In this document: positions 1-52,776 of the stretch, piece after piece
How positions within the stretch are numbered: the stretch's first letter is position 1
Layout of the letters: each line of letters starts with the position of its first letter
Source: an uncultured Bacteroidota bacterium
GTDB lineage: Bacteria > Bacteroidota > Bacteroidia > AKYH767-A > OLB10
Reading direction: 5' to 3'
Assembly: GCA_903847585.1 (NCBI GenBank)
Contig: CAINEC010000077.1
Coordinates: 1 to 52,776 of the forward strand
Length of the DNA: 52,776 nucleotides
Position numbers and translations under genes: made by a program
Notes under the pieces: generated by a model
What the model was told of the DNA's origin: nothing
Databases searched by the model: none
Seen by the model: the letters and a program-made list of their open reading frames with translations, nothing else

Positions 1-159
1 AATAGAAAGACGATTATGTCCGAGTGCTAATTCATCGTGATACCAAGCACCGCGTGCATCAGGACCTCTATGCGCAATTGACACCAACATTTTTTCAAGC
101 ACTGCATTTCGTTCAGCGCCATTTAATGAAGTATCAACAAAACCTGCTATTCCGCACAT
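1..159 (-). CDS. asnB: Asparagine synthase (glutamine-hydrolysing), 5' part only
   Basis: The minus strand encodes 53 residues beginning MCGIAGFVD and running off the left edge. Cys2 right after the initiator Met is the N-terminal nucleophile of class II glutamine amidotransferases, and the later segment with HRGPD followed by LGHNRLSI is the conserved glutaminase core of AsnB-type enzymes. The family makes asparagine, or amidates sugars and peptides in its paralogues, using glutamine ammonia and ATP. The start lies 3 bases after the stop of the upstream glycosyltransferase gene, so it is probably the third gene of a YfhO-GT4-asnB operon. In that setting a role in surface polysaccharide synthesis, as for WbpS/AsnB paralogues, is as likely as asparagine biosynthesis. 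The synthetase half is outside the window. Confidence 0.9.
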   Translation of the reverse strand, partial: MCGIAGFVDTSLNGAERNAVLEKMLVSIAHRGPDARGAWYHDELALGHNRLSI

Positions 160-162
160 AGT

Positions 163-1449
163 TTATGAATTAAAAATTATTGATGAAAGTTGTTGCGTTA
201 ATTCCTTGCGTGTATACTTCGAAACTTCCGCTTGATTTATTAAATGACGATTATCGTGGTTAATCTCGTTCAACAACCAGTCTTGTAATTGCTTTTTATC
301 TGAACGATTAAACATTTCTCCAGCATTACAACTTCTGATAATCGTAGCGGCATCCCCGTTAGATGGACCGATTCCAACGATTCTTTTTTTAGCTCCTAAA
401 TACTCGAATAGTTTACCTGTCAAGATACCTTCTGCACCTGGCGCATCTGGAATGACTAATAACAAAAGATTAGTCTGCTTCATAAACTTGACCGCATCTT
501 GATGCTTTACGTGTCCGATAAATTCAGCCGAAATATTTAAAGTGCGAAGTTGTTCTTTGATATGTTGTGGAATACTTCCCACAAAACGAAAAACTAAATT
601 GTTCAAATTATTTGCACTAATCAATTTTGATAACGATTCAAAAAACACTGTTGGCTTATAAGAGTCAGCCATGGTGCCTACGTAGGTGATGTAAAACTTA
701 TTGTCACTATTTATTTCCTCTTTTGCAAAATCATTCTCATCAAACCCATTTGGCAATACGTGAATTTTATCGACATTTATTTTAAGCGATTTCTCTGCAA
801 AAGCATATTTAATGTAATTACTCACTACCAAAATAGAATCAGCCCTTTCAAGGACTTTCTTTTCTAATGCTAAATCTTTTTTCTTAGCCCAGTTGGTATG
901 CAATAATTCTTTGTAGTAATAAATATCTGTCCACGGATCACGTAAATCAGCCACCCATTTCAAATGAGGGAATTCCTTTTTTAATTTCAATCCGATTAAC
1001 TGCGAACTATGCGGAGGAGAAGAAATTAGTATTGTATCAATTTGATGTGCTTGAATTAATTCTGATGCTTTTTGAACAGCGTATTTAATCCACCCTATTC
1101 TTGCATCCGGAATAAAGAAATTACCTCGAATCCATTTTAATGCATCCTGAAAGAAAGAAGATTTCTTCTGATTAGTAAATCCACCGTAAGGCACTTTATC
1201 TTTTCCCGCTACCGCAGATAAAATATTCAATGCTTCGAATGACTTTGTGTAAGTGACATTCAAAGTGGATGGAACAATTGATTTTAAAGATTCATCAATA
1301 ACGGGATAACTTGCGTAAGCAGGATCAACCGTAAGCACATAGGGTATACAGTTATAATCACCTAAGTATTTGGCAAAATGAAGCGTACGCTGAATTCCTG
1401 CTCCTCCACTGGGTGGCCAATAATACGTTATGATGAGAACCTTTTTCAA
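163..1449 (-). CDS. Glycosyltransferase family 4 protein (GT-B fold)
   Basis: A predicted 428-residue glycosyltransferase. The N-terminal part carries the Bacteroidota GT4 pattern KKVLIITYYWPPSGGAGIQR (donor-independent Rossmann half). RDPWTD lies near the middle, and the C-terminal half has the E-x7-E-like stretch with PGAEG and GKLFEYLGA that contacts the nucleotide sugar. I place the start at TTG 1449, one base after the stop of the YfhO gene, because similarity to the family begins immediately there. An upstream ATG at 1503 would add 18 residues that only re-read the YfhO 3' end in another frame. The gene sits between a YfhO-type membrane protein and an asparagine-synthase gene, which suggests polysaccharide or glycan synthesis. 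Substrate unknown. Confidence 0.85.
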   Translation of the reverse strand: MKKVLIITYYWPPSGGAGIQRTLHFAKYLGDYNCIPYVLTVDPAYASYPVIDESLKSIVPSTLNVTYTKSFEALNILSAVAGKDKVPYGGFTNQKKSSFFQDALKWIRGNFFIPDARIGWIKYAVQKASELIQAHQIDTILISSPPHSSQLIGLKLKKEFPHLKWVADLRDPWTDIYYYKELLHTNWAKKKDLALEKKVLERADSILVVSNYIKYAFAEKSLKINVDKIHVLPNGFDENDFAKEEINSDNKFYITYVGTMADSYKPTVFFESLSKLISANNLNNLVFRFVGSIPQHIKEQLRTLNISAEFIGHVKHQDAVKFMKQTNLLLLVIPDAPGAEGILTGKLFEYLGAKKRIVGIGPSNGDAATIIRSCNAGEMFNRSDKKQLQDWLLNEINHDNRHLINQAEVSKYTRKELTQQLSSIIFNS

Positions 1450-1450
1450 T

Positions 1451-3883
1451 TTAGCTTTTTGTGTCTGTCGACTTTCCTTTAAACTCCATAAACACCGCTG
1501 CACCTAACAACACTACCAACATCATTGAACCTGCTAAAGCCATTTTCTCTCCTTGCTCATATACAGCTGGTTCAAATTTGAATTCGATTTTATGTTTACC
1601 CGCTGGAATTTTCAATCCTCTTAAAACATAATTCAAGCGAATATGATCAGTAAGTTTTCCATCTATGTATGCATTCCAACCTGCAGGATAATGTATTTCA
1701 GAAAATACTGCTAATCGATCTGCATTCGAACTTGAATTGTAAGTCAACTGCATTGGTGAGTATCCGTTTTCAGCTAATGTAATTGTTGCAGTTGAATCCA
1801 CTACATTCTGACTTAACCCACTAACGCCATTGGCATAACGCTGATCGATTACAGCTGTAGTTTTAAAGTCAAGTGAATCCATTTCTTTCATTTCCGCATC
1901 TGCATTCGGAACAATCTTCCAATTCTGAACAAACCATGCATTTCCTAATGCTTCTGGGTTTTGTTGCAACATCGGCTGACCTGTTTGCTGATTCGTAAAG
2001 ATGATATACTTTGCATTCAGCATATTCCACACACGTTGATTGCCTTTTGAAATTTGTCTTTCAACCAACTCTTGATATCTCTTCAACTTGGCTCCGTGAT
2101 AACCACCTATCGATTTATGATAATACGATGTACTTGCATCGTTAAACGGACTTACCGATAAATTATAAACGCGGTAGTATGATTTATCTTGAAGAATCTG
2201 CTCATCAATTTCTGATTTAGGAAAAGGATTTGAAACAGAAGATTGCGTTGTAAATTTATCATCATTCAAATAACGCTTATCATTAAACCATAAATCAACA
2301 ACGATCAATCCAGCTAAAATCATAAACACCATTTCTTTTTTCATCTTGCCATTCAACATCCTCCACAATAAAAAGAAAGCTGCACTGATAAAGAATAATG
2401 ATTTGAATGCATCAATTTGCAATAATGATTCACGGTCTTTTCTTAATGCCTCTAATAACCAAGGATATTGTCCAAGTTGCTCATCCGAAGGACCATTAAA
2501 ATTCCCAAACAAACTTGGCAATATAAGCATGATTAAACATAATCCTCCTGCAATATAAAATGCCCACCATAAGAATTTGATTTTATCTTTTGCATTACCG
2601 TTGGTGTCTGTCAATTTGTTTAATCCTAATATACCTGCTAATGGAATAATCAATGACACTAACACCAATGTCATAGATACCGAACGGAATTTATTATAGC
2701 CTGGCACATGATCAAAGAAGAAATTTGTCAATGGTAAAAAGTGACTACCCCAAGAAAGCATGATTGATAATAATGCTACAACAATCATCCATACTCTTAA
2801 ATATCCTCCGACTAAAAACAATGCTAAAACAAATAAAAATACTGGAATTGCTCCGCTGTAAACTGGTCCTGATGTCATAGGCTGATCACCCCAATATAAC
2901 GGTGCTGCCTTTACGAAATCTTTGGCTGAACCTTCATTCGCATTATTTTTTATTGCTTCATAGGTAGCAGATTTCTCATCTAACTTATATCCTGAAGCAC
3001 CACCATTAAAATTCGAAACGAGTAAGGTAAATGTTTCCATCTTTCCATAACTCCATCCTAATGCGTAATCTTTATCTAATCCAGTACTAATCTTTTTCTC
3101 TGTTAGTTCTGATGGACCACGCGTTGAATATTTACCATACTCTGCTGTTGCCATTAAGTTGGTTATGTTTGGTAATACAGCAATGGCTGCGACTCCAGCT
3201 AAAATTATAGAGGCAATCATAAAATCTTTAATCGTTTTATTGATTACTGCATTCACGAATTCTGAAATAGCAAGTAATCCAACTGCAATTGCTAAGTAGT
3301 AAGTAATCTGCAAGTGATTCGCATAAATCTGTAAACTCAAGGCAAGTGCTGTTAAGGCACCTCCCGACAACCATTTTCCTCGATAGGCCATCATTACACC
3401 CGCAATTACCATTGGCATTAAAGCAATCGCCTGTACTTTGGTATTATGTCCTGCAACCAAACTGACGAAGTTAAATGAACAGAATGCGTAGGCAATTGCT
3501 AACGCTATGGCTAGACGAAAATCAGCTTTAAGCGTAATTGCTAAAATGTAGAAACTTAATAAAGCAATAAATACAATGTTTGCTGGAGAAGGTAAACCCA
3601 ACCATATAAAATCATTGATATACTTCACCCAATTCGAAGGATATAAAACAGAAATCTGATAAGAAGGCATTCCACTAAACATGGAGTTGGTCCATAAGGC
3701 TTCTTTTCCTGTTTGCGCTTTATAATCTAAAATCTCCTTGCTCATTCCAATCCACTGCGACACGTCATGCGTTGAAAGCGAGGATCCAGAAAGTGTTGGA
3801 AGAAAATAAACTACAGTAAGTAAAAGGAAAACACCCATTGCAATAGCATGAGGCTTCACCTTGTTAAAGTCGATAGATTTCAT
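1451..3883 (-). CDS. YfhO family membrane protein (GT-C-like)
   Basis: An 810-residue polytopic membrane protein. A hydrophobic helix starts about residue 14, many more follow through about residue 540, then a roughly 220-residue soluble extracytoplasmic region and a final TM helix near residue 780 with a basic tail. This matches the YfhO family, whose Gram-positive members help glycosylate lipoteichoic acid and which is thought to have a GT-C fold with lipid-linked sugar donors. The early loop with STHDVSQWIGMSKEI resembles the first periplasmic loop where GT-C enzymes place acidic catalytic residues. It is followed immediately by a GT4 gene and then asnB, so the three are probably cotranscribed for envelope glycan assembly. 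Substrate unproven. Confidence 0.85.
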   Translation of the reverse strand: MKSIDFNKVKPHAIAMGVFLLLTVVYFLPTLSGSSLSTHDVSQWIGMSKEILDYKAQTGKEALWTNSMFSGMPSYQISVLYPSNWVKYINDFIWLGLPSPANIVFIALLSFYILAITLKADFRLAIALAIAYAFCSFNFVSLVAGHNTKVQAIALMPMVIAGVMMAYRGKWLSGGALTALALSLQIYANHLQITYYLAIAVGLLAISEFVNAVINKTIKDFMIASIILAGVAAIAVLPNITNLMATAEYGKYSTRGPSELTEKKISTGLDKDYALGWSYGKMETFTLLVSNFNGGASGYKLDEKSATYEAIKNNANEGSAKDFVKAAPLYWGDQPMTSGPVYSGAIPVFLFVLALFLVGGYLRVWMIVVALLSIMLSWGSHFLPLTNFFFDHVPGYNKFRSVSMTLVLVSLIIPLAGILGLNKLTDTNGNAKDKIKFLWWAFYIAGGLCLIMLILPSLFGNFNGPSDEQLGQYPWLLEALRKDRESLLQIDAFKSLFFISAAFFLLWRMLNGKMKKEMVFMILAGLIVVDLWFNDKRYLNDDKFTTQSSVSNPFPKSEIDEQILQDKSYYRVYNLSVSPFNDASTSYYHKSIGGYHGAKLKRYQELVERQISKGNQRVWNMLNAKYIIFTNQQTGQPMLQQNPEALGNAWFVQNWKIVPNADAEMKEMDSLDFKTTAVIDQRYANGVSGLSQNVVDSTATITLAENGYSPMQLTYNSSSNADRLAVFSEIHYPAGWNAYIDGKLTDHIRLNYVLRGLKIPAGKHKIEFKFEPAVYEQGEKMALAGSMMLVVLLGAAVFMEFKGKSTDTKS

Positions 3884-3983
3884 AGTATATGTAATTGCCT
3901 CCGAAAATAATCGGAAAATGCCGAACTACGAAATAAAAAACCAAAAATTAACCACCAGGAATACGAACAAAAAACAAACGGAA

Positions 3984-4238
3984 TCAGTCTTTGATTTCTA
4001 CATAATCAACGTACTCCCCATCATCGTCGTTAATTCGTTTGTTCGACTTTTTAGTAGACGTATCTACATGAACTTTTCCCTCTTGATTTCGCTGATGAGC
4101 GTATGAATGACCTTGTTGCTTTTGCATCTCTTTATAAAGCTTTTTCGATACCGCATTCATCACTAAGAAGAACAGGTACCGTCTAAAAACTCCAAAGACA
4201 ATAAAAATAGCAATGAGTACAAGAATAAAATCAGACAT
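3984..4238 (-). CDS. DUF4834 family small membrane protein
   Basis: An 84-residue protein with one N-terminal TM helix (about residues 4-20), a basic amphipathic stretch (KKLYKEMQKQ) and a charged tail ending DDGEYVDYVEIKD. The EYVDYEE-like C-terminus preceded by KKSNKR is typical of DUF4834, a short Bacteroidota family of unknown function. It starts 19 bases after carB stops and has its own perfect Shine-Dalgarno sequence in that gap. About 100 bases separate it from the YfhO gene downstream. Function unknown; a single-pass inner membrane protein with a cytoplasmic tail is the most that can be said. Confidence 0.8.
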   Translation of the reverse strand: MSDFILVLIAIFIVFGVFRRYLFFLVMNAVSKKLYKEMQKQQGHSYAHQRNQEGKVHVDTSTKKSNKRINDDDGEYVDYVEIKD

Positions 4239-4243
4239 AAAAG

Positions 4244-4251
4244 CCTCCTTT
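4244..4251 (-). promoter_or_regulatory. Strong Shine-Dalgarno site for the DUF4834 gene
   Basis: The minus strand reads AAAGGAGG, five bases before the ATG at 4238 and inside the 19-base carB/DUF4834 gap. Most genes in this window have no recognisable SD, as is usual in Bacteroidota, so this full anti-SD match stands out and supports independent, efficient initiation of the small protein. Confidence 0.7.
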
Positions 4252-4257
4252 CAATAA

Positions 4258-7074
4258 TTATCTCGACAAATATAGATTTCGTTCAGAATAGACCTTTTGG
4301 AAGAATTCATCCTGTAAATCATCAATGAAATAAATCGCCTCACCTGTTGATTTCATCTCTGGCCCTAGTTCTTTATTTACATCTCTGAATTTCTCGAATG
4401 AAAACACAGGAACTTTAATCGCATATCCACTCTTAGTAGGATTGAATTTAATATCCTTTACTTTAACAGCACCCAACATCACCTTAGTTGCATAGTTAAC
4501 ATACGGTTCATCGTAGGCCTTCGCAATAAATGGAACTGTACGTGACGCTCTCGGATTAGCCTCAATGACATAAACGATATCGTTTTTAATCGCGAACTGA
4601 ATATTGATTAATCCTTTTACCTGCATTGCTTTCGCAATTGACTTAGTATGTTCTTCAATCTGACGAATCACATCATCACTTAAATCAAACGGAGGTAGAA
4701 CAGCATTACTATCACCACTATGAATTCCGGCTGGCTCAATATGCTCCATGATACCAATGATGTAAACATCTTCTCCATCACAAATCGCATCTGCTTCTGC
4801 TTCTATTGCTTTCTCTAAAAAATGATCTACCAACACTTTGTTATCAGGAATATCTTTTAAAATATTTACAACATGCGTCTCTAACTCTTGCTCATTGATA
4901 ACAATTTTCATACTCTGTCCGCCTAGTACATAACTCGGACGAACTAAAAGAGGAAATCCTAACTCTCTTGAAACACCAACCGCTTGATCTGCATCTTCAA
5001 TTACTCCAAATTTCGGATAAGGAATATTTAAATCGCGAAGCAAAGTTGAAAAACGACCACGGTCCTCTGCTAAATCCAACGACTCGTAACTAGTACCAAT
5101 GATTTTGATTCCGTACTTATTTAATTTCTCTGCTAACTTTAAAGCTGTTTGTCCACCTAACTGCACAATCACCCCTTCTGGTTTTTCATGTTGGATAATA
5201 TCGTAGATATGCTCCCAGAAAACAGGCTCGAAGTATAGTTTATCAGCAATATCGAAATCGGTTGAAACTGTTTCAGGATTACAATTAATCATGATGGTTT
5301 CATAGCCACATTCCTTAGCAGCTAGTACACCATGCACACAACTATAATCGAATTCGATTCCTTGTCCAATACGATTAGGGCCTGAACCTAGAATAATAAT
5401 TTTCTTTTTATCGCTTGCTACAGATTCATTCTCTGTTTCAAAAGTAGAATAGTAATAAGGAGTGCGCGCTTCAAATTCTGCTGCACAGGTATCAACCAGT
5501 TTGTAAACACGATTTATTTTTAAATCTTTTCGCTTTGCATAAACCTGACTTTCTAAACAACGAAGCAAATGAGCAATCTGACGATCAGCATAACCTTTCT
5601 GCTTTGCATCCAGCATTAAGTCAAATGGTAAAGAGTCAAGCGTATGCTTTTGAATTTCTTTTTCAAGCTCTACTAACTCTTCAATTTGATTTAAGAACCA
5701 AGCATCAATTTTTGTTAGCTTCTGAATAGTTTTAAAAGGAATTCCTAGTTTGAATGCATCATAAATATGGAACAATCGATTCCATCCTGGATTTTTCAAA
5801 CTATCTAAAATCTGTTCTTGATTTTTAAGTTCTTTTCCATCCGCACCTAGTCCGTTACGTTTTATCTCTAACGATTGACAAGCCTTTTGCAATGCCTCTT
5901 GAAACGAACGTCCTATACCCATTGCTTCCCCCACCGATTTCATTTGAAGTCCTAAATGACGATCAGCACCTTTAAACTTATCGAAATTCCAACGAGGTAC
6001 TTTCACGATTACATAATCGATGGTTGGCTCAAAGAAAGCCGAAGTACTTTTCGTGATTTGATTTTTTAATTCATCGAGATTATATCCTATTGCGAGTTTA
6101 GCCGCAATCTTAGCAATTGGATATCCCGTTGCTTTTGATGCTAACGCTGAAGAACGTGATACACGAGGGTTGATTTCAATAACTATAATTTCATCTTCAT
6201 TCTCCGGATTAACAGAGAACTGAATATTACATCCACCTGCAAATTGTCCGATACCATTCATGCATTTGATAGCAAGGTCACGCATCTTCTGATAAGTACG
6301 ATCACTAAGCGTCATAGCAGGAGCAACTGTAATAGAGTCACCTGTATGAATACCCATCGGATCGAAGTTCTCAATAGAACAGATGATAATCACATTCCCA
6401 TTGCTATCACGTAATAATTCTAGCTCATACTCTTTCCAACCCATGATACTCTGTTCTACCAATACTTCGTGAACAGGAGAGGCATGTAATCCGAAATTTA
6501 GCGCATTATCAAATTCTTCCTGGGTATGAACAAATCCTCCACCCGTACCTCCAAGCGTAAACGATGGACGAATTACTAGTGGAAATCCAATTTCTTGAGC
6601 AATTTCTTTTCCTTCTAAAAACGATGTTGCCGTTCTTCCTTTACAAACACCTGCACCTAACTCTAACATCTTTAATCGGAAAAGCTCACGGTCTTCAGTC
6701 GTATGAATAGCATCGATATCAACACCAATGATTTTCACACCATGCTTTTCCCAAAGTCCTGCTTTTTGACAATCAATGGCAAGGTTCAATGCAGTTTGTC
6801 CTCCCATTGTTGGAAGCACCGCATCAATTTTATGTTTAGTTAATATTTCACCAATCGACTTACGATTAAGTGGTTTTAAATAAATGTGATCTGCCGTTAC
6901 CTTATCGGTCATGATCGTTGCAGGATTCGAGTTGATTAAAACAACTTCAATTCCTTCTTCTTTCAACGATCTGGCAGCCTGGCTACCAGAGTAATCAAAT
7001 TCGCAGGCTTGTCCAATAATAATAGGACCGCTTCCAATAATTAAGACCGATTTAATTGAATGATCGCGTGGCAT
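4258..7074 (-). CDS. carB: Carbamoyl-phosphate synthase large subunit, short form
   Basis: A 938-residue CarB that makes carbamoyl phosphate from bicarbonate, ammonia (delivered by CarA) and 2 ATP for pyrimidines and arginine. Two homologous ATP-grasp synthetase halves are evident: the first opens with [17 protein letters not shown] (about 14-30), has the glycine-rich loop GGTGGGF (about 175-181) and [12 protein letters not shown] (about 300-311); the second opens with [16 protein letters not shown] (about 563-578) and has [12 protein letters not shown]. The protein stops soon after the second half, so the C-terminal MGS-like allosteric domain of roughly 130 residues found in E. coli CarB (about 1073 residues) is absent. 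Short CarB is known in Bacteroidota. carA is not adjacent. A possible -7 box TACTTTTG lies at 7190-7183, without a good -33 partner. Confidence 0.97.
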
Positions 7075-7211
7075 AGCAGTAGTTTTTAATATGTTCGGAT
7101 ATAAAAATAGCTACCGATGCTTTTTCAAAAAATTTGAAATTGACCGATAGCTGCATAATTTTTTTAGTTGAGCGAAAGTAAGCAAAAGTAAAAATCGAAA
7201 CTGCATATGTT

Positions 7212-7246
7212 GAAAAATAAAACGGGCATCTTTTTCAAGATGCCCG
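7212..7246 (-). terminator. Rho-independent terminator of rpmH
   Basis: A perfect 10-bp stem (arms 7223-7232 and 7237-7246, 4-base loop) begins 28 bases beyond the rpmH stop on the minus strand and is followed on that strand by TTTTATTTTTC. It isolates rpmH from carB. Confidence 0.85.
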
Positions 7247-7273
7247 CCTATCAAATATTTTTTTCTAAAGAAA

Positions 7274-7432
7274 TTACTTTCTCCAAGAACGCTCGTCAGA
7301 AACCGTCAATTTATGACGTCCTTTCTTACGACGTGCTGCTAATACACGACGACCATTAGCCGTGCTCATACGCTTTTTAAAACCGTGTTTATTTCTACGC
7401 TTACGTAAAGAAGGTTGGAATGTCCTTTTCAT
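7274..7432 (-). CDS. rpmH: 50S ribosomal protein bL34
   Basis: A 52-residue, strongly basic protein beginning [18 protein letters not shown] and continuing with the R-M-x-T-x-N-G-R-R-V-L-x-x-R-R-x-K-G-R core of bL34, ending in a Bacteroidota-style SDERSWRK tail. It is a structural protein of the large ribosomal subunit. The gene is monocistronic, with its own promoter (7463-7492) and a strong terminator. There is no dnaA or rnpA beside it, unlike the arrangement in many other phyla; that separation is common in Bacteroidota. Confidence 0.98.
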
Positions 7433-7462
7433 GACTATACTTTGTTATTCTTATTGGGATGG

Positions 7463-7492
7463 CAAAGATAATAAAAAACTAATAGGTTCAAA
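7463..7492 (-). promoter_or_regulatory. Bacteroidota-type promoter of rpmH
   Basis: The minus strand has TTTG (7492-7489), an 18-base spacer and TATCTTTG (7470-7463). This fits the primary-sigma consensus TTTG-N19-TAnnTTTG of the phylum and lies about 30 bases before the rpmH start. Confidence 0.7.
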
Positions 7493-7569
7493 ACAGATTG
7501 TCATTTTTTCCTGATTATTTAAAAAATAAAAGCTTCTAACTCTAAATAATTAAATATCAATATGAAAAA

Positions 7570-8211
7570 CTATAATGATTGGCGCGGAATATACACGATA
7601 GCCTTAGTTTCGAAAAATTCCAAGGGGAAATATTCGTGAATTGACTGCACTTCAACTACTTTTTTATAAGGACTTAACTCCTCTTTTAAGTCGCCACCTT
7701 TTAAGACCACCCAGCCGTTTGGCAGGCTTCCCACCTGTCCCATTTTACAATTTCTAAAGCTCCAGCCCACTAATTCCTGCATGGGCGCTACGGCCCTGCT
7801 AACCACATAATCAAATTCCTCTTTTAACTCTTCTGCTCTACTCCTTTTCACCACCACATTTTTCAAACCTAGCTCTTTAACAATATCCTCCACTACTTTG
7901 ATTTTCTTCTCGATGGAATCGACCAGCGTGAACTTCACATTAGGATAATAAATAGCCAAAGGGATACCCGGAAACCCTCCACCAGTTCCAATATCTAAAA
8001 CACGTGCACCATCATCAAATCGAATATACTTTACTAATGATAATGAATGAAGAATATGCTTAACTGTTAGGTTCTCGATATCTTTTCTCGAAACAAGATT
8101 TACCTTTTCGTTCCAAGATTTAAAAAGCTCTTCGTGCTTTGCAAAAAGCAATAATTGTTCTTCAGATAAATTGGGGAAATATTGCTTTAAAACTTGAGAG
8201 TGATCGATCAT
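7570..8211 (-). CDS. rsmG: 16S rRNA (guanine527-N7)-methyltransferase
   Basis: A 213-residue RsmG/GidB that methylates N7 of G527 in 16S rRNA using S-adenosylmethionine; loss typically gives low-level streptomycin resistance. The SAM-binding motif VLDIGTGGGFPGIPLAI (about residues 70-86), the preceding NLVSRKD...HSLSL region and VVSRAVAP after motif III are all present. Length is normal for the family. It lies 63 bases downstream of the sigma-factor gene but behind a terminator hairpin, so it is probably transcribed separately. Confidence 0.97.
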   Translation of the reverse strand: MIDHSQVLKQYFPNLSEEQLLLFAKHEELFKSWNEKVNLVSRKDIENLTVKHILHSLSLVKYIRFDDGARVLDIGTGGGFPGIPLAIYYPNVKFTLVDSIEKKIKVVEDIVKELGLKNVVVKRSRAEELKEEFDYVVSRAVAPMQELVGWSFRNCKMGQVGSLPNGWVVLKGGDLKEELSPYKKVVEVQSIHEYFPLEFFETKAIVYIPRQSL

Positions 8212-8225
8212 GCTACAAAAATAGC

Positions 8226-8255
8226 CTAAAAAACAAAGGGGACTTTCGTCCCCTT
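8226..8255 (-). terminator. Terminator downstream of the sigma-factor gene
   Basis: An 8-bp perfect stem (8236-8243 with 8248-8255, loop TTTC) is followed on the minus strand by TTGTTTTTTA. It lies between the sigma-factor stop at 8275 and the rsmG start at 8211. Confidence 0.75.
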
Positions 8256-8274
8256 ATTCATATTCAAAATTTAC

Positions 8275-8955
8275 TCAATCGTGTGCGGTATAGTCAGTAC
8301 TTTTAATAATTTGATATAGAAACTCTCTAGCTCTAAATAATTGCGCTTTAACAGTTCCTAAAGGAAGGTCAAGTTCTTCAGCAATTTCTTCATAAGACAA
8401 TTCCTGATAATATCTTAACTCCACTAATTTCTTATAACGAGGTTTTAATTTATCAACTACCTCTTTCATCATTAAAACCTTTTGCTTCTTAACTAAAACA
8501 TCGTCAGGTGTTGGCCCGTCAGATTTGATTTCAAATGACATTTCCTGACCATCTTCATTTTCAAACCCTCTATCAATGCTTAAAAGCATTTTTCTTTTCT
8601 TACGGATAAAGTCGATACAGTTATTAGTTGCAATTTTAAACAACCATGTACTGAAGGCGTAGTCAGGGGTATATTGCTTTATATTTCTGAAAGCCTTTCC
8701 AAATGCCTCAATGGTCAAATCTTCCGCATCATCGCGGTTATTAACCATTTTTAATAGCATATAGTAGATGGAATCCTTGTAACGAGCCATTAATTCAGCA
8801 TAGGCTTTTTGGTCGCCTTCATCGACGGCCTTACGAACCAGCTTAAAATCTTTAATAGCTTTATCAGAGAGGTGTTGAATTTCCTCGTCAGTAATTTGAA
8901 GCTGTGGTTTAGGCTTTTCCATAGTTAGGGTTGGGGTTGATGCTGTTACTTCCAT
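8275..8955 (-). CDS. RNA polymerase sigma factor, sigma-70 family (ECF-like)
   Basis: A 226-residue alternative sigma factor. Region 2 spans about residues 50-120, with DAEDLTIEAFGKAF and FSTWLFKIATNNCIDFIRKKRK (the -10 recognition helix). Region 4 spans about 165-220, with LVELRYYQELSYEEIAEELDLPLGTVKAQLFRAR as the helix-turn-helix for the -35 element. An acidic N-terminal extension of about 40 residues precedes region 2. No anti-sigma gene is adjacent. Its start overlaps the end of the GT2 gene by 10 bases, indicating translational coupling; Met12 is a possible alternative start. Its regulon cannot be deduced here. Confidence 0.92.
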   Translation of the reverse strand: MEVTASTPTLTMEKPKPQLQITDEEIQHLSDKAIKDFKLVRKAVDEGDQKAYAELMARYKDSIYYMLLKMVNNRDDAEDLTIEAFGKAFRNIKQYTPDYAFSTWLFKIATNNCIDFIRKKRKMLLSIDRGFENEDGQEMSFEIKSDGPTPDDVLVKKQKVLMMKEVVDKLKPRYKKLVELRYYQELSYEEIAEELDLPLGTVKAQLFRAREFLYQIIKSTDYTAHD

Positions 8956-10076
8956 ACTCTTATCTTAATGAAAGGGTTTGTTATGGCTAACAGCGGATAA
9001 ATGATTGCAGCTATCAGATCGAAAATAGGGATAAGTATGATTAGATCCTTTTCTCCTAATTTTCTAAATCCTGTCCAATATACAATAATTTGAGCGATTA
9101 GCCTAGTTGATAGTATTGCTACGGCAATCTCCAAATTAAGTTTCAATATCAAACAAATAGTAATTAAAATCCAAAATAAAGCATGAGTAAAAAAGTAAAA
9201 ACCTATCAAACTTTTATCACTGGATTTATAGAATTTTCCTGAGGACATATGACGTCGCTTTTGTCGAAGCCAATCTTTAAAAGTCTCTTTTGGTTTTGAA
9301 TAAGTGAATGACTCGCTTGACAAACAAACACCAACATTGTTTCTATTAGCAGTTTCATTAACGAATAAGTCATCATCGCCAGATAGTAAATGATTATGCG
9401 ATGCAAATCCTTTATTTCTAAAAAACAACGATTTTAAATAACCCAGATTACGCCCTACTCCCATGTAAGCTTTTCCTTTAAGGGCACGACTTAAAAACAA
9501 TAATCCGTTTTGAGCAGTATCGAAACGAATCCATTTATTTAGAAAACCGCTTGTCTTTTGATAAGCCCCATATCCAACTACAATTTCCTTGTCAACTGAA
9601 AGTGTATCGACCATTTGTTTCAGCCATTGGTCTGAAGCAGGATAACAATCGGCATCCGTAAAAATCAATCGCTCAAAGGCGGCACCTTTAATTCCTAATG
9701 TTAATGCGAACTTTTTCCCGTGCTGATATTTTTCTTGCTCATTAATAGTTATAATCTTTAGATTAAAATGAGCATCCTCCATCTCTTCTAAATACCTGGA
9801 AGACTCATCCCAACTACAATCGTTAACAACTACCACTTGATATTGGGGGTAATCTTGTTTTAAAATCTGGGGCAAAAACTCGCGAAGATTTTTCAATTCA
9901 TTACGGGCACAAATAATTACCGAAACTGGTTCATACTTGATCGATTTTACTGAAGAAATCTTTTTAAATCCTACTCCTGAGAATTGAAACAGAATGTAAT
10001 ACAATTGCACAACACCTGTAATTCCAAGTAAAACTAAAATACTATCTGCGATTACACTATTCCCAAATACCAACAT
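8946..10076 (-). CDS. Glycosyltransferase family 2 membrane protein
   Basis: A 376-residue inner-membrane GT2 with one N-terminal TM helix, a GT-A catalytic domain and two or three C-terminal TM helices. Visible motifs are VSVIICARNE at the nucleotide site, VVVNDCSWDESS, FTDADCYP (the metal-binding DxD-like element) and a basic RQKRRH segment like the QxxRW motif of processive enzymes. It is cotranscribed with the overlapping sigma factor, an association that may simply be conserved gene order. Product and acceptor are unknown; synthesis of a surface polysaccharide or glycolipid is likely. Confidence 0.88.
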   Translation of the reverse strand: MLVFGNSVIADSILVLLGITGVVQLYYILFQFSGVGFKKISSVKSIKYEPVSVIICARNELKNLREFLPQILKQDYPQYQVVVVNDCSWDESSRYLEEMEDAHFNLKIITINEQEKYQHGKKFALTLGIKGAAFERLIFTDADCYPASDQWLKQMVDTLSVDKEIVVGYGAYQKTSGFLNKWIRFDTAQNGLLFLSRALKGKAYMGVGRNLGYLKSLFFRNKGFASHNHLLSGDDDLFVNETANRNNVGVCLSSESFTYSKPKETFKDWLRQKRRHMSSGKFYKSSDKSLIGFYFFTHALFWILITICLILKLNLEIAVAILSTRLIAQIIVYWTGFRKLGEKDLIILIPIFDLIAAIIYPLLAITNPFIKIRVWK

Positions 10077-10184
10077 TGACTTGCATTTCCTTTATAACAC
10101 AAATCTATCGGATGCAAGTATCTCAATTCCTGATTTAAATTGAAAATATTAACAAATCAGTTTTAAAAAGAATCATGCAAATAG

Positions 10185-11411
10185 TTAGGCGGTCATTTGT
10201 TGAGAAGAAACAGGAATTGTTCTTCCCGGATACTGCTGTAATGCAACTGATAAACAGTTCATTGCTTTTTGCAACGACTCCTTATTAAGCACATAGGCTA
10301 TTCTAACCTGATGTAACCCAAGTTTAGGATCTGAATAGAATCCGCTTGCAGGAGCCAGCATCACTGTAGAACCTTCAAATGAAAAGTCCTCTAATAACCA
10401 CTGACAGAATTTATCTGCATCATCCACCGGCAATTGAGCCATACAATAGAATGCACCACTAGGCTTTGGACAAACAACTCCATCCATTGCGTTCATTGCA
10501 CTTACAACTAAATCACGACGCTCCACATATTCAGCAACTACTTCATCAAAATAACTTTGAGGAGTATCTATCGCCGCCTCAGCCGCAATTTGTCCGAATG
10601 TTGGCGGACTTAATCTTGCCTGTGCGAATTTCAAAGCTGCAGCCATAACCTCTTTATTACGAGAAACCAGGGCTCCAATACGAGCTCCACAAGCACTGTA
10701 ACGTTTTGAGATACTGTCCATCAATACCACATTTTGATCTAAACCATCCAATTGCATTACCGATGAATACGTTTTACCATCATAACAAAACTCTCTATAC
10801 ACCTCATCCGCAAAAAGGTATAAATCATATTTCAAAGCAAGTGCTTTCAATACTTGTAACTCATCTTTCGAATACAAATAACCTGTTGGATTACCTGGAT
10901 TACAAATCATTATAGCTTTTGTTTTCTCAGTAATCACCTTTTCAAATTCTGAAATTGGAGGAAGAGCAAAACCAGATTCGATGGAAGAAACGATTGGCTT
11001 AATTACCACATTCGCCTGTGTACTAAATCCATTATAGTTTGCGTAGTAAGGCTCAGGAATAATAATCTCATCACCTGGATTCAAGCAAGACATCATTGCA
11101 ATTTCGATAGCTTCTGAACCGCCAGTTGTAATCATGATATCCGAATAATCGACCTGGATATTATTCTTTTGATAATATTCTGCAAGGCGCTTTCTATATG
11201 ATTCAATCCCCGCTGAATGACTGTATTCAATAACATCAAGTTTGATGTTACGAATCGCATTCATCATCACCTCTGGAGTTTTTATATCAGGCTGTCCGAT
11301 GTTTAAATGAAAAATTTGAACACCTCTTTTTTTAGCAGCTTCTGCAAAAGGAACTAATTTACGGATTGGTGATGGGGGCATTTGAAGCCCTTTATTTGAA
11401 ATTTTAGGCAT
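10185..11411 (-). CDS. PLP-dependent aminotransferase, class I/II (aspartate aminotransferase-like)
   Basis: A 408-residue fold-type I aminotransferase. The cofactor site is clear: SISKRYSACGARIG holds the Schiff-base lysine K236, NPGNPTG (171-177) and ADEVYREF (201-208) hold the Asn/Asp/Tyr PLP contacts, and PSGAFY lies in the C-terminal domain. N-terminal LNIGQPDIKTPEVM is typical of the AAT-I subfamily that includes aspartate, aromatic and branched-chain aminotransferases, so the exact amino donor is not assigned. It stands alone between the GT2 gene (about 110 bases away) and a terminator behind the DUF1573 genes. Confidence 0.92.
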   Translation of the reverse strand: MPKISNKGLQMPPSPIRKLVPFAEAAKKRGVQIFHLNIGQPDIKTPEVMMNAIRNIKLDVIEYSHSAGIESYRKRLAEYYQKNNIQVDYSDIMITTGGSEAIEIAMMSCLNPGDEIIIPEPYYANYNGFSTQANVVIKPIVSSIESGFALPPISEFEKVITEKTKAIMICNPGNPTGYLYSKDELQVLKALALKYDLYLFADEVYREFCYDGKTYSSVMQLDGLDQNVVLMDSISKRYSACGARIGALVSRNKEVMAAALKFAQARLSPPTFGQIAAEAAIDTPQSYFDEVVAEYVERRDLVVSAMNAMDGVVCPKPSGAFYCMAQLPVDDADKFCQWLLEDFSFEGSTVMLAPASGFYSDPKLGLHQVRIAYVLNKESLQKAMNCLSVALQQYPGRTIPVSSQQMTA

Positions 11412-11412
11412 A

Positions 11413-11456
11413 GTCTATAAAATAAGCAGTCCCGTTCAGTATTGAACAGGACTGCA
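11413..11456 (-). terminator. Terminator after the DUF1573 gene pair
   Basis: An interrupted hairpin: 7-bp outer stem (11426-11432 with 11449-11455), one mismatch, a 5-bp inner stem (11434-11438 with 11443-11447) and a GTAT loop. On the minus strand it is followed by TTATTTTAT. It lies 22 bases after the DUF1573 stop at 11478 and just before the aminotransferase start. Confidence 0.6.
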
Positions 11457-11477
11457 AATTTAAACTTAATATTTTAA

Positions 11478-11921
11478 TTATTTACCAGGAGTTGCAGCAG
11501 GATTTGCTACTGGAGCTGGTGCTTCAACAGTTCCTTTTAAGTGAAGGATAACTGGAGAGTTTTTAGCGTTTGAAGTAATTGTAACCGTTTTGTCCTGCAT
11601 TCCCATTTTACCTGCAGAGTTAAATGTTACTTTAATTACACCTTTACCACCTTTTTTAATCGCCTCTTTTGGATACTGAGGAACTGTACATCCACAAGAT
11701 CCAGTTGCATTCGTAATGATAAGATCTTCTTTACCATTATTAACGAATTCAAATTCATGATTTACAGAATCACCTTGCTTAATAGTACCAAAGTTAAACT
11801 CTAATGCGTCGAAAGTCATTTCAGCTGCATTTGGATTTGGAGCTGGCTTATCTGCTGTTTGTGCGTTTGTTGCAAATGCCATTAATAATGTACAAGCAAC
11901 TAATAAAATTGATTTTTTCAT
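11478..11921 (-). CDS. DUF1573 domain exported protein (copy 2)
   Basis: A 147-residue protein with a signal peptide (MKKSILLVACTLLMAFATNAQ) and one DUF1573 domain, an Ig-like, ASPM-SPD-2-Hydin-like fold. The diagnostic elements are FNFGTIKQGDSVNHEFEFVNNG and the cysteine motif GSCGCTVPQYP. The tail is Ala/Pro-rich (EAPAPVANPAATPGK). Domain proteins of this kind are thought to be periplasmic or surface adaptor modules; no specific function is known. It lies 27 bases downstream of a paralogue and shares its transcript. Confidence 0.88.
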   Translation of the reverse strand: MKKSILLVACTLLMAFATNAQTADKPAPNPNAAEMTFDALEFNFGTIKQGDSVNHEFEFVNNGKEDLIITNATGSCGCTVPQYPKEAIKKGGKGVIKVTFNSAGKMGMQDKTVTITSNAKNSPVILHLKGTVEAPAPVANPAATPGK

Positions 11922-11948
11922 TGTTTTGTTTATTTAAATTATTTGAAT

Positions 11949-12416
11949 TTATTGTTTCGGATTTTCTAATGGAGATGCACCACCCGGCTTCATAAATGGA
12001 GTTTGGTCTTCTGTCTGCTCCTGTGTTTTTACTACGCCTTTAATGGTTAGTACCTTTGTTGGATTCTTCCCTGCATTTGACATCACGGTTACCGTTTTTG
12101 TAAAAGGTCCTTGGCGTTTAGTATCGTAACTAACATTGATATAACCTGATTGGCCTTTAGCTACTTCCTCTTTCGACCATTTAGGAACCGTACATCCGCA
12201 ACTACCCTTTGCATCTGTAATTTTCAATGGCTCTTTTCCTGTGTTAGTAAATTTGAAGGCGTATGTTCCATCGCCAGCGTAATCAATAGTGCCGAAATCG
12301 TGAACTTCTTTTTCAAAACTGATTTCCGGCGCATTCGGATTGTTTGCATTCTCTTGTGCAGAAGCAAATAGCGTTGCTGCAAAGAATACTGTAAGTGTTA
12401 GAATTATCTTTTTCAT
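11949..12416 (-). CDS. DUF1573 domain exported protein (copy 1)
   Basis: A 155-residue paralogue of the next gene, with a signal peptide ending near ASAQ and one DUF1573 domain: HDFGTIDYAGDGTYAFKFTN, then DAKGSCGCTVPKWSKEEV and a beta-strand with KTVTVMSN. The C-terminal tail (MKPGGASPLENPKQ) is low-complexity. The CGC pair is conserved in both copies and could form a disulfide in the periplasm. First gene of the pair; no distinct promoter was recognised upstream. Confidence 0.88.
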   Translation of the reverse strand: MKKIILTLTVFFAATLFASAQENANNPNAPEISFEKEVHDFGTIDYAGDGTYAFKFTNTGKEPLKITDAKGSCGCTVPKWSKEEVAKGQSGYINVSYDTKRQGPFTKTVTVMSNAGKNPTKVLTIKGVVKTQEQTEDQTPFMKPGGASPLENPKQ

Positions 12417-12505
12417 AGTTAATAGGGCTTCCTACGATTTAACAGGGGCTAAGTTCTAATTATTAAATGAATTAAATATGAAAATTTTAAAACAGCACAT
12501 ATGAA

Positions 12506-13150
12506 TTAGCGATTTTCTGATTTTAATTCTTGGTAAGCTGTAGTTGCATAATACATAAGCCACAGGAAGATACCCGCAAATTTGCAGCAATCTTCATAAT
12601 AAACTTGATGTGCCACAAATGGATCTACATTATCAAGAATCATGGAAACTAAAAAGAGCATCATTGACCCAATCCAAAACAAGAATTTGGTTTCAAACAA
12701 TTCGTTTTTAAAACGAAAGAAGTATCCGATTATTGACCCAATATAAACCAGATAAAATAACTTTTCAGCAAATGGAAATGCATGGATAAACACTTCTTCA
12801 TGCAATTGGAAACAGTCATCAAATCCAAGGAATAATGAAAGCAATCCCCCATACAAGAACACACCTTTATTTACTGAATTGCTTGCTCTAATTACGCTAT
12901 AACTTAATAACGTAATCGCAGCAGAAGCACTCCATAAAAACAATCCTAACATAGAAATCATTCCATCATATGGATGTCCGTGCAAAACAGCTGCTGTATC
13001 ACGAGTGAGCGTACTTACTTCCACTCCGCTCGATTTCCCAACCCAAAACACTATAAACATGACAGTAAATGGAAGCAACACCCATTTAAACACTGTCAAA
13101 AAATATAACCTGACTTGGTCAAGTAATTTTTTAATAATCATTTGAATCAT
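12506..13150 (-). CDS. Uncharacterised polytopic membrane protein with DDxxQxHE motif
   Basis: A 214-residue protein with about six TM helices that I cannot assign to a named family. Charged residues sit at or inside helix borders: LTRDTA (48-53), LWSASAAI (72-79), DDCFQLHE (111-118) and, near the C-terminus, YEDCCKFAGIFLWLMYY. A paralogue at 33491-34162 conserves all four blocks, even placing the DDxxQxHE motif at the same residue numbers. Buried Asp, His and Glu residues suggest metal binding or an intramembrane enzyme, but that is inference. It lies 46 bases after the DUF2490 gene on the same strand and may be the last member of the CotH/VTC operon. Confidence 0.75.
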   Translation of the reverse strand: MIQMIIKKLLDQVRLYFLTVFKWVLLPFTVMFIVFWVGKSSGVEVSTLTRDTAAVLHGHPYDGMISMLGLFLWSASAAITLLSYSVIRASNSVNKGVFLYGGLLSLFLGFDDCFQLHEEVFIHAFPFAEKLFYLVYIGSIIGYFFRFKNELFETKFLFWIGSMMLFLVSMILDNVDPFVAHQVYYEDCCKFAGIFLWLMYYATTAYQELKSENR

Positions 13151-13196
13151 AATGGTAACGGATTGGGGATGCTAAATTACCGAATATTCAAATCAA

Positions 13197-13961
13197 TTAC
13201 TGATTGTCAGCATGATTTTTGCCATTCGAATCATTCCCTTCTTCAGACTTCAAATCAGGCTTAAAAAGCTTTTTGTAGGATTTGCCCTTACTAGGTAAAA
13301 CAATTTCATAATTGATACCTAAAACATAATTCACTTCTGGCACTGAAAAAGTATGGATATCAGGTTGATAATTATAAAACAGTGTTAATGATTGATACTT
13401 ATTATACTGAATAATGAATTGAGCAACATATCTAATTCTATCGACATTAGGGCTCTCGGGACCATTTAAATCTACCATTGGTTCAGCAGATATTGTAGTA
13501 GCAAAAACTTTATTGATTTCATATTTAGCCCTTAATCTAAAACGTGCTCGTGTTAAACTTTGATCTAAATCTTCTTTTGAAGTAAAATAATTTCGATTAT
13601 GCTGCAAGGCAACCCTACCATAAAGATTAAAATACTTCAGTTTGATCTTTCGATTATACCCACAAAAAAAGGTATGAACATCTTCATCATAACTAGTTCG
13701 TAACCGATAATAGACTTCAATATTATTTTTTTTATTGAAGTTATGTCCATAGATGAAATAAAGATTAGCGTTGTCGAACTGCGAAGCATTTTCATTAAAT
13801 CTATTTTGATACTGAAAACTTGCATAATTAGACTTATTAAAATAATAATACAACTGCGTTGATGTCCATAAAGAAAAATCAGAAGGCCTTTGAGCAATTC
13901 CCAAAAATGGTGATAGCACTAAAGCTATCATTACTAAAAAAACACCAAAACCTGATTTCAA
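13197..13961 (-). CDS. DUF2490 domain outer-membrane protein
   Basis: A 254-residue protein with a signal peptide (cleavage near GIAQ) followed by alternating aromatic beta-strand patterns such as FSLWTSTQLYYYF, YASFQYQNRFNEN, IEVYYRLRTSYDE and SLTLFYNYQPDIH. These fit DUF2490, a predicted beta-barrel family. The C-terminal 35 residues are charged and hydrophilic. The gene begins 7 bases after DUF4956 stops, so it belongs to the CotH-VTC-DUF4956 operon and could be its outer-membrane component. Function unknown. Confidence 0.8.
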   Translation of the reverse strand: MKSGFGVFLVMIALVLSPFLGIAQRPSDFSLWTSTQLYYYFNKSNYASFQYQNRFNENASQFDNANLYFIYGHNFNKKNNIEVYYRLRTSYDEDVHTFFCGYNRKIKLKYFNLYGRVALQHNRNYFTSKEDLDQSLTRARFRLRAKYEINKVFATTISAEPMVDLNGPESPNVDRIRYVAQFIIQYNKYQSLTLFYNYQPDIHTFSVPEVNYVLGINYEIVLPSKGKSYKKLFKPDLKSEEGNDSNGKNHADNQ

Positions 13962-13968
13962 AATACAA

Positions 13969-14604
13969 TTACCTACTTAAATCGTAAAAATAAATTTTAA
14001 CCTGAGCTGTATCTCGTAAAAAGTCTATTTTTTGGACTTCAGCACGATGAATATCAATCCCTGTTCGAGATTTAAGGTCCTCTAGAAACTCATTGTATTT
14101 ATCAGGATGAATCAATTCTATTTTCTCATAATAAATTGTTTTAAAAAGTTCCTGCTTCATGAACCAATTACTTTCTAATGTTAAAGCAACTAAAATCATT
14201 GCGGCAATTATAGCTATCAAGAATAAATACTCGTAAACATCTTCGACACCTTTCAAGCGCGTAACTGCAGAAACAATACCTATTGCGATTGTAAGAAATA
14301 AATAAGTCATGTCTTTAATACTTATTTCTTCGGTCTTATATCGCAACATGCTAAACACAGCGAATAAACCAAATGCAGCACCCATAGAAATCTCAACTCT
14401 GTTCAATAAGAAAGAAATAGTAAAAATGACAATATTGAAAACAAAATACGTGAACAACAAGTCTTTGTTTTTATAAAAACGGAAATAAATAAATTGCATT
14501 AAAATATAGGTAGATACTAAATCAATCAGCAATCTAATTCCATATTTAGTAGCGATTTTAGCAATTGTTTCTATTCCCTCTGGAGATGTAATTTGTAATA
14601 ACAT
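13969..14604 (-). CDS. DUF4956 domain inner-membrane protein
   Basis: A 211-residue protein with four TM helices in the first 150 residues or so and a cytoplasmic C-terminal domain of about 60 residues (IELIHPDKYNEFLEDLKSR and after). The signature is RVEISMGAAFGLFAVFSMLRYKTEEISIKDMTYLF in the second half of the membrane region. DUF4956 proteins are commonly encoded beside VTC-domain polyphosphate polymerases, as here (5-base gap). A role as the membrane partner or channel of that polymerase is plausible but unproven. Confidence 0.88.
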   Translation of the reverse strand: MLLQITSPEGIETIAKIATKYGIRLLIDLVSTYILMQFIYFRFYKNKDLLFTYFVFNIVIFTISFLLNRVEISMGAAFGLFAVFSMLRYKTEEISIKDMTYLFLTIAIGIVSAVTRLKGVEDVYEYLFLIAIIAAMILVALTLESNWFMKQELFKTIYYEKIELIHPDKYNEFLEDLKSRTGIDIHRAEVQKIDFLRDTAQVKIYFYDLSR

Positions 14605-14609
14605 GTTAT

Positions 14610-15362
14610 TTAGTTAGCAATTAGTTTGTTGATTTTTATTACTTGTTTTTTAAAGTTATTGCGCTTTTCATTGACTTCAAGCATGTACATACCAACACAA
14701 TATTTGCTCAATGAAACAGGCTTTTTATTCGTGTCACGCAGCAATCGTTTGATAAGTGTATTTGACTTGCCATCACTTTTAACTTCAATGATCACAAGGT
14801 TGTTATATGTTGACTTTTTTCCTTCGACACTATAAGTTAATCCAAGGTCTATTGTTACCCTTTCAATAGTTGATTTATTTACCAGAGCGATGCGATTATA
14901 GTTTATATTGATGGATGGCAATAAATTACTACAATCAACATTTAAATGTTCGAATAGGAATTCAGAAATCATATGGTCATGAAAATCTACATCACGATCG
15001 CACTTAACGCGCACTTTACTTGTAACACCTTTGTTGTTTTTAATTTTGGCTTCTAAAAAATTGATATCGCTATCGACATACGTTCTTCGTCTGACTTTAA
15101 ATCGATTCATTTTACCATTATGATGCATTCTATAAAGCAAATGATCGGGAGTGTCGTAATACAAGGTATCGTATTCAAATAAACGCTTATCGCGAATTTC
15201 TAACATACGATAATCATCAATTAGCAATGGTAATAATGAAGTTAAATCGGTAAACGTAATAGCAAATTTCAAATCTGATCGTTCCATCAATTCAGCACGA
15301 CCCATTTCAACCAAGCTTATTGGCTCAAAACGATTAATAATTTGCAACAAAGCGGGATTCAT
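14610..15362 (-). CDS. VTC-domain protein, polyphosphate polymerase-like
   Basis: A 250-residue cytosolic protein made almost entirely of a VTC domain, the triphosphate-tunnel fold of the catalytic yeast Vtc4 subunit that makes polyphosphate from ATP. Tunnel-type residues are visible: ERSDLKF (K32), YDTLYYDTPD (65-73), RFKVRRR (87-93), the acidic/basic strand FLEAKIK (103-108), IIEVKSDG (191-198) and VSLSKYCVG (216-224). No SPX domain is present, so inositol-pyrophosphate control is not expected. Adjacent DUF4956 and CotH genes form its usual genomic neighbourhood. Confidence 0.88.
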   Translation of the reverse strand: MNPALLQIINRFEPISLVEMGRAELMERSDLKFAITFTDLTSLLPLLIDDYRMLEIRDKRLFEYDTLYYDTPDHLLYRMHHNGKMNRFKVRRRTYVDSDINFLEAKIKNNKGVTSKVRVKCDRDVDFHDHMISEFLFEHLNVDCSNLLPSININYNRIALVNKSTIERVTIDLGLTYSVEGKKSTYNNLVIIEVKSDGKSNTLIKRLLRDTNKKPVSLSKYCVGMYMLEVNEKRNNFKKQVIKINKLIAN

Positions 15363-15365
15363 TAA

Positions 15366-15776
15366 TTACCTATTAACTGTTAAAGTCCCAATATCAATCA
15401 CCTGTTTTTTCTCGCTTATTTCAACTTTAACAGCTACTGGAAATTGGTTGTATGAAACGTTGGCAGATTGCAATGTGTCGCTTAAAGCATAAATCGTATA
15501 TGTCCCTTTTCTCAGGTACTTAAATTCAAAATTCCCATTTAAGTCAGTTGAAACTTTGTCGCCATATCCGGTTTGATCTCCATATACAATAAAAACATCT
15601 TCATCTAAACCAGGATGTTCATACATCATTAAATTAAAGTTCTTATCCCAATCGCGAACCCAAACATTACCTTTTATAGTTGCCATACCTCCATCACCTT
15701 CTTCCTTTTTACAAGAGAATAAAACAAACGAACAAAGCAGCAATAATAGAATTTTGATTCTCATCTTATTTAACAA
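15366..15776 (-). CDS. Small lipoprotein with carboxypeptidase-regulatory-like (beta-sandwich) domain
   Basis: A 136-residue protein with a lipobox (FVLFSC, Cys near residue 22) followed by an acidic linker (KKEEGDGG). The rest reads like a transthyretin-like or SdrD/B-type beta-sandwich: ATIKGNVWVRDWD, VSTDLNGNFEFKYLRKGTYTIYALSDT and a final strand. Such domains are usually structural modules of surface proteins. The start overlaps the end of the CotH gene by 11 bases, and its stop is 3 bases from the VTC start, so it is firmly inside the operon. It may tether a CotH-related complex to a membrane; that is inference. Confidence 0.75.
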   Translation of the reverse strand: MLNKMRIKILLLLLCSFVLFSCKKEEGDGGMATIKGNVWVRDWDKNFNLMMYEHPGLDEDVFIVYGDQTGYGDKVSTDLNGNFEFKYLRKGTYTIYALSDTLQSANVSYNQFPVAVKVEISEKKQVIDIGTLTVNR

Positions 15777-18045
15777 TTTGAATTCTTTTAACTAATTCGG
15801 AATTATTTATCTGTAACAAATATAAACCATCATTTAAAGTAGGTAGTTCCATTTTATAATTGTTTTCATTACCGATATTAACATTTAAGACACATTTACC
15901 TGTCAAGTCAAACAGTTTAATATTATTTATATTAACTTTCGATTCAATAGTAATAGAGCCTTGCGAAGGAACAGGATACACACTTATTTTTTCAGAACCC
16001 AACTCGCCAATTGATGTAGGACAATTACTTTGATTAAAAGTGTATGACAATGTATATCCAAAATTTCCTATTCCATTTGGGCAACGGAAATAAGAGATGT
16101 CTGGACTTTGCGGACCAAAATAAACACTATCGATTACAAATCCAGAAGAGTTACTAATATAGACAGAGTCACCTGCCGCTGACAACTTAAAGTTTGTATG
16201 TAATCCTTGTTGCGTACTATCACCATCTGTCCAAACTATTAACTCACTATGAGAGTCGATACTTGCATTAATTGGAAATCGCCATTTTAATTTGTCGTTT
16301 TTATTATCTGACAAATACAAATCAGATAAATTAATGCGATGGTTTGACGTATTATATAATTCAATCCAATCATCATACTCCCCATTCTGATCCATTATAG
16401 CCGCATCGTTTTTAGCCATGATTTCATTAAATGCTACTTCCTTATAGTAAACTATATTATTGGTAACATTTAAATGATAAAACTCATGCTCTGCACGAGC
16501 GGGTGAGAATATTCCAGCATTCGCATTTTCAGCATAGATATAGTAGTCCATTTGAGTTGATGAACAAAAAATTCCTGCTCCGAAGATTCCATCTCCAGCT
16601 CCACCATCATGATGTAACCCATCATCAAACATTGGCTGTTTAGCAAACTTACCAAAGAGATAATCACGAGAGCCCAACCAGATTGATGTTCCATTGGTCA
16701 TATTGCAATTCACCCAAACGGTATCATAAATTATGGGCTGAGCGGGAGTACTTACAATTCCTGAAATAACTGGAGCTGCTGCTTGAAACTCTGCAGTTCC
16801 TTGCAAATAGGACATTCTTGAAGTAATTAAATTATTTATCCCCGGCACCATATAACTACCAACAGTAATATCAGTATTTAACGAAGACTGAAATTGCGAA
16901 TAAGTAAACATCTTATTTACATCAGATTGAACGGCAGTATCAATTAATGTTTGGTATGTATTTGCCATTGATTGATAAACTCCACTTGAAAAATATTCAT
17001 CAGCAATTGTTTTAGCATGTGCATAGTACATCCTTTTCCATGTCGGATTATTGAATACATCATTAATTAATGGCCAATAGGAATCTGTACTGTGAATATT
17101 TAATGGCAATTGCTGCATATTAGCAACAGTTAATGACCCCATTGAAGTAGCTCCGCTTCCAACGAACGGAAAACCTCCAAAGGCCATATTTAAGTCCCAG
17201 GATATCGGAACAAAACGATTGTTCAAATCGCGGTACAAATAATAATTCTGAGCAAACACTCCGCTGTAACTATCTAAATTAATAGTAACAGCATTATAGG
17301 CCAACATCCAAATTACACGATCCATATCAATGATAGCCTCCAATGATGAACCATAATTAGTAACAGTGTCGCATAAACGAACTAATTCATTCCAGCCGTA
17401 ATTCGACTTCAATTCATAGTAATTAAAATAAGAACTGCTATCTGAATTAATGTACTTCAAATTACATTTAGTTGTTGGACCAGGTGTAACAATTGGATTA
17501 CATTTAAATTCGGTACCATTCGTAGAATTGAATTTATCTCCTAGATACGAATTCCCAATATTCTCATCATTAGAATACAATCCAATGTAATTACCATTGA
17601 TGTAAACCTGTGCAAAATTGGATCTTGGACAATCCATATAACTAGCCAAAATTTTATATGCCAATACCTCTCTAATCATAGAAGGATCCTGGTAGCAATT
17701 ACTTAATTTAATGGTTGAATGACCCATGTAATCCTGGTTAATAAATTCATCCAACGAAATATTAAATGGATTTTTATTTGAAGCCACACTATAAGAACTA
17801 TTACCTTTAAACTTGACACCAACGCTATCGAAAACAACTCCATTTATTCTTACTTGAGAAGCCATCACATAACCATCAGCTCCTGCTTTTGCTGTATCTA
17901 ATTGATAATCCCAATTAGCTTGTGTAAACGTGATTTCGATTTGTTGTATTTGACCAATATCATACAAACTAGGTTGTGAAAAACCATTTAATGATTGTAG
18001 AAGAAAAAATAATACTCCTAAAAATAATTTATTGTAATTATTCAT
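15766..18045 (-). CDS. CotH kinase family protein with lamin-tail domain and T9SS sorting domain
   Basis: A 759-residue secreted protein. Order: signal peptide (1-23); CotH kinase domain (about 30-430) with GVKFKGNSS (Lys79 region), INGNYIGLYSNDEN, NLDS (D258) and WDLNMAFG (D284), matching the catalytic and metal aspartates of spore-coat kinase CotH; an Ig-like region (about 430-540); a lamin-tail domain (about 545-665: FNEIMAKND...DDWIELYNTS); and a T9SS type A sorting domain (about 690-759, VYPVPSQGSITI). CotH proteins phosphorylate proteins, so this is probably an exported or surface kinase. It is coupled to the following lipoprotein gene by overlap. Confidence 0.88.
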   Translation of the reverse strand: MNNYNKLFLGVLFFLLQSLNGFSQPSLYDIGQIQQIEITFTQANWDYQLDTAKAGADGYVMASQVRINGVVFDSVGVKFKGNSSYSVASNKNPFNISLDEFINQDYMGHSTIKLSNCYQDPSMIREVLAYKILASYMDCPRSNFAQVYINGNYIGLYSNDENIGNSYLGDKFNSTNGTEFKCNPIVTPGPTTKCNLKYINSDSSSYFNYYELKSNYGWNELVRLCDTVTNYGSSLEAIIDMDRVIWMLAYNAVTINLDSYSGVFAQNYYLYRDLNNRFVPISWDLNMAFGGFPFVGSGATSMGSLTVANMQQLPLNIHSTDSYWPLINDVFNNPTWKRMYYAHAKTIADEYFSSGVYQSMANTYQTLIDTAVQSDVNKMFTYSQFQSSLNTDITVGSYMVPGINNLITSRMSYLQGTAEFQAAAPVISGIVSTPAQPIIYDTVWVNCNMTNGTSIWLGSRDYLFGKFAKQPMFDDGLHHDGGAGDGIFGAGIFCSSTQMDYYIYAENANAGIFSPARAEHEFYHLNVTNNIVYYKEVAFNEIMAKNDAAIMDQNGEYDDWIELYNTSNHRINLSDLYLSDNKNDKLKWRFPINASIDSHSELIVWTDGDSTQQGLHTNFKLSAAGDSVYISNSSGFVIDSVYFGPQSPDISYFRCPNGIGNFGYTLSYTFNQSNCPTSIGELGSEKISVYPVPSQGSITIESKVNINNIKLFDLTGKCVLNVNIGNENNYKMELPTLNDGLYLLQINNSELVKRIQIVK

Positions 18046-18050
18046 TATTG

Positions 18051-19049
18051 TTATTTTGATTTGATGAATGTGCTTGACTCTTCTTTGTAATTTGAGCGAT
18101 CGATTGTTTTAATGATATAGGTGCCAACCTCTAATGATGATACAGATATTCTCTCTACTGCATTTGACGAAGTAAAATCACTAACTAATTTCCCATTCGT
18201 ATCATAAATCTGAATCTGCCTTTCCTTTTCATTCTCAAATCTAATGGCTAAAACATCGGCGACAGGATTAGGAAATAAATTAAATGATGCATGTGAATTT
18301 TCTGTTAGTCCAGATGTACTACAAACACCGCAACCACCGAAACAATCAATAGGCAATATCATATCAATAGACGCAGCAACACCTCTATTACCTAACTGGC
18401 TAGAACAAGCAGCGGGCACTAGTTCCACATCCGATAAAGTATTTCCGTTGACGAACTTATACTGATAAAAACCAGCATCAACATAATTAATTACTTCAAA
18501 AACATTTGCTCCAAAACTGTATAGAATATTGGTCTGCGGATTAAATCCCTGATAGTCGCTAATTAAATGCACACCAGAAGAATTAACAGAAGGCTCCAAT
18601 GATAGATCAACTAAATATCTAATCAAGTACTTATTTACTGGTGCATTGCCTGCAAACAAAATTGCTCCAATAAAGGATGTATCATTAGCAATCGAATCCA
18701 CATAGACCCAACGGTTATCATTGAAATTATAACCTACTCGAGATTCAACAGGAACAAACTCTGCCTCGTAAAACTGATCGCCATTCACAAATTTATATTC
18801 GTACTTGGCGAAGGCTGGTACATCCACATACACCTCATACATATTCGTATCAGAGGCCATCTGCGTCATCAATGTGGTAGCTGAATTCCAATCGCCACCA
18901 GCATAACCGGCTACTGTTTGAAAGTCACCTACGATGTGAACACCAGTAACATTCACTACTTGCTGCGACATATCAACAACAAAGTGAACCACCTTTGCAT
19001 TTGCAATGGATGATAGAAGGATTAATATTGATAAAGTAATTTTTTTCAT
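18051..19049 (-). CDS. Secreted two-repeat beta-sandwich protein with T9SS sorting domain
   Basis: A 332-residue protein with signal peptide (MKKITLSILILLSSIANA), two related repeats and a T9SS C-terminal domain (LFPNPVADVLAIRF to the end). Each repeat begins with a V-D-M/L-S strand and holds NxTGVHIVGDFQ / NSSGVHLISDYQG, then YEYKFVNGD / YQYKFVNGN, and finishes with a Val-Pro plus Cys/Gly loop. The pattern resembles E-set/CBM-like glycogen- or starch-binding folds seen in Bacteroidota cell-surface proteins. The ATG at 19049 starts a clean signal peptide; an ATG 51 bases earlier lies inside the upstream gene and is unlikely. Gaps of 7 and 5 bases link it to its neighbours. Ligand unknown. Confidence 0.78.
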   Translation of the reverse strand: MKKITLSILILLSSIANAKVVHFVVDMSQQVVNVTGVHIVGDFQTVAGYAGGDWNSATTLMTQMASDTNMYEVYVDVPAFAKYEYKFVNGDQFYEAEFVPVESRVGYNFNDNRWVYVDSIANDTSFIGAILFAGNAPVNKYLIRYLVDLSLEPSVNSSGVHLISDYQGFNPQTNILYSFGANVFEVINYVDAGFYQYKFVNGNTLSDVELVPAACSSQLGNRGVAASIDMILPIDCFGGCGVCSTSGLTENSHASFNLFPNPVADVLAIRFENEKERQIQIYDTNGKLVSDFTSSNAVERISVSSLEVGTYIIKTIDRSNYKEESSTFIKSK

Positions 19050-19056
19050 AGGTAAA

Positions 19057-20748
19057 TTAATTAGCAATAAAGATCCTTTGGTTAATTGATTGCCCTGCAT
19101 CAGTTGTTAAAGAAATTAAATAGGCACCGTTAGATAAATTCGTGGTAGGAATTTCTTGAACATTGACAGCACTAAAAATTAATCTACCCTCAAGGTTAAA
19201 TAAATTGACCGTGTAATTATCCTTCACTTTTTCAAGTCCGCCAACTTTAATAAGATCTGTTGCTGGATTTGGAAAAAAGGAAATTCCTTTAATATCATTA
19301 TCGCTCGTGCTGATACCAGTTAAGGTGAAATTATAACCAGATGAATAACTAAAAGAACAGCTAGGCGCTTGCGTTATTCTAACTAAATAAATTCCATTTT
19401 GTGTACATGAAATCGTCTGATTAGTTTCTCCAATGAGCAAATCTCCATTCAAATACCATTGGTAGGAATCGGCTGAAGTTGCAGAAAGAATAGTAGCGCC
19501 TGCCGATGAAATAACCGGAATTGCCGGAGCAGGATTATTAGCATAGCAAGTATCGTATCTAAATGACTGAGGAACGGCACCTGTTAATTGTTTTGACCAA
19601 ATAGTTGTGCCAGCAGGATCTACTTCATATATTAATCCCGCGGTCGCAACACATACCAACTGATTTCCATTTGGCAATTGCTGCGAATTCCCCATGTTCG
19701 ATGAATATCCGTTACACGCGAGTCGGCTTGTATAGGTTGAAGGGAGATAGGCTGTCCCTGCAGTATGGGAATAATTATACCCAACACGAGGAACATCAAT
19801 CTGGTCTATCGAACTTTGATTATTAGAAACACCACGATTGTTGAAGCCCACAAGACGACCAGCATTAGGAACACCTTCAGGAATCCAATGCGAATCATGT
19901 GTTACGTTCAATATAGAAGTACCTGCTGCATTATAATTTACGGGATGCCCCCAACGGAAAAGGAAGTCTCCTCCCTTGCCCGCATTCCCCCCACTATGCG
20001 AAGCAGCTTCAGCAGTGGTAGTGCTATGGTCGATAACAAACCATTCACTTAATCCGCGCGATGAAAAAGCAATTTGATCCAGAATAGGATTGTAATCTAT
20101 TCCATTCATATGCATCCAATCCTTTTGTGTATTGTAATTTATGTTAAGCAATTCTGGATGATCAACAATAGATGGGTAATAATTTGCCTTTGAGGGGTCA
20201 ACATTTTGTACCAAATGATCCCATGCACGCCATTCCCAAACTACTGTTCCTGTTGTAGCACCTGTAGGTTGAACTTCAACTATTTTATCAGGCCATATCT
20301 CGATACTTTGTGAACATCCAGCTGCTGATGCCTCGGCAGCTGTTTTACGCTCGTATGCTATCAAGAGAACATTTCCATTGGGCATTGCGCAAACATCATG
20401 ATGAGAGCAGTAGTTTGCTGTAGAATAGATATAATCCCAAACAACATTTCCATTCCAATCAACCTTTTGAACTTCACCGCAAATTGGCCCACCTTGAAAA
20501 GAATTCCCCATTCGGGCAACGGTCCTTAGCAACGTTCCGCCAGGCAACATATAAGTTGAATAACCTGTCTTTGCAGTAGAAGGAAAGGTCCACGATTTAA
20601 CAATATTACCATTGGTATCTAACAAGTTAGCACTATACTGATTCTGCAATGCATAAAGTGTGTAATCGCCCCATTGCTGAGCATTGACACTAAAGAATCC
20701 AGACGCAAAGAGAATGATTGCGAATAAAAATTTAACGTTTTTTTTCAT
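19057..20748 (-). CDS. Aryl-sulfate sulfotransferase (ASST)-like secreted protein with T9SS sorting domain
   Basis: A 563-residue protein. After a signal peptide (cleavage near VNAQ) comes a six-bladed-propeller-like ASST region (about 25-400) with repeats of D-x-N-G-x-V-V-W (VDWNGNVVWDY), HHDVCAMPNGNVLLIAYE (116-133), VVWEWRAWDHL (169-179), DWMHMNGIDYNP (210-221) and HDSHWIPEG (284-292). Then an Ig-like domain (about 405-485) and a T9SS type A domain (about 492-563). The arylsulfotransferase fold transfers sulfate between phenols in enterics, but many relatives are non-catalytic, and I cannot show that the catalytic histidine is preserved. It is the first gene of the CotH/VTC operon; a 225-base divergent promoter region separates it from the kinase gene. 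Confidence 0.8.
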   Translation of the reverse strand: MKKNVKFLFAIILFASGFFSVNAQQWGDYTLYALQNQYSANLLDTNGNIVKSWTFPSTAKTGYSTYMLPGGTLLRTVARMGNSFQGGPICGEVQKVDWNGNVVWDYIYSTANYCSHHDVCAMPNGNVLLIAYERKTAAEASAAGCSQSIEIWPDKIVEVQPTGATTGTVVWEWRAWDHLVQNVDPSKANYYPSIVDHPELLNINYNTQKDWMHMNGIDYNPILDQIAFSSRGLSEWFVIDHSTTTAEAASHSGGNAGKGGDFLFRWGHPVNYNAAGTSILNVTHDSHWIPEGVPNAGRLVGFNNRGVSNNQSSIDQIDVPRVGYNYSHTAGTAYLPSTYTSRLACNGYSSNMGNSQQLPNGNQLVCVATAGLIYEVDPAGTTIWSKQLTGAVPQSFRYDTCYANNPAPAIPVISSAGATILSATSADSYQWYLNGDLLIGETNQTISCTQNGIYLVRITQAPSCSFSYSSGYNFTLTGISTSDNDIKGISFFPNPATDLIKVGGLEKVKDNYTVNLFNLEGRLIFSAVNVQEIPTTNLSNGAYLISLTTDAGQSINQRIFIAN

Positions 20749-20973
20749 TTGTTTTGGGTTTGTGAAGGGGTTTAAAATTAACGATTTTTATTAATGATTT
20801 CTTAATATGATGTGCAAACTTGTTAAACGAAGAAAATATCATACTGAAGTGTAAAAATTACGATTTGCAGTAGTTTCAATTTTATCATTTGCCCTCATTC
20901 AGTATATTTTTTATTTAAAAACTTGCATTACTGTACAATTAAAGGTTATTTTTAGGCTTCAAATAAAGATGCT

Positions 20974-23490
20974 GTGAACTTTATAATAGACGCTGAAGGA
21001 AAAGTTATTGATTTAAAAGAAAATATTTTAGAATTGCTTCCGGAAGATCAAAGAAAAGGGAACGGCAGTTTTAAAATACAAACGATACTATCGGGGCTGC
21101 CTGAAATATTCCCATTATCTGATCCAAAAAATTTTAAGACTTATAAAAACCTTGTCCTAAAAAAAGACATTGGCCCTTTTGCAACAAATCCAGGACAGCA
21201 TTTTTACAGCCTAAATATTCACCCGCTCAATCTTACTGATTCACCAATATTTATCTGCCGAATAGAAAAATTTGTATCTGAAATAGATGCAACAATGGCT
21301 GCCAACCAAAAATGTTTTAACCTTTACTTAAAATACCTGAGTGGGAGCCTTTTCGAAATCGACAACAATAGCAAAATCACTAAGGTGCTTTCAGATGGAA
21401 AGGAAGGCATTTTACAGAAATTTGGGATTGCGACGGGCCTAACCATACTTGATCTATTAGACTTTAACCTAGCTAAAAAATTTAAGTCGAAATTAGACGA
21501 AGTTTTAGAAACGCATAACGAAGTTTTTATTTCGCATCGTTTCAGAACAAGAAACTGGGATTTATACATTGATTGCAGATTAAATTACAAAGAAGAAAAT
21601 TGCGTAGTCGTTTATATTGTAGATATGACAGAGCGCACCAAAGCAATCGAAGAAAAAGAGGCTTATGCACGTTTCCCTATTGAAAATCCGAATCCCGTTA
21701 TAAGAGTAAATGCTATTGGTAAAATAATTTTTGCTAATAAAGTTGGAGCAGATTTTTCTCAAAAAGTAGGAGTAAAAAATAATTTTATTATCAACAAGGA
21801 CGTACGAGCAATTATAAAAGCCTGCTTATTTGACAACTGTACCAGAGATTTAAAATTAAAAGTCAACAAGCAATATTTCTTTCTTAACTTCTCTCCCAAT
21901 AAAGAAAATAACTATGTAAATGTTTACGGCACAAACATTACACAACAAGAACGCATTTCAGAAAAACTACAGCAAAAAACAACAGATTTAAATGCTATTT
22001 TAAACAGCTCAGACGATGTTATTTTATTGGTAAATAAGAATTTTGAACTTGTCTATTTCAACAATCAATCAGCGAAGATTTTGAATAGTTTTGGCATTAA
22101 GAAGTTAGAAGCCTGGCAAAATGTTTTCCAAAGTATGCCTGAAGAGCTTGGTGATTTGATGGCACAAAATGTAGAATTAGCACTTAAAGAAAACAAGGTA
22201 GTCAGAATTGAATTCGAAAAAAAAGATCTTAAAAATAAACCTAGATTTTTTATTGCTACATTCTACCCTGCTGTTGACAAACCAAATGACAAATCAATTG
22301 GTGTTTGTATTCAATTAAAGGAAATTACTGAAACTGCGATTGCAAAAGCTGAGATTGAAGACTTAAAAAACTTCTATCAAAAAATATTAAACAACCTACC
22401 AACAGATATTGCAGTATTAGACAAAAACTACAAGTACTTATTTATAAATCCGCAAGCAATCGCCAATACGGAAGTCAGAAACTGGCTTATTGGAAAGGAT
22501 GATTATGAATACGCAACTATGAAGAACATCAGTTCTGAATTTGCAGATAGGCGTTTATCTATCTTTAATGATGTTGCTAAAACAGGGATTTCCAAATCAT
22601 TTGAGGACTTACACATTCAAAATGACGGCAAACATGTTTTTATTTTAAGAAAGTATTTCCCGGTTTATAATAAAAACAAAGAACTGGAAATGATGCTTGG
22701 TTATGGTTTAGATATTACCTCCATCAAAGAATCTGAAATCGCTGCAAAAAGAAGTGAGGAGCAATTACGTTTAGCCAATTCTAAGTTGCAGAAAAACTAT
22801 TCGCAGTTAATGCAATATTCCTATGTTGTTTCTCACAACTTACGAGCACCTATTGCAAATTTAGTAGGGCTATCGAACTTTTTTGACAATAGTGAAAACG
22901 AAAAGAATAATACAATTGTAAAGCATATTAAAGAATCTTCTGAAAGAATTGATGCCATTTTAAGAGATTTGAATTCGATTTTAGCAATACGAGAAGAGGT
23001 TAACCAATCGATGGAAAAAATTTCTTTAGCCAAAGTTTTAAATGAAGCGAAATCTGATTTGAAATATGAAATTGGGGAGGCCAATGCTATAATAAACAGC
23101 AATATCGACGACAGTTTTTTTATTAATTCAATAAACTCATTTTTGCACAGTATTTTTTACAATTTAATATCGAACTCACTAAAATATCGTGACCATAGTC
23201 GTGATTGCAACATTTCCATTCATGTAGATTTTGAAGATAAGTCAGTTACCCTTACATTTGCTGATAACGGAATTGGAATTGACCTTGAAAAATACAAAGA
23301 CAAAGTTTTTGGTTTATACAAACGATTTCATAAAGATGTTGCTGATGGTACTGGTGTAGGACTTCATCTTATCAAAGAACAGATTGAAACACTAGGAGGA
23401 AACATCAACGTTAAAAGTGAGCTTGGAAAAGGAACCACCTTTATTGTTGAACTAAACGAATTTGAAGAAATTGAAAGTACTATTAATTGA
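20974..23490 (+). CDS. Multi-PAS sensor histidine kinase
   Basis: An 838-residue cytosolic sensor kinase with no TM segment or signal peptide. About four or five PAS-like modules occupy residues 1-590 (for instance NPNPVIRVNAIGKIIFANK, SSDDVILLVNKNFELVYFNN and LPTDIAVLDKNYKYLFINPQA). The kinase core follows: H-box YVVSHNLRAPIANL with phospho-acceptor H621, N-box NLISNSLKYRDH (about 730), and G-boxes DNGIGI (about 764) and GTGVGLHLIKEQIETLGG. The start is GTG at 20974: the same frame has a TAG 21 bases upstream and no ATG between. It overlaps the response regulator gene by 29 bases. Signal unknown; soluble PAS sensors often detect redox, light or small ligands. Confidence 0.93.
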   Translation: MNFIIDAEGKVIDLKENILELLPEDQRKGNGSFKIQTILSGLPEIFPLSDPKNFKTYKNLVLKKDIGPFATNPGQHFYSLNIHPLNLTDSPIFICRIEKFVSEIDATMAANQKCFNLYLKYLSGSLFEIDNNSKITKVLSDGKEGILQKFGIATGLTILDLLDFNLAKKFKSKLDEVLETHNEVFISHRFRTRNWDLYIDCRLNYKEENCVVVYIVDMTERTKAIEEKEAYARFPIENPNPVIRVNAIGKIIFANKVGADFSQKVGVKNNFIINKDVRAIIKACLFDNCTRDLKLKVNKQYFFLNFSPNKENNYVNVYGTNITQQERISEKLQQKTTDLNAILNSSDDVILLVNKNFELVYFNNQSAKILNSFGIKKLEAWQNVFQSMPEELGDLMAQNVELALKENKVVRIEFEKKDLKNKPRFFIATFYPAVDKPNDKSIGVCIQLKEITETAIAKAEIEDLKNFYQKILNNLPTDIAVLDKNYKYLFINPQAIANTEVRNWLIGKDDYEYATMKNISSEFADRRLSIFNDVAKTGISKSFEDLHIQNDGKHVFILRKYFPVYNKNKELEMMLGYGLDITSIKESEIAAKRSEEQLRLANSKLQKNYSQLMQYSYVVSHNLRAPIANLVGLSNFFDNSENEKNNTIVKHIKESSERIDAILRDLNSILAIREEVNQSMEKISLAKVLNEAKSDLKYEIGEANAIINSNIDDSFFINSINSFLHSIFYNLISNSLKYRDHSRDCNISIHVDFEDKSVTLTFADNGIGIDLEKYKDKVFGLYKRFHKDVADGTGVGLHLIKEQIETLGGNINVKSELGKGTTFIVELNEFEEIESTIN

Positions 23491-23863
23491 CGATGATAAA
23501 ATCAATAACTTCCTAAACAGAAGTATTATTGAAAAACATTGCGGGAATGAGTGTGTTGTTTCAGAATTTATAAATCCTGAGGAAGCTTTCGAGTTTTTAA
23601 AGAGCTGTAAGTTGGACAATCAAGCCAACAGACCAGATGTTATTTTTTTGGATATAAATATGCCTGAGATGTCAGGATTTGAGTTGTTGGAGAAGATGAA
23701 AGCGGAGAATGTTTGTTTGTCGCCAACCAAAATTTATATTTTAAGTTCTTCTCTCGACCCTAATGATATTGAGAGATCTAAAAGCTTTGAGTCTGTTACG
23801 GATTTTATTTCCAAACCGTTAGACAAGTTAAAAATTGAGCAAATTAAAAATACAATTGGCTAA
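23462..23863 (+). CDS. Single-domain response regulator (CheY-like)
   Basis: A 133-residue receiver domain with no output domain. It has the acidic pocket D10-D11, phospho-acceptor D64 in VIFLDINMPEMSG, the switch Ser95/Ser96 and Lys118 in FISKPLD. The start is TTG at 23462 (or TTG 23471, giving LKVLLIDDD), both inside the kinase gene, which implies translational coupling. It is surely the partner of the upstream kinase and presumably acts by protein contact or in a relay. No third component is adjacent. Confidence 0.92.
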   Translation: MKKLKVLLIDDDKINNFLNRSIIEKHCGNECVVSEFINPEEAFEFLKSCKLDNQANRPDVIFLDINMPEMSGFELLEKMKAENVCLSPTKIYILSSSLDPNDIERSKSFESVTDFISKPLDKLKIEQIKNTIG

Positions 23864-23996
23864 GGCCTCATAAGTATTTTGGTATTCGCTTAAATCTACC
23901 ATAAAGTTTTATTGGATTTTTGTAATATTTCCTTTTGAAATATGTGTTTTAAGGCATTTTTGTTATTTTCGAACTTCAATTTAAAACCGACTATTT

Positions 23997-25340
23997 ATGA
24001 AAAAAATTTACATGACATTAGTTGCAATTGTAGCAACTTCCGTTTCCATGTTTGCACAAAGCCCTTGGTCTATGCAAAATGTTGGATACAACTACACTTC
24101 ATCGTATCCTTTTGATATCGATGCTGTTGATTCTAATATCGTTTGGAACTGCGCTGGCGTTGGTGATGGTTCAGGAATCAGCACACAGGAGTTTTCTATG
24201 ACAATGGATGGTGGAAATAACTGGATGGCAGGTTTAGTAACTGCTGATACAAACTTCCGTTTCTCTAACATCTCAGCAATTACTGAAAATATGTGCTATG
24301 CTGCTATGTATAACAATACACTTGGTGGTGGTGGCATTTTCAAAACTACAGATATGGGAGCTACATGGACTCAATTAGGAGTAGGAAGTATTTATACAAA
24401 TGCTGCTTCATTCCCCAATGTAGTTTATTTTACAGATTCATTAAACGGATGGACAATGGGTGATCCAGTTGGTGGATATTTTGAAATTTACTCTACAACT
24501 GACGGTGGTGCTACTTGGACTCGTCTTCCACAAGCCAACATCACTGCTCCTGTAGCAGGAGAATATGGTATTGTTAATGACTTTACTGTAGTTGGAAACA
24601 AGATCTGGTTCGGAACAAACAAAGGACGTGTTTATATTTCATATGATGGCGGTATTAACTGGACTGCAAAGTCTGTAGTGTCAAATGTGAATACTGTTAG
24701 TTCAATTGCTTTCAGAGATACCTTAAACGGAGTATGTACTAAATCAACAACAGCTGGTGTTAACACATTCTTTAGAACTACTGATGGTGGTATTACTTGG
24801 GCACAAATCACTCCGGTAGGACCTGCATTCTACAGTGACCTAGCTTACGTACCAGGAACTTCTGTATTATTTAGCTGTGCAGCTAGCTCAACAGGTCGTG
24901 GAAGTTCATACAGTGCTGATGATGGCAATACTTGGATTTTAGTTGATACTAATGGAATCGGAACTGCTGATGGATATACGTCTATGGATTGGATTAGTCC
25001 TCTAACAGGATGGGCTGGTGGTTTCTCAGCTGATCCTTTAACAGATGGAATCTACCGCTATACAGGAAGTGCTGTTGGAATTAACCAATTAGTAAAAAAC
25101 AATGTTGTGAGTGCATTCCCTAACCCAACAAACGGATTAGTAAGAATCAATACATCATACGAAGGAAATGTAAACGTTCGCGTATTTGACATCCTTGGAA
25201 ATTTAGTTTCTTCTTTTGAATCATATTCAACAAAAATTGGTTTACCAGTAGATTTAAGAAACTTAAGTAGTGGAGTTTATTCAGTTCAGGTGATGGACAT
25301 GAATGGCATGACTTCAATTGTAAAAATTGTAAAACAATAA
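23997..25340 (+). CDS. Secreted Ycf48/BNR-repeat protein with T9SS sorting domain
   Basis: A 447-residue protein with signal peptide (cleavage near SMFAQ), a beta-propeller built from repeats ending in Asp-box-like motifs (MTMDGGNNW, TTDMGATWTQL, STTDGGATWTRL, SYDGGINWTA, RTTDGGITWAQI, SADDGNTWI) and a T9SS type A domain (AFPNPTNGLVRINTS to the end). It resembles the YCF48-like/BNR proteins abundant in Bacteroidota, usually cell-surface proteins of unknown ligand. It is separated from the response regulator by 133 bases and followed closely by a short secreted protein. Confidence 0.85.
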   Translation: MKKIYMTLVAIVATSVSMFAQSPWSMQNVGYNYTSSYPFDIDAVDSNIVWNCAGVGDGSGISTQEFSMTMDGGNNWMAGLVTADTNFRFSNISAITENMCYAAMYNNTLGGGGIFKTTDMGATWTQLGVGSIYTNAASFPNVVYFTDSLNGWTMGDPVGGYFEIYSTTDGGATWTRLPQANITAPVAGEYGIVNDFTVVGNKIWFGTNKGRVYISYDGGINWTAKSVVSNVNTVSSIAFRDTLNGVCTKSTTAGVNTFFRTTDGGITWAQITPVGPAFYSDLAYVPGTSVLFSCAASSTGRGSSYSADDGNTWILVDTNGIGTADGYTSMDWISPLTGWAGGFSADPLTDGIYRYTGSAVGINQLVKNNVVSAFPNPTNGLVRINTSYEGNVNVRVFDILGNLVSSFESYSTKIGLPVDLRNLSSGVYSVQVMDMNGMTSIVKIVKQ

Positions 25341-25374
25341 TTAATTAATACAAACAACAGAAAAACAAAACAAA

Positions 25375-25821
25375 ATGAAAAAATCGTTAATCTTAGGAGT
25401 ATTATTCCTATGCATGTCATCAATCGGATTCGCACAAGAATTCAAAGTAATCACAATTGTTGAGTCTATCGTACCAGGTGGTATCGGTCGTTCAAGAATT
25501 ATCGAAAATCAAGGTACAGTTGATATCGAAGCATTAACAACTGAGCGTGAAGGAGACAAGTCTAATGCAGGTAAAGTAAAGCGTAGCGACTTGAAAGATG
25601 TAGGTGATAACTTGAAAGAAACTAAATTATTGAATTTCTATTCAATGGTTGGTATCCAGTTCGGAAACATCGCATCTAATGATGCAATTATTGGCGCTAA
25701 AATCAATGAAATGATTAAGAATGGCTGGAAATTAACTTTCGTTGCATCAGGAGTTGAATCAGATGCAGGTAAAGATGACGGTAATGGTATCTTCATTACG
25801 CGTTTATATTTCAGCAAATAA
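25375..25821 (+). CDS. Small secreted protein of unknown function
   Basis: A 148-residue protein with a clear signal peptide (MKKSLILGVLFLCMSSIGFAQ). The mature part is mixed alpha/beta: EFKVITIVESIVPGGIGRSR, a central charged segment (TEREGDKSNAGKVKRSDLKD), then LLNFYSMVGIQFGNIA and KINEMIKNGWKLTFVASGVESDAG ending ITRLYFSK. The strand-helix-GWKL-strand arrangement resembles small DUF4177-like modules, but I do not recognise a family with confidence. It lies 34 bases after the BNR protein and ends at a strong palindromic terminator, so the two may be cotranscribed. Confidence 0.75.
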   Translation: MKKSLILGVLFLCMSSIGFAQEFKVITIVESIVPGGIGRSRIIENQGTVDIEALTTEREGDKSNAGKVKRSDLKDVGDNLKETKLLNFYSMVGIQFGNIASNDAIIGAKINEMIKNGWKLTFVASGVESDAGKDDGNGIFITRLYFSK

Positions 25822-25840
25822 TTCTGAACTAAATCTTACA

Positions 25841-25878
25841 AAAAAGGGACTACAATTGTAGTCCCTTTTTTATTTTTG
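25841..25878 (+). terminator. Perfect 30-base palindromic terminator
   Basis: AAAAAGGGACTACAA (25841-25855) is followed directly by its exact reverse complement (25856-25870) and then TATTTTTG. It ends the transcript of the upstream secreted-protein gene; the symmetry would also allow some termination on the minus strand. Confidence 0.85.
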
Positions 25879-25882
25879 TATC

Positions 25883-27139
25883 ATGATGAAAATAAAATCG
25901 CTATTTCTTTTATTGTTGATTACCAATTGTGCTATCGCACAACAACAAATTAAAAAAGTTTTGTTTATCGGAAACAGCTACACATATGTAAATGATTTAC
26001 CTGCTTTATTATCCAACGCAGCGCAATCTACAGGAGATAGTGTGATTTACGATAGTAATTGTATTGGTGGATACACCTTTCAGCTTCATAGCACTAATGC
26101 AACGACTTTGCAAAAAATCGCTCAAGGCAATTTTGATTTTGTTGTCTTACAAGAGCAAAGTCAATTACCCTCCTTCCCTATTTCACAAGTACAATCATCT
26201 GTTTACCCATACGCAAAAACGTTAGACTCATTAATTAACGTTGCTAATCCATGTACTGAAACTGTTTTTTACATGACATGGGGACGCAAAAATGGAGATG
26301 CTAGCAATTGTCCTAATTGGCCACCGATATGTACTTATTCTGGAATGGACAGCTTGTTGCGTATGCGTTATGAAAATATGGCTAACACGAATAGTGCATT
26401 AGTTTCACCAGTAGGTGCTGTTTGGAGATACATCAGAAATAATTTTCCAGGAATCGAATTATATAGTGCTGATGAAAGTCATCCATCCTTAGCAGGTAGC
26501 TATGCAGCTGCTTGCACTTTTTATTCAATCGTTTTTAGAAAAGATCCAACTGCAATCACTTTTGCGAGTACATTAGATAGCACCGATGCTGCCAATATTC
26601 GTAATGCTGCAAAGCTAGTGACTTATGATAGTTTGGGTTTCTGGAATGTAGGCGACTATGATGTTGATGTTGATTTTTCCTATTCCTATTTCTCATCAAC
26701 AGGAATAATATTCATGAACCAAACACAAAATTGCGATTCTATTTTATGGGACTTTGGTGATGGTCAACAATCGAATGCAGGAACACCTATCCATATCTAT
26801 CAGCAAGGAGGCACTTACACAGTAACACTTGTTGGCTATCGCTGCAATGAAACAGACACCTTTACTTTACAGGTTTCCACCATTCAATCTGGATTGTACG
26901 AAAATCAAAATAATGAAGTACACATATCTAACATTTCGAAATCAGGCATTATAAACCTAGAGGGAAGCTTACATGAGGTGAAACGAGTTGAAATAATAAA
27001 TCCTGAAGGTAAAATCATTTACAGCAGCAGCAGCATTAATAATACAATTCCTTTAAACGCTAATAGCAATGGAATGTATTTACTAAATATTCACTACGAG
27101 AACTTTATTCGACCTATAAAATTTGTTTTCTCGAGGTAA
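25883..27139 (+). CDS. Secreted SGNH-hydrolase-like (DUF4886) protein with PKD and T9SS domains
   Basis: A 418-residue protein: signal peptide (1-20, cut near AIAQ), SGNH/DUF4886 domain (about 24-230), PKD domain (about 240-330, ILWDFGDGQ and GGTYTVTL) and a divergent T9SS-type C-terminal domain. Catalytic candidates are S32 in block I (FIGNSYT), G62/G63 in block II, and D197 and H200 in SADESHPSLAGSY (block V). This suggests a secreted esterase acting on acylated polysaccharide, which is inferred from the family. It begins 12 bases after the terminator and ends directly against the stop of the convergent gene at 27140. Confidence 0.82.
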   Translation: MMKIKSLFLLLLITNCAIAQQQIKKVLFIGNSYTYVNDLPALLSNAAQSTGDSVIYDSNCIGGYTFQLHSTNATTLQKIAQGNFDFVVLQEQSQLPSFPISQVQSSVYPYAKTLDSLINVANPCTETVFYMTWGRKNGDASNCPNWPPICTYSGMDSLLRMRYENMANTNSALVSPVGAVWRYIRNNFPGIELYSADESHPSLAGSYAAACTFYSIVFRKDPTAITFASTLDSTDAANIRNAAKLVTYDSLGFWNVGDYDVDVDFSYSYFSSTGIIFMNQTQNCDSILWDFGDGQQSNAGTPIHIYQQGGTYTVTLVGYRCNETDTFTLQVSTIQSGLYENQNNEVHISNISKSGIINLEGSLHEVKRVEIINPEGKIIYSSSSINNTIPLNANSNGMYLLNIHYENFIRPIKFVFSR

Positions 27140-29905
27140 TCATCGAACAACAAATGATTTTGTAGATAAGATTGATCCTTGATTGCTGATTAACTTCAGA
27201 TAATAAACACCACTTTTATATTCACTTACATCAATTGTAAATTCCTGATTCAATCGGGAGTTGTCAACGTTAACAATTGACTGCCCTATTTCATTCACGA
27301 TCTCATAGCGACTTACTAATCCAGCAATATCAGCTGCAGGTAGTTTTACATTGATAAATTTAGAAGCAGGATTTGGATAAATATGAAAATCCATTTTACT
27401 ATAATCATCCAACGAGGTAATATCATTCACACTCGTAATACGCGCAGAATACATTCCGTTTCCATGCGTTGCAACTGCAATTAATCCATCTGATGGACGA
27501 ACAGCCATCATATCAACAATTGATTTACCAATCGTATTTACACCCTGTTGAATCCAAACTGTAGAAAGCCCATTTAATGTTGCAGTAGCGTATAACCCAG
27601 TACTGCCACCTACAAAATAAATTTTATCTCCATTAGCTAATGGTAAAATTGAAGCCCAACGTAAAGACGGACCATTACCTGTTCCACCAGTAGTTGCTTC
27701 AAGGTTCCCTCCTACTTTTGTCCAGTTAAGACCACCGTCAATCGAATGGAATAAACTGTAAATATTATAATTACTAAACACCACCATAATTTCATCGGCG
27801 TTGGCAGGATTAACTGCGATACAACTGATGTAACCAGTTGCCGTAAACAAAGTAGATGTGATTGTTTGTCGAGTAGGAACACCAACATTCGCATTATCGA
27901 TACGATAAATATTGCGCTTATTAGTACCGTAGTATAATCGGTTTGCAGGAGTTTTACTAATTGCTAAAGCTGTAATTACTTCATCAGTTATAGCTAATGT
28001 ATCTGGGAATTGAATCCAATTGGTAGAGATAGTATCAAACTGATTCGTTAATTGAATCGCACTTAAATCATCATTGCGCCAGATTGATTCTCCAGCACAC
28101 AAATACATCAAATCATTATTATTTGGATCTAAAACAAAAGGAGCAATGAAACGATAATTGCTTGCACCAATCGGATCCATTCTTCGGTAATCCGTAACGT
28201 TACCTTGCGCATCTAGATGTGTTTTGTAAATACGTCCTTGTTGTTTTGAGAAATAGTATTCTGTTCCATTTCCGATAGCGCAATAAGAACCATCACCATC
28301 AAAAGGATGTGTCCATGGATCTGTAGAAATAGCATTGGTAGTTCTATAAGTTCCGTTGTCTTGAAGTCCTCCCATTAATACATCGTCCGTAGCATTCATA
28401 TCCATTGTAACTGTATAAAACTGAGAAGTGATATACCCATTATTTAAGTCATTCCAAACCACATTAGATGCTAAACAATCATCTGTTCGAGCAATACCTC
28501 CGTCGTTCGCGGAATACATTTTCGATAGATTAGAAGGAATGAATTCCATTACATGCTGATCAGGATGATGTCCTTCATATTCATTCACGAAAGGCAATGC
28601 AGCACCAGGCTCATAACCTCCGATTACATCATTATGCAATGAATCAGAAAATGCAGTTGTAGAACGATAGATATTAGTACCACCAAGAAATACAGCGTTT
28701 GAATTACCCGGCATCACTTTCACCACCACATCATAACCACCTTGGGTATTCATTCCATTAAACACTCCAATATTACCAGGTAAATTTTGAGACAGATCAG
28801 TCCATACTCCACCAGCACCTGCACCAGTTCCTGATACATATTCGTACTTCCATAAACTATTGTAAAGTGTATCTCCTAAAAAATCAGTACTCACTTTACC
28901 ATAGCCAGGCGTTGGACCAAAGAAGTAAACAATATTCTCATTATTAGGATCAATGCCAGCTACAATGCGGTCATAATTAACAGGAAAATTAGAAGGTGTG
29001 ATATTCGTCCACGATGTACCACCAGCACTACGCCAGATTCCTTTTTGAGCTACCGCTCCATCACTGCTTATTGTAGCATAAACCACACTCGTAGGAGAAA
29101 CAGCCACGTCAGTAAAATAAGCTTGTAACGATCCAGCACCGCCACCACCTTTCACTAACGACCACGAAGTACCGCCATTTACACTGCGATAAATTCCATC
29201 ATAAACTGCAGCATATAAAACATCTTGTGATAGGTTGCCATTGTCGGTTGCCACAGTCCATGTAACATCCCAGATATTATCAAATGTTTGTGGAGTACCA
29301 GAACTTGTTGAGGTAAGTGAATTCCATGTCAAACCACCATCAATACTCTTGTACATTCCATTTCCTAAATAAAACGCTGAACCGCCACTTGCAGAAGTTC
29401 CGTATGCTTCTCCTGTTAAATAGTACCATGTATTGGTATGACCTGGACGTTTATCTTGTGCAATTGCATTAACCCCTTGATAACTTCCAAGTGTTGTGAC
29501 ACGAGTCCATGTAGCGCCTGCATCCGTACTACGCCATAACCCTCCTGATGCAGAACCTGCCAATAAAACATTTTCGTTGGTCACATCAATAGCAAAAGCT
29601 CGGGTTCTACCTCCTAAATTAAATGGGCCACGAAAGTCGTAGTTAATTTGAGACATAGCAGAACGGGCATTGGTTTCATTACCCGGAATGGTTGAAACAA
29701 AACTTAATTCCTTTTCACGCATCATTTTCGGAATCTCACCAGTACGAGGATCTGCTAATCGCTCGCGATCCCATTCTTCGCGTAAGCGCAAATCTTCTTC
29801 TGCTCCTTCCATCCTCTTCTCTTTATTTTCACGCTCTGCAATTTTGGTTGAATGACAAGATGCTATCATTAATGATGCAACAATGATTAAGTAATTAAAT
29901 TTCAT
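27140..29905 (-). CDS. VPS10/sortilin-like beta-propeller protein with lipobox-like N-terminus and T9SS sorting domain
   Basis: A 921-residue protein with many Asp-box repeats (SGGLWRSTDAGATWTRV, MYKSIDGGLTWNSL, IYRSVNGGTSWSLV, HSIDGGLNWTKVGG) as in VPS10/sortilin-like glycosyl-hydrolase-fold propellers, then a T9SS type A domain (HIYPNPASKFINVKLPA to the end). The N-terminus ends in LMIASC with Cys17 and then a highly charged stretch (residues 20-60), so signal peptidase II processing is possible, which is odd for a T9SS cargo. Convergent with the SGNH gene. Probably surface-exposed; ligand unknown. Confidence 0.85.
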   Translation of the reverse strand: MKFNYLIIVASLMIASCHSTKIAERENKEKRMEGAEEDLRLREEWDRERLADPRTGEIPKMMREKELSFVSTIPGNETNARSAMSQINYDFRGPFNLGGRTRAFAIDVTNENVLLAGSASGGLWRSTDAGATWTRVTTLGSYQGVNAIAQDKRPGHTNTWYYLTGEAYGTSASGGSAFYLGNGMYKSIDGGLTWNSLTSTSSGTPQTFDNIWDVTWTVATDNGNLSQDVLYAAVYDGIYRSVNGGTSWSLVKGGGGAGSLQAYFTDVAVSPTSVVYATISSDGAVAQKGIWRSAGGTSWTNITPSNFPVNYDRIVAGIDPNNENIVYFFGPTPGYGKVSTDFLGDTLYNSLWKYEYVSGTGAGAGGVWTDLSQNLPGNIGVFNGMNTQGGYDVVVKVMPGNSNAVFLGGTNIYRSTTAFSDSLHNDVIGGYEPGAALPFVNEYEGHHPDQHVMEFIPSNLSKMYSANDGGIARTDDCLASNVVWNDLNNGYITSQFYTVTMDMNATDDVLMGGLQDNGTYRTTNAISTDPWTHPFDGDGSYCAIGNGTEYYFSKQQGRIYKTHLDAQGNVTDYRRMDPIGASNYRFIAPFVLDPNNNDLMYLCAGESIWRNDDLSAIQLTNQFDTISTNWIQFPDTLAITDEVITALAISKTPANRLYYGTNKRNIYRIDNANVGVPTRQTITSTLFTATGYISCIAVNPANADEIMVVFSNYNIYSLFHSIDGGLNWTKVGGNLEATTGGTGNGPSLRWASILPLANGDKIYFVGGSTGLYATATLNGLSTVWIQQGVNTIGKSIVDMMAVRPSDGLIAVATHGNGMYSARITSVNDITSLDDYSKMDFHIYPNPASKFINVKLPAADIAGLVSRYEIVNEIGQSIVNVDNSRLNQEFTIDVSEYKSGVYYLKLISNQGSILSTKSFVVR

Positions 29906-29993
29906 AAGTGTGTTTTAAAACTTCATTACTAAAATAGACAAATATTAAACACCTCCGAAAATTCCCTATATTTGATTGCCCAAAACAAATAAC

Positions 29994-31850
29994 ATGAAAA
30001 AGTACTTCTTATTAGTAAGCATTATCCTGATTAGCTTAACTTCAAATGCACAGCTTTGCTACTTTACAGCAACGCAAGTTGGCAATCCCAATACATTTGA
30101 TTTTATACCTAATAATACATCCTATCCCAACGCGGCACTATTATGGAATTTTGGTGATGGCTCAAGCATGGTTAGTCCGCAGCCAACACATACATTCGCT
30201 CAATCTGGAAATTATACTGTGACGATGTCGGTATTAGATTCTACTAATTCAATTCCTTTATGCACCTTTACACAACAAGTTACCATCAGCTTTTGTAATC
30301 TTACATTTTCACAGGATCCATTTAACAATTTCATTTATTATTTTTCTGATAATGTTAGTTCCAACCTTACTCAAGTTGATTGGGAATTTGGTGATAACTC
30401 CATTGGTTCAGGATCATCTGTATCTCATCAATATAGTGCACCAGGAATTTACACAGTCATCTGCACGGAGTCAATTAATGGTGTTGTTTTTTGTACTTCA
30501 TCCGTAACGATACAAGTTGGTGCATCATGTAGTTTTCAAGTTAGCAGTCCTAGTCCAAGTTCACCATCATACGTAAAAGAATTTACTGCTATTGTTCCGA
30601 GTTCTGCAGGTATAGTCTCATGGGATTTTGGTGATGGATCTCCAATTGTACAAGGTGCTGTTGTACAAAAATCATATGCGAATGCAGGTACTTACAATGT
30701 ATGTATGACCTACATCAACGGAATAGATACATGCACATCTTGTTCAGCAGTTACGATTACAACTAATAGTTCATCCAATTGTTTTTTTAATATAACTCCA
30801 GTTAGTGCAAGCACTTTTAATTTTAGTGCAGGAAACACTAATTCTCCCAACACTTTTACTTTTGATTTTGGAGATGGGTCTACTCAAAGTGGAAATGGGA
30901 TAGTAAGTTATACTTATACAAATCCGGGTGTTTACAATGTTTGTATGACAGAAACAGATACTATGGGAGTAGTACTTTGCACAAGTTGTTTAGCTGTAAA
31001 TGTATTGACCAATGCAACATCATGTCAAGCAAATTTCACCTACACCCATACAGGACTAAATGCATACTTTATTAATCAGTCGGTTGCTAACCCTGCATTG
31101 GGCGCTCCTGTAACTTATGCTTGGGATTTTGGCGATGGAAGTACTAGTTCAAGTGCATTCCCTAATCATATTTATAGCAATTATGGGGTATACAATGTTT
31201 GTTTGACAGTTAGCAGTCCAAATTGCACAACGACTTTTTGTGATAGTGTCTTAATCGATACAATTACTAATCCTAATGGATCTCCTTGCAACGCTCAATT
31301 CGTATTTACACAAAATGGACCTTATCAAATTTCTGCAGTTGTATTATATGCAAGTAATGCCTTAAGTTACAGTTGGAATTTCGGTGATGGATCACCGTTA
31401 GTTAATCAGCTGTTTACCTCACATCAATACGCTAATCCTGGCACATACAATGTTTGCCTGACGGTAGCATCTTTCTTTGGTTGCACGAATACATATTGCG
31501 ATTCATTAACGGTGGACTCATTAGGGAATATCATCTACAAAGGAATCAACACAGGATTCACACTTCAAACAACAACACCTACTATTCTTACAGGAATAAA
31601 CAATAACACAAGTACTACTAAGATTGCTCTTCAGCCAAATCCTGCGCATTCGCAAATCACTATCACAGGAAACACATCTGAAATAAATAGTTATGCAATT
31701 TTGAACGCAATAGGACAACAAATCGAATCAGGTAGCTTTATTAATCACTCCTACTCGATTGACGTTAATGAATTAAGTCAAGGTGTTTATGTATTAAAAT
31801 TAATTGACAACTCCGGTAGTGCAATAAACCAGAAATTCATAAAGAACTAA
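29994..31850 (+). CDS. Secreted six-PKD-domain protein with T9SS sorting domain
   Basis: A 618-residue protein: signal peptide (MKKYFLLVSIILISLTSNAQ), six PKD beta-sandwich domains in tandem, each with W-x-F-G-D-G/N and a G-x-Y-x-V strand (LLWNFGDGSSM, VDWEFGDNSI, VSWDFGDGSPI, FTFDFGDGSTQ, YAWDFGDGSTS, YSWNFGDGSPL), then a T9SS type A domain (LQPNPAHSQITIT to the end). Cysteines recur in each repeat (N-V-C-M/L-T), suggesting disulfides. I start at the ATG 29994; an in-frame upstream ATG adds only six residues before the signal peptide. TATATTTG at 29967-29974 could be its -7 box. A structural or adhesive surface protein. Confidence 0.86.
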   Translation: MKKYFLLVSIILISLTSNAQLCYFTATQVGNPNTFDFIPNNTSYPNAALLWNFGDGSSMVSPQPTHTFAQSGNYTVTMSVLDSTNSIPLCTFTQQVTISFCNLTFSQDPFNNFIYYFSDNVSSNLTQVDWEFGDNSIGSGSSVSHQYSAPGIYTVICTESINGVVFCTSSVTIQVGASCSFQVSSPSPSSPSYVKEFTAIVPSSAGIVSWDFGDGSPIVQGAVVQKSYANAGTYNVCMTYINGIDTCTSCSAVTITTNSSSNCFFNITPVSASTFNFSAGNTNSPNTFTFDFGDGSTQSGNGIVSYTYTNPGVYNVCMTETDTMGVVLCTSCLAVNVLTNATSCQANFTYTHTGLNAYFINQSVANPALGAPVTYAWDFGDGSTSSSAFPNHIYSNYGVYNVCLTVSSPNCTTTFCDSVLIDTITNPNGSPCNAQFVFTQNGPYQISAVVLYASNALSYSWNFGDGSPLVNQLFTSHQYANPGTYNVCLTVASFFGCTNTYCDSLTVDSLGNIIYKGINTGFTLQTTTPTILTGINNNTSTTKIALQPNPAHSQITITGNTSEINSYAILNAIGQQIESGSFINHSYSIDVNELSQGVYVLKLIDNSGSAINQKFIKN

Positions 31851-32971
31851 GGCTTTTTAATTTTGAAAGTAGTTTGATAATTATTCGAAAACACTTTTAG
31901 CAAATACATACCGCTAGTGAATTTATCTATGTTTATATCATAGGGTAAATTCACTTTTGAACTAAACACTAATTGACCATTGGTATTGTATATATCAATT
32001 AATGCTATTGGTGTACTTCCTTTCAAATAATAATTATTTCCTTGAGTTGATTCTAATTGAAAATTATTTGGTGAATTAGAAGGAATCCCTTGTGGTGAAG
32101 AGTTACAAGCATTCGTTCTAAAAAACTTCCATATCTCAGCAGAGGCATTAATATCCATATTAATTGTCCCTAATCCACCAAGCAAACTTGAAGTTCCTGG
32201 CCATTGATGTCCTCCCCCATTCACTTTTAACATCTGCACAAGATCATTATTTGAACAAGGTGAATAATCTAATAATTGTACCGTTGAAAAGTCAAGCAAT
32301 GAGGTATTAGGTAATGATGTAATAATTGGTGCCGCATTACATCCATTAAAATTCTTCCAATAGTCAACGACATCAGTTGCAGATTTATTCCCTAAGCTCC
32401 CATTAAAGTTTACAATATTATCCGAGGTGCCATGAATTTGCAATACTGGTAAATTAAAAATTGGAGCACAAGAATTATATACGCTATCTGTCATAGTGCC
32501 GGCTACAGAAGCTATCGCAGCAAAGCAACGTGAAGATTTACAAGCTAGCATATGACTCATAAATCCACCTGCAGAAAATCCACAACTATAAATTCTATTT
32601 TGATCAATAGTATAATTAACACTTATAGTATCAATCAATGCTTCAATAAAACCGATATCATCAGCTGTAGATGCTCCTGGTAAATTTGCATTAATATTCC
32701 ATGCATTTGAAATTCCATCGGGATAAACCAAAATAAAGTTAGCAGTATCAGCTACGGAATTAAAATTACTTACATTCATTATTGCTTGTCCGGTTTGTGT
32801 TAATCCGTGCAATACAAACACTAACGGTACTGGGTTTCCGGGAATATAACTTGCGGGCGCATACACGATAAATGATCTTGACTGCCCGCCAAACGAAATG
32901 CTAGAACTAATCTGAGCATTGGATTTAAAATTTGCAAACAGAAATAAAACAAGGGCAATTTTCTTTATCAT
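31847..32971 (-). CDS. Secreted PHB-depolymerase/feruloyl-esterase-like alpha/beta hydrolase with T9SS domain
   Basis: A 374-residue protein: signal peptide (cut near SNAQ), LpqC/PHB-depolymerase-type alpha/beta hydrolase (about 25-285) and a T9SS-type C-terminal domain (about 300-374). Active-site elements are the oxyanion strand VFVLHGLTQTG, nucleophile elbow CGFSAGGFM, the acid in IHGTSDN and the histidine in GGGHQWPG. Family members cleave esters of polyhydroxyalkanoates or feruloylated/acetylated polysaccharides; the substrate is not deducible. Its stop codon overlaps that of the convergent PKD gene by four bases (31847-31850). Confidence 0.87.
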   Translation of the reverse strand: MIKKIALVLFLFANFKSNAQISSSISFGGQSRSFIVYAPASYIPGNPVPLVFVLHGLTQTGQAIMNVSNFNSVADTANFILVYPDGISNAWNINANLPGASTADDIGFIEALIDTISVNYTIDQNRIYSCGFSAGGFMSHMLACKSSRCFAAIASVAGTMTDSVYNSCAPIFNLPVLQIHGTSDNIVNFNGSLGNKSATDVVDYWKNFNGCNAAPIITSLPNTSLLDFSTVQLLDYSPCSNNDLVQMLKVNGGGHQWPGTSSLLGGLGTINMDINASAEIWKFFRTNACNSSPQGIPSNSPNNFQLESTQGNNYYLKGSTPIALIDIYNTNGQLVFSSKVNLPYDINIDKFTSGMYLLKVFSNNYQTTFKIKKP

Positions 32972-33010
32972 AAAAATGTTTATTTTAGATTTTTAAAATT
33001 AGAATAAAAT

Positions 33011-33481
33011 ATGAAACCAGCAATTTTACTTGCGTCTACAATTATTCCAATGATTGTTGGAGCTATTTGGTATAATGAAAAAACGTTTGGCACTATTTGG
33101 ATGCAAGAAACGGGCATGACAAGAGAAAAAGCGAAAGAGGCGAATATGTTAAAGACCTTCGGATTAGCCATTTTATTTAGCCTGTTTGTCTCAATGACAC
33201 TCTATCAGATTGTGATTCATCAAGGCGCATTATACTCATTAGTTTTGGGCGACAATTCAGAAAGTACGCAGCAGTGGTTAAAAGATGCGATGGCTCGATA
33301 TGGGAACAATTATAGAACCTTTCAACATGGCATGGCGCATGGACTTTTCACTGGAATGTTTGTGGCACTACCTATTATAGGTATGAACAGTCAGTTTGAA
33401 ATGAAAAGCTGGAAGTACATTCTTATCACTGCAGGATATTGGATTGTATCCATGATGTTGATGGGCGGAATAATTTGCTAG
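33011..33481 (+). CDS. DUF1761 family membrane protein
   Basis: A 156-residue inner-membrane protein with four TM helices. The first helix ends in GAIWYNEKTFGTIWMQETG, the hallmark of DUF1761 (compare the usual G-x-x-W-Y-x-P-x-F-G-x-x-W). The loop between helices 2 and 3 is unusually long and polar (about residues 75-105). Function unknown for the family. The gene is divergent from the esterase gene (39-base gap) and convergent with the DDxxQxHE paralogue. Confidence 0.8.
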   Translation: MKPAILLASTIIPMIVGAIWYNEKTFGTIWMQETGMTREKAKEANMLKTFGLAILFSLFVSMTLYQIVIHQGALYSLVLGDNSESTQQWLKDAMARYGNNYRTFQHGMAHGLFTGMFVALPIIGMNSQFEMKSWKYILITAGYWIVSMMLMGGIIC

Positions 33482-33490
33482 TGGGGATAA

Positions 33491-34162
33491 TTACTCTTTA
33501 TTGAAATTTTCTTTTCTCCAAGAAACATCGGAAATAAATCCGAATGCGGATTGGTAATGATATACTGTCCACAATGCAATTCCAACAAACTTAAAAGAAT
33601 CCTCAATAAAGGCATCATGTATACCTGAAGGAAGATTCAACTCATCGATTAGGATAGAGGTACCAAAAAAAGCCATTGCAGCGAGTCCGACAATATACGG
33701 TGTGGTAACTACTACTACTCTGCAGACTGTTGCAATAACCACTATACACATCAAATAAAAAACATAAATCAATTCTTCGGGAACATAAATAATCCCAGAA
33801 AATGCTTTCTCATGAAATTGGTAAGTATCATCTAAGCAAAGCATAGCAGTCAGACAACCAAATAAAAAAGTCATTAATGCTGCACGACGTTGCACGGTGT
33901 TTTTATAGAGATGGTAAGCAGAGAACAACATAATTGCGGCAGTAGCACTCCATAAAAGAATTCCTAAATTAGAGAGTGCGCCTGTAAACGCTGGTCCATT
34001 TAAAACGGTAGCTGTATCACGAGTAAGGTTTGATGGCAATACCCCTTTATAAACAGAATACTCGAACGTAAAGAGCAGAAATGCTGAACCTGTCAGGATT
34101 GTAATTAACAGGACTGTCCAATTTTTTTTTAATTGATCAATAAAACTCAAAATAAAATTCAT
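33491..34162 (-). CDS. Uncharacterised polytopic membrane protein with DDxxQxHE motif (paralogue of 12506-13150)
   Basis: A 223-residue protein with about six TM helices that shares four conserved blocks with the gene at 12506-13150: LTRDTATVL (46-54), LLWSATAAI (69-77), DDTYQFHE (111-118) and IEDSFKFVGIALWTVYHY near the C-terminus. Elsewhere the two are quite diverged, so those polar residues are probably functional. It appears to be transcribed alone, convergent with DUF1761. I do not recognise the family; no reliable enzymatic assignment is possible. Confidence 0.72.
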   Translation of the reverse strand: MNFILSFIDQLKKNWTVLLITILTGSAFLLFTFEYSVYKGVLPSNLTRDTATVLNGPAFTGALSNLGILLWSATAAIMLFSAYHLYKNTVQRRAALMTFLFGCLTAMLCLDDTYQFHEKAFSGIIYVPEELIYVFYLMCIVVIATVCRVVVVTTPYIVGLAAMAFFGTSILIDELNLPSGIHDAFIEDSFKFVGIALWTVYHYQSAFGFISDVSWRKENFNKE

Positions 34163-34482
34163 GATTAGGTAACGCGGGATTAAAGGTATGTAATGGTAAC
34201 ATTGTAAAATTACCGTCCTTATTAAGCCTAATCTGATGGAGGTTCTTTTATTGCAAACATCATCATGTTAAGAAGCCATGACAAGTTTTTCCCTTAATTT
34301 CCTTATCAATACGGTGGATTAACAACATACCTCTGACAATTTACCCGATAATAAGTAACTCAAATTCAGCGACAAAGAGCTATTACAAGAATCTTTTAAA
34401 AATATCATCAGAAAATTTTGCTTAAAAATGATGAAATGCTATATTTGCACCCCGCAATGAATGTAATATATCGTTGGGAAAC
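34163..34482 (+). other. Gene-free stretch before tRNA-Asp
   Basis: These 320 bases hold no plausible coding sequence on either strand. The right end carries the tRNA-Asp promoter at 34417-34447. The rest is AT-rich with no hairpin or repeat that I could recognise, and presumably contains the promoter for the minus-strand membrane-protein gene. Confidence 0.6.
34417..34447 (+). promoter_or_regulatory. Bacteroidota-type promoter of tRNA-Asp
   Basis: TTTG (34417-34420), a 19-base spacer and TATATTTG (34440-34447) match the primary-sigma consensus of the phylum exactly. The predicted start site is about 30 bases before the mature tRNA 5' end. Confidence 0.85.
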
Positions 34483-34556
34483 GGTTCGGTAGTTCAGCTG
34501 GTTAGAATACATGCCTGTCACGCATGGGGTCGCGGGTTCGAGTCCCGTCCGGACCG
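34483..34556 (+). tRNA. tRNA-Asp (anticodon GTC)
   Basis: Cloverleaf assembled by eye: acceptor GGTTCGG pairs with CCGGACC (34549-34555) with one G-T pair, discriminator G, D-arm with AGTTCAGCTGGTTAGAAT, anticodon stem CATGC/GCATG around loop CTGTCAC (anticodon GTC at 34517-34519), and T-arm CGGGTTCGAGTCCCG. The CCA end is not encoded. It has its own consensus promoter and a terminator hairpin 30 bases downstream, so it is transcribed alone. Confidence 0.97.
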
Positions 34557-34562
34557 CTTGAT

Positions 34563-34669
34563 GACCAAAATAATGGTCAAAGCGAAAAAAAAGCGAGCAA
34601 TAAAAAGCTCGCTTTTTTATTTGCGAGAAATTTTTCGCAATTCGCTGCAAGCGAATCGTTATTTTGGTC
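34563..34669. repeat. Nested inverted repeats downstream of tRNA-Asp
   Basis: An 11-bp outer inverted repeat (GACCAAAATAA 34563-34573 and TTATTTTGGTC 34659-34669) encloses three smaller hairpins: the terminator stem (34589-34616), TTGCGA/TCGCAA (34621-34626 with 34635-34640) and TTCGC/GCGAA (about 34641-34655). As RNA or single-stranded DNA this could fold into a branched, cloverleaf-like shape. Confidence 0.6.
34587..34620 (+). terminator. Terminator of tRNA-Asp
   Basis: AAGCGAGC (34591-34598), an 8-base A-rich loop and GCTCGCTT (34607-34614) followed by TTTTAT; flanking A and T runs extend the stem. It lies 30 bases after the tRNA 3' end on the plus strand. Confidence 0.8.
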
Positions 34670-34843
34670 CAATTCAGAATCATCTTTACTTATCTCGCAT
34701 CAAACGTAATAACCAGCGCAAAAACAGAAATATGGGTGGATATTTTCATTAAAATTAAATTGATTTTATAGATTTAATAAATAACAAGCTAAAGATTTCA
34801 ACCCGTTCATTAGTCTATATTTTAATGTAAGGATGTTTAAGTA

Positions 34844-34874
34844 TAAAAACAAGGGCGGCCTTTTGAGCCGCCCT
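34844..34874 (-). terminator. Terminator of the beta-barrel protein gene
   Basis: An 8-bp GC-rich stem (AGGGCGGC 34852-34859 with GCCGCCCT 34867-34874, 7-base loop) lies 22 bases after the stop at 34897 on the minus strand and is followed there by TGTTTTTA. From here back to 34670 there is no further recognisable feature. Confidence 0.75.
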
Positions 34875-34896
34875 AACCTAAACATAAATTGATTAA

Positions 34897-35727
34897 CTAG
34901 AAATAAAAATTCATTGCAATAGATCCACCAGCATTTCCATTATCAAATCCAAATGAAGAAGATTTGCCTGGATTAGAGATTGTCCTTGTTTCAACCGATG
35001 TGCCATTCCACTTTTCGCCAGTAGTTTCTTTAGCTCCGTAGCTCCAATAATTTATTCTCCAATTAAATTCACCACTCAAAGACATTTTTGGTGCAAAGAA
35101 ATACTCAACACCTATAAAACTACCAACACCGAAATTGAAGTTTACTTTTTCGCTAGACTCTGTAATACGATATCCATCAGCATCGATTGCATCTGGAATT
35201 GATGTAGTTGGAGCTGTATTCGTTGAGGTAATTGCGTTGGCGTACTCGTGAACATCCTTTGTAACGCCAAATAATCCTATCCCAAATTCAGCACCATAGA
35301 ATCCACGCAAACGACCTTTACCTTTCCATTTTTGAATCCCTGCAGATAAAGCAATGTTCGTAGAACTTATTTTTTCAACATCCATTGCAGTGCTAGCTGT
35401 ATTCAAATCATTTTTCACTTCGTATTCCTGTTTAGCTGATGTAGAACCGAGTCTTAACTTTACACGGTATGCTGTATTTGCATCTTTCACCAATTTACCA
35501 GTAATGATTTGTGGGAAAACTGTACTTGTCCAATTGAAACTAGGTGACGAATTCGAAGCATTTCCATTAAAGATATTTCCTGCATAATCCAGAAATGGTT
35601 TTGCATCGATACCAATACTCCAATCGCCTGCTTCGGGAAGAATTGGAGTTCCTTTTTTGGAAGTTAATTCTTGAGCCGATGCTCCGAACCCAATCAATAA
35701 TAAAATTAAAACGAAATTCTTTTTCAT
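34897..35727 (-). CDS. Predicted outer-membrane beta-barrel protein
   Basis: A 276-residue protein with signal peptide (MKKNFVLILLLIGFGASAQ) and mature sequence with alternating beta strands, including GDWSIGIDAKPFLDYAG, TAYRVKLRLGST, RGFYGAEFGIGLFGV, NFNFGVGSFIGVEYFFAPKMSLSGEFNWRINYWSYG and a last strand SIAMNFYF ending in Phe, the usual BAM-recognition signature. No specific porin family was recognised; it looks like a small OmpA/OmpW-type barrel. A Ser/Thr/Asn-rich loop near residues 165-185 would be extracellular. Monocistronic with its own terminator. Confidence 0.78.
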   Translation of the reverse strand: MKKNFVLILLLIGFGASAQELTSKKGTPILPEAGDWSIGIDAKPFLDYAGNIFNGNASNSSPSFNWTSTVFPQIITGKLVKDANTAYRVKLRLGSTSAKQEYEVKNDLNTASTAMDVEKISSTNIALSAGIQKWKGKGRLRGFYGAEFGIGLFGVTKDVHEYANAITSTNTAPTTSIPDAIDADGYRITESSEKVNFNFGVGSFIGVEYFFAPKMSLSGEFNWRINYWSYGAKETTGEKWNGTSVETRTISNPGKSSSFGFDNGNAGGSIAMNFYF

Positions 35728-35856
35728 ATTGTATTTGTTTTTAAGGTTTAAGTCCCAAAGATATTCTCCATTTGGCGCAACTTAATGTGACAAGCCGTGA
35801 TATTTAGCGCGATAAACGTGATTATCAAGCCAAAAAAGCGTGACAAATATTGATTT

Positions 35857-35889
35857 TTTGTGAGAAAGTTTAATTCTTGATTATCTTCG
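35857..35889 (+). promoter_or_regulatory. Possible promoter of the LuxR-type regulator
   Basis: TTTG (35857-35860), a 21-base spacer and TATCTTCG (35882-35889) fit the Bacteroidota consensus with one mismatch in the -7 box. It would leave almost no leader before the ATG at 35896, so the assignment is tentative. Confidence 0.4.
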
Positions 35890-35895
35890 TGTATT

Positions 35896-36630
35896 ATGAA
35901 GCATATATTATTTAGACTGATTGTGGTATTAACATGCTTATTACCTACCCAAACATTTCATGTATTTGCAGTTACTGATACGCAGGGAATTTATGAGCAA
36001 ACGAATTCAGCCATACAGAATAAAGAAAATATAACGTCCAAGAATATTGGATTATCGAATTCAGATCAAAAGATAATATGGCCTTTCAAGTTCAAACCAT
36101 TAATGTTGATTCTGATTATTGTTGTCACATTTTCAGCCAGCTATTTTATCAGACTGCGATTACGCCATAAAAAAGAGCGACAACAATTATTTCTTGATAA
36201 ATCCAAGGCCTTGGATGACCTAAGTAAGGCGACCGAACAGATTTATTCGCTTACAAAATCTATAATTGATTTGAATCATCCAAATAAAGACGCAGAATTA
36301 TTGAAGACCGATCCAGAAAACAATACCGTTCAAGGAACTACAATAGACGATGAAATGATTAAACAACTTTCCAATACAAAGATTATTTCTGAAGAACAAT
36401 GGACAGTTTTTGTTAACACCTTCAATAAAGTTTATCCCAATTTTATAAAAGATATAAAACAGAAACACCCAGATATCACATTCACTGAGATGCGTTATTT
36501 GGCGCTTTCAAAACTAGACCTTAATACACGAGAAATTGCATTTTTAGTTGGGGTTAGTCAAGACGCCATTCGTCAGACAAAATGCAGATTAAATAAAAAA
36601 TTAGGGGCACGATTTGATTCCGAAGCTTAA
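35896..36630 (+). CDS. Membrane-anchored LuxR-type helix-turn-helix regulator
   Basis: A 244-residue protein: N-terminal signal-like hydrophobic segment (about 5-25), a short periplasmic stretch of about 35 residues, one TM helix (about 68-88), a basic RLRLRHKKERQQ coiled-coil-like juxtamembrane region and a C-terminal LuxR-type HTH (about 190-240: TFTEMRYLALSKLDLNTREIAFLVGVSQDAIRQTKCRLNKKLG). This is the cytoplasmic half of the large TPR- or Y_Y_Y-sensor regulators of Bacteroidota, with nearly the whole periplasmic sensor missing. It is transcribed away from the beta-barrel gene and may regulate it or the downstream secreted-protein genes; that is guesswork. Confidence 0.8.
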   Translation: MKHILFRLIVVLTCLLPTQTFHVFAVTDTQGIYEQTNSAIQNKENITSKNIGLSNSDQKIIWPFKFKPLMLILIIVVTFSASYFIRLRLRHKKERQQLFLDKSKALDDLSKATEQIYSLTKSIIDLNHPNKDAELLKTDPENNTVQGTTIDDEMIKQLSNTKIISEEQWTVFVNTFNKVYPNFIKDIKQKHPDITFTEMRYLALSKLDLNTREIAFLVGVSQDAIRQTKCRLNKKLGARFDSEA

Positions 36631-36715
36631 TCAGCAATTTGCTATTAAAATTATAAAGTAATGCATCAGATACTTTTCTTACTACCTTGCACTTGCCTAT
36701 TAAAACCTTTTTATC

Positions 36716-37369
36716 ATGTGCTTCTCTGCAACAGCCAGTTTTGTTTCTGCTTCCGTATTAACAGTCGCAGGTGCCATCTCTCTTAAATCTGCTAAAAAGA
36801 AACATCAGAAATTATTTGCGGCTATTCCATTGCTATTCGGAACGCAGCAATTATTAGAAGGTTTGTTATGGTTGGTTTTACCTGATGCCTCTAACAAAGA
36901 AGCAATAACAACCTTCACCCTACTCTTTTTATTTTTCGCGCAGGTGGTCTGGCCACTATGGGTGCCTTTATCGGTTTGGGTTTATGAAGAAGATCAAAAA
37001 AGAAAAAACACGTTATTCATATTTTTAATAATCGGAATTATAGTATCTGGTTACTTAGCTTTTTGCCTAATCAATTATGATGTGGTTGCTGTTGCGAAAG
37101 AACATCATATACAATATCAACTTTCATTTATTGAGAAGATAGTTCCTATTAGTGGTTGGTTGTATTTCGTTACGACTGTCATCCCACCTTTCATTTCGAC
37201 CTGTCACCGTATGCGTATTTTAGGCACAATCATTTTTCTATCTTACTTAGTTTCGAAAATATATTTCAACGATTACTTAATCTCTGTATGGTGCTTCTTT
37301 GCAGCAGTGTTAAGTGTATTGGTGATTTTGGTAGTAAGACAAGTCCCTTTAGGTAAATTTGCTAAATAG
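36716..37369 (+). CDS. DUF6629-like membrane protein
   Basis: A 217-residue inner-membrane protein with about seven TM helices. The N-terminus MCFSATASFVSASVLTVAGA followed by PLLFGTQQLLEGLLWL is characteristic of a family I recall as DUF6629, widespread in bacteria and without a known role. Cys2 with Ser/Thr residues at the start of helix 1 and the Q-Q-x-x-E-G-x-x-W motif in helix 2 are the conserved polar features. It is a lone gene, 85 bases after the LuxR-type regulator. Confidence 0.7.
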   Translation: MCFSATASFVSASVLTVAGAISLKSAKKKHQKLFAAIPLLFGTQQLLEGLLWLVLPDASNKEAITTFTLLFLFFAQVVWPLWVPLSVWVYEEDQKRKNTLFIFLIIGIIVSGYLAFCLINYDVVAVAKEHHIQYQLSFIEKIVPISGWLYFVTTVIPPFISTCHRMRILGTIIFLSYLVSKIYFNDYLISVWCFFAAVLSVLVILVVRQVPLGKFAK

Positions 37370-37470
37370 ATAATAATTTTCTCCCATAAGATTCTCGAAG
37401 CAATTTTATTTAACAATTGTATTAATAATAAATAAAGGTTCATTAGCGTTATTCCAATAAATCAACGCTT

Positions 37471-37881
37471 ATGAAGACCTTTCAAGTTATCGAGAAAAAA
37501 GCATTCCTGATTTTCATTTCACTTTTTGTTCTTATTTCCAGTAATGCACAAACGAGAACCGCTATCGACTTTAAAGTCCGCCTAGACACTACCCTTTACG
37601 AAAAAACAGTCCCTTTAGAAGTATTGCAAAATACAGACTCATTAAGCATTGTTAGAAAGTATGTGAGAGTAACTAGCTTCAAAAGCACTTTCATTTTCAA
37701 AGGAGGCCATAGAGCGAATTTAATTGATGAACCATCACAAAGCAATAAGATTACTGCTAACATGAAAGCAGCAATAAGTGCGCTACAAAAAGGAGATCGC
37801 ATTCTGATTGAAAACATTGTTGTGATAACCAAAGGAAACAAACTAACCTCAGCTCCACCTCTAATACTGACGGTGAATTAA
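37471..37881 (+). CDS. Small exported protein resembling the C-terminal domain of GldM
   Basis: A 136-residue protein with a signal-anchor-like N-terminus ending near SSNAQ. The body begins with a strand (AIDFKVRLDTTLYE), has VRKYVRVTSFKSTFIFKGG in the middle and ends in ALQKGDRILIENIVVITKGNK plus a short hydrophobic strand. The S-L-x-x-G-D-x-I-x-I-x-x-I-V/A pattern resembles the last domain of the gliding/T9SS protein GldM and related stand-alone modules. That likeness is from memory of the pattern and is not certain. First gene of a run of four exported-protein genes on this strand. Confidence 0.6.
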   Translation: MKTFQVIEKKAFLIFISLFVLISSNAQTRTAIDFKVRLDTTLYEKTVPLEVLQNTDSLSIVRKYVRVTSFKSTFIFKGGHRANLIDEPSQSNKITANMKAAISALQKGDRILIENIVVITKGNKLTSAPPLILTVN

Positions 37882-37933
37882 AAAGATTTGATTTTTTCAA
37901 TTAGCAGTCTAATCAGTTTAAAATTTTATCGTC

Positions 37934-39040
37934 ATGAAAATAATTTTCAAAATAACTATCGCCATTCTATTAATTACAGCCAACCCACTTTCTGCAATAG
38001 CACAGGAGCGAACATTACAAATTATTGATAGAAGTTATGCAGATATCAATATGCTTAATGGTTTGTATAATGTCCGCTTGTTACCTTGCGCATTTGGACA
38101 AGAAAAACTGGTTGACAGTATCAAATTCGATAAGGTAGATAAGAAAGATCTATCAGAAATTTGGTTGATTTATTCAGGATTTAGCGTAAAAGAAAATTTT
38201 AATCAAGATCAATTAAATAACAAGCGCATCGCAGAGCTCAAGAAAAAGTTACCGTACTTAAATTCTGCTAGTAAAATCAAATGGACAGATATGAAAATTG
38301 CAGGACTTAATAATCTTGATACTGCTAAGGAACAATTTCACGGGTTTGTATTGGTGTATGATTATAAAGCAGAACAAACACTTGGTCCTGTTCTCGACAG
38401 ACATAAAAACTGGGATAGTATTATTGTAGTTGTTGATGTAACGACGTCTATGTTACCAAGCTTGATGGAAGTAAACAAATGGCTTGATCTAAATTATAAA
38501 AACAAGCAGATAGACCGCTTTGTCTATTTCAATGATGGAGATGGAATTCCTGATTACATGAAACGACTAAATTCCACTGGAGGAATTCACACAGACACAT
38601 CAAGTAATTATAGCACTTATGTGAAAGGAATAAAAAAATACATGGTAATGGGATTAGGTAATATGGATATAGCAGAAAATGTTTTAGAAGCTTTAATCTA
38701 TGCTCAAAAATTTGCAATACCTGGGAGTGAAATTGTTTTGCTATCCGACAATAATTCTTCTCCAAGAGATACAGCACTTATCGACTCACTGAAACTTCCT
38801 GTGAAAGTGATTGCATGTGGTGTAGATGGTTGCGACCTTAATACTTCTTTAATTAATATAGCTTATCGCACAGGAGGATCCATTCATACAGGAGTTAGTG
38901 ATGTGCGCGACTTTAAAAATGCAAAACGACCAAAAGACAGAGAAATTATCATCAACATTGGTGATAAAAAATACATTACTAAAGGACGTTCGTTAAAATG
39001 TGTGAACTGCAATTGCGACCCTGACTTAAGATATTTTTAA
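37934..39040 (+). CDS. Exported VWA-like protein
   Basis: A 368-residue protein with a signal peptide (cut near AIAQ), an unassigned N-terminal region (about 27-160) and a von Willebrand factor A-like domain (about 160-335). The domain has strand VVVDVTTSM carrying a D168-x-T170-x-S172 MIDAS-like motif, an E-I-V-L-L-S-D272 strand and the late VIACGVDGCDLNTSL/AYRTGGSIHT elements where VWA domains usually end. C-terminal CVNCNCDPD is Cys-rich and may bind a metal or form disulfides. It lies 11 bases from the next gene. VWA domains bind proteins through metal; the partner is unknown, possibly the adjacent exported proteins. Confidence 0.68.
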   Translation: MKIIFKITIAILLITANPLSAIAQERTLQIIDRSYADINMLNGLYNVRLLPCAFGQEKLVDSIKFDKVDKKDLSEIWLIYSGFSVKENFNQDQLNNKRIAELKKKLPYLNSASKIKWTDMKIAGLNNLDTAKEQFHGFVLVYDYKAEQTLGPVLDRHKNWDSIIVVVDVTTSMLPSLMEVNKWLDLNYKNKQIDRFVYFNDGDGIPDYMKRLNSTGGIHTDTSSNYSTYVKGIKKYMVMGLGNMDIAENVLEALIYAQKFAIPGSEIVLLSDNNSSPRDTALIDSLKLPVKVIACGVDGCDLNTSLINIAYRTGGSIHTGVSDVRDFKNAKRPKDREIIINIGDKKYITKGRSLKCVNCNCDPDLRYF

Positions 39041-39051
39041 AATAGACTTCT

Positions 39052-39501
39052 ATGAAAAGATACATCCTTGTCTGTTGCATGACATTGGCAACTTGCTACA
39101 AAACAGAAGCACAAATCCATATTATTACGGCGGATCATTTGTTTTACATCGAACATAACGAGGAAAATGAAATTGAACTCGATTTATATTTCCAGCAATA
39201 TAAAAACGAAAAGACAATACCTCCTGCAAATCTATTTACGCTGGATTATGATAATCTTGTTGTCAAAACAGAAATGAATAATATGGTGAAAGCATATCCT
39301 ATTTCACAAATAACAAAACATGATAATTTAATCGATTGTGTGTATATCGACGCAATCAAAAACATCAATTATCATTTAAAATACTATTTTAAACATCCAA
39401 CACTTACTACCTCATTCTTATTTATTTCTTGGAAGAATAACAATGAAGACCCATCCGTGTCGGAAAGTGTGTATGTAGGTCCTCAGTCAAATATATTTTA
39501 A
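39052..39501 (+). CDS. Exported protein of unknown function
   Basis: A 149-residue protein with an N-terminal export signal (MKRYILVCCMTLATCYKTEAQ; it contains cysteines, but a clean lipobox is not evident). The mature part has short beta-strand and acidic segments (IEHNEENEIELDLYFQQY, NIDYHLKY-like aromatic strands) and ends SESVYVGPQSNIF. No domain is recognised. It is 11 bases downstream of the VWA-like gene and 16 bases upstream of the metalloprotease gene, so it is almost certainly cotranscribed with both. Confidence 0.62.
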   Translation: MKRYILVCCMTLATCYKTEAQIHIITADHLFYIEHNEENEIELDLYFQQYKNEKTIPPANLFTLDYDNLVVKTEMNNMVKAYPISQITKHDNLIDCVYIDAIKNINYHLKYYFKHPTLTTSFLFISWKNNNEDPSVSESVYVGPQSNIF

Positions 39502-39517
39502 TCCCGATATTTACGAT

Positions 39518-40153
39518 ATGAAAAGCTCAAATTCCCTAGCCAATATAGTCCTTGCATTTTTAATAACAAGCAGTTTAATTTCTTGCAAGCAGGAGACAAC
39601 TTCACAAAGCATTATTTCAAAAGAAAAACCTAAACAGCAAAAAACAATCGTAATACAACCCTACAGTGATCTCGATAAATCACAGGCAGACTTTATTATT
39701 TCTGAGGTAAAGAAAGTTTGTCCGAAGGTGGTAGTAAATAAGCCTATACCACTTCCTGTAAGCGCTTATTACGCAGCAAACAAACGTTTCCGGGCTGATT
39801 CGATCATTGCGATACAAAAAAGAATTTGTCAAAATAAGTACACACTATTAGGATTGACGAGTAAGGACATCAGCACTACAAAAGGCAATGCAAAAGATTT
39901 TGGAATAATGGGATTAGGATATTGTCCTGGATATTCGTGTGTCGTTTCAGGCTTTAGAATTAAAGGAAGCAATCGAATGGAGAAGTTCCGCAAGGTAACG
40001 TTGCATGAATTAGCGCATACAGAAGGATTGCCACACTGTCCTAACCTTCATTGCTATATGCGCGATGCGAAAGGTAAAGATCATTTGAATGAGGAAACTG
40101 ATTTTTGTGAGGGGTGTAAGAAGAAGTTGTTAGAGAAGGGTTGGAAATTGTAA
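39518..40153 (+). CDS. Archaemetzincin-type zinc metalloprotease lipoprotein
   Basis: A 211-residue protein with a lipobox (SLISC, Cys23) and a C-terminal metalloprotease domain. HELAHTEGLPH gives the zinc ligands H163, H167 and H173 and catalytic E164. It is followed by C174, C179-Y-M181 and C197-x-x-C200, the four-cysteine second metal site that defines archaemetzincins (HExxHxxGxxHC-x4-CxM-x17-CxxC pattern). The upstream YTLLGLTSKDI and GFRIKG strands also fit the fold. Archaemetzincins are normally cytosolic; a membrane-anchored lipoprotein form is unusual. Role unknown, presumably cleaving proteins at the cell envelope. Confidence 0.82.
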   Translation: MKSSNSLANIVLAFLITSSLISCKQETTSQSIISKEKPKQQKTIVIQPYSDLDKSQADFIISEVKKVCPKVVVNKPIPLPVSAYYAANKRFRADSIIAIQKRICQNKYTLLGLTSKDISTTKGNAKDFGIMGLGYCPGYSCVVSGFRIKGSNRMEKFRKVTLHELAHTEGLPHCPNLHCYMRDAKGKDHLNEETDFCEGCKKKLLEKGWKL

Positions 40154-40223
40154 TTATTTGGGATTTTTAAATTCTTTTTACAGAATAAGTAACTATTTTT
40201 AAGCATTCCAAAACCAAAATGCC

Positions 40224-42746
40224 TTGAAAACATCGTTACGCCTATTCGTCCTATTCTTTGCTATTAACCTATTTACAAATGCCAATGCGCAGGTGGTGGT
40301 TAATGAATATTCAGCATCTAACCTTACACAGTTTGTCGATAACCATAGTGACTTTGAAGACTGGATTGAATTATATAATTCAGGAACTACATCTGTGAAC
40401 TTAGGAGGTTATTACCTAAGTGATGATTCAATAAAAAACACTAAATATCAAATCCCAGCTGGTACTTTTATTAGCGCAGGAGGTTACCTTCGTTTCTGGT
40501 GCAGCGGAAGAAATAATTTTTCAGGAAATAATTATCATACAAGCTTTCGTATAACACAAACAAAAAATAATGGAGAAGACATTGTATTTTCAGACCCATC
40601 AGGAGTTATTATTGATGCAACGGATGCATTAAAAACTCAAAACGGACATTCACGTGGAAGAACAACCGATGGCGGTAGCACATGGGGTATTTTTATTATT
40701 CCAACACCGAATGCAACTAATAATTTATCTACTTCTTATACACGTTATGCCGACAAACCTGACTTCTTCTATAATGCAGGATTTTATACAGGTTCATTAA
40801 CCTATTTCATGTCGACAACAGAAACGAATGCAACTATCCGATATACTGATAACGGTACTGCACCTACGTTAGCTTCGCCAGCATATCTTAATCCTAATAC
40901 AATTACCCAAACAAAAGTGATTAAAGCAATTACCTATAGCAACGATCCTACTATCCTTCCTAGCTTCATGGAGTTTGCAACTTATTTTATTAATGTAAAT
41001 CATACGTTGCCGGTTGTTTCCATTTCAGCAACACAACTAAACAATCTTGCCAACGGTGCTGGTAATTTAGAACCCAAAGGATCTTTTGAATATTTTGATA
41101 CAGCAGGAGTACGTAAAGCAAATACCTATGGTGAATTTAATCGCCACGGACAAGATTCGTGGGTGCTTAGTCAGCGTAGCTTAGATTTTATTTCTCGTGA
41201 TGAAATGGGATATAATCATAGTGTTGAAGAAAAACTATTTGAGTATTCACCACGTCAAGATTTTCAACGTTTGATTTTACGTGCTGCTGGTGATGACAAT
41301 TATCCAGCAGATCATCGACAAGCAAATGAAGGAAGTTGTCATGTGCGTGATGCTTATATTCATATGCTATCGAAAAAAGGTGGAATGAACCTCGATGTTA
41401 GAAATGCTGAAAAGTGTATCGTGTATTTGAATGGTTCGTATTGGGGAGTGTATGATATACGCGAGAATCCTGATGAGCATGACTACACGGAATATTATTA
41501 CGGACAGGATAAATACAATTTGTATTATATCGAAACCTGGGGAAATACATGGGCAGAATATGGTGGACCTGCAGCACTAAATGAATGGGGCTCACTGTGG
41601 AGTTATATCCAGAATAATAGCATGGCTAATCCTACAAATTATAATTACGTAATGGATCGTTATGACGCAAGTAGTCTTGTAGATTATGTAATCACTAATG
41701 CAGTGACTGTTTGTTCTGATTGGCTCAACTATAATACGGGATGGTGGCGCGGATTAGATTCCACTGAACAACATTTAAAGTGGGGATATATTTTGTGGGA
41801 TAACGATGCCACCTTTGGTCATTATATCAACTACACTGGAATACCTAATACAGGTTATACAGCAGATCCTTGCGATGTAGAAGCATTAGCAGGTAATTCT
41901 GATCCGGAAGGACATATATTAGTTTTAAATCGCCTAAGACAAAATCCAGCGTTCAATCAATTTTATATTTCGCGAATGGCTGATTTATGGAATACTGTTT
42001 TCAGTTGCGATAATATGCTTTCTCAATTAGATAGTATAAGAGCGAAGCTTACTCCTGAAATGGCTGCGCATAGCGCTCGTTGGGGCGGTACACTTACAGA
42101 GTGGAATCAGAATATGGATACGTTGCGTGCATTCATTGCTAATCGTTGTAACTACATGCCGAGTGGAATGATGGGATGTTATGGTTTAACGGGGCCCTAT
42201 AATATTACATTGAATGCAGACCCTGCCAACTTTGGTAAAGTACGTTTTAATACTATTGTGCATGATCAGTTTCCTTGGACAGGAACTTACTTTGGTGGAA
42301 TGGATAATATTTTTGAAGCAATGCCTGATACGATGCGTTCATTTATCAATTGGACCTCTAACAGTCAAGTGTTTCAACCAAACGATAGTACAGCACTCGT
42401 AAAAGTAAACCTCGTTAGTAACGATTCAATAGTAGCACATTTTGATTACGCAACAGCAGTTTACGGAATGAATCAGACAGAGCCAATTGCTAACGTCTAC
42501 CCTACTGTTATTGATGAATTTACTCAGCTCGATTTTAGTTTACCTGAAGCAACAGCTGTTGATATTCAATTGGTAGATATAAACGGAAAAATTATTCGAG
42601 CGTTTGCAAAAGGAACAACTATGCAAAGTGGATTTCATAGTATGCAATTATCGATTCCAGCAGGAAGTTTACAGAATGGAATTTATTTATTGCAACTAAG
42701 AGCAGGCAATTATTCGAAGTCTTTCAAGCTTATAAAAGCAAACTAA
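40224..42746 (+). CDS. CotH-like protein with N-terminal lamin-tail domain, chitobiase-like domain and T9SS domain
   Basis: An 840-residue secreted protein starting at TTG 40224; the only nearby ATG (40219) is out of frame and closes at once. Order: signal peptide (1-22), lamin-tail domain (about 24-150, VVNEYSASN...DFEDWIELYNSG), chitobiase/beta-hexosaminidase C-terminal-like domain (about 180-245), CotH domain (about 260-640) with LNGSYWGVYDIREN, CSDW (D499) and WDNDATFGH (D526/D528), then a short region and a T9SS domain (about 770-840). It is thus domain-shuffled relative to the 15766-18045 kinase. CotH members are protein kinases; the catalytic Asp positions look preserved, but activity is not proven. 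Confidence 0.82.
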   Translation: MKTSLRLFVLFFAINLFTNANAQVVVNEYSASNLTQFVDNHSDFEDWIELYNSGTTSVNLGGYYLSDDSIKNTKYQIPAGTFISAGGYLRFWCSGRNNFSGNNYHTSFRITQTKNNGEDIVFSDPSGVIIDATDALKTQNGHSRGRTTDGGSTWGIFIIPTPNATNNLSTSYTRYADKPDFFYNAGFYTGSLTYFMSTTETNATIRYTDNGTAPTLASPAYLNPNTITQTKVIKAITYSNDPTILPSFMEFATYFINVNHTLPVVSISATQLNNLANGAGNLEPKGSFEYFDTAGVRKANTYGEFNRHGQDSWVLSQRSLDFISRDEMGYNHSVEEKLFEYSPRQDFQRLILRAAGDDNYPADHRQANEGSCHVRDAYIHMLSKKGGMNLDVRNAEKCIVYLNGSYWGVYDIRENPDEHDYTEYYYGQDKYNLYYIETWGNTWAEYGGPAALNEWGSLWSYIQNNSMANPTNYNYVMDRYDASSLVDYVITNAVTVCSDWLNYNTGWWRGLDSTEQHLKWGYILWDNDATFGHYINYTGIPNTGYTADPCDVEALAGNSDPEGHILVLNRLRQNPAFNQFYISRMADLWNTVFSCDNMLSQLDSIRAKLTPEMAAHSARWGGTLTEWNQNMDTLRAFIANRCNYMPSGMMGCYGLTGPYNITLNADPANFGKVRFNTIVHDQFPWTGTYFGGMDNIFEAMPDTMRSFINWTSNSQVFQPNDSTALVKVNLVSNDSIVAHFDYATAVYGMNQTEPIANVYPTVIDEFTQLDFSLPEATAVDIQLVDINGKIIRAFAKGTTMQSGFHSMQLSIPAGSLQNGIYLLQLRAGNYSKSFKLIKAN

Positions 42747-42752
42747 AATTGT

Positions 42753-43385
42753 TTATTTAATTGACTCAATTGTTTTTTCAAGAGCAGGAAAAGCGATAGA
42801 TGGGATTGCTCCAAACTGTATGGCATAATAGCCATGAGGTCGTTTTGGTGATTTTGTTTTAATTAATAATTGATAAACGCCAGGAGGAATCTTGGATAAG
42901 CCATTCTTATCTGTAATTCGAATTGCCTCCATCGAATATTCTTTTAATCGAGCAGGTGTTTCATCTTTTAATCGCACCCATGTAGAATCCTGTTGACTAA
43001 CGACTAATCTGCTTAATTGTAAAAATGCTTCAAAGCCAAGTTGCTTATCCAAATCGCTATTTTCAAAACGATAAGAAACGCGATCACCTTTATTAGGAGA
43101 AAAATTAGAAGGCAAAGGAGAAATAATTCGGAATGCCAATTCCTGAAGGCTATCCTTTAACTCGAAATATAACGGAAATACATATACGCTATCAATTCGT
43201 GTTATCAATGCATCTGTAGAATCGATATAATCAAATTGTCCTACTCCTTTATTATACGGAATGGCTTGCTTGATTTCAGGAAAGCCTCTATTACCGGTAA
43301 TGCTTAAAAAGGGATTGGTACGCTGGGCGAATAAATGAGAAGCAACATTTAAAAGTACAAGTAATATAAAAACGAATTTTCTCAT
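42753..43385 (-). CDS. Exported protein of unknown function
   Basis: A 210-residue protein with signal peptide (MRKFVFILLVLLNVASHLFAQ). It contains a proline-rich beginning (NRGFPEIKQAIPYNKG), beta strands (YVFPLYFELKDSLQ, VSYRFEN), a 60-residue region with R-L-x-D-E-T-P and ends with GVYQLLIKTKSPK and a hydrophobic segment (YYAIQFGAIPSIAFPA). No domain is recognised. It is convergent with the CotH gene and lies 30 bases after the ABC-type binding protein stop, so it may share its transcript. Confidence 0.65.
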   Translation of the reverse strand: MRKFVFILLVLLNVASHLFAQRTNPFLSITGNRGFPEIKQAIPYNKGVGQFDYIDSTDALITRIDSVYVFPLYFELKDSLQELAFRIISPLPSNFSPNKGDRVSYRFENSDLDKQLGFEAFLQLSRLVVSQQDSTWVRLKDETPARLKEYSMEAIRITDKNGLSKIPPGVYQLLIKTKSPKRPHGYYAIQFGAIPSIAFPALEKTIESIK

Positions 43386-43415
43386 ACTTTAAAACGTAAA
43401 ATCGTTCAATAAATT

Positions 43416-44621
43416 TTACAACGACTTCTTCACAAACTTCCAAGAATACACTCCATTCACTTTTTGAAGTCCCCAGTAATCGAAAGAGCCATTTGCACGA
43501 TCGCCATAAGTATTTAATGTGATTGATCCTGTAGCACCACTGAACTGAGCTGTTTGTGCTACGAATGAATTACGCAGATTAGCTGCATCAGCAGGTATTC
43601 CATTATTCGCTTCTACCGTACGTGCTAACACCCACATTGCATCATAAGCAGCAATTGCATACGCATCTGGCTGTTGTCCACAACGGCTAAGGATAGCCGC
43701 AGTTAATGGCTGCCACTTTGGTTGTGCCGACATTGGCAATCCGAATTCAGGAGCGTAGTAAGAAGTAGCAATTGCAAAATCACATGCAGCACTACTTGAA
43801 AGTATCGCATTACTTTTAATAAATCCATCGCCACCATACCAATTTACACTTTGTAAAAGGGTATCACCGTTAGCCTGATTAAAAATATCAACGGCCTCAT
43901 CAAAAGAAGCTAAATAAACTCCCACTGCTGAATTACCATAAGTAGCAGATAGCGTTATAATTCTTGCTTTAATATCGTTTAACAAAGTTGAATAATCCGT
44001 TGTTGTGGTTGCATAAGGTGTAAGATATTCAACCGTAGTTCCAGCTTTAGCAGCAAAGGCATTTTTAACGGAGTTTTGTAAACCAATATTTCCTGCATCA
44101 TCACGCGCAACTACAATTAATCCTTTCTTTCCTTCATCATAAATAGAACTTGCGATAGCGCCTCCTTCAATTGCATCACCAGGGCAGTAACGATAGATGG
44201 CATCATTAGCAATTGCTAATGTACTTGCTGTACTTCCTTGACTTACTACTAACATCTTTCCACCATCTGCAATTGATTTAATGGCTCCTACTTCCGCACT
44301 CGATTGAGGTCCGATGATTAAACGCACGCCCGAATTCAAAGCGTTACTCATATAGGTCTTCGCTAAAGCAGTATCAAGCTTGGTATCATAAACAGAAGAA
44401 GAAAAACGGAATGGAACATTACGAGCTTCGAAATCAGCATTGATTTCTTCCACTGCAATTTCAATTGCTGCTTTTGATGGAATTCCTAAGGTTGACCAGT
44501 TGCCTGTTAATGATAACATCGCACCTACATTAACTGTTGTGAAATTTTGTTCGTCTTCTTTTTTACATCCAACGATAAAGATGAATGCTACTAATGATAC
44601 TAAGGCAATAACTTTTTTCAT
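43416..44621 (-). CDS. Periplasmic ligand-binding lipoprotein, Leu/Ile/Val-binding type
   Basis: A 401-residue protein with lipobox (IFIVGC, Cys19) and a type I periplasmic binding fold (Peripla_BP_6, LivK-like): NVGAMLSLTGNW near the N-terminus, IGPQSSAEVGAI, ARDDAGNIG, and a second lobe with YDAMWVLARTVEAN. Such proteins feed branched-chain amino acids, amides or other small ligands to an ABC importer, but no permease or ATPase gene is in the window, so it may be a sensor or an orphan binding protein. The closely placed exported-protein gene downstream may be related. Confidence 0.85.
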   Translation of the reverse strand: MKKVIALVSLVAFIFIVGCKKEDEQNFTTVNVGAMLSLTGNWSTLGIPSKAAIEIAVEEINADFEARNVPFRFSSSVYDTKLDTALAKTYMSNALNSGVRLIIGPQSSAEVGAIKSIADGGKMLVVSQGSTASTLAIANDAIYRYCPGDAIEGGAIASSIYDEGKKGLIVVARDDAGNIGLQNSVKNAFAAKAGTTVEYLTPYATTTTDYSTLLNDIKARIITLSATYGNSAVGVYLASFDEAVDIFNQANGDTLLQSVNWYGGDGFIKSNAILSSSAACDFAIATSYYAPEFGLPMSAQPKWQPLTAAILSRCGQQPDAYAIAAYDAMWVLARTVEANNGIPADAANLRNSFVAQTAQFSGATGSITLNTYGDRANGSFDYWGLQKVNGVYSWKFVKKSL

Positions 44622-44649
44622 TTTAATTGTATACTTGTTTAATCGTTTA

Positions 44650-45573
44650 TTATAACATTTTCTGACGCTTCGCCAGATAAGGAGCTAACACTTGCTTATA
44701 ACCCTTATGGATATCCGCTTCAATAAAATCGATTCGGTATTGTGCGCACTTTAACTCTAATTCTTTTTTAAATTCCTGAATTGATTTCAGATAATTATCT
44801 CGTATTTGTCCTGCATGGACTTTAATCTCTTCACCACTTTCTACATCAACAAAACGATAAGGACGATTTTCAAAATTAAAATCGAGTTCCAATCGCTTAT
44901 CAACGGTATGAAATAAAATCACTTCATGTTTATTGTATCGAAGATGTTGCAAGGCTCCGAATAAATCTTTTGCCTCCGCCCCATTTTCAAACATATCACT
45001 AAAGATAACTACCAACGAACGTTTGTGAATACTCTCTGCTATTTGATGTAAAGCCTCCGCAGCTGATGTCTTACGAGGAGTTTCTGATTTTGCAGCCATA
45101 GCCTCTTCCAATTTATGGATAAGCAATTTATGATGCACAGAGCTACTCTTAGCAGGCATATTCAAATCCAGATGATCGGTAAACAAACTTAATCCTACAG
45201 CATCACGTTGCATCTTCAATAGATTCATGATGGATGCCGCACAATGAGCTGAAAAAGTAATCTTGTTCATCAACTCCGGATTCTTTTTATTCATCTCCGG
45301 AAAATGCATGGAAGAAGAATTATCAACTACCAACTGACAACGCAAATTCGTTTCTTCTTCGTAGCGCTTAGTAAATAGTTTATCGGTACGTCCGAATAAT
45401 TTCCAATCAATATGACGAGTAGGCTCTCCGGGATTGTAAATGCGATGCTCTGCGAACTCAACGGAGAATCCGTGAAAAGGACTTTTATGCAAGCCTGTAA
45501 TAAAGCCTTCCACTACCTGGCGGGCAATGAGCTCAAGACTTGAAAACTGTTGTACTTCGTTATGTCGAATCAC
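44650..45573 (-). CDS. DUF58 domain protein
   Basis: A 307-residue cytosolic DUF58 protein. Signature block YNPGEPTRHIDWKLFGRTDKL (about 47-67) and the MIDAS-like DNSSSM (DxSxS) within a VWA-like half, followed by VVIFSDMFENG. In many bacteria it is cotranscribed with a MoxR AAA+ ATPase and VWA/BatA proteins. No moxR gene is adjacent here. It lies between the binding lipoprotein and trxA, behind trxA's terminator. Likely involved in protein or metal-cofactor assembly; the family's role is not settled. Confidence 0.9.
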   Translation of the reverse strand: MIRHNEVQQFSSLELIARQVVEGFITGLHKSPFHGFSVEFAEHRIYNPGEPTRHIDWKLFGRTDKLFTKRYEEETNLRCQLVVDNSSSMHFPEMNKKNPELMNKITFSAHCAASIMNLLKMQRDAVGLSLFTDHLDLNMPAKSSSVHHKLLIHKLEEAMAAKSETPRKTSAAEALHQIAESIHKRSLVVIFSDMFENGAEAKDLFGALQHLRYNKHEVILFHTVDKRLELDFNFENRPYRFVDVESGEEIKVHAGQIRDNYLKSIQEFKKELELKCAQYRIDFIEADIHKGYKQVLAPYLAKRQKML

Positions 45574-45602
45574 GGAAATAATTTATCTGCTAAAAATAGT
45601 AA

Positions 45603-45642
45603 ATGTAAAATAAAAGAGGCCGTCCTTTCGGCGACCTCTTTC
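45603..45642 (-). terminator. Terminator of trxA
   Basis: An imperfect GC-rich hairpin (AAAGAGG arm from 45613, partner ACCTCTTT up to 45641, TTTC loop with one internal mismatch) begins 18 bases after the trxA stop on the minus strand and is followed there by TTATTTTA. Confidence 0.65.
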
Positions 45643-45659
45643 AACAATTTTATCAAAAA

Positions 45660-45977
45660 TTATAAATGAGCGTTGATTTTATCTGCCAAGATAGATTTTG
45701 GCGCTGCTCCTACTTGCTTATCTACTAATTCTCCATTTTTGAAAAACAATAAAGTTGGAATATTTCTGATTCCGAATTGTGTTGGAATTCCTGGATTGTG
45801 ATCAACATTGCATTTGCCGATTACTGCTTTATCGCCATATTCAGCTGCTAGTTCATCAACTACTGGTCCTACTACGCGACAAGGGCCACACCACTCTGCC
45901 CAAAAGTCTACTAATACCGGCTTGTCTGATTTCATTACAAGCTCCTCAAAATTTTGATCTGTTATTTCTAAAGCCAT
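45660..45977 (-). CDS. trxA: Thioredoxin
   Basis: A 105-residue canonical thioredoxin, a cytosolic disulfide reductase that receives electrons from thioredoxin reductase. The active site WCGPC is at residues 29-33 (C30 and C33), with the buried D24, cis-proline P74 in IRNIPTLLFF and the K/Q-V-G-x2 segment near the C-terminus. C56 is an additional cysteine. Length and motifs match E. coli TrxA. Encoded alone between dnaE and DUF58, with its own -7 box and terminator. Confidence 0.97.
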   Translation of the reverse strand: MALEITDQNFEELVMKSDKPVLVDFWAEWCGPCRVVGPVVDELAAEYGDKAVIGKCNVDHNPGIPTQFGIRNIPTLLFFKNGELVDKQVGAAPKSILADKINAHL

Positions 45978-46008
45978 TTTAATAATTGTTTTGATTGTTT
46001 AATTTTTG

Positions 46009-46016
46009 CAAAGGTA
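46009..46016 (-). promoter_or_regulatory. Possible -7 box of trxA
   Basis: The minus strand reads TACCTTTG, matching TAnnTTTG, about 32 bases before the trxA start. No TTG-type -33 element occurs at the usual 19-base spacing, so only the -7 half is supported. Confidence 0.4.
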
Positions 46017-46039
46017 ATCGAAATTCCGATAATTTTATT

Positions 46040-49000
46040 TTAAGCCAATGATATATCGCCGTTGGTTAATTCTTTTAGCTCATCTAGCAACTGCGCATTC
46101 ACCTTCACTCTGAATTTCGTGCTTTCAAATCCGAGGTTTACACCATTTTCCAAATCATAAATCTGAATCTTGAAAGGTGTTTTGCCTTGATGATCTTTCA
46201 ATAATGATTCGATCATATCGACTCTCCCCTTTTGAACATCACGTAAGCGCATTTTAAGATTGACCATTTTCACCATCTTGTCGGCAGCATCTTTCAGGAA
46301 TTCCATTCCCGTAATTTTAATCTCTAAATCGGTTGAATTCGCGAAGCGTGTTTGAACACGAGCACGAACAAATACTAAAGATTCTTTCACCAATAAATGC
46401 TTGAACTTTCCATAATCCTCTCCGAATAATGCAAGGCGATAGTTCCCTGTAAAATCTTCGATATTGAAAAAACCAAATGGTTTACCCGACTTTGTCATTC
46501 GCTCTTCGACATCCACAATAATTCCAGGGAAACTTAAATCACGATTTTTTAATTCATCGATACGATTTAATTGCTCTACACTGGTATTACAAAACTGATT
46601 TATTTCAAAACGGAATCCATCTAAGGGATGACCAGAAATATAAAACCCTACAACTTCTTTTTCCTTTTTCAACAACTCCAACTTACTCCACTCAGGCGCA
46701 TTGGGCAATTGTGGTTCAGCAATATCTTGATCTGATGTATCGTCAAACAACGATGCTTGCGCTTGTTGTCCGTCATTCGCCATAGCAGCACCATAACGCA
46801 CCGCTTTCTCTAATCCGTTTAATCCATCTTTCGGATCTACTTGAAAATATTGCGCGCGATGTGTTCCTGTAAAGCAATCGAACGCACCACCAAGAGCCAT
46901 ACTCTCAAGCGTACGCTTATTTAATAATCGTCCGGGTACTCTCTTACATAAATCGAACACATTGGTAAATGGACCATTATTTTTTCGCTCTTCTGCTAAC
47001 GCATCAACAGCTGAATCACCTACTCCTTTTACAGCCACTAATCCGAAACGAATTTGACCTTGCTTGTTTACTGTAAAATTGAATGCAGATTCATTCACAT
47101 CAGGACCTAAAACAGTCAATCCCATTCTACGACATTCTTCGAGGAAGAACGTGATTTTTTCTATCTGACTTAAGTTATTTGTCATAACCGCTGCCATGTA
47201 CTCCGCTGGATAATGTGCTTTTAGATATGCTGTTTGAAAAGCAACGAATGCATAACAAGTAGAATGTGATTTATTAAATGCATAAGATGCAAATGCTTCC
47301 CAATCGGTCCAGATTTTCTCAAGCACTTTTTGATCATGTCCTTTTGCGCCTGCTTGCTCAATAAATTGAGGCTTTAACTTATCCAGCGTCTTGCGGTCTT
47401 TCTTACCCATCGCTTTACGAAGGATATCCGCTTCTCCTTTTGTAAAGCCTGCAATCTTTTGCGAAAGCAACATCACCTGCTCTTGATAAACCGTAATACC
47501 ATTCGTTTCTTCGAGGTATTCCTTCATATCATCTAAATCATACGTTACAACTTCTCTTCCGTGTTTACGATTAATATAACTTGGAATATATGCTAACGGA
47601 CCGGGACGGAAAAGTGCATTCATCGCAATCAAATCCTCGAATTTATCAGGCTTTAAATCGCGCAAATATTTTTGCATACCTGCGGATTCAAACTGAAACG
47701 TTGCGTTTGTTTCTGCTCGCTGATATAGCTCTAATGTTTTTTTATCGTCTAATGGTATTGTATCAATATCGATTGTTACTCCATGGTTTTCTTTGATAAG
47801 ATTCAACGCATCTTTAATGATGGTTAATGTTTTCAAACCAAGAAAATCCATTTTAATTACACCTGCATCTTCAATTATTTTTCCTTCGTATTGTGTAACT
47901 AATAAATCAGAATCTTTTGAAGTGGCAACAGGAATAATGTCATATAAATCGCGAGGCGCAATGATAATACCTGCCGCATGAATACCGGTATTACGGACAG
48001 AACCTTCAAGAATCATTGCTTCTTTCAACACCTTCGCTCGTAAATCATCTCCTTCGGCGATAGCGCGCAGTTTTTTCACCAATTCCAGGTCATCACTATT
48101 TAAACCTTCTTTATCCTTCAAACTTTTATCACCTTCTAACGGTGCCGTCAGTACGCGATTTAATTCAATTCCTGGTTTATCAGGAACTAACTTCGCCATT
48201 GCATTCGAATCAGGCAACGGTAATTCAAGTACACGCGCAACATCTTTGATAGACATTTTAGCGGCCATGGTACCAAAAGTTACAATTTGTGCAACCTGTG
48301 TTTTACCGTATTTATCCACTACATAATCGATTACCTTCTGACGACCAAGATCATCAAAGTCGGTATCGATATCGGGCATTGACTTACGATCCGGATTTAA
48401 GAAACGCTCGAATAGCAAATTGTATTTAAGAGGATCGATGTTCGTAATTCCGATACAGTAGGCAACTGCCGAACCCGCTGCTGATCCACGACCTGGGCCT
48501 ACAAATACTCCTATTTCTCTTCCTGCTTTGATGAAGTCGGCTACAATTAAAAAGTAACCTGCAAATCCCATTGTTTTAATCGTGAACAATTCAAAATTCA
48601 AACGCTCTTCAATTTCAGGTGTTAATTGTCCGTAGCGATTTAACGCACCCGAGTAAGTCAGGTGATGTAAATATTCATCTTGCGTATTAAATCCTTCGGG
48701 AATTGTAAAGTGAGGCAACAAAATATCCTGCTTCAACTTAAGCATTTCTACTTTACCTACAATTTCATTCGTATTGTCGATGGCTTCAGGCAAATCGCTG
48801 AATAGCTTCGACATCTCCTCGGTCTTCTTAAAATAAAACTGATCATTAAAAAATGCAAAACGCTTTCCACGCACATTCACATCATCATCGGCAAAGTCTT
48901 TCATGGTGGGAGTACTTTGCTTCTCACCTGTGTTGATACAAAGCAAAATATCATGCGCATTAGAATCTTCCTGATTCACGTAGTGAGAATCGTTGGATGC

Positions 49001-49630
49001 AATAATTTTTACGTTATGCTTTAACGCAAATTTGATTAATACTTCATTGACGATATTTTGTTCTGGGATATCATGACGTTGAAGTTCTACGTAATAATCT
49101 TCACCAAATAAATCCAGCCACCATTTAAATTCTTTTTCTGCTTCAGCCTCTCCTTTTTTAAGAATCATTTTTGGTACAGAAGCACCAATACAACAAGTTG
49201 TAGCAATTAATCCTTTGTGATATTGCAGTACTAATTCTTTATCGATACGTGGATATTTTCCATACAATCCATCGATATAACCTAAAGAACAAAGCTTTGC
49301 TAAGTTTTTATAACCCTCTGCATTCTTTGCTAAGAATAATTGATGATGACGAACATCTTTATCTTCTTTCGTAAATTGTCGCTTGTGACGATCTTCTACA
49401 AGATAAAACTCACAACCAACAATGGGTTTAATTTTATTCGGGTTTTCAGCGGTATTATACTTTGATGCTTCAGCAACGAATTTAAAAACACCAAACATGT
49501 TTCCATGATCGGTTATAGCGAGCGCGGGCATATTATCAGCAACAGCTTTTTTATAAAGCGAGCTAACATCAGCAGCACCATCCAGCAATGAAAATTGCGT
49601 ATGCACATGCAAGTGCGAAAATTTTGTCAT
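46040..49630 (-). CDS. dnaE: DNA polymerase III alpha subunit
   Basis: A 1196-residue replicative polymerase (C-family). Order: PHP domain (FSHLHVHTQFSLLDGA at the N-terminus, SNDSHYVN), the polymerase palm with PDIDTDFDD (catalytic Asp pair), thumb and fingers including GPGRGSAAGSAVAYC, and the C-terminal helix-hairpin/OB region. The ATG at 49630 starts MTKFSHLHVH; an ATG 21 bases upstream adds MFQFLLL and is less likely. Length is close to E. coli DnaE (1160). No separate proofreading epsilon gene is adjacent. TAAATTTG at 49656-49649 could be a -7 box, but a -33 box is not clear. Confidence 0.97.
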   Translation of the reverse strand: MTKFSHLHVHTQFSLLDGAADVSSLYKKAVADNMPALAITDHGNMFGVFKFVAEASKYNTAENPNKIKPIVGCEFYLVEDRHKRQFTKEDKDVRHHQLFLAKNAEGYKNLAKLCSLGYIDGLYGKYPRIDKELVLQYHKGLIATTCCIGASVPKMILKKGEAEAEKEFKWWLDLFGEDYYVELQRHDIPEQNIVNEVLIKFALKHNVKIIASNDSHYVNQEDSNAHDILLCINTGEKQSTPTMKDFADDDVNVRGKRFAFFNDQFYFKKTEEMSKLFSDLPEAIDNTNEIVGKVEMLKLKQDILLPHFTIPEGFNTQDEYLHHLTYSGALNRYGQLTPEIEERLNFELFTIKTMGFAGYFLIVADFIKAGREIGVFVGPGRGSAAGSAVAYCIGITNIDPLKYNLLFERFLNPDRKSMPDIDTDFDDLGRQKVIDYVVDKYGKTQVAQIVTFGTMAAKMSIKDVARVLELPLPDSNAMAKLVPDKPGIELNRVLTAPLEGDKSLKDKEGLNSDDLELVKKLRAIAEGDDLRAKVLKEAMILEGSVRNTGIHAAGIIIAPRDLYDIIPVATSKDSDLLVTQYEGKIIEDAGVIKMDFLGLKTLTIIKDALNLIKENHGVTIDIDTIPLDDKKTLELYQRAETNATFQFESAGMQKYLRDLKPDKFEDLIAMNALFRPGPLAYIPSYINRKHGREVVTYDLDDMKEYLEETNGITVYQEQVMLLSQKIAGFTKGEADILRKAMGKKDRKTLDKLKPQFIEQAGAKGHDQKVLEKIWTDWEAFASYAFNKSHSTCYAFVAFQTAYLKAHYPAEYMAAVMTNNLSQIEKITFFLEECRRMGLTVLGPDVNESAFNFTVNKQGQIRFGLVAVKGVGDSAVDALAEERKNNGPFTNVFDLCKRVPGRLLNKRTLESMALGGAFDCFTGTHRAQYFQVDPKDGLNGLEKAVRYGAAMANDGQQAQASLFDDTSDQDIAEPQLPNAPEWSKLELLKKEKEVVGFYISGHPLDGFRFEINQFCNTSVEQLNRIDELKNRDLSFPGIIVDVEERMTKSGKPFGFFNIEDFTGNYRLALFGEDYGKFKHLLVKESLVFVRARVQTRFANSTDLEIKITGMEFLKDAADKMVKMVNLKMRLRDVQKGRVDMIESLLKDHQGKTPFKIQIYDLENGVNLGFESTKFRVKVNAQLLDELKELTNGDISLA

Positions 49631-49751
49631 AAGGAGTAGGAATTGAAACAAATTTACCTTTTTTAATCCACTCCTTCACTACGATTCGCCTAAGAATCTA
49701 TAGTTTTTTATAAACCCTTAAAAATGAGGGATAACACTTTTTAACACCCCC

Positions 49752-49786
49752 AAATAAAAAGGCGGCACCTTTGAGAGTACCGCCTT
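49752..49786 (-). terminator. Hairpin-plus-T terminator closing the tandem-repeat region
   Basis: AAGGCGG-c-AC (49759-49768) pairs with GT-a-CCGCCTT (49777-49786): ten positions with one mismatch and an 8-base loop. On the minus strand it is followed by TTATTTG. No protein gene ends upstream of it on that strand, but the GCCTATGGT tandem array does, so it probably ends a non-coding transcript. Confidence 0.6.
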
Positions 49787-49821
49787 AGACTTAATGTTTG
49801 GTATGTATATTTTTGAAATTG

Positions 49822-50123
49822 ACCATAGGCAAAATATGTTTAATTGTTTTTTTATTTTACTGCTTGACTTAACTATCGCAGCGTTGGTTTGAATTTAATT
49901 AACCATAGGCATTATGACTGATTTTTTTATTTTATGAATTGATTGAATTGTGTTTTTTCTTTTTGTTGCTTTTACTCTATCATAGGCAAATACTCTTTGT
50001 TTTTATTTGTTATAATTTGATTGTATTGTTTGAGTTTTTTTAATTCACCATAGGCTGTTACTGATTGTTTTTTATTTTGATTGATTTGAGTTTTGTTTTT
50101 CACTTTGTTAATCTACCAAAGGC
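49822..50123 (-). repeat. Five-copy degenerate tandem repeat around GCCTATGGT (candidate non-coding RNA)
   Basis: On the minus strand GCCTATGGT or a one- or two-base variant recurs at 50123-50115 (GCCTTTGGT), 50055-50047, 49987-49979 (GCCTATGAT), 49910-49902 and 49830-49822, spaced 68, 68, 77 and 80 bases. Linkers are A-rich on that strand and partly conserved (AATTAAA after the core; AAAATAAAAAA followed by an AATCAGT-like string in several copies). No coding potential is seen beyond 2-11-codon frames. The array ends 36 bases before a terminator-like hairpin. The 50124-50186 and 49631-49751 parts of this 0.55 kb intergenic region hold only the flanking gene leaders. Confidence 0.75.
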
Positions 50124-50186
50124 ACTGTTATTTTTAATATTTTCGTTTGATTACATTGCAATGATAATATCGCCCCAAAACAGAAA

Positions 50187-51944
50187 ATGAAAAAAAACGC
50201 TCGTTTCTTACAAAAATATTTCAGCACATATTTTATTAGATGTATGCTTATCTGTACATTCTTGATGATTCAATCCACTTGTTTTTCGCAGGAAATATGG
50301 AATTATTATAAAACGAATAAGTCAGTCACTTATGAAGAAGCCGTTAACTACTACCATTCGCTTGCAGCGAAAGACGATCGTTGTAAAATGTTTGATTATG
50401 GTAAAACAGATTGTGGAAGACCATTAGAATTATTTGTCATCAACGAGCAAAAAGTATTTGATCGAAATCAAATTAAAAAGCAAATTGTTGTTTTAGTCAA
50501 TAACGGAATTCATCCAGGAGAGCCTGATGGAATTGACGCATGTGTTCGATTAGTGCATGATTGGAGTACAGGGAAAATTACAATTCCAAATAATGTGGTA
50601 TTAGCTATTATTCCTGTTTACAATATTGATGGTGCTTTAAGAAGAAGTGAGTTTACACGCATCAATCAAAACGGTCCAACTGAATCAGGATTCAGAGGAA
50701 ATGCTCGTAATCTTGATTTAAACAGAGATTTTATTAAGTGCGACTCAAAAAATGCAAAGAGCTTTACTAAACTTTATCAGACATGGGATCCAGATATTTT
50801 TATTGATACGCATGTAAGTGATGGCGCGGACTACTCTTACACGATGACGTTGATTGATTCGCAGAAAGATAAACTATCGCCTGCCGTGAGTGATGTGATG
50901 CAAAAATCCATCAAACCTTTTTTGTATTCAAGCATGGAGAAAAAGAAAATCGAGATGGTGCCTTATGTAAATGTTTTTGGTGACGATCCGTCGAAAGGAA
51001 TGGCCGCATTTTATGAATCACCACGATTTGCCAGCGGATATGCAGCATTATTTCACAGCTTTCCTTTTGTAACGGAGACGCATATGCTAAAACCATTTTC
51101 GCAACGCGTTGATGCTACTTATGAATTTTTATTAAGCAGTATGGAAGTGGCAGACAAATTCATTAACGAAATAATTATTTCCAGAATAAAATCAAAAGCG
51201 GCATCAGTCTCACAAGATAAATTTTACTTGAATTGGCAATTAGATACTACGCATGTTGACAGTCTGCTTTTTAAAGGATATGATATCGACACAAAGAAAA
51301 GTGAAATCACAGGTAAAGAAAGAATTGTATTTAATCATAACAAGGCTTATTCGCGCAATATTCCTTTTGCTTCTAATTATCTTCCATCAGATTCAATTGT
51401 AAAACCACGTGCGTATATCATTCCGCAAGCATGGCAAGAAGTTATTGAACGATTGCAGTTAAACGGAATTGATATGCAGGAATTGAAAAGCGATTCGGTA
51501 GTAAAGGCGGAGGTCAATTACATCGAAAACTATCAAACGGGAAAGAATCCGTATGAGGGACATTACCTGCATTCAAAAATCACTACGCGTAAAGAGCAAC
51601 AGGAGATTAAATGCCTTAAGGGTGATTATTTAGTGATGGCTAATCAGTGGAAGAACCGATATATCGTTGAAACGCTGGAACCAACGGCGGTAGATGGATT
51701 TTTTGCCTGGAATTTTTTTGATGAGATTTTGCAGCAAAAAGAGTGGTTCAGCGACTACCTTTTTGAGGACATGGCCGTAACGATGTTGGCCGATAATCCG
51801 CAGTTAAAATCGGACTTTGAAGAGCGAAAATCACGCGATACCGTATTTGCCAACGATAGCTGGGCGCAGCTAACCTACCTCTACCAGCACTCTAAGTACT
51901 ACGAAAAGAGCCACTTACGCTATCCAATCTTAAGAATACAATAG
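50187..51944 (+). CDS. M14 family zinc carboxypeptidase, exported
   Basis: A 585-residue protein with an N-terminal export signal (about 12-34) and an M14 peptidase domain (about 40-330). Zinc ligands are H109 and E112 in HPGEPDG and H209 in IDTHVSDG; the N-R substrate-binding motif is in ARNLDLNRDF (173-182), and the catalytic Glu is probably E297 in TETHMLKPF. A 250-residue C-terminal region of unknown fold follows, giving about twice the usual catalytic domain length. Such Bacteroidota M14 enzymes trim peptides in the periplasm or outside. The gene begins downstream of the GCCTATGGT repeat region. Confidence 0.88.
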   Translation: MKKNARFLQKYFSTYFIRCMLICTFLMIQSTCFSQEIWNYYKTNKSVTYEEAVNYYHSLAAKDDRCKMFDYGKTDCGRPLELFVINEQKVFDRNQIKKQIVVLVNNGIHPGEPDGIDACVRLVHDWSTGKITIPNNVVLAIIPVYNIDGALRRSEFTRINQNGPTESGFRGNARNLDLNRDFIKCDSKNAKSFTKLYQTWDPDIFIDTHVSDGADYSYTMTLIDSQKDKLSPAVSDVMQKSIKPFLYSSMEKKKIEMVPYVNVFGDDPSKGMAAFYESPRFASGYAALFHSFPFVTETHMLKPFSQRVDATYEFLLSSMEVADKFINEIIISRIKSKAASVSQDKFYLNWQLDTTHVDSLLFKGYDIDTKKSEITGKERIVFNHNKAYSRNIPFASNYLPSDSIVKPRAYIIPQAWQEVIERLQLNGIDMQELKSDSVVKAEVNYIENYQTGKNPYEGHYLHSKITTRKEQQEIKCLKGDYLVMANQWKNRYIVETLEPTAVDGFFAWNFFDEILQQKEWFSDYLFEDMAVTMLADNPQLKSDFEERKSRDTVFANDSWAQLTYLYQHSKYYEKSHLRYPILRIQ

Positions 51945-51965
51945 AAATCTTAAGACCAATTTCTG

Positions 51966-51996
51966 CTTGGATTTAAGAATATAAGTCGTATATTTG
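51966..51996 (+). promoter_or_regulatory. Bacteroidota-type promoter of rpsP
   Basis: CTTG (51966-51969), a 19-base spacer and TATATTTG (51989-51996), followed by CCACCCC. It is the same -7 octamer as the tRNA-Asp promoter, about 55 bases upstream of rpsP. Confidence 0.8.
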
Positions 51997-52050
51997 CCAC
52001 CCCAATCGGAGGGATACCGGTGGGATTAAACAATTTAAAAAATTTAAAAA

Positions 52051-52596
52051 ATGCCAGCAAAAATTAGATTACAGCGTCATGGTAAAAAAGGAAGACCTTT
52101 TTTCCATATTGTGGTGGCGGATAGTCGTGCTCCGAGAGACGGTCGTTTCATTGAAAGAATTGGATCTTACAATCCTATTTCAAACCCAGCAACCATCGAT
52201 TTAAACATCGAGAAAGCTACTGAGTGGATCATGAATGGTGCACAACCAACTGATACTACAAGAGCAATCTTGAGTTACAAGGGAGTACTTTACCGCGTTC
52301 ACTTGAACAAAGGTGTTAAGAAAGGTGCTTTAACGCAAGAACAAGCAGATGCGAAGTTCAACGCGTGGATGGAAGCAAACACTAACAAAATTGAAAACAA
52401 AAAATCTCGTTTAGCTTCTGAGAAATCGAAGTCAGATTCAGCTCGTTTAGCAGCAGAATCTAAAGCTAACGAAGCGAGATTAGAAGCAAGAAAGCGTAAG
52501 GAAGCAGAAGCATTATTAGCTGAAACTCCTGCAGAAGAAACTTCAGAAGCACCAGCAGAAGATGCAGCTTCAGAAGATGCTCCAGCTGAAGCTTAA
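52051..52596 (+). CDS. rpsP: 30S ribosomal protein bS16 with long C-terminal extension
   Basis: A 181-residue bS16, an early-assembly protein of the small subunit. The first 80 or so residues are the conserved domain ([42 protein letters not shown] style start). The remaining 100 residues form an Ala/Glu/Lys-rich, probably helical tail (from about residue 115) rich in acidic repeats near the end ([20 protein letters not shown]-like). The bacterial norm is 80-90 residues; a long extension is a regular feature in Bacteroidota. Followed by a terminator and then rimM, the usual rpsP-rimM order. Confidence 0.97.
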
Positions 52597-52621
52597 AATA
52601 TTACCCAAAACCAAATAAAAG

Positions 52622-52650
52622 TCCTGCTTTAACCGGCAGGATTTTTTATT
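52622..52650 (+). terminator. Terminator or attenuator between rpsP and rimM
   Basis: TCCTGC (52622-52627) pairs with GCAGGA (52636-52641) around an 8-base loop and is followed by TTTTTATTTT. It lies 26 bases after the rpsP stop and ends 10 bases before the rimM start, so read-through probably feeds rimM. Confidence 0.7.
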
Positions 52651-52659
52651 TTAGCCCCA

Positions 52660-52776
52660 ATGAAAAAATTAGAGCATCATTTTCCAGAACATTATCAGAT
52701 AGGCACAATCCATCGAACTCATGGCGTGCGTGGCGATATGATTATGTCGCTTGATACCGATACTCCTTCACGTTAT
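52660..52776 (+). CDS. rimM: 16S rRNA-processing protein RimM, 5' part only
   Basis: Thirty-nine codons to the right edge: MKKLEHHFPEHYQIGTIHRTHGVRGDMIMSLDTDT. The IGTIHRTHGVRGDM segment is the conserved N-terminal RimM motif (I-G-x-I-x-x-x-H-G-x-x-G). RimM binds S19/30S head during maturation of 16S rRNA. rpsP-rimM is the standard order, which supports the assignment. The rest lies outside the window. Confidence 0.93.
   Translation, partial: MKKLEHHFPEHYQIGTIHRTHGVRGDMIMSLDTDTPSRY

Follow-up and report, generated by a model that had tools for sequence, protein, structure and literature searches.

Seven adjacent minus-strand genes in an uncultured Bacteroidota bacterium, among them genes for a VTC-domain protein, a DUF4956 membrane protein and a secreted CotH-family kinase, constitute a recurring unit and not a local coincidence. 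Two of these components are linked asymmetrically across genomes, with CotH often found without VTC but VTC almost never found without CotH. In our estimation the chances are about even that the operon is a polyphosphate synthesis-and-export machine coupled to CotH as an extracellular kinase.

Operon layout and recurrence

The operon (Table 1) lies in a window of 52,776 nucleotides, the whole stretch of DNA that was analysed. Every open reading frame that a sequence-only reading had reported between 13197 and 20748 was recovered at its coordinates, and the Pfam domains it had named, together with X25, scored above cut-off. The tight spacing it described also stands, with gaps of 7, 5, 1, 3, 5 and 7 bases from the first gene to the last when the X25-like gene starts at ATG 19049 and the lipoprotein gene at ATG 15764, but the 11-base overlap appears only with the TTG start of the latter. 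The possible eighth gene is indeed an open reading frame 46 bases after the operon; it is not a core member because its relatives among the loci examined (eight profile matches) all come from the window or its genus, and a second copy lies at 33491-34162 of the window. Promoter and terminator scans of the operon gave signals at chance level, none above shuffles. The type A sorting domain PF18962 is carried by the ASST, X25 and CotH proteins, and the genome encodes the T9SS itself (SprA_N, E=9.7e-175).

Table 1. Genes of the operon, in minus-strand order, and the gene that follows it
Feature	Coordinates	Strand	Remarks
ASST-like secreted protein, Arylsulfotrans domain, T9SS type A tail	19057..20748	-	first gene; PF05935 E=1.9e-23, PF18962 E=3.6e-12
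Secreted two-repeat protein, X25/starch-binding-like domain, T9SS tail	18051..19049	-	PF22058 E=7e-8, PF18962 E=8e-13; signal-peptide start 19049
CotH-family kinase, lamin-tail (LTD) domain, T9SS tail	15766..18045	-	PF08757 E=9.6e-43, PF00932, PF18962
Small lipoprotein	15366..15764	-	lipobox-like cysteine by eye; weak TTR-like match; alternative start TTG 15776
VTC-domain (Vtc4-like) predicted polyphosphate polymerase	14610..15362	-	PF09359 E=4.2e-29
DUF4956 membrane protein (modelled)	13969..14604	-	PF16316 E=1.5e-48
DUF2490, predicted outer-membrane beta-barrel	13197..13961	-	PF10677 E=2.4e-12
Membrane-like protein, family unassigned	12506..13150	-	optional follower of operon; without Pfam/NCBIfam match

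At the center of the recurring unit stand VTC and DUF4956. In a phylum sample of 247 genomes, DUF4956 is present in all 43 VTC-bearing genomes, and at 45 of 48 VTC places the two genes are no more than 1.2 kb apart; 43 of these neighborhoods were examined (G052, G160 and two places of G063 were left out and the window was counted apart), and three lost the VTC frame to an overlap filter, which leaves 40 loci in which single neighboring genes may have been lost likewise. A separate scan of named genomes, restricted to the best 80 matches and reduced to 78 loci by two without a called DUF4956 frame, has VTC in the same run at 70 of the 78; among the matches listed, at least nine named loci retain a near-complete gene set and order. 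A further locus (L108) has a near-complete set in rearranged order, and the named locus of Runella zeae DSM 19591 (L163) reads CotH-VTC-DUF4956-DUF2490. The alignments used below, besides the window, hold 71 of 77 named DUF4956 (A3), 51 of 56 DUF2490 (A4) and 27 of 37 CotH sequences (A6), and nine named and four other ASST sequences (A5). The named and phylum samples overlap in genomes with identical VTC (L143 and G025, L162 and G231, L170 and G028, L184 and G002), and contig ends hide part of the neighborhoods.

The sequence-only reading had held that the Bacteroidota version adds secreted and outer-membrane parts to the trio of CotH, VTC and DUF4956. This is borne out for DUF2490 and the lipoprotein, which accompany VTC-DUF4956 widely, so that the extra genes do co-occur with the trio, and the envelope module it envisaged, reaching from the cytosol to the surface, fits this recurring unit; ASST and X25, by comparison, are recurrent yet minority companions. 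For the lipoprotein Pfam gives only sub-threshold TTR- and CarboxypepD-like matches; of 26 order loci, 23 have a relative of it no more than 6 kb from VTC, and of the 78 named loci (among the matches listed) 30 have one in the same run. A conserved small repeat protein, X2, sits between lipoprotein and VTC in relatives and is absent from the window; this, the HlyD alternative and the genome-wide VTC-CotH dependency go beyond the earlier reading.

Most loci of the order and phylum samples lack ASST and X25. ASST homologues occur in the same run in nine of the 78 named loci (again among the matches listed) and in two of 26 order loci, and a strong ASST match lies near VTC in four of the 40 phylum loci against about 0.1 expected, a figure computed from at least 149 matches on the assumption that genomes average 3.9 Mb. 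Genome-wide there is no link in the phylum sample (10 of 43 VTC genomes versus 60 of 204 without VTC). On the VTC tree ASST is scattered, with 12 changes of which at least five are forced by starred branches; ASST loci were kept there even if cut by a contig end, loci were scored as lacking ASST only with 6.5 kb open on both sides, and the weak matches in L122 and L219 were not scored as ASST, so the 16 loci with and 80 without it are not a frequency. Several histidines are invariant in 14 ASST sequences, but solved sulfotransferases are matched only weakly and in part (E 4e-4); a single-sequence PDB search found no match, and the profile search recovered mainly the T9SS tail. ASST is fused to X25 in one protein at L116, and at L173 the X25 slot is occupied by a T9SS beta-propeller.

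A predicted polymerase, its probable membrane partner and two proposed outer exits

The VTC protein is 250 amino acids long and consists of the VTC domain alone (102 bits against a Pfam cut-off of 23), without SPX or transmembrane domains. Its profile (A2) matches the yeast Vtc4 structure 3g3q (E=5.2e-22); a single-sequence PDB search gave just low-scoring matches over a short stretch, mostly to designed repeat proteins. K32, R91, R93, E104, K106, K116, E193, K195 and K220 are invariant in 26 sequences from both clades, and R91, R93 and E193, counted along the alignment, correspond to R264, R266 and E426 of Vtc4, which have been changed in yeast VTC to make it inactive (PMC9911596). With these catalytic residues kept, the protein is likely a polyphosphate polymerase. 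The idea that it replaces polyphosphate kinase was rejected: PPK1 is encoded in the same genome and shows no association with VTC at the order level (19 of 25 VTC genomes versus 11 of 17 without).

The AlphaFold2 model of DUF4956 (mean pLDDT 88) has five helices followed by a ferredoxin-like soluble C-terminal domain. It has no PDB match by sequence up to E of 1 and no Foldseek match up to E of 0.001, and in a second fold comparison (best Z 6.0) it is mainly the C-terminal part that recurs; because no solved relative emerges from either the sequence or the fold search, its being a channel is a guess. Of the 68 DUF4956 genomes in the phylum sample, 25 have DUF4956 without VTC; its neighbors in such settings include HlyD-like and TolC-like proteins, PPDK_N and MORN proteins, and a CotH-like protein with a phosphatase.

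The loci differ in their putative exit components. The 40 phylum VTC loci comprise 14 with DUF2490, 20 with an HlyD-like protein, none with both and six with neither. The split amounts to one change on the VTC tree, with the HlyD-like loci forming another VTC clade, and the exclusivity thus counts as one historical swap. Eight of the 20 HlyD-like proteins were checked in Pfam, where five pass the HlyD cut-off and three fall below it; one locus has the order CotH-DUF4956-HlyD-OEP-VTC-CotH, OEP being a TolC-like protein. The DUF2490 model (mean pLDDT 87, 11 strands called, where KdgM/NanC barrels have 12) is a porin-like barrel that scores Z 15.0-15.4 against the acidic-oligosaccharide porins NanC, KdgM and VhGalP in VIA-align; by Foldseek E-value the best matches are Tom40 and VDAC, which overlap poorly (TM about 0.2). 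A positive lumen was rejected as a mark of VTC-linked barrels, since 52 linked proteins have a net charge of +6.5 versus +9.6 for 20 unlinked ones, the latter a non-random set chosen near the top of the match list.

The CotH link and what it may mean

Searched with the profile A6, the PDB yields the CotH structure 5jd9 (E=1.8e-38); a single CotH sequence finds nothing there. D258 and D284 do not vary among 28 sequences and align with aspartates of 5jd9; they are presumably the catalytic aspartate pair. D228 of Bacillus subtilis CotH is named in PMC7821199. In raw counts of genomes that share ancestry, with no species tree applied, CotH is present in 42 of 43 VTC genomes versus 54 of 204 without VTC in the phylum sample, 91 of 93 versus 22 of 104 in the class, 25 of 25 versus 5 of 17 in the order, and 54 of 55 versus 18 of 66 at the genus level, where the tally lines are read on the assumption that a single genus has VTC without CotH. 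Physical proximity is less common, with CotH within 6 kb of VTC in just 16 of the 40 phylum loci. The exceptions with VTC and no CotH are two of the 93 class genomes and the control genome Bacteroides ihuae, which has no CotH match, whereas the control species Corynebacterium glutamicum has matches to CotH, VTC and DUF4956 alike; in one VTC genome lacking CotH (L113), a Cthe_2159 surface protein comes after DUF2490, and proteins of this type follow VTC-DUF4956-DUF2490 there and in L188 and L192, with no adjacent CotH.

The synthesis-and-export reading may be laid out as follows. VTC on the cytosolic face would polymerize phosphate from ATP while docked by DUF4956 via its soluble C-terminal domain, and DUF4956 would pass the chain across the inner membrane in the manner of the Vtc transmembrane domains, synthesis in yeast VTC being coupled to translocation (PMC9911596). 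The chain would leave through DUF2490 in the window's lineage and via the HlyD-type adaptor in the other VTC clade; outside, it could serve T9SS-secreted CotH as phosphate donor, or as bound counter-ion or matrix, with the lipoprotein, ASST-like and X25-like proteins as possible surface partners. What we infer from these parts is that polyphosphate is made and translocated, how the proteins lie in the envelope, and what CotH does with the chain. The narrower version, in which CotH kinases are fuelled by VTC-DUF4956 polyphosphate threaded through the envelope by interchangeable DUF2490 or HlyD/TolC exits, we hold to be doubtful.

CotH uses ATP in vitro, and the source of that ATP is posed as an unanswered question (PMC7821199). 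One rival reading takes the exported polymer, whether polyphosphate or some different anionic chain of phosphate, for a metal chelator or a material of the surface or matrix; CotH would phosphorylate surface proteins independently, drawing on ATP or a different donor, and selection would favor the two together since each contributes to an acidic surface that binds calcium. The Cthe_2159-type proteins at three loci without adjacent CotH would suit this reading, as would the Gram-positive trio found beside an exopolysaccharide operon (PMC7112168) and the in vitro taking of ATP by CotH; taken alone, however, it leaves the asymmetry unexplained, and we lean somewhat against it. A further reading has VTC as a triphosphate tunnel enzyme with a non-polyphosphate substrate or product, DUF4956 as its anchor or sensor, and the module regulating surface protein export or phosphorylation. 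Such enzymes have diverse substrates (PMC4641920), the window's VTC protein lacks SPX and transmembrane domains, and DUF4956 is found also without VTC in other gene settings; yet the residues that Vtc4 needs for polyphosphate synthesis are retained and export-type components stand beside VTC in both clades, which makes this reading unlikely.

That the seven genes are a chance grouping of unrelated surface genes is highly improbable. The frequent absence of ASST and X25, the neighborhoods concealed by contig ends and the promoter and terminator signals no higher than shuffles would agree with it, but the near-complete order in at least nine named loci and its rearranged form in L108, the ASST-X25 fusion, the excess of ASST near VTC and its 12 changes on the VTC tree all speak against it.

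That VTC is almost never found apart from CotH in the genomes sampled, and comes with a dedicated membrane partner and alternative putative outer exits, makes the phosphate source of secreted bacterial kinases a question open to experiment. If the synthesis-and-export reading is true, PPK would be joined in these bacteria by another polyphosphate system, one directed to export, DUF4956 and DUF2490 would acquire proposed roles, and cells may supply enzymes outside, in surroundings free of ATP, with a phosphate polymer.

Parallels with known systems

The CotH-VTC-DUF4956 trio has already been published for Gram-positive bacteria, whose pel clusters have CotH-PPP-DUF4956(-DUF4832) accessory genes and for which it is suggested that CotH may regulate Pel by phosphorylation (PMC7112168). 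The main text of that paper contains no word beginning with "bacteroid", and no account of the Bacteroidota form was found in the openly licensed PMC literature. The window resembles those clusters in keeping CotH, VTC (PPP) and DUF4956 together, with one lipoprotein gene between CotH and VTC, but its eight scanned genes have no Pel or DUF4832 domain, and it adds the DUF2490 barrel, the lipoprotein, T9SS cargo and ASST. A parallel might also be struck with the CotH-CotB-CotG module of Bacillus subtilis (PMC7821199), which shares the CotH domain, the two invariant aspartates and substrates that are surface proteins of cell or spore, whereas the window's kinase is T9SS-tailed, has a lamin-tail domain and is linked to VTC-DUF4956.

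On the side of the outer exits, the DUF2490 model aligns with the KdgM/NanC porins at Z about 15 and has a lumen that is basic by sequence, although identity is 6-8% and autotransporter and FapF barrels score alike. The other VTC clade recalls HlyD-TolC exporters in having an HlyD-family adaptor, and an OEP/TolC protein in one locus, but DUF4956 would there replace the pump. The yeast VTC complex (Vtc1/3/4) shares the catalytic residues and, by the analogy proposed here, cytosolic synthesis with membrane passage; it differs in that the window's polymerase lacks SPX and transmembrane domains, the membrane part would be supplied by the separate DUF4956 gene, and the proposed direction is out of the cell and not into the vacuole.

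Gene content of the operon and its recurrence

All seven minus-strand genes proposed in the sequence-only reading are found where it had placed them, and their domain calls are backed by Pfam, only weakly in the case of the lipoprotein. The tight spacing also stands, with intergenic gaps of 7, 5, 1, 3, 5 and 7 bases, although two gene starts needed correction: the X25-type protein starts with its signal peptide at an ATG at 19049, and 15764 (ATG) is the probable start of the lipoprotein gene. Co-transcription of the seven genes is plausible; promoter and terminator scans of the operon gave signals no higher than shuffles. The ASST, X25 and CotH proteins bear T9SS tails (Pfam), and since SprA is encoded in the same genome, they have a secretion system.

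VTC occurs in 25/42 genomes of the window's order. Within 6 kb of VTC in 26 fetched loci of this order (the window's own excluded, several reaching contig ends), DUF4956 is present in 24, CotH in 16, the X2 repeat protein in 15 and the membrane-like protein that follows the operon in 5. The lipoprotein (23/26) and DUF2490 (21/26) are frequent companions there, ASST a rare one (2/26, as for X25). A DUF4956 profile scan of 84,980 species genomes yielded 566 confirmed loci, the best 80 of which are the top-scoring relatives of the window clade and hence a biased sample; 78 of these have a DUF4956 gene called, and its co-directional run also includes VTC in 70, DUF2490 in 54, CotH in 36, X2 in 34, the lipoprotein in 30, ASST in 9 and X25 in 4. 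The 49 runs free of contig ends among these best 80 of 566 hold VTC 45, DUF2490 35, CotH 26, X2 26, lipoprotein 19, ASST 6 and X25 2. X2, with MORN/RHS-like repeats under Pfam cut-offs, sits between the lipoprotein and VTC; it is absent from the window and three close relatives, and kept in two other members of the window's genus. Lipoprotein-X2-VTC-DUF4956-DUF2490, together with CotH, make up the core.

Features of the window and of fetched loci of its relatives (L-numbers)
Record	Coordinates	Strand	Feature
Window	13197-20748	-	Operon, ASST-like gene first (20748), DUF2490 last (13197)
Window	11478-11921	-	Small secreted protein just past the operon
Window	11949-12416	-	Its tandem partner, alike by eye
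Window	12506-13150		Membrane-like protein after the operon
Window	33491-34162	-	Second copy of the membrane-like protein (profile E=2.4e-86)
Window	40224-42746	+	Second CotH-LTD-T9SS protein
L051	9105-9674	+	X2, an example
L113	11259-12752		Cthe_2159-type surface protein directly after VTC-DUF4956-DUF2490, no adjacent CotH
L188	11472-13121		As L113
L192	11345-12898		As L113
L116	13100-16024	-	974-aa T9SS-type protein matching ASST and X25 profiles
L123	5412-8442	-	DUF4956 without VTC, then 341-aa and purple-acid-phosphatase-like proteins
L126	6055-9322		DUF4956 without VTC, beside MORN_2 protein and opposite-strand PPDK_N-domain protein

The VTC-DUF4956 pair and its putative alternative exits

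Among 247 genomes sampled evenly across the phylum, VTC is found in 43 and DUF4956 in 68, including all 43 with VTC. DUF4956 lies no more than 1.2 kb from VTC at 45/48 VTC places; in two of the other three it is about 3 kb off, and the third is a VTC fragment. Structures of yeast Vtc4 are matched by the VTC profile (E=5e-22); R91, R93 and E193 line up with Vtc4 R264, R266 and E426, the residues altered to inactivate yeast VTC (PMC9911596). The DUF4956 model (mean pLDDT 88) has helices at 8-43, 50-67, 74-90, 96-114 and 122-144, followed by residues 152-207 in a ferredoxin-like arrangement; four residues that hardly vary, R88, Y89, R90 and T91, are located at the third helix's end. Judged by eye from the positive-inside rule, the R88-T91 loops and the C-terminal domain would be cytosolic. 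No solved relative was found by sequence or fold search; the constant partnership and position of DUF4956 suggest that it may be the membrane passage.

DUF4956 also occurs without VTC. The 341-aa protein of L123 has a weak CotH-profile match (E=1.3e-6) and no Pfam hit, and L124 has genes of equal lengths. L127, L128, L129 and L142, of the same genus as L126, are similar to it by gene length, the domains having been checked in L126. In seven loci of one family (L131-L134, L136-L138) DUF4956 is followed by HlyD-like (Pfam-checked in L131), TolC-like (by eye and profile, no Pfam hit) and SDR-like (by eye) proteins. Three VTC-DUF4956 pairs that group with the Bacteroidota clade come from records labelled Methanoperedens (L189), Calditrichaeota (L177) and Thioploca (L217, with CotH upstream); their placement may reflect either transfer or binning error.

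VTC proteins fall on two clearly separated sides of their tree, and the invariant basic and acidic residues are kept on both. Within 6 kb of VTC in 40 phylum loci, DUF2490 occurs in 14, an HlyD-like protein in 20, both in none and neither in 6. Eight of the 20 HlyD-like proteins were given to Pfam, where five exceed the HlyD cut-off and three (L084, L096, L140) fall under it, the latter grouping with other HlyD-like proteins by profile at E below 1e-100. An OEP/TolC domain was confirmed in L141 (CotH-DUF4956-HlyD-OEP-VTC-CotH). Exit type changes once on the VTC tree; thus, the alternation amounts to one swap, and either form would be expected to add a component crossing the periplasm or outer membrane. 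DUF2490, already catalogued as putative porin family TC 1.B.81 (PMC4827864), is modelled as a barrel with eleven strands called. Foldseek gave its best E-values to Tom40 and VDAC, at TM about 0.2, and matched NanC at E=1.3e-3 (TM 0.49/0.58); in a second structural comparison the acidic-oligosaccharide porins NanC, KdgM and VhGalP scored Z about 15, on a par with autotransporter and FapF barrels. By a strand-parity estimate the lumen is basic; its charge was ruled out as a sign of cargo because DUF2490 proteins unlinked to VTC are even more basic.

The order ASST-second secreted protein-CotH-lipoprotein-X2-VTC-DUF4956-DUF2490 recurs in L154, L156, L173, L176, L179, L183 and L197, and also in L213 (without a lipoprotein call) and L221 (without X2). 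Among the five loci where the second secreted protein was identified, it is X25-like in L154, L156, L179 and L213 and a T9SS beta-propeller in L173; in L108, from another family, an ASST-X25-CotH cassette lies at the opposite end, after DUF2490. On its profile matches, the L116 protein is a natural fusion of the operon's first two genes, tying ASST to X25. When the presence of ASST was mapped onto a quick tree of 135 VTC proteins (16 loci scored positive, 80 negative), it required 12 changes, of which starred branches force no fewer than 5, and it clustered only mildly (15/500 shuffles equally low). A strong ASST match is near VTC in 4/40 phylum loci versus about 0.1 expected, with no genome-wide enrichment (10/43 VTC genomes versus 60/204 without VTC). 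Thus, ASST/X25 look like a portable part, joined repeatedly.

VTC, CotH and a putative phosphate-polymer export system

Counted anywhere in the genome, with genomes taken as independent regardless of shared ancestry and the statistics descriptive only, CotH occurs with versus without VTC in 42/43 versus 54/204 genomes of the phylum (247 genomes), 91/93 versus 22/104 of the class (197 genomes, some shared with the phylum sample), 25/25 versus 5/17 of the order and, from tally lines, 54/55 versus 18/66 at genus level. The link is asymmetric: CotH occurs without VTC, but VTC hardly without CotH. The exceptions are two sampled genomes, G279, where a Cthe_2159 surface protein follows DUF2490, and G430 (95% complete), and the control Bacteroides ihuae. 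PPK1 has no such link in the order (19/25 with VTC versus 11/17 without), and the window's genome carries both PPK1 and VTC. That genome has eight CotH matches and one VTC; hence, one exporter could serve several kinases.

The simplest reading covering all findings would be that VTC-DUF4956 acts as a synthase-translocase of polyphosphate or a similar phosphate polymer, which would leave through the outer exit component and have CotH as its chief extracellular client; past the sequence, we infer every step. In its boldest form, exported polyphosphate would be the phosphate donor of CotH, which uses ATP in vitro, the ATP source at the spore coat being stated as unanswered in PMC7821199. Competing with the simplest reading are an acidic or calcium-binding matrix common to CotH products, polyphosphate and Cthe_2159-type proteins, and a VTC enzyme making another product, against which the retained Vtc4-type residues count.

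No description of the envelope-spanning form in Bacteroidota, of the HlyD alternative or of the dependency of VTC on CotH came up in a literature search, mostly of openly available papers without preprints. Parts of the unit are known: PMC7112168 describes CotH, DUF4956 and poly-phosphate polymerase as a trio next to the pel genes of streptococci, clostridia and bifidobacteria, PMC11677781 records VTC-type and CotH genes in NELoc-2 of C. perfringens, and an expression table of PMC10434189 includes a DUF4956-DUF2490 pair of B. thetaiotaomicron.
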